Shown here piece by piece: positions 1 to 20,460 of a stretch of 20,460 nt of DNA (positions are counted from its first letter, which is position 1; each line of letters begins with the position of its first letter). The position numbers and the translations under genes were made by a program. The stretch is taken from assembly GCA_036939755.1 (NCBI GenBank), contig JALLAZ010000170.1, positions 1-20,460 on the forward strand, written 5' to 3'. Source of the stretch: Stephanodiscus triporus. Its lineage: Eukaryota > Bacillariophyta > Thalassiosirophyceae > Thalassiosirales > Thalassiosiraceae. Under the pieces are notes generated by a model. That model worked only from the letters and a program-made list of their open reading frames with translations, did not search any database and had not been told where the DNA came from.

Positions 1-62
1 CGTCGTCGGCGCGCGGCGTCGGCGGCGTCGGTCGCCGCGGCATCGGAGGCAACGGCAACGGC

Positions 63-1394
63 ATGTCCGGACCTTTCCTCGTCGGGCGGGCGTTCGAGGA
101 GCTTTGTCGACGATGCGACGGATCGGTGGTCTACGTTTCGCTCCTCGGGGCGGCGCCGGGCGGAGGCGCGTTGGACGTCGACGATATTATTATGTACGGC
201 GACGCGAGTCCGGACGCTGCGCGCGAAAATCGCCGCGACGACGACGACGACGGCGGCGATGATAATGATCGCGATGCCGATGACGATGATGATCACGAAG
301 ATGATGATGATCATCATCATCATCGTGATCATCGCGGCAGACTCGAGGGCAGAAATAATGAATCCGATCCGACTCGGAGGGATGCATCGATGCGAAGATT
401 TCGGCGATATGGAGCGTGCGTGGACCTATCCTCCGATCCATTCGGCTGGGAGGGAGATCAACACGACGACGACGACGACGACGACGACGACGTCGCCGTC
501 GCGGATCGAAACGACGACGATCGATGCGACTCGTCGTTCGTGCGGAGGTGCACGATGAAAAAATTGCGTCCCGTCGCGCTGGCGATTCGACGTGCCGCGG
601 CATCGGTCGAATCCCGTCGTCCGTCGGATGGACGCGATCGACGCGATACGACGACCGCCGTGCGTCGACGATTACGACGACGACGGGCCGTGCCGATAAT
701 TTTCGATACGATCACACCGCTGCTGAATTTGCACGGCGTCGAACGAGTGATCGCGCTGCTCAAGTGTCTGAGGATGGTACATCCGTCCGTATTATCTCCC
801 ATTGTCGTGCCCGTCCTCCACGAATCGATACGACCGTCGGAAATGAGATATCTCGAGGACGTGTCGGATGCGATGGTGCATCTCAAGTTAATGGATGCAT
901 CGTTGAACGGTGGCGATAATGGATCGTCTGCCTCTGCCAATGATGCCAGCAACTCGAACAACGCAGCGACAGTTGTTTCTTTCGGTATGATGGACTTGGT
1001 TCGACGTGGCGGAGGCGGAGTTGTGGGCGGGATACGGGGAGGTAAACTCATGCACCATTGTGTCCCCTTACGTATTATGAGGTCGTCGGCATCATCAATC
1101 GGTCGAGGTGATCATATGGATGTGCGAGGGAGCTATTATTGGATTTTCGATAATCATAGTGACTTTGATGCCACGGAAGATTTTGGCGACAAGGCGCGAC
1201 CAAAGCAAGCGCTGACCAATCAATCGTCTGGGAGATCCACCAAGTCTATGAATGCCGAGGCAGGAGACCAGCGGAAGCAAGGCTCGTCGAATGTAACTGC
1301 AAGCTCCGGTCCACGGATTTATTATGAGGATAATGATCCAGAGTTTGATGATTACGATGAAGAGGAAGGTTTAGATGATGATCTTGATCTTTGA
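63..1394 (+). CDS. ELP5: Elongator complex subunit ELP5, probably 5'-partial
   Basis: ELP5 is part of the Elp4-5-6 subcomplex of Elongator, which modifies wobble uridines of tRNA. Three segments match the family: DPFGW near residues 125-129 (human has DPLNW); the core from VPIIFDTITPLL (about 210-275), with alternating strands and helices and VLHESI, like the human LLHEEL; and the acidic tail at 419-443 (IYYEDND...DDDLDL), which closely follows the human ELP5 end IFYEPDAYDD...DDDLDI. At 443 codons it is longer than the usual 300 or so, because of Asp/His-rich and Arg-rich inserts (about 57-95 and 135-205) encoded by GAC/GAT repeats. The frame stays open upstream to base 3. Known ELP5 proteins have about 20 more residues before the GPFLVGRAF-like helix, so the real start is probably left of the window. 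An AATAAA lies 69 bases past the stop codon. The family call rests mainly on the core and tail. Confidence 0.8.
   Translation: MSGPFLVGRAFEELCRRCDGSVVYVSLLGAAPGGGALDVDDIIMYGDASPDAARENRRDDDDDGGDDNDRDADDDDDHEDDDDHHHHRDHRGRLEGRNNESDPTRRDASMRRFRRYGACVDLSSDPFGWEGDQHDDDDDDDDDVAVADRNDDDRCDSSFVRRCTMKKLRPVALAIRRAAASVESRRPSDGRDRRDTTTAVRRRLRRRRAVPIIFDTITPLLNLHGVERVIALLKCLRMVHPSVLSPIVVPVLHESIRPSEMRYLEDVSDAMVHLKLMDASLNGGDNGSSASANDASNSNNAATVVSFGMMDLVRRGGGGVVGGIRGGKLMHHCVPLRIMRSSASSIGRGDHMDVRGSYYWIFDNHSDFDATEDFGDKARPKQALTNQSSGRSTKSMNAEAGDQRKQGSSNVTASSGPRIYYEDNDPEFDDYDEEEGLDDDLDL
463..491 (+). repeat. (GAC)n trinucleotide run inside ELP5
   Basis: About nine GAC units encode an Asp run within the ELP5 reading frame. 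Further GAC/GAT/CAT-rich sequence at 235-335 encodes mixed Asp/His. The run makes Arg- and Ser-rich spurious frames on other phases and the other strand. Confidence 0.9.
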
Positions 1395-1510
1395 TTGACT
1401 GCTCCATCACATTCATTAAGTACACACGAACTATCGAATGCCATAATGGGCCGTACGTCTATAATAAAGTTTGCTTATGGTATATATGACGAAAAATATA
1501 ATGAGTGATA
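1395..1510. terminator. Convergent 3' region of ELP5 and kinesin, with AATAAA
   Basis: Only 116 bases separate the ELP5 stop (+) from the kinesin stop (-). AATAAA at 1463-1468 on the plus strand is a plausible poly(A) signal for ELP5. The space is so short that the 3' UTRs probably overlap. The nearest minus-strand AATAAA (TTTATT at 1318-1323) lies inside ELP5 coding sequence. Confidence 0.5.
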
Positions 1511-4500
1511 CTACTTAGACCCCGGCCTGACGGAGGAGCCCCCCTTCCCACCGTATTGGACATGCTTCGTAGCCTTCCCAAGTTCTACCTGGTTAACTCG
1601 CTGAGCAAATCGTAGAGAGCACAAACTCTCGTTGCTGCTCTCGAGCGTCGGACTCAGGTTGACGAACATCAGCGCCTTGCCATCCCCACTGAGGCAATCC
1701 TGGAGGAGGTACGTTAGCTTGGAGTTGCGGAAGGGCACGTGCTTAGATCCGTTGGCGAGGCTGGTGAAGACATCGCCCAGGCAACTCAGGCTCTTGTTGA
1801 TGGCCTGCGTCTCCTTTAGACGCTGTGCATCAGACGCGGCGCCGCTGCGATCGAGGCGCTCGGACCCAGCGAGATCGCAAAGGTTGAGCGCTCCCTGCAC
1901 TGTGGTGCCGCTCTCTTCGTTACTGCCGCAGAGTTGCAGCATGAAAACTGAATGACTCCGCGAGCTTTGTGCGTTCATCTTTGTCGTTGCCACGGATCGA
2001 GCGCGAGCGGCGGCGGATATGACCGCCTCAAGCTGCGCCATGCCGTTGGCCCTGTTCGCTACATCGATGTCGACCGTGTTGATGCCGTCCACGAAGCTCT
2101 TTCCGTCGGCATTCCTCTTGATGGACAACTTAGGCGCCGTCCTTGCGTCGCGCGACTTCGTCGATCCGTCCGAGTTGACCATGACAAGCAGGTCCCGCAA
2201 GTCCTCGTTATAAATCTCGAGGAAGCTCGCCTTCATGGTAAACGTCCATCGCTGCGATTGCATTGCCATAGCCTGGGATAGGATTTGCTCCACTGCCCGC
2301 GGTATAATACCGCGCATGGCACCGTTGCCACTCCCCTGCATCGTGTGCGTTTTGCCCGACCCGGTCTGCCCGTACGAGAAGAGGCAGACGTGGTAGCCGT
2401 CGAGGGCACTTTGGACGAACTCCGACACTTCGTCGAACACCATATCCTGTCCTGTTGAGGGGGCGAATACCTTGTCAAACTTAAAAGCATGTCCCTCGCC
2501 AACATGCTTGCCCAGGATCGTAAGACTCTCCCCGTCGGGAAGGATATCAATGGAAGAATGTCGGGCCGCGGCGCCATCGGTGGGCAGGAAGGGCCGCGTG
2601 CGCACGTAAACGCGGATGTTGCCCCGCAGCTCCTGTATGCGATTGTGCAACGCGCGACGGAGCTGCTCCCCGCTTAGGAGCTTCTCCTCAAGCTCTGCGA
2701 TCCTGCGATCGCGTTCCTCGATGCGCGCCTTCAGGATGGCGGGGTCCTCGTCAGAAGCGCCGTCATCGTCTTCGTCGGAATTGCCCGCGCGGCTTTTGAG
2801 CACGCTCATTTCGAACAATAGCCTCTTCTCTCGTTCTTTCCAATTATCCTCCTTCGCCTGTAGGTCGGCCTTGGCGCGGACCTTGATCTCCTCGAGGTCA
2901 GCGCACGTTGCATTCAGCTGCGCTGTCATAGCGGTGTGTTCCGTCGTCAGGAATTGAAGTTGGATCTCGGCCTCGGTGTTCTGCGACTTGGACGATTCGA
3001 GCTCGCGATAATCCCTCTCGAGCTCGTCGTAATTGCGCATAAGCGTCTCGATCTCCGTGTGAGAGGCGTACACGTCCGACTCGAGGGATACCTTTGTTAT
3101 GCGTAGGCTCTTGATCTCCTCGTCCTTGTTCTTGATCTCCTGGCGCAGTTCCTTGATCTCGTTGTTCGTCTTCAGCCTCTCGCTCCACGAATCCTTTTCT
3201 CCCCCCCCCCCACATCCGATCCCATCGACGCCGCTCGTCGCCGCCCGCGCCTCGCGACCCAATCTGTTGTTCTCCTCCTTGAGGGCCTCGTTCTTCATCT
3301 CGAGCTCCCGGTACCGTTCGTCGGCCTCCACGTTCGCCTGCTGGTGATTCTCGATCTCGGCGCAGAGCCTCTCGCGCTCCCGTACCCACGCATCCTCCCT
3401 CTGGCGCATGCGCGCCTCGAGTGGGGCCTTGGACATGCTGAGCTCCATCTTCTCCCTTTCGAGGCTCTCGATCCGACGCTGCATAGCGTGCAGGCGGGAC
3501 CTCATCGCCGCGGAATCGACGGATTCGATGGGGGACAGGTCCGACGACTGCTGATGCTGCTGATCCTGCTCCGACGGATGACGTCGTTCGACAACAACCG
3601 ACTCGCGTTCCACCACGCAGTCAGTCGACTGGATCCGTCCCTGCACGGACTCGTCCGCCTCATATTTTTCGTTAGATCTCTCGGCAGCGTGACTGGGGTA
3701 GGTCGGCGGCAAAAGCGGCCTCGACCTGCGAGGCTGTTGGTGGTGGTCGCCGGCGGCGGCAGCGGACTGGTGTTCCGACGGCGCGAGGCTCGTCCTCCTC
3801 CTGACCCTGCGCTGCGCGCCGCCCAGGCTGAGCGCGCTCGAGTACCCCCTGCCCGCCTTCGTCTTACCCGGCGTGCTTAACATCGTGGCCGCGCCGTTCG
3901 ACTGGGCGTAGCACCTGACGGATTGGTCCTCCTCCTCGGCGCAGCTCGACGACGAGCGCGACGACGGCGGGTGCTTGAGGCCGACCGCGGGCGTGTCCGG
4001 GGCCGCCGCGCCGCCGCCGCCGCCTCCGAAGAACTGTCCGGAAGCGCCGCCCCCAGGCGTGCCCGGCGGTCCCCCCCTTAGCTTGCGAAGGCGATACCGC
4101 TCCAGCGCGGAGAGGCCGGGGTTGTTGTCCTCCTCGCGGTCGAAACTCATGCCGCCCGACTCGTCCCACGATGGCTGCGCCGTCGAAGCCTCGATCGTCG
4201 TCGGGCCGTCCGCGTCGCGCGCGGCGGGATGACGTAGACTGTGATCCTCGTCGTGACGAGATGACGACGACGCGGACGACGAACGAGCCGGGGCGGTCGT
4301 CCCTCGCCGGCCGTCGTCGACGTCTTTGACCCTCCCGCCGCGATTGCGTCGCCATTCGTCCAGCATGGCGCGACGGTCATTCTTGAGCTCCGCGGCGCCA
4401 CCGCCGCCGACGCCGCAGGAGGGGGATTCGTCGCCGAGATCGAGCAGGAGGCCGCCCCCTCCCCCTCCCCCTCCCCCTCCTCCGAGGCTCGTTCGACGAT

Positions 4501-4579
4501 TGGCCCTCGATCTGGCGTCGCCGAGGGGGGACGCGCCGCCCGGTCCGAGGGACATGCGACTGCGTCGGGAGGCGCTCAT
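1511..4579 (-). CDS. Kinesin-14 family C-terminal motor protein (Ncd/KIFC1 type)
   Basis: This is a minus-end-directed microtubule motor, expected on the spindle. The 1022 residues run from a basic, low-complexity tail (1-340; poly-Gly, Ser/Arg-rich), through a coiled coil (about 345-645, heptad-rich with EIENHQ, ELEREKMEL and similar), to a motor domain (about 650-1005). The neck-to-motor junction ELRGNIRVYVRTRPF near 650-665 is diagnostic of kinesin-14. P-loop GQTGSGKTHT lies near 737-746, switch I SSRSHS near 871-876 and switch II LCDLAGSER near 901-909, followed by KSLSCLGDV and VPFRNSKLTYLLQD. All nucleotide-binding motifs look intact. It has no intron. The ATG at 4579 is the first in frame and opens a basic Ser/Arg tail that could bind microtubules. 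It is divergent from the CDKA gene. A C11 run (3201-3211) and a CCCCCT array (4455-4480) encode Gly runs. Confidence 0.95.
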   Translation of the reverse strand: MSASRRSRMSLGPGGASPLGDARSRANRRTSLGGGGGGGGGGGLLLDLGDESPSCGVGGGGAAELKNDRRAMLDEWRRNRGGRVKDVDDGRRGTTAPARSSSASSSSRHDEDHSLRHPAARDADGPTTIEASTAQPSWDESGGMSFDREEDNNPGLSALERYRLRKLRGGPPGTPGGGASGQFFGGGGGGAAAPDTPAVGLKHPPSSRSSSSCAEEEDQSVRCYAQSNGAATMLSTPGKTKAGRGYSSALSLGGAQRRVRRRTSLAPSEHQSAAAAGDHHQQPRRSRPLLPPTYPSHAAERSNEKYEADESVQGRIQSTDCVVERESVVVERRHPSEQDQQHQQSSDLSPIESVDSAAMRSRLHAMQRRIESLEREKMELSMSKAPLEARMRQREDAWVRERERLCAEIENHQQANVEADERYRELEMKNEALKEENNRLGREARAATSGVDGIGCGGGGEKDSWSERLKTNNEIKELRQEIKNKDEEIKSLRITKVSLESDVYASHTEIETLMRNYDELERDYRELESSKSQNTEAEIQLQFLTTEHTAMTAQLNATCADLEEIKVRAKADLQAKEDNWKEREKRLLFEMSVLKSRAGNSDEDDDGASDEDPAILKARIEERDRRIAELEEKLLSGEQLRRALHNRIQELRGNIRVYVRTRPFLPTDGAAARHSSIDILPDGESLTILGKHVGEGHAFKFDKVFAPSTGQDMVFDEVSEFVQSALDGYHVCLFSYGQTGSGKTHTMQGSGNGAMRGIIPRAVEQILSQAMAMQSQRWTFTMKASFLEIYNEDLRDLLVMVNSDGSTKSRDARTAPKLSIKRNADGKSFVDGINTVDIDVANRANGMAQLEAVISAAARARSVATTKMNAQSSRSHSVFMLQLCGSNEESGTTVQGALNLCDLAGSERLDRSGAASDAQRLKETQAINKSLSCLGDVFTSLANGSKHVPFRNSKLTYLLQDCLSGDGKALMFVNLSPTLESSNESLCSLRFAQRVNQVELGKATKHVQYGGKGGSSVRPGSK
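4455..4485. repeat. CCCCCT-type array encoding poly-Gly in the kinesin tail
   Basis: Repeated CCCCCT units on the plus strand are read on the minus strand as a run of eleven glycines near residue 35 of the kinesin. They are in frame, so they do not disrupt the gene, but they are a likely site of length variation. Confidence 0.85.
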
Positions 4580-4741
4580 CGAGGACTATCTAGAAGAAAT
4601 TGTGATCTATCTACTTTGACAAAAAGGCCCCTTCGTCCCTCCTTCCTTCTTCTCTGGATACGATAATATTATTGATTGAAAATCCTGGAGCAAGGTCTGC
4701 GACTTCTAAGTCGCCGATCCACGCGAGTGTCCGGAGTTTTT

Positions 4742-4749
4742 TTTGGCGC
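4742..4749 (+). promoter_or_regulatory. E2F/DP consensus site TTTGGCGC
   Basis: TTTGGCGC fits the TTTSSCGC consensus exactly. It lies 163 bases upstream of the kinesin ATG and about 500 upstream of the CDKA ATG. E2F sites drive cell-cycle genes in plants and animals; use at this locus is inferred. Confidence 0.5.
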
Positions 4750-4767
4750 ACGTTGTGGTGAGCGATA

Positions 4768-4778
4768 TGACCGTTAGT
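4768..4778 (-). promoter_or_regulatory. MSA-like (three-repeat MYB) site ACTAACGGTCA
   Basis: On the minus strand this matches 10 of 11 positions of the plant mitosis-specific activator consensus YCYAACGGYYA. That element is bound by three-repeat MYB factors and controls G2/M genes. A weaker copy on the plus strand, core CCAACGGCT, lies at 5064-5072. Whether diatoms use it is inference. Confidence 0.4.
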
Positions 4779-4797
4779 GATTCTAGAGTACAATACC

Positions 4798-4819
4798 TAC
4801 TCTGCTCTAGAGTAGAGTA
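4798..4819. repeat. 22-bp near-perfect palindrome
   Basis: The segment reads TACTCTGCTCTAG followed by AGTAGAGTA. It equals its own reverse complement except for one pair (4804/4813). Its right part, CTAGAGTAGAGTA, recurs exactly at 20142-20154. It could be a dimeric protein-binding site or a small hairpin. Confidence 0.7.
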
Positions 4820-5242
4820 CTTAGGTAATTACTTTACTTGCGATATTTTTGTACTTCGTGGGAGTGAAGGGAGTACACTATTTCACGATCGAGATTTGAG
4901 ATTTCCCATGTTCAAATTTCATTCCCTACCGACCTTGTATATTTATATTGGTTCCTATGTTTCTTTTCTACGACAGCATTACAAATCGAAAACGATCCCC
5001 GACCGACAAGCTTCCAGTTTCCAACTTCTCTTCCCAAAACGATGACTCTTATCTTGGAAGAGACCAACGGCTCTCAAGCTTCAGCCCGCCCTCCTCTTCT
5101 CAGCAAACCCCGCCACCAGCAAACAGCATGCCCACCGCCTCGATGCCTGACTACCATAATGACTGACCCTTGTCATTGTGTTATCCATTGATTGGATAGG
5201 AGTATTATTTTTAGGAGCACAACAGAAGAAGTTGCACAGAAT

Positions 5243-6422
5243 ATGGATCGGTAAGTCCACCCAGGCGGCGTTGTAGAGGCACACTGATTTGTCATTGTTC
5301 ACGACAGCGTTGGACAAAGGCAGGAATAGCTTGTATGACGACACCTAGCACTTGCTTCCGAGTGGCTCAGTCGATCGTCGGGTGTGCAGGGCACAAAACA
5401 AGGTCTTTCATGTTGGGACCGCGCTGTTCCTGTTTCATGACCGTCATCCGTTATTCTCGACAAGTCAAAAGACTCAACAACTTTCGTCTCCCTCCTCGCC
5501 TCGCCGACGCGATAAAACGCCGCCAAATCCCAGCTATCAAAAGATCGAAAAGCCAGGCTCTAACCTCGGCGAGGGGACATACGGAGTCGTGTATAAGGCT
5601 CGCGACCTCCACACCAACGAGATCGTCGCGCTGAAACGCATCCGCCTCGAGGTGGAGGATGAGGGCATCCCCTCCACGGCCCTGCGCGAGATATCCCTCC
5701 TGCGGGAGCTCACCCACGAGAACATCGTCGACCTGAAGGATTGCGTCCAGCAGGACGGCAAGCTGTACCTGGTCTTCGAATTCCTCGATCGGGACCTCAA
5801 GAAGGCCCTCGAATCGTACAACGGACTCCTCGATCCAATGCTCGTCAAGTCCTACCTCTTCCAGATGTGCCGGGGACTCGCCTTCTGCCACGCCCGAGGC
5901 GTCATGCACCGCGACCTCAAGCCGCAGAACCTCCTCGTGTCCCGCGACGGGGTCCTCAAGCTCGCCGATTTCGGACTGGCGCGCGCGTTCTGCCCGCCGA
6001 TCCGACCGCTGACGCACGAGGTCGTGACGCTGTGGTACCGCCCCCCCGAGATCCTACTCGGATCGCAAACGTACGCCCCCCCCATGGACGTTTGGGCCAT
6101 CGGTACCATCTTCGTCGAGATGGTCACGAAGCGACCGCTTTTCCCGGGAGATTCCGAGATCGACGAGATATACAAAATCTTCCGACAGCTCGGCACGCCC
6201 AACGAGGTGGTGTGGCCTGGGTGCACCGCCCTGCCGGATTGGAACCCGGCGTTCCCCATCTGGTATAGGAGCTCGTTCTGCAAAGTGTTTTTGGACAACG
6301 TCGACGACAACGGACTGGACCTGCTGGAGAGGTTTTTGGCGTTCAGTCCCAAGGATAGGATTACTGCCAAGGATTCGTTGAACCATCCGTACTTTGATGA
6401 TTTGGACAAGGAGAACATCTAG
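5243..6422 (+). CDS. CDKA2: A-type cyclin-dependent kinase with PSTALRE motif (CDKA2-like), two exons
   Basis: Exons are 5243-5250 and 5534-6422; the intron 5251-5533 runs from GTAAGT to CCCAG. The join ATG GAT CG|C TAT gives MDRYQKIEK, the standard CDK1/2 start, and a 298-residue protein, the usual CDK length. Without the intron the frame opens upstream only at a TTG and gives an unrelated N-terminus. Motifs: GEGTYGVV with inhibitory sites T18/Y19, beta-3 K37, PSTALRE at 49-55 for cyclin binding, HRDLKPQN at 128-135, DFG at 148-150, T-loop [10 protein letters not shown] with activating T163, then PPE. All catalytic residues are present. Four residues (PGSN) sit between YQKIEK and the Gly loop, compared with human CDK1. 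The C-terminus DKENI contains a KEN sequence. In the diatom Phaeodactylum the PSTALRE kinase is CDKA2, the G2/M form. AATAAA lies at 6561-6566. Confidence 0.92.
5251..5533 (+). other. Phase-2 intron of the CDKA gene
   Basis: The donor CG|GTAAGT matches the consensus fully, and the acceptor is AAATCCCAG|C. The 283-bp intron separates an 8-nt coding first exon from the rest and keeps the frame. Support comes from the exact recovery of the conserved CDK N-terminus. Confidence 0.85.
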
Positions 6423-7143
6423 GATGCTTCAATCCGAGGCTATCTATCCAGAGGTATTTCGTTAATTAAGGGGGCTAGTGCTAAAATTTGGGGGGGAGAT
6501 CAATATTCCATGCACTGTTAAGTCGGGTGTGTCGAGATGATTGTATTGTTAGAGTTTCAGAATAAACGTTGCCTAGAACAATGACATGCATAGCTTGTAG
6601 ATCATATGGTTTCGTGCCAGTGTAGACCATCATTTGACTCTATCTGAAGAAGATTGCTTTGACATAAGTGGTTGAACAGCCATTAAAAAAATTATGTTTG
6701 CAATGCAGGAAAGGCCTGAACTTCATATGGAAGAATTGATTATGCGTACAGGTCAACCTTATTCATGAGCGATGTTCAATACACAGGAGCATCTTACTTA
6801 AAATGGATTGCTGTAAGAGGACAGTGTAACAAATCGGTAGAGTATGTCACAAGGATGAAAGATAAATCGATACATCAAACATCCAGACAGATGCTCTTTA
6901 CGAATGCCTTTAAGCGGAGTGATCGTTCCCAAGACATCACAATGGTATAAGTAAATAGCGATCTTACATTAATCACAGACTGCGACATAAGATATGATGT
7001 AAAGAAATAAGAGAAACACGAATGAGCTGATCTGCTGTCGTCGCACAACCTTCTCTCTAGTGGAGTACTTCATAAACGACTGAGATCTGTCCATACTCTC
7101 TACAACCACAGAACACGACGGACCGATATACACGGATCCATGT
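6423..7143. other. Intergenic region downstream of CDKA; no gene seen
   Basis: A/T-rich sequence lies between two convergent stops. It holds AATAAA at 6561-6566, 139 bases past the CDKA stop. Frames at 6765-6950 (+) and 6969-7175 (-) are short, lack recognisable composition, and the second overlaps the terminal exon of the next gene in another phase. Confidence 0.6.
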
Positions 7144-7681
7144 CTAAAGGAGCATTGCAACGCCAGCGGCAGCACATGCTGCCATAGCAGTTCCGATGGT
7201 CACGGCCCTGGGTATAGCAGAATACGACAGGGGAATAGGGCTGGTGTGAGTCATTGATACATCATCGGACAGGTGTAAAAGGTAGTATAATCGTTGGACG
7301 GCGAGAAATGAAACGACGCGAAGAATCGTTGGAAAAGGTTCTCCGGGCTACTTCGACAGTCCGCGCATAAATGATCATCGATCGATTATACACATCAAAT
7401 AGAACCTACCCTGATGTGCCTTCGTCAAACTCCACAGTGACCACTGAGGGAATAATATCCGAAATAGAAAAGGATTCTGTGTCAAGCATCGAGAGGGATT
7501 CGGACATGGATAATTCAAGTCGACGGAACGCCGGTTCGTAATCGAGGAATGCATCGGAGGCATCGCGTCCTTTTGAGAGCGACTTGCGCATTGTCTGGGA
7601 ACGCACGCGAACGAGGGTGGAGGCGTGGGCGGAGGACTTGCACAGGGCGGCGATGGCGGCGGAGATGGCAGAGGTCCTCAT
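7144..7681 (-). CDS. Small two-exon protein with C-terminal hydrophobic anchor, unknown function
   Basis: I do not recognise this protein. Exon 1 is 7681-7410 and exon 2 is 7240-7144. The 169-bp intron (GTAGGT...ACCAG) joins GG|C and keeps the frame, giving 122 residues. The N-terminus MRTSAISAAIAALCK, followed by ASTLVRVRSQTMRK, is Ala/Ser/Arg-rich with no acidic residue for about 38 positions, like a mitochondrial presequence. The middle is Ser/Glu/Asp-rich (LELSMSESLSMLD). The last 20 or so residues, after IPRA, are VTIGTAMAACAAAGVAMLL and then the stop, a likely membrane helix at the very C-terminus, as in tail-anchored or small mitochondrial membrane proteins. Without splicing, exon 1 stops after 91 codons and lacks the anchor. 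Support comes from matching phase, good splice sites and the anchor ending exactly at the stop. Confidence 0.5.
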
Positions 7682-8494
7682 GGTTGTGATGGATGTGATG
7701 TTTATGATTCTCGGATGGATGTATTATGAAGTTATGTGCTCGGAGCGGTAGTTTTTGTTTGATGTCGTTGCAGGTTCAGAAAAGTCGCGGCCCCGGAGTA
7801 TTTTTTCAGGATTTTCATGTATCGCGAGCTGTGGCCGTCCCGGCTCAACGAACATGACGCAAGACCGAGACACAAGTTATGCAACCGGCCACCAGCACGT
7901 CGGTCCCGAATAATGTGCTTGTGTTGTTGTCTCGGTGTCACAAAAAATCGTGGAGCCGAATCAAACTTTTTTAGCCTCTTCCACGGAGGCTTCCCGGGAT
8001 CGTGTGAATGCGACGAACCACACGTCAGATCTTAACACGAGCTGCGCATTCTGACAGGCCACCGGTCATGGGCCTCAGTGTGGTCTTCTGGCGGGGTTGC
8101 GTTCCATCACAATCGCTTCTGTCTCGCTCGCCCAGGTCTGGATGCGGTGCAACACTAGTCACGCAGACTCGCGCAGCTCGGGGTATTTCGAAAGTAAATT
8201 GCGGTAGAGCTGAAGCACTCCTGACCCTGACCACGCTCATAGATAGGAAGAGGCGCTGGACGGAGCTCTCCTCTCGGTGTGTTTCCATCGGCGGGCGGTC
8301 CTGAAGGGGAAAGCGCTCCTTATCCATGAGCTCCTCGACCCCGACAGTCCCAGCGGCAAACTCTCTTTACTGAAAGTTGCTTAGCTCCGTCGCAGGGGGT
8401 TGCCGCCATTACTGACTAGTGGTTCCCACACAGACAGGTGGCCACGCCACCTCGCCTCCGGACCATCGTACGATACTACAGAACAGTACAAACA
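7682..8494. promoter_or_regulatory. Divergent upstream region of the small anchor gene and the plastid gene
   Basis: These 813 bases lie between two outward-facing start codons. Several frames of 70-100 codons occur on both strands (for example 8025-8327 minus), but none has a recognisable domain, signal peptide or supporting splice pattern. I see no tRNA or repeat. It probably contains both promoters and the 5' UTRs. Confidence 0.45.
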
Positions 8495-9187
8495 ATGAAG
8501 GCCGCCACCACCCTCCTCCTCTCTGCTGCCCTCGGCACCACCATGGGGTTCGCACCCGCGACCCAAACTTCTCCGCCAACGCTCAACACGCCTGCATCAT
8601 CATCAACGTCATTGGCATTCTTCGGTACCGCCGGCAAAAAGTCGCCGGTCAAGAAATCCTCTCCGCTCGTCGACGAGGCGGTCGAGATCTACACTTCGAA
8701 ATTCAACGGCAGCGCCGGGCGAGGGAAATTCTTCTGGGAATCGTGGGGCATGCCGAGCTCGTATCAGGCGCCGGAGGACTCGTCGAAGCTGATCTTCGCA
8801 AGGAAGGAGGCCGATTTGGTGTCCACATTCAACGTCATCGCATCGTTATACGGAGAAGATGCGGCCCTGATGATGGTCAAGATCCAGCCGGGAGTGCTCG
8901 CATTCAACAAGGATAACTTCCGCCCCTCCCTTGAGGCTTTTTCGACGAAGTTCGGGGCCGAAGAGGCGAGGGAAATGGTCATTCGAAACCCGGGGCTGCT
9001 GAGCGTCAAGCCTGCGAATGCCGAGGCCGCGGACGACCTCACTATGCAGCTTTCGTACGTCGTAAAAGTCACGCGGCCCATTGGTGCTCTCGGTCCGTTC
9101 GTGATTTTGGGCCTTTTGTCGGTGCCTGCAATTGAGAGTGCGACGGGCCTTAGTCGTGGGGATTTATTCGCCTCCGTGCTTCATTGA
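8495..9187 (+). CDS. Plastid-targeted membrane protein with two mTERF-like helical repeats
   Basis: The start is the ATG at 8495 in the context ACAAACAATGAAG; the frame runs further upstream only to non-ATG codons. The 230 residues begin with a signal peptide (MKAATTLLLSAALGTTMG) and continue G|FAPATQTS with a Ser/Thr/Pro/Ala-rich transit segment to about 45. This is the bipartite presequence for complex plastids, with Phe at +1. The mature part has two related helical units, YGEDAALMMVKIQPGVLAF and FGAEEAREMVIRNPGLLSV, each with a P-G-(V/L)-L turn as in mTERF-type repeats. A membrane helix follows at about 196-214 (IGALGPFVILGLLSVPA), then a short C-terminal tail. Most likely it sits in a thylakoid or envelope membrane. 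Two repeats are far fewer than a true mTERF protein has, so a nucleic-acid role is not implied. AATAAA is at 9368-9373. Confidence 0.8.
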   Translation: MKAATTLLLSAALGTTMGFAPATQTSPPTLNTPASSSTSLAFFGTAGKKSPVKKSSPLVDEAVEIYTSKFNGSAGRGKFFWESWGMPSSYQAPEDSSKLIFARKEADLVSTFNVIASLYGEDAALMMVKIQPGVLAFNKDNFRPSLEAFSTKFGAEEAREMVIRNPGLLSVKPANAEAADDLTMQLSYVVKVTRPIGALGPFVILGLLSVPAIESATGLSRGDLFASVLH

Positions 9188-9454
9188 TGTCATCTGGTGT
9201 GGCGTCTGTGCTAATGGACATGGTGGCTTGAAGTTGCCGAATGGCTGTAACAAACCATATCTACGGATAAGATTTTCTCGGCGCAAGAAATATGGAGCTG
9301 TGTAGAGAAGCATTTTACGACTTCTTATTAGCTAAAATCTTAATTGATCGTCAAATGTAGCATATGAAATAAACACATCCGTGTTCTTTGGTCGCTTGTA
9401 ATTATTTTTGATTCACTTGCTCTGATAAGTAACAAAGAATATGAGTTGATCATC
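9188..9454. terminator. Convergent 3' region of the plastid gene and the SET-cyclin gene
   Basis: A 267-bp A/T-rich spacer between two stops facing each other. AATAAA at 9368-9373 serves the plus-strand gene. I found no clear AATAAA for the minus-strand gene within it. Confidence 0.45.
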
Positions 9455-12400
9455 TCACAATTCAGAATTCTTTCGTTTCTTTGAAGAAGAAGATGAATAA
9501 AGACTGAAGTCGTACAAGTCATCTCCGTCCTCGACGCCCGAAGACGCATTAATTAAAAAAGTTCTTCGCCTCATCTCATTTTCTGCGGCGGATCTACCGT
9601 TAGCAGTTGAAGGATCGATCCTTTTCGTATCAAGAATGCTTGACTTGGACTTCTTCGCCAAAACATTCTCTTTCAAATCTCGCCAATCCTCGACATAGTT
9701 CTGGCAGAATTCTTGGCGTTCGACATGAGCAGAATGGTTCACCATGTACTGATGTCTTAGCGCTTCGTCGGCTGTCATGCGCTTCTTGGGGTCTAGATGA
9801 AGCAGGGCGTCAATTAGATTTATCAAACTTGCAAATTCGGTTTCGGCGCTTTCACCATCTGCCCTCAGTAAAGCCCGAAGGGCCTTTACAACTCCTCTGT
9901 TATACTTCTTCTTCTTCCCCTCATCTCCGATTACAAACATGTTGTTGGAATAGAAGGGAAACTCCTTCGCTTGTTCGAAGTTGTCTTTATCAGGAACCCC
10001 GACAATTTTAAAGACTTGAGTCATTTTACCAACCCGATCTTTTCCTGGAAAGAGCTGCTTGCCAAGGAGGAGGTTTGCTAAAAGTGCCCCAAATGCCCAC
10101 ATGTCAGTCTCCTTAGTGTATCTGGTCCCACCCAAGAGAATCTCTGGTGCGGCATACGGCTCGACATCCTCGGTATTGTGCTCTTTTCTCTTCTTCGTAC
10201 GGACATACTTGAGAGGGTCATACTCTTTCGTGCGATCTTTGCCGTGTAAAATCATGACTTTGGAGAGGCCACTCAGCTTGGCAGTGCCAGTGTGGTCGAG
10301 ATGTATCTGATCAGGTAAAAGGCTGCGTAAAACAATGTGGTTGGAGTGACAAAAAGAAATTGCAGACAATATGTCATGACACCAGCTTGCCAACACTGTT
10401 GGCGGGATGATGGCCCCTCCACTATATTTTCGCTGGTAACTGTTCATGACCTTTTGAAGATTTAGGGGAGTCGGCTCGAGAACCAAGTAAGAACCCGACG
10501 CCAGCTGCTTGTTCCCAGCAGCTCTTTGGTTCCTTTCAATCATTGCCAAAATGTCATTAGCAGCTGTATTCGATGTGATACTCGATGATTCAGGCGCTGA
10601 TTCTTCGTTGGTACCAGAATCCAATGCGATCGCCAGTGGCAGTATGAAATTGGGATGACCTTGGGGTGATGGAATAAGGAAGTGGAGTTCATGCAAAAGC
10701 TGCATCTCTTGCAATGCTGCCACCGAGTAACCCATTTGCATATTCCGCTCTGAAGTGATTTTTTCTTTCATTTCAATCTTTTCGAGTGGCCAGCGCTGGA
10801 GAGAAATTGGCACGGAGCAGTCGTTTTCCTGCGCTTCTTCACCTTCGGGACCTGTCAAAAAAGATGCAAGAGCAGGATACTCGGCCTGCATTCTTGAATA
10901 TCCCCCAGAAAAAGATTGTGCAAACAATGCCAGGGCTCGCATGTCGACAGAATCATGATTGATCAGTTTCGGAGACGAAAAGATTTCGCACAACGATCCA
11001 CTGAGACTAGGACCATACTGATGGGGGACCCACCATCGCAGTCCAGCCGAATCTATGTGTCCTAGGGGTGCATTGGCCGCTACACATGTCTTCCACCCAG
11101 CATCGTACATCTCCTCCATCTCAAATGTGCCATGCCATCCATGTTTGCCGTCTATTCTTTTAATATCAAGCAATCCAGGTTTATCCTTGACTTGCTTGAT
11201 CACATTGTCATCACTTGGAGGCCGGCGGTCAAGGTTGACATTCGCACCAGCCGCAAATTGAGTATATGGTATAGAGGGGGACAATAATGCGACCTTACAA
11301 AGCTGCTGCTCTGCGATGGACAATGCCTTCCAATTACCTTCTAAGACGATATCATTTGTCCCCTCCAATACGCCAGGTGAAAATCGAATGGTACACTTGC
11401 TTTCAACGGAAATTTTACTCAGGACAGGCAAAACCATCTCTTGAATGCGATCATCATTGACCCCGCGAAAGACCCTACGTAGTTTGGCACGTTCCGAAAT
11501 TTCCTTGTACGCCGGCGAAGACACAAACTTGGAGTCGTCGATTGCTTCAGAACCATGGTGTTTGCTCATGTACGTCGCACAATCCTTTTGAACCCTTTGA
11601 ATGTTGATACCCATTAGAGATACTTTGCTTTCACTGAACAGTTCATGCTTTGCCTTCAATGCGATGCTTTTCTTCACTCGCGACAAAGCCTGGCACGAAA
11701 TGTAGATGAGTTCGGCTGTGTGAGAGACCTTCAGCGGCTGCAAAGATAGGGCGGGGAAAAGTGGCTCGATATCTAGGGAGAGGAAGCCTGCAACGGCCGC
11801 AAATGCATATTTTGGACCATACTTGAGCCAGAGGACAGGGCCTGCCGCTAAAACATGTCCCGAGAGTGCCAAAGCCATGGCATTCTCGGCAAGTGGCTCG
11901 GACATAGCCTTAGTTCCCACCACCGCATTAATTACCCAATCAACCCCCGGCCAGAAGACGTCGTAATTCAACGATGACAACACAGTATTCTCAGCCTTGA
12001 TGACACGCCGCTCCCAATTCTTCGCCTCCTCGCTCTGAGGATTGAAGTAAGACCCCGGATAAAACACGCGGAATGCATGCTCGAGTACTCCCTCCAATCG
12101 AATCCACTTGACAACCTTTTGGGACTTGTTGGCGATGAAGAGAGATGCCAATTGAACATCACGTAGCTTGATGTCAATATTATGGGAATGATTGAGATTG
12201 ATGTAGCGGTAGAAAACGATGCAGGCGTGTGCAGCGACCTTGTCAGACAGACCTGCACCAGTGACAATTTCGGAGATTTCGAGGCATGCGGTTCCAATGG
12301 CGCGTGGGTCGGAGAGGCGTAGCGAGTCCGCAGTGCTGCTCAGCTTTGCTACAGCTTGTGTCGACGCAACCACATCTTGCGCCATCGCCAAAGAAGTCGC

Positions 12401-15400
12401 ATCGCAATCCGCAGTACTAAACATATTCTTATTGACATGATTCGATTCCAACAACAGCGCCCAATCCCGGCCAAATCCCCAACGCTGCTTCCGAATATAA
12501 TGATCTCGAAGCAGCTCAATCTGAAGATGGATTAATTCCTCAGCAATATCAATCTTCTCATTTACCTGAGCATTATCAATGTCGCCACCCACAGAGATGT
12601 CTCCGCCATCAAGACGGAGGTGAGAACTGCCCGTGATGGAATCGACACTGACTGATGCACCACTAATTTTTTGAACAAAGTCAAAGAAATAATTCCATTC
12701 TCCACCCCCATGTCCATTCTTCTTGATTGGTTCCAACAACGCACGCTGGTAAATCTTGTTGGGCCCTAAATGTAAGAATCGCACCCCCCTTGTCAAATCG
12801 ACGATGCGCGTTCTCAAATACCCCCATAGCGTCTTTACTCGCGAAGGAGCCACGCCAAGATAAATTTTACGAAGCTTGTAGGGATGAGCCTCGTTTATCA
12901 CGCGATTGTTCAAGACCCTTCCCATATCCTCTTCAGCCTGTACCCATATCATGCAACGATTAGATTCCATAAATGACATGGCGAACGTGGACCTGCGTAA
13001 ATCTTCACACGCGTCATTCGTCGCCTGTGCCCTCTTCAAGTCGGCGAACAGCATGCGAAAATCGCTGTTGGACAATTCCCCACCCAAAAATCCCAAATCC
13101 TTGTATATGCCAATAGATGTTAGCGGTGCACTGTTTTGTTGACACATTTGCGTGAACTCCTTATATAAATATTCCATAGCGCGGTCCAAGTCGGTAATCG
13201 AATCGGAAGATAGCGCCATTTTTGCGAATTGTTTCGATTTTGAATCGGAATGAGTGAATGTTACATCAACATTGTAACAATATCCCTTTAGCGAGAAGAA
13301 TTTTTTCTTGACCTCATCAACAATTATTCGGGGTAAAATTACCTCGCTAACATGGGGTTTGATTGCCTCAGTTACCCCAGTTAGGCTGGTAAAATTGCCA
13401 ATTGATGCCCGTGTTGGAAATGCAGCGGAGGGCGCGTTTTCAATCCCATTTAACTCGTTGGATATCTGTGTGGCAGCCGTCTCGAGATATTCCACGGCCT
13501 TCTGTACTTCAAGACCGGTAACGACCAACTTCCACACTAAACCATCCACAGATTCATCATAGGCCTTACTCGGGAGGGCATTATCGCCTCCCCACTCGCC
13601 ATTGCTATCTTCACCTCGATCGCGAGGGACTGTAATCTTGACGGTATCGATATGCACTCTCCACATCTGCGCACACTTGAACAATGAGTGCCTTGCACCC
13701 ATGACGTCCTTGACGGGAGTTTGAATAAATAAATAATTCTGCCCTCCATTTCCTTTCGATAATTTGGGAGACGATGATCGTGAAAGGCTGTCGGTTGGGG
13801 GGGACAGTCCCGATGCGCCAGCGTCACCGTCAGTAGATAAAGGAGGGACATTGATGAGCAGTGAGATTTCCTTATTGCCATCCTCGAATGCCGAACTCTT
13901 TCGTGCAATGGCATAGGATCTCTTTCGGCCTCCTTCCCGCATCCCCTTCCCGCTATCGTCTTCGTCGGAGTCGTCATCAGAACTATTATTGAGATGCTGT
14001 AATTGCGGCTCCTCCAGCAACATCCATCTCTTGTCGCACAAGTCGACCCAATGTTCCTGGCCGGTATTATCGCCGCGGCACATAAGCAGGTGTTTTCCTA
14101 ACATGCCATCGTATTGGGAAACGTCAGCGCTGAAATACTCATCGCTATCGGAATTATACACCTTGACAACGCGATTCATGATCTCCTTCCCCACCCGCAC
14201 ACTCTTCACTCCACTGCCGTCGACGTCGCCGCTCACCCGCGGCTGTTCCAACCAAACGCCATCACGATCTTCCCTGATTTCCCTCTCGATTTCTGCGGCA
14301 TCCTTGGGAACCTCTATGGTGCCACGACACTTCGCCGAGCCACAGTAACACTTCGTCAGCGCCCGTCCGCGCTTCCTGTCCCACTGGTAATCGAAGCTGA
14401 GCTCCTCCCCCTCCTCGATATCCCTTATAGCGAAGACGCACGCTCGGAGCACGCCACGGACCTTCCACCGGTCGACCTTGCAGTTCGGCTCGCACGAGTG
14501 GTTTATGTACCGAGCGATGCCACCGCGATGACGGGCGTCGATGTACACGCCGCTATCAAGGGCCATGATGTACAGCATACGCTCGCTCTTGTACTCCGCG
14601 AAGAGTCGGTCAAGATACTCCTTTCGCACGGCCACGCCGACGTACTCAATGATGAATTGGCCTGGAGAGCAGCGCTCCCCCGCGATCAGCCCCCGTCCCT
14701 TCAACCCGGCGTCGAACACGGCCAGCCTCAACCACTGCTTGCGCTGTATCCGATTGTTCTTGCATAATGGTCCGGCGGGGCAGCTCCTGTCGCATTCCTC
14801 CTGGATCGCAAAGTTGGCGCAGTTGGTGCTGACGCAGCAGGGGGCCTCGCTGACAAGGTCCGGCTCGCAGAAGCACGGCTCGGGACGATTGGGCTTCGGT
14901 TTGGGCGCCTTGGCGCTGTTGGGTATCGACACGCGATTTTGGACGCCGCCGTTGTCTGTCCCCGTCGGCGTCAACGTCGACACGTGCGTCGCCGCCGGGC
15001 CCTCGTCCGCCCATTCCACCTCAGTGATGTGCTCAACGTCGTCGGGGAGAGAGATGGCACGTTTCTCGACTGTGCGCGAGGCGGGATTATTCCAATGGAG
15101 GGATACGGTGTAAGTGTCATCACCGGTTATTGGCTTTTTGTCCCGATTTTCTCCCTCCAGTTTAATCTGCGGCTGTGATTGTGACGATGATGGAGAAATA
15201 GTAGGAGTTGCGGCAGTATGATCTTCTTGTTTGGCGAGGTGTGTGTTATCGTTCGTCCCAGGCTGTTGTTGCGAGTATATCACCAATGATGTCGCAGGCG
15301 AGAGCGGTGCAGCGCTGGAGGATGACGAGATGACGTCCGCTGTCTCATGACAAGAGATGTCTCGTGCCGGTGGTGTGGTAGGGAACATCATCGACGAAGA

Positions 15401-15627
15401 AGGCGGCCCTGGTCGCATTGTCACGGCCGATGACGGTGACGACGAAGACTGTGACGACGACGACGACTTCGCTTCGACGGGCTGCCCCCCACCGCCCTTG
15501 CTCAATGGAACGACATATTCAAAAAGGCTGATGGCGTTACTGCCATTATCACTGCTGCCACTACCACTGCTGTTGCCGAAATTACCATTGCCAGTGCCAC
15601 CGCCGTTGCTATTGCCAAAATGATGGC

Positions 15628-15664
<37 letters not shown>

Positions 15665-16339
15665 GCCAAGACGACCATCATCGTTGTTGTTGTTGTAATT
15701 GAAATTGTTCTTTTCTGAATTATCGTGAAAGTTGTAATTGGAATTCCGCTCGCGCTGATACTGTAGCTGCTGCGGCGGCGCCGGCTGCGGCTGGGGCTTG
15801 GGTTGTGGCTGCCGCTGATATTGCTGCTGAGGCGGGGGCAGATGATGATGATGATACGCCGACGACAACGACGACGACGGCGGGGGGGGGCGCTGGAAAC
15901 GCTGGCGCGAATCCTGCAGCAGGGGCGATGGCGACGACGAAACGTCATGGCGCTGCTGCCGTCGCATGGCGGGACCGTTGGCCGCGATCGCGACCGGCAC
16001 CCCCCCGAAGCCGGGCGGCGGCGGCGGCGGCGGCAGCTGGAATCGATGGCGAAACCTCGGGTGGACACCCTGGTGATGTGGCGACGACGGTTGCGGATCT
16101 CCGACGCCACAGAGTCCCCCGCGCAATTCTCCCTCTTCGGCATCGCCTTCCCTCCCTCCTCTGGATTCATGAATGGCAAGATGATTATCGCCCCATCGCT
16201 TGCGTGGATCCATCGCGCGCTGTTGTTGTTGAGGAAATTGAGGATGTTGCTGCCACTGCTGCTGCTGTTGCTGATGTTGCTGCTGCTGATGCTGCTGCTG
16301 AGGATGGGGATTTTGGTGGTGGGGCATCGACGACGCCAT
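9455..16339 (-). CDS. SET (Set2-like) - KH-like - cyclin - CDK-like pseudokinase fusion protein
   Basis: A single 2294-codon reading frame, no intron. The order is: (a) 1-485, disordered, Gln/Pro/Asn/Ser-rich; (b) AWS Cys cluster about 487-535 (CFCEPD...CDRSCPAGPLCKNN), SET about 536-655 with NHSCEPNC near 611 and ELSFDYQW near 646, and post-SET CYCGSAKCRG near 661-672; AWS-SET-postSET is the Set2/SETD2/NSD/ASH1 layout for H3K36 methylation; (c) about 864-1290, repeated KH-like segments, the clearest after LHLGPNKIYQR at about 1190; (d) cyclin fold about 1325-1545 (VAAHACIVFYRYINL, LASLFIANK, WERRVIKAENTVLSSLNYD), nearest to transcriptional cyclins; (e) another KH-like segment about 1630-1690; (f) CDK-like kinase domain about 1850-2205. 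In (f) alpha-C (VAALQEMQLLHEL), APE (YAAPEILLGG near 2060) and DMWAFGALLANLL are kept, but HRDLKPQN is LRSLLPDQ (about 2003-2010) and DFG is lost (KLSGLSK near 2020). So methyltransferase activity is expected, but kinase activity is not. No SRI domain is visible. The Set2-like class is firm; the biological role is inferred. Confidence 0.88.
15631..15665. repeat. (GTT)n run encoding poly-Asn in the SET-cyclin gene
   Basis: Thirty-five bases of GTT repeat are read on the minus strand as twelve consecutive Asn residues. Neighbouring CTG/TTG-rich sequence (16205-16310) encodes interrupted poly-Gln near the N-terminus. All are in frame. Confidence 0.9.
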
Positions 16340-16830
16340 TTTGAACTACTAATTAATTGCCACTGCGTAATTCTTTTGGATCGGGGAGGGGGGACAAGGC
16401 GTCGATTCCCTTTATTCTCTCCTCCGACTAAATCTCTCTCTCTCTCTCTCTCTCTCTCCCCCTCTGCACGATATATTTGTTCGGCTATGCCACTAATAAA
16501 TTGCGGAGCAATGTTGGGGATAATGAACCTTCATCAATTGTGTGTTAGAATAGTTAGTTGTTTTGGGCGCGGGGCGGGTTGGGGAGCACGGTTGGGGAGA
16601 TAGAATGAAGAGCAAGCACAAAAAAAGGAAGAGCATTTTTCTCTCTTTTTTGTGGCTGGTGACCACTGTGACACAAGGCATCTGCCTTTATTAGGGAATT
16701 GGTATGAATCGTTTTCTTGGGAACTTGTTTTTCCCGGAATAATGTATGGTACGTATCTGAAAACAAAGGTGAACCAAGCTAACTACAAAGTACCGAAGCA
16801 TTGGAGCGGCTTTCTGCAATTGACAGAGAC
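16340..16830. promoter_or_regulatory. Shared divergent promoter of the SET-cyclin gene and the sirtuin gene
   Basis: These 491 bases lie between two outward-facing ATG codons. They include a (TC)13 tract at 16433-16458, which is GA-repeat on the strand of the SET gene and lies about 95-120 bases before its start. No separate gene is recognisable. The closeness suggests shared control of two chromatin enzymes. Confidence 0.5.
16433..16458. repeat. (TC)13 microsatellite
   Basis: Twenty-six bases of uninterrupted TC dinucleotide lie in the divergent promoter. GA/CT tracts in promoters can be GAGA-type or initiator elements; no role is proven here. Confidence 0.95.
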
Positions 16831-17041
16831 ATGGCAAATAAGGTGGCCCCTCCGCCGCAGTCGTCGGATTTCTGCGACGGTGGCAGCGCGAGAGTCGGCG
16901 GCAAAGACGCGACCGACGAGGGAACGCCATCATCGGGCGACGACAAGTCGAAACAGAAGGCGGCGCCTCCTCCCCAATCGACGAAGGCGACGACGACGAC
17001 ATCGCCGCCGCACGACGAATCGCCGACGGATCGACGCGGTG

Positions 17042-17072
<31 letters not shown>

Positions 17073-18452
17073 TATCATCGCATCGCTCGCCGAAGGTTTG
17101 GGTGGCGTGTCCATCTCGTACCAGGAGAAGGTAGCGATCGACCCTCTCCTCGCGTTGACGACGACCATTTCGACGGCGCCGGAAGCGATCAAGAACATCG
17201 CGGCATTGCTGTCGTCCAATAAGTATACCAACATCCTAATACTCACCGGTGAGTAGACTTGAGATGCGATGAGTAGTCCCAGTCGGACGATCGTGTGACG
17301 GCACGTCCTTGATGTGTCGAAAATACATGCGTTCTGATTTTCTAACTCGGTATCAAATATATTGAATCACTCGCCCCAGGAGCCGGCGTTAGCTGTAACG
17401 CGGGAATACCGGACTTCCGTAGCCCTGGCACCGGACTGTACGACAACCTCCAGAAGTACAACCTTCCATTCCCGGAGGCGGTTTTCGACCTGGAATTTTA
17501 CAGTCGCAATCCCGATCCGTTCGTGCACCTTGCGAGCGAGCTTTGGCCTGGACTTAGACACTCCCCCACCATCACGCATTCGTTCATCGCCCTACTGGAG
17601 AGGAAGGGTTTGCTCCTGAGGAATTACACACAGGTGCGTGGTCTATTTATTTATTTATTTTTGTCGGCCTTTCGTCAGTTTCCCCGATGATACCGTCGGA
17701 TTCGTAGATTGGCGTGCATCGGTGTGGCAAACGTGCCATTTTTGGAGGTACACTATTCGTATTCGTAGCGCCACACGACATTCATCGGATTTCGCACCAT
17801 CGCGCACCCAGAACATAGATATGCTCGACGTATTGGCGGGGGTGTCGGAGGACAAAATGATCGAGTGTCACGGACATTTCCGGACGGCGTCATGCACCGG
17901 ATGCTCCCTTCCATTCGACGGCGACGAATGCAAGCGCATCATCGTCGACGAAAAACGCGCACCGACCTGTCGGCATTGCGGGGGGTATGTGAAGCCGGAC
18001 ATCGTCTTCTTCGGGGAAAGTCTACCGCCGAAGTTTCATAGGATGGTGAAGCAGGATACTAAAAAGGCGGACCTTCTTTTAGTTATGGGGACATGTGAGT
18101 TTTGTTATCAGTAGAATTGTTGGGGGGGGGGGGGGGTTATCAGCCACTTGATCGATTAATCCTTTTTTTCTCATACCGGTTTTATGGCGAAGCCCTCATG
18201 GTCTCGCCGGTCAACATGATTCCCGACATGGTGACGAAAAGTTGTCGACGTGTGCTCCTCAATAGAGAGCTGGTAGGAACGTTCAAGAGGGTGAATGGTC
18301 TGAGGACGAGGAGTAAACAACACAACACTACTGCCCAACGAGACATCTTTCATGGAGGCGACTGTGATGAGAGCATAAGGATGCTTTGTTCAATACTTGG
18401 CTGGGAAAATGAGCTTGACATGCTGAATTCATCAACCCGATTAGGAGGGTGA
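16831..18452 (+). CDS. SIRT2/Hst2-like class I sirtuin, NAD-dependent protein deacylase, four exons
   Basis: Exons: 16831-17248, 17380-17633, 17812-18094, 18193-18452 (404 codons). Introns of 131, 178 and 98 bp run GTGAGT/CCCAG, GTGCGT/CCCAG and GTGAGT/GAAG, and all junctions keep the family motif across the splice (LTG|AGVS, NYTQ|NID, VMGT|SLMVSP). A TTG-initiated extension upstream of the ATG is ignored. Residues 1-100 are low-complexity (Pro, Ser, Thr, poly-Gly, poly-Asp). The catalytic core has [15 protein letters not shown] (140-154), [19 protein letters not shown] typical of the SIRT1/2/3 class, QNID (224-227), catalytic His244 (ECHGHF), zinc Cys 252, 255, 277 and 280, [15 protein letters not shown], and MGTSLMVSPV. 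Catalytic residues all look intact. Targets in this class are acetyl-lysines of histones and tubulin. No targeting peptide is evident, so nucleus or cytosol is likely. It is divergent from the SET-cyclin gene. Confidence 0.93.
18122..18136 (+). repeat. G15 homopolymer in sirtuin intron 3
   Basis: Fifteen consecutive G lie inside the 98-bp third intron. The length may be unreliable in sequencing, but it does not affect the coding frame. G runs in introns can act as splicing enhancers. Confidence 0.9.
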
Positions 18453-18606
18453 CCACTACTGGCGTTTATATATATCTTCTATGTTCGTAATGTTTCTCGG
18501 TGCAATGAACTGTTTGTTCAAGAAATTCAATGAACGATATTGTATTTATCTCTCTTTTTTAACATTAAGGTTGTGAATTTATAGAAAGAAAAGAACACAT
18601 AAATAA
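18453..18606. terminator. Convergent 3' region of the sirtuin and chromodomain genes
   Basis: A 154-bp A/T-rich gap between facing stops. A/T-rich stretches near 18590-18610 could serve either strand for 3' end formation; no canonical AATAAA is clear. Confidence 0.4.
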
Positions 18607-19902
18607 TTAATTGATTCCATTTTTGCCACGAGAGCTGCCCCTGTACATCAAGTCTTGCGTTCGCTTCAACTTCAATGTCCACAGCTCCTCGAAAGTTAGC
18701 TTCTGCCGGCCCTCACCCTGGCCACGTTGTTGATGTGTATCCATCCCCTCCCCGTCATCATCATCGTCATCATCACTGAGATCATCGTCAGATGAGTCGA
18801 AATCACCTTCCGGCTCATTGTACAACGGAATCCCGTGACCAGCCCTAACAACGGGCCCATCTGACTCGTCTGTGCTACATTCGGATGAGTCTGTATCATT
18901 GTGTATCGGTGGGGGGGGCAACTCTTGTGAAGCATTTTTTGATTTCCCACGGTTCATCACCTCGTTCCCTCGCTTCGTTTTCAACGGAACTTGGCTCATA
19001 TGATTCAGTTTGATCTGTGTCAATTTCGGCTCTGTGGTCTCTTTCACATCATCGGAGATTTTTTTTGACGATTTTGGCTTTGTTGACTCTTTCGTGTCTT
19101 TCGCTACCACCCCCCTTTTAGGATTTTCTTTGGGCTGTAGTTTGGGTTGCGATAATTTTGGCTTTGTCGACTTTTTTGATTCCTCATCAACGAGAGCCCT
19201 CTTCTTAGAGTGTTCCTTGTGTTGTGACTTCTTGGCATGAATAGGCGTCCAAGAGACGATTTTGCAAGGAAAGTACATGCCCGCGTGCTTCCAAAGGATT
19301 TCGATCCATCCCCCTTGAACAATCAAGCTGAAATCATTCACGTCGCTATCCCCATCCACTGTGTCATCGTCCCTATCGTCTTCGTCATCCGATTGATAGC
19401 TGCGAAATTTCTCCATCTTCATGTCGACCATCTCGCGCTCCCCATCCTCGTATTCGATCACTGCAACGCCGTTGGATCCCTTCGTCAGAGTTTTCTGCCG
19501 CAGTTGCCGCTCATATCGATCACTGTGGAAGGAGAAAATGGGGGGGGGATTAGAGACCGGTGTCAAACCAAAGCTTTATACCAGATATCGGGAAGCTACG
19601 AACGCGACTCACACATGCCCCGTCGAGGCGACGTTCGCGGTCGGTTCCCAGGTGTCATCGGCTGGGCCATATCCTTTCCAGCGCGTTTTATACTGAGGCA
19701 CGCCGTATCTGTCCAACTTATGATCCACAATTTTCTCCACCTTAAAGAGCTCTTCGTCGCCCCCTTCCTCGTCCTCCTCGTTGTCGGGCGCCTCCGGAAA
19801 GTATTTTTTCTGACTCTTGGGGGTAGCGGTTGGGGCTTCGTGTTTCTTGGACCCTTTCCCCTGGCTGTCTTGGCTGCGACGGACTCGTGTCGAATGCGGC
19901 AT
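18607..19902 (-). CDS. Chromodomain protein with Tudor-like segments, two exons
   Basis: Exon 1 is 19902-19613 and exon 2 is 19522-18607 (401 codons). The 90-bp intron (GTGAGT...TTCCACAG) is in frame: CAT GT|T GAT joins GHV to DRYERQL. The ATG at 19902 is chosen; the frame upstream has only TTG. A chromodomain spans about 51-100 (ELFKVEKIVDHKLD, RWKGYGPADDTWEP). F53, W75 and Y78 sit where the methyl-lysine aromatic cage of HP1 lies, so binding looks possible. Next comes a Tudor-type half, VAVIEYEDGEREMVDMKMEK (116-135), then GWIEILWKHAGMYFPCKIVSW (168-188), like the first half of a second Tudor or PWWP-like barrel. The rest is Lys/Ser-rich, then Asp-rich, with a conserved-looking end KLTFEELWTLKLKRTQDLMY. 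It is probably a nuclear reader of histone methylation. The chromodomain call is firm, the Tudor call weaker. Confidence 0.85.
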
Positions 19903-20163
19903 GGCGACTGCCAATGCAAGTAGAGATACGAAGGATTGATTTGTTATACTGTTGGTGGTGCGTTGATTGTGTTCGTGTTCATGATGATGAGAATTATTAT
20001 TTGTTTATGTTCATGCTATGATTCGCCAACGATCTTTTTTGTGAGTTCTCTTCGAACATATATTATGTAGTACATGCAGTTTTGGTTTTTGGTGCCACCC
20101 AGTGTGTCACCTCTCAGCCGCCCAAGCAGTAGATACCAAACCTAGAGTAGAGTAGAGTAGTAG
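19903..20163. promoter_or_regulatory. Upstream region of the chromodomain gene
   Basis: This A/T-rich region precedes the minus-strand start at 19902 and the open frame that begins after the stop at 20161-20163. It contains the AGTAGAGTAG repeat at 20142-20160. No gene is supported. Confidence 0.35.
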
Positions 20164-20167
20164 ATAC
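20142..20167 (+). repeat. AGTAG-type short repeat
   Basis: CTAGAGTAGAGTAGAGTAG followed by TAGATAC. GTAGATAC occurs twice (about 20130 and 20160). The first 13 bases are identical to 4807-4819 in the kinesin/CDKA promoter. Confidence 0.7.
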
Positions 20168-20460
20168 ATTACAATATCCTCAAGCCCACCATCCCAAATG
20201 CATCTGCACAAGAATGTGATGAAATCATAGTGAAGCCAGGGCAAGCAGTCGCCTTCACCTACGAGCAACTCCACGTGGGAGGACAACACACAGGGACGGA
20301 ATACAACTACCGCCTCTTTGCTTACATTGTCTGCCATGAAGCCGACTTCCCAATGAACACGGTAACCCACGACACACCTCCTGCCAGAAAGCAAAAATCT
20401 TCTGCTCGCAACAACAATGAGCAACTAGATGCCACCAAAAACACAGGTAGGGCTCGGAAA
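20164..20460 (+). CDS. Partial open frame at the window edge, possibly cupin/2OG-oxygenase-like
   Basis: Ninety-nine codons without a stop run to the window end, just after TAG TAG. No ATG occurs until residue 67, so this is a 3' part or internal exon of a gene, or a gene fragment. A beta-rich stretch reads VKPGQAVAFTYEQLHVGGQ, then YNYRLFAYIV. A Pro-Gly turn, an H-x-G-G and a Tyr-Arg-Leu strand are spaced as in the last strands of double-stranded beta-helix enzymes, where a distal His binds iron and an Arg binds 2-oxoglutarate. After that it becomes Lys/Asn/Thr-rich. Composition is protein-like, unlike shadow frames. Family assignment is tentative. Confidence 0.35.
   Translation, partial: MHYNILKPTIPNASAQECDEIIVKPGQAVAFTYEQLHVGGQHTGTEYNYRLFAYIVCHEADFPMNTVTHDTPPARKQKSSARNNNEQLDATKNTGRARK

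Follow-up and report, generated by a model that had tools for sequence, protein, structure and literature searches.

The gene considered here, in the diatom Stephanodiscus triporus, raises the question of why a histone methyltransferase should carry a cyclin and a cyclin-dependent kinase (CDK) within its own polypeptide, and what a kinase so placed could be doing there. The window (the whole stretch of DNA analysed, 20,460 nucleotides in length) contains a single uninterrupted frame in which the preliminary description had recognized AWS-SET-postSET, cyclin and CDK-like parts of one chain, and this architecture has been borne out both by the frame itself and by its relatives. Translation probably begins at Met43, at position 16213, because the sequence MDPR is found at or near the N-terminus, inside the first 60 residues, in 14 of 132 sequences (the relatives and the window protein). 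The relatives, 131 in all, came from three protein searches (106, then 21 and 4 new ones), of which the first two were confined to the 7997 and 7998 candidates with the most words in common and the third matched 7 of 7244 candidates, a scheme that distant relatives could escape. The alignment to which the row counts below refer has 130 rows and leaves out P0032 and P0090, both truncated proteins. Genome searches covered an assembly of 21.65 Mb in 1324 contigs, with the studied frame on its contig 170. The parts of the chain are collected in Table 1.

Table 1. Parts of the SET-cyclin-kinase chain, with positions in the window and the evidence for each.
Feature	Residues	Position	Strand	Evidence
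Whole open frame (P0001), 2294 codons		9455..16339	-	Uninterrupted frame; 131 relatives
Probable true coding sequence, from Met43 (MDPRKRWG)		9455..16213	-	Inferred; MDPR near the N-terminus in relatives
AWS	500-545	14705..14842	-	Pfam, cut-off passed only in the genome-frame search
SET, with NHSCEPNC and FDY intact	548-652	14384..14698	-	Pfam, PDB comparison, alignment rows
Post-SET cysteines	653-680	14300..14383	-	Sequence; C664, C666 and C671 conserved in the alignment
Tudor-like domain	about 716-785	13985..14194	-	Profile against PDB, weak Pfam
Conserved middle region, with tentative degenerate KH-like segments	866-1300	12440..13744	-	Conservation, weak KH_1
Cyclin box 1, with K1405 and E1450	1340-1465	11945..12322	-	Pfam in relatives, profile matches, alignment
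Possible second cyclin box	1466-1560	11660..11944	-	Position and conservation; inferred
Possible KH-like segment between cyclin and kinase	1618-1690	11270..11488	-	Weak FUBP1 KH and KH_1
Pseudo-CDK region	about 1842-2200	9740..10816	-	Pfam, PDB profile matches, alignment
PSTAIRE-like helix, GYSVAALQEMQLLHELH	1870-1886	10682..10732	-	Colinearity with CDKs, conservation scan

The N-terminal AWS-SET-postSET block is predicted to be a Set2/ASH1/NSD-type histone methyltransferase of the H3K36 class, and H3K36 is presumably its substrate. The SET domain is recognized by Pfam in the window protein at E 5.8e-23, and the nearest solved SET structures are those of ASH1L (131.8 bits), SETD2 (126.6) and NSD2 (114.2). 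The AWS match (residues 500-534) reaches 19.8 bits in the window protein, below the Pfam cut-off of 23.3, and rises to 26.4 bits, over the cut-off, when searched as a genome frame; only two AWS matches occur in the genome altogether, and the studied protein is the sole one to pass. The active-site residues of SET are intact in most rows, with NHSC kept in 115 of the 118 that could be scored (NHGC replaces it in 3, among them P0129 and P0130) and Tyr651 present in 120/120. In Set2 and SETD2, the SRI domain binds the phosphorylated CTD of Pol II, a mark written by CDK9/12-type kinases. The preliminary description had seen no SRI in the present protein, and none is among the families found in 25 members scanned with Pfam at E <= 0.5. 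An SRI search across the genome returned 0 matches, its controls being equally silent.

Behind SET lies what appears to be a Tudor-like domain. A profile of residues 716-785 matched one solved chain in the PDB, 7de9 (“Transcriptional regulator”), at E 2.6e-6, and Pfam placed PTM_DIR17_Tudor on this region in three of nine members (best 0.028), with further weak matches to the LBR Tudor family (2/9) and to Agenet (1/9). Unrelated weak Pfam matches occur there as well, for example to DUF6488 in two of the nine members. The middle region that follows is conserved, yet it gave no secure family match and no relevant match in the PDB. Degenerate KH-like segments may tentatively be proposed both here, where KH_1 was matched in one of seven members (0.029), and between cyclin and kinase, where the profile of residues 1618-1690 reached the KH domain of FUBP1 at E 0.45. 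Among 25 members scanned over their whole length, three matched KH_1 (best 0.0099), at a place within the chain that the match does not give, and a genome search for KH_1 yielded 18 matches, the studied protein not being one of them. With values such as these, we do not accept KH domains as established in this protein.

The cyclin is best seen through the relatives. Pfam finds no cyclin in the window protein by itself; of 25 members scanned, 20 match Cyclin_N at E <= 0.5, the best of them at 9.1e-7, and the database's own annotation lists PF00134 for 11 of the 106 relatives of the first search. When a profile of 12 rows, covering residues 1318-1575, was compared with the PDB at E <= 1, all ten matches were cyclins, eight of them Cyclin-T1 and two Cyclin-L, at weak values of E 0.0054 to 0.56. 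The same profile was compared with the open frames of 34 genome loci, including each of the genome's 16 Cyclin_N matches, and it matched only itself and one other locus (7.3e-6), a Cyclin-K-like gene (5e-29); a pairwise profile comparison of the cyclin region, given alongside that locus, aligned 109 columns at 92.3%. As a single query, the Cyclin-K-like protein found 1 of 132 relatives (i-E 0.048) and none of 264 decoys. Taken together, these weak similarities point to a first cyclin box of transcriptional type, closest to cyclins T and L among solved structures, in agreement with the preliminary description, which had placed a transcriptional cyclin at about residues 1325-1545. A second box may follow, to judge from position and conservation. 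Moreover, the alignment has K1405 in 129 of its 130 rows and E1450 in every one. In cyclin-CDK complexes, this Lys/Glu pair of the cyclin grips the PSTAIRE helix of the kinase.

The kinase region is, on its sequence, derived from a CDK. Pfam matches Pkinase at residues 1951-2199 of the window protein with E 1.6e-22, and the start of the N-lobe is unmatched because the alignment covers profile positions 74-263. Against the PDB, the kinase profile finds CDKs first (E 2.1e-31), and among the 60 best matches listed, all but 3niz and 3oz6 have CDK or Cdc2-type names. An ordinary CDK gene elsewhere in the window, which retains PSTALRE, VALK, HRD and DFG, provides an internal control; the kinase profile aligns with it at a probability of 99.5, and the D and F of its DFG face a gap. 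Across the relatives, the catalytic residues are lost without exception among the scorable rows: the beta-3 Lys is replaced by Ser in 129/129, the HRD Asp is missing in 130/130, and the DFG Asp is likewise missing in 130/130, with positions 2023-2026 also checked in 126 rows. No Gly-rich loop can be recognized in the region. By these criteria of sequence, it is a pseudokinase.

One element of this pseudokinase has nevertheless been held as firmly as any in the chain. In a sliding conservation scan of residues 480-2235 (130 rows with sequence weights, effective number 62), residues 1870-1882, GYSVAALQEMQLL, ranked first among all 13-residue stretches with 0.49 bits, the SET stretch IARYINHSCEPNC having 0.50; for lengths of 9, 17 and 25 residues the helix ranked third, the adjoining ranks being taken by stretches of the SET active site. 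Few parts of the chain vary as little as the PSTAIRE-like helix, which equals the SET active site in this respect and has Glu1878 in 130/130 rows. Its identification as the PSTAIRE counterpart is suggested by colinearity and pattern: 6 of 13 residues are identical to the ordinary CDK of the window, and HMMER pairs the helix with GIPSTAIREISLL, a piece that by itself scores just 1.8 bits and is not significant.

With the cyclin-docking helix retained in the dead kinase, and the CDK-facing Lys and Glu in the cyclin, the pair is best read as a binding platform. On balance, we think it probable that the protein is a diatom Set2/ASH1/NSD-type methyltransferase whose chain also includes a Tudor-like reader and, as a docking module, a cyclin/pseudo-CDK pair without catalytic function. 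The cyclin box would dock in cis, on the PSTAIRE-like helix that the pseudo-CDK provides in the same chain, and the docked pair would form a rigid platform, shaped like a CDK-cyclin complex and unable to phosphorylate. Such a platform could bind a partner, most likely a part of the elongation machinery, and that binding could target or gate the SET domain, in which case the platform would have taken over the job that SRI performs in Set2 and SETD2. A coupling of H3K36 methylation to elongation is plausible.

It is also conceivable that the cyclin acts in trans, carrying a true CDK9/12-type kinase to chromatin, with the pseudo-CDK as its partner or competitor. The preserved Lys and Glu of the cyclin and its affinity to cyclins T, L and K would suit such an arrangement, as would the two C-type CDKs reported for P. 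tricornutum in the cited section of a diatom survey (PMC2872877). We regard this account as unlikely, though it deserves serious attention: on the kinase side, conservation peaks in the attached pseudo-CDK's own matching helix, which suggests a partner in cis, and the separate Cyclin-K-like gene of the genome is available to a true CDK.

A less probable alternative, and one that we rate as quite unlikely, would make the protein an ASH1/NSD-like methyltransferase whose module serves RNA processing or splicing, in the manner of cyclin L/CDK11, rather than elongation. The score of ASH1L, slightly above that of SETD2, leans this way, and so do the Cyclin-L entries among the profile matches and the faint suggestion of RNA in the KH-like segments. 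Against this, Wu and Tirichine's own HMM classes the diatom homologues as SETD2 in the section cited (PMC10421102), the protein is the only one in the genome whose AWS match passes the cut-off, and the KH evidence, with the protein outside the genome's KH_1 matches, is weak.

The preliminary description drew an analogy with cyclin-CDK pairs that phosphorylate the Pol II CTD, which would imply a similar activity of the CDK-like part in the fusion. This analogy fails because the beta-3 Lys, the HRD Asp and the DFG Asp are all gone. Retention of the APE-type Pro-Glu (2065-2066), Asp2079 and Arg2187 indicates that the fold is maintained, and could be cited in favour of an active kinase working on the CTD from within the fusion; with none of the three catalytic residues in any scored row, such an activity is highly improbable, and we consider a fused CTD kinase ruled out on catalytic residues. 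Finally, a misassembly, a mis-called fusion of neighbouring genes or chance can be excluded with near certainty, because the SET, cyclin and kinase columns are all filled in 117 of the 130 aligned rows (window protein included), transcriptome-derived chains among them.

The gene is real: the SET-cyclin-kinase chain is conserved and spread across diatoms. The other 13 rows are without one or another of the three parts, and most of these are N-terminally incomplete. All three parts are present in four transcriptome-derived chains, namely P0021, P0026 and P0034 (mmetsp) and P0087 (with a MMETSP0156 header); a fifth mmetsp protein, P0115, is without the SET part. The closest named relative, from Cyclostephanos tholiformis, shows 81% identity over the region searched, and another relative protein shows 98% identity over 84%. 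Named sources include Seminavis, Nitzschia and Mayamaea, which we take to be raphid diatoms, the araphid Thalassionema nitzschioides, and Cyclotella, Thalassiosira, Discostella and Skeletonema, presumably all centric. Most of the relatives are metagenome proteins, probably also of diatom origin. The only one of the 131 to be named from outside the diatoms is P0016, which bears the label of an Alexandrium tamarense scaffold; because the tree puts it among the Thalassiosirales, it is read as contamination and not as a genuine Alexandrium relative. No relative was confirmed on viral or prokaryote contigs, the 70 and 87 pattern stretches having failed tblastn.

The preliminary description knew of no described protein of this design. 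This holds for the full combination, in that no report of a chain joining SET, cyclin and kinase was found in the literature searched, but two partial precedents qualify it. A 2010 kinome paper describes PITG_14137 of Phytophthora infestans, in which a histone-lysine methyltransferase stands N-terminal to an inactive CDK-like kinase, and the section cited gives orthologues in P. ramorum and P. sojae and, according to the authors, none in other species (PMC3019232); PITG_14137 was not seen among the relatives from our three protein searches. More recently, diatom SETD2 homologues were reported in 2023 to carry conserved motifs IV-VII beyond AWS-SET-postSET, left unnamed in the section cited, in polar centric and some raphid diatoms and partly from MMETSP (PMC10421102). 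The words “kinase” and “cyclin” have 0 occurrences in the main text of that paper, and its homologues are very likely the same proteins as the present relatives. The cited parts of the diatom CDK/cyclin survey do not include the present protein (PMC2872877), and those of PMC13289920, PMC4504042 and PMC7784034 hold nothing on a SET-cyclin-kinase chain. Set against the literature searched, what appears new is the presence of a cyclin in this chain, the loss of catalytic residues in all scored rows, the conservation of the helix, the Tudor-like domain behind SET and the occurrence across diatoms.

A broader proposal can be offered tentatively, as possible and yet rather doubtful: that in diatoms, perhaps in stramenopiles before the oomycete split, a covalent, dead mimic of a transcriptional CDK-cyclin took the place of the link between SRI and CTD in Set2. 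This mimic would read the elongation machinery rather than phosphorylate it, the pseudo-CDK dock coupling H3K36 methylation to transcription. If this reading is true, a dead copy of the writer of the CTD mark, lodged inside the methyltransferase, would show that Set2 can be coupled to elongation by a second route, and such coupling would become testable in an ecologically major group. The chain would also be a naturally occurring example of selection maintaining the interface between CDK and cyclin after the loss of catalysis. Moreover, it would identify the unassigned motifs of the diatom SETD2 homologues and probably tie these homologues, compared by description, to an overlooked oomycete protein.

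Several known systems can be set beside this chain. It shares with Set2 and SETD2 an AWS-SET-postSET block of the H3K36 class, and differs from them in adding Tudor-like, cyclin and pseudo-CDK parts and in the absence of SRI from the 25 members scanned. P-TEFb (CDK9-cyclin T) and CDK12/13-cyclin K likewise set a transcription-type cyclin beside a CDK-family domain, whereas the diatom pair is covalent and its kinase dead. STRADalpha, as described in the section cited (PMC2686265), is similarly a dead kinase retained as a regulatory scaffold, although it belongs to another kinase family and is without cyclin or SET. Inactive CDKs with an integral C-terminal cyclin have been described in oomycetes, ciliates and Theileria, and were not found in two diatoms, according to the cited section of PMC3019232; these chains also join a cyclin to a CDK-like kinase that is probably inactive, but there the kinase comes first, SET is lacking, and the only substitution is of Asp by Asn. 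Finally, and compared by description, PITG_14137 resembles the diatom protein in combining an N-terminal methyltransferase with a catalytically substituted CDK-like kinase in one stramenopile chain, and differs from it in that no cyclin is reported there in the section cited (PMC3019232).

The SET gene, which encodes the fused methyltransferase-cyclin-pseudokinase chain, lies head to head with a Sir2-family gene, and the promoter region may therefore be common to these two chromatin genes. At the extreme C-terminus of the SET-gene chain (window 9458-9530, minus strand), an acidic D-L-Y motif with basic residues after it is kept, as it is in relatives; 'DLY' occurs within the final 90 residues in 105 of the 132 sequences formed by the chain and its relatives. 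At the SET active site, NHGC replaces NHSC in a divergent subgroup that includes relatives P0129 and P0130, and was found in 3/118 scored rows of the alignment of the chain and its relatives.

Elsewhere in the same genome, one chain combines a SET domain with a peptidase of the Ulp1/C48 type (locus L026), and similar SET pieces on contigs C799, C1202, and C1069 suggest that this chain belongs to a multicopy, perhaps mobile, family.

Features of the window and of locus L026
Feature	Position	Strand	Evidence
Kinesin, motor at C-terminal end	1511-4579	-	Kinesin E 5e-96
Intact CDK gene	5352-6422	+	PSTALRE motif at 5670-5690
Sir2-family (deacetylase) gene	16801-18114	+	SIR2 match (E 6.7e-29, open frame 17638-18114, +)
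L026 open frame, Ulp1/C48 peptidase + SET	G000:C935 1-2073	+	

The intact CDK served as a control for the pseudokinase of the SET-gene chain, and its PSTALRE is described in PMC2872877 as the motif of diatom CDKA2.
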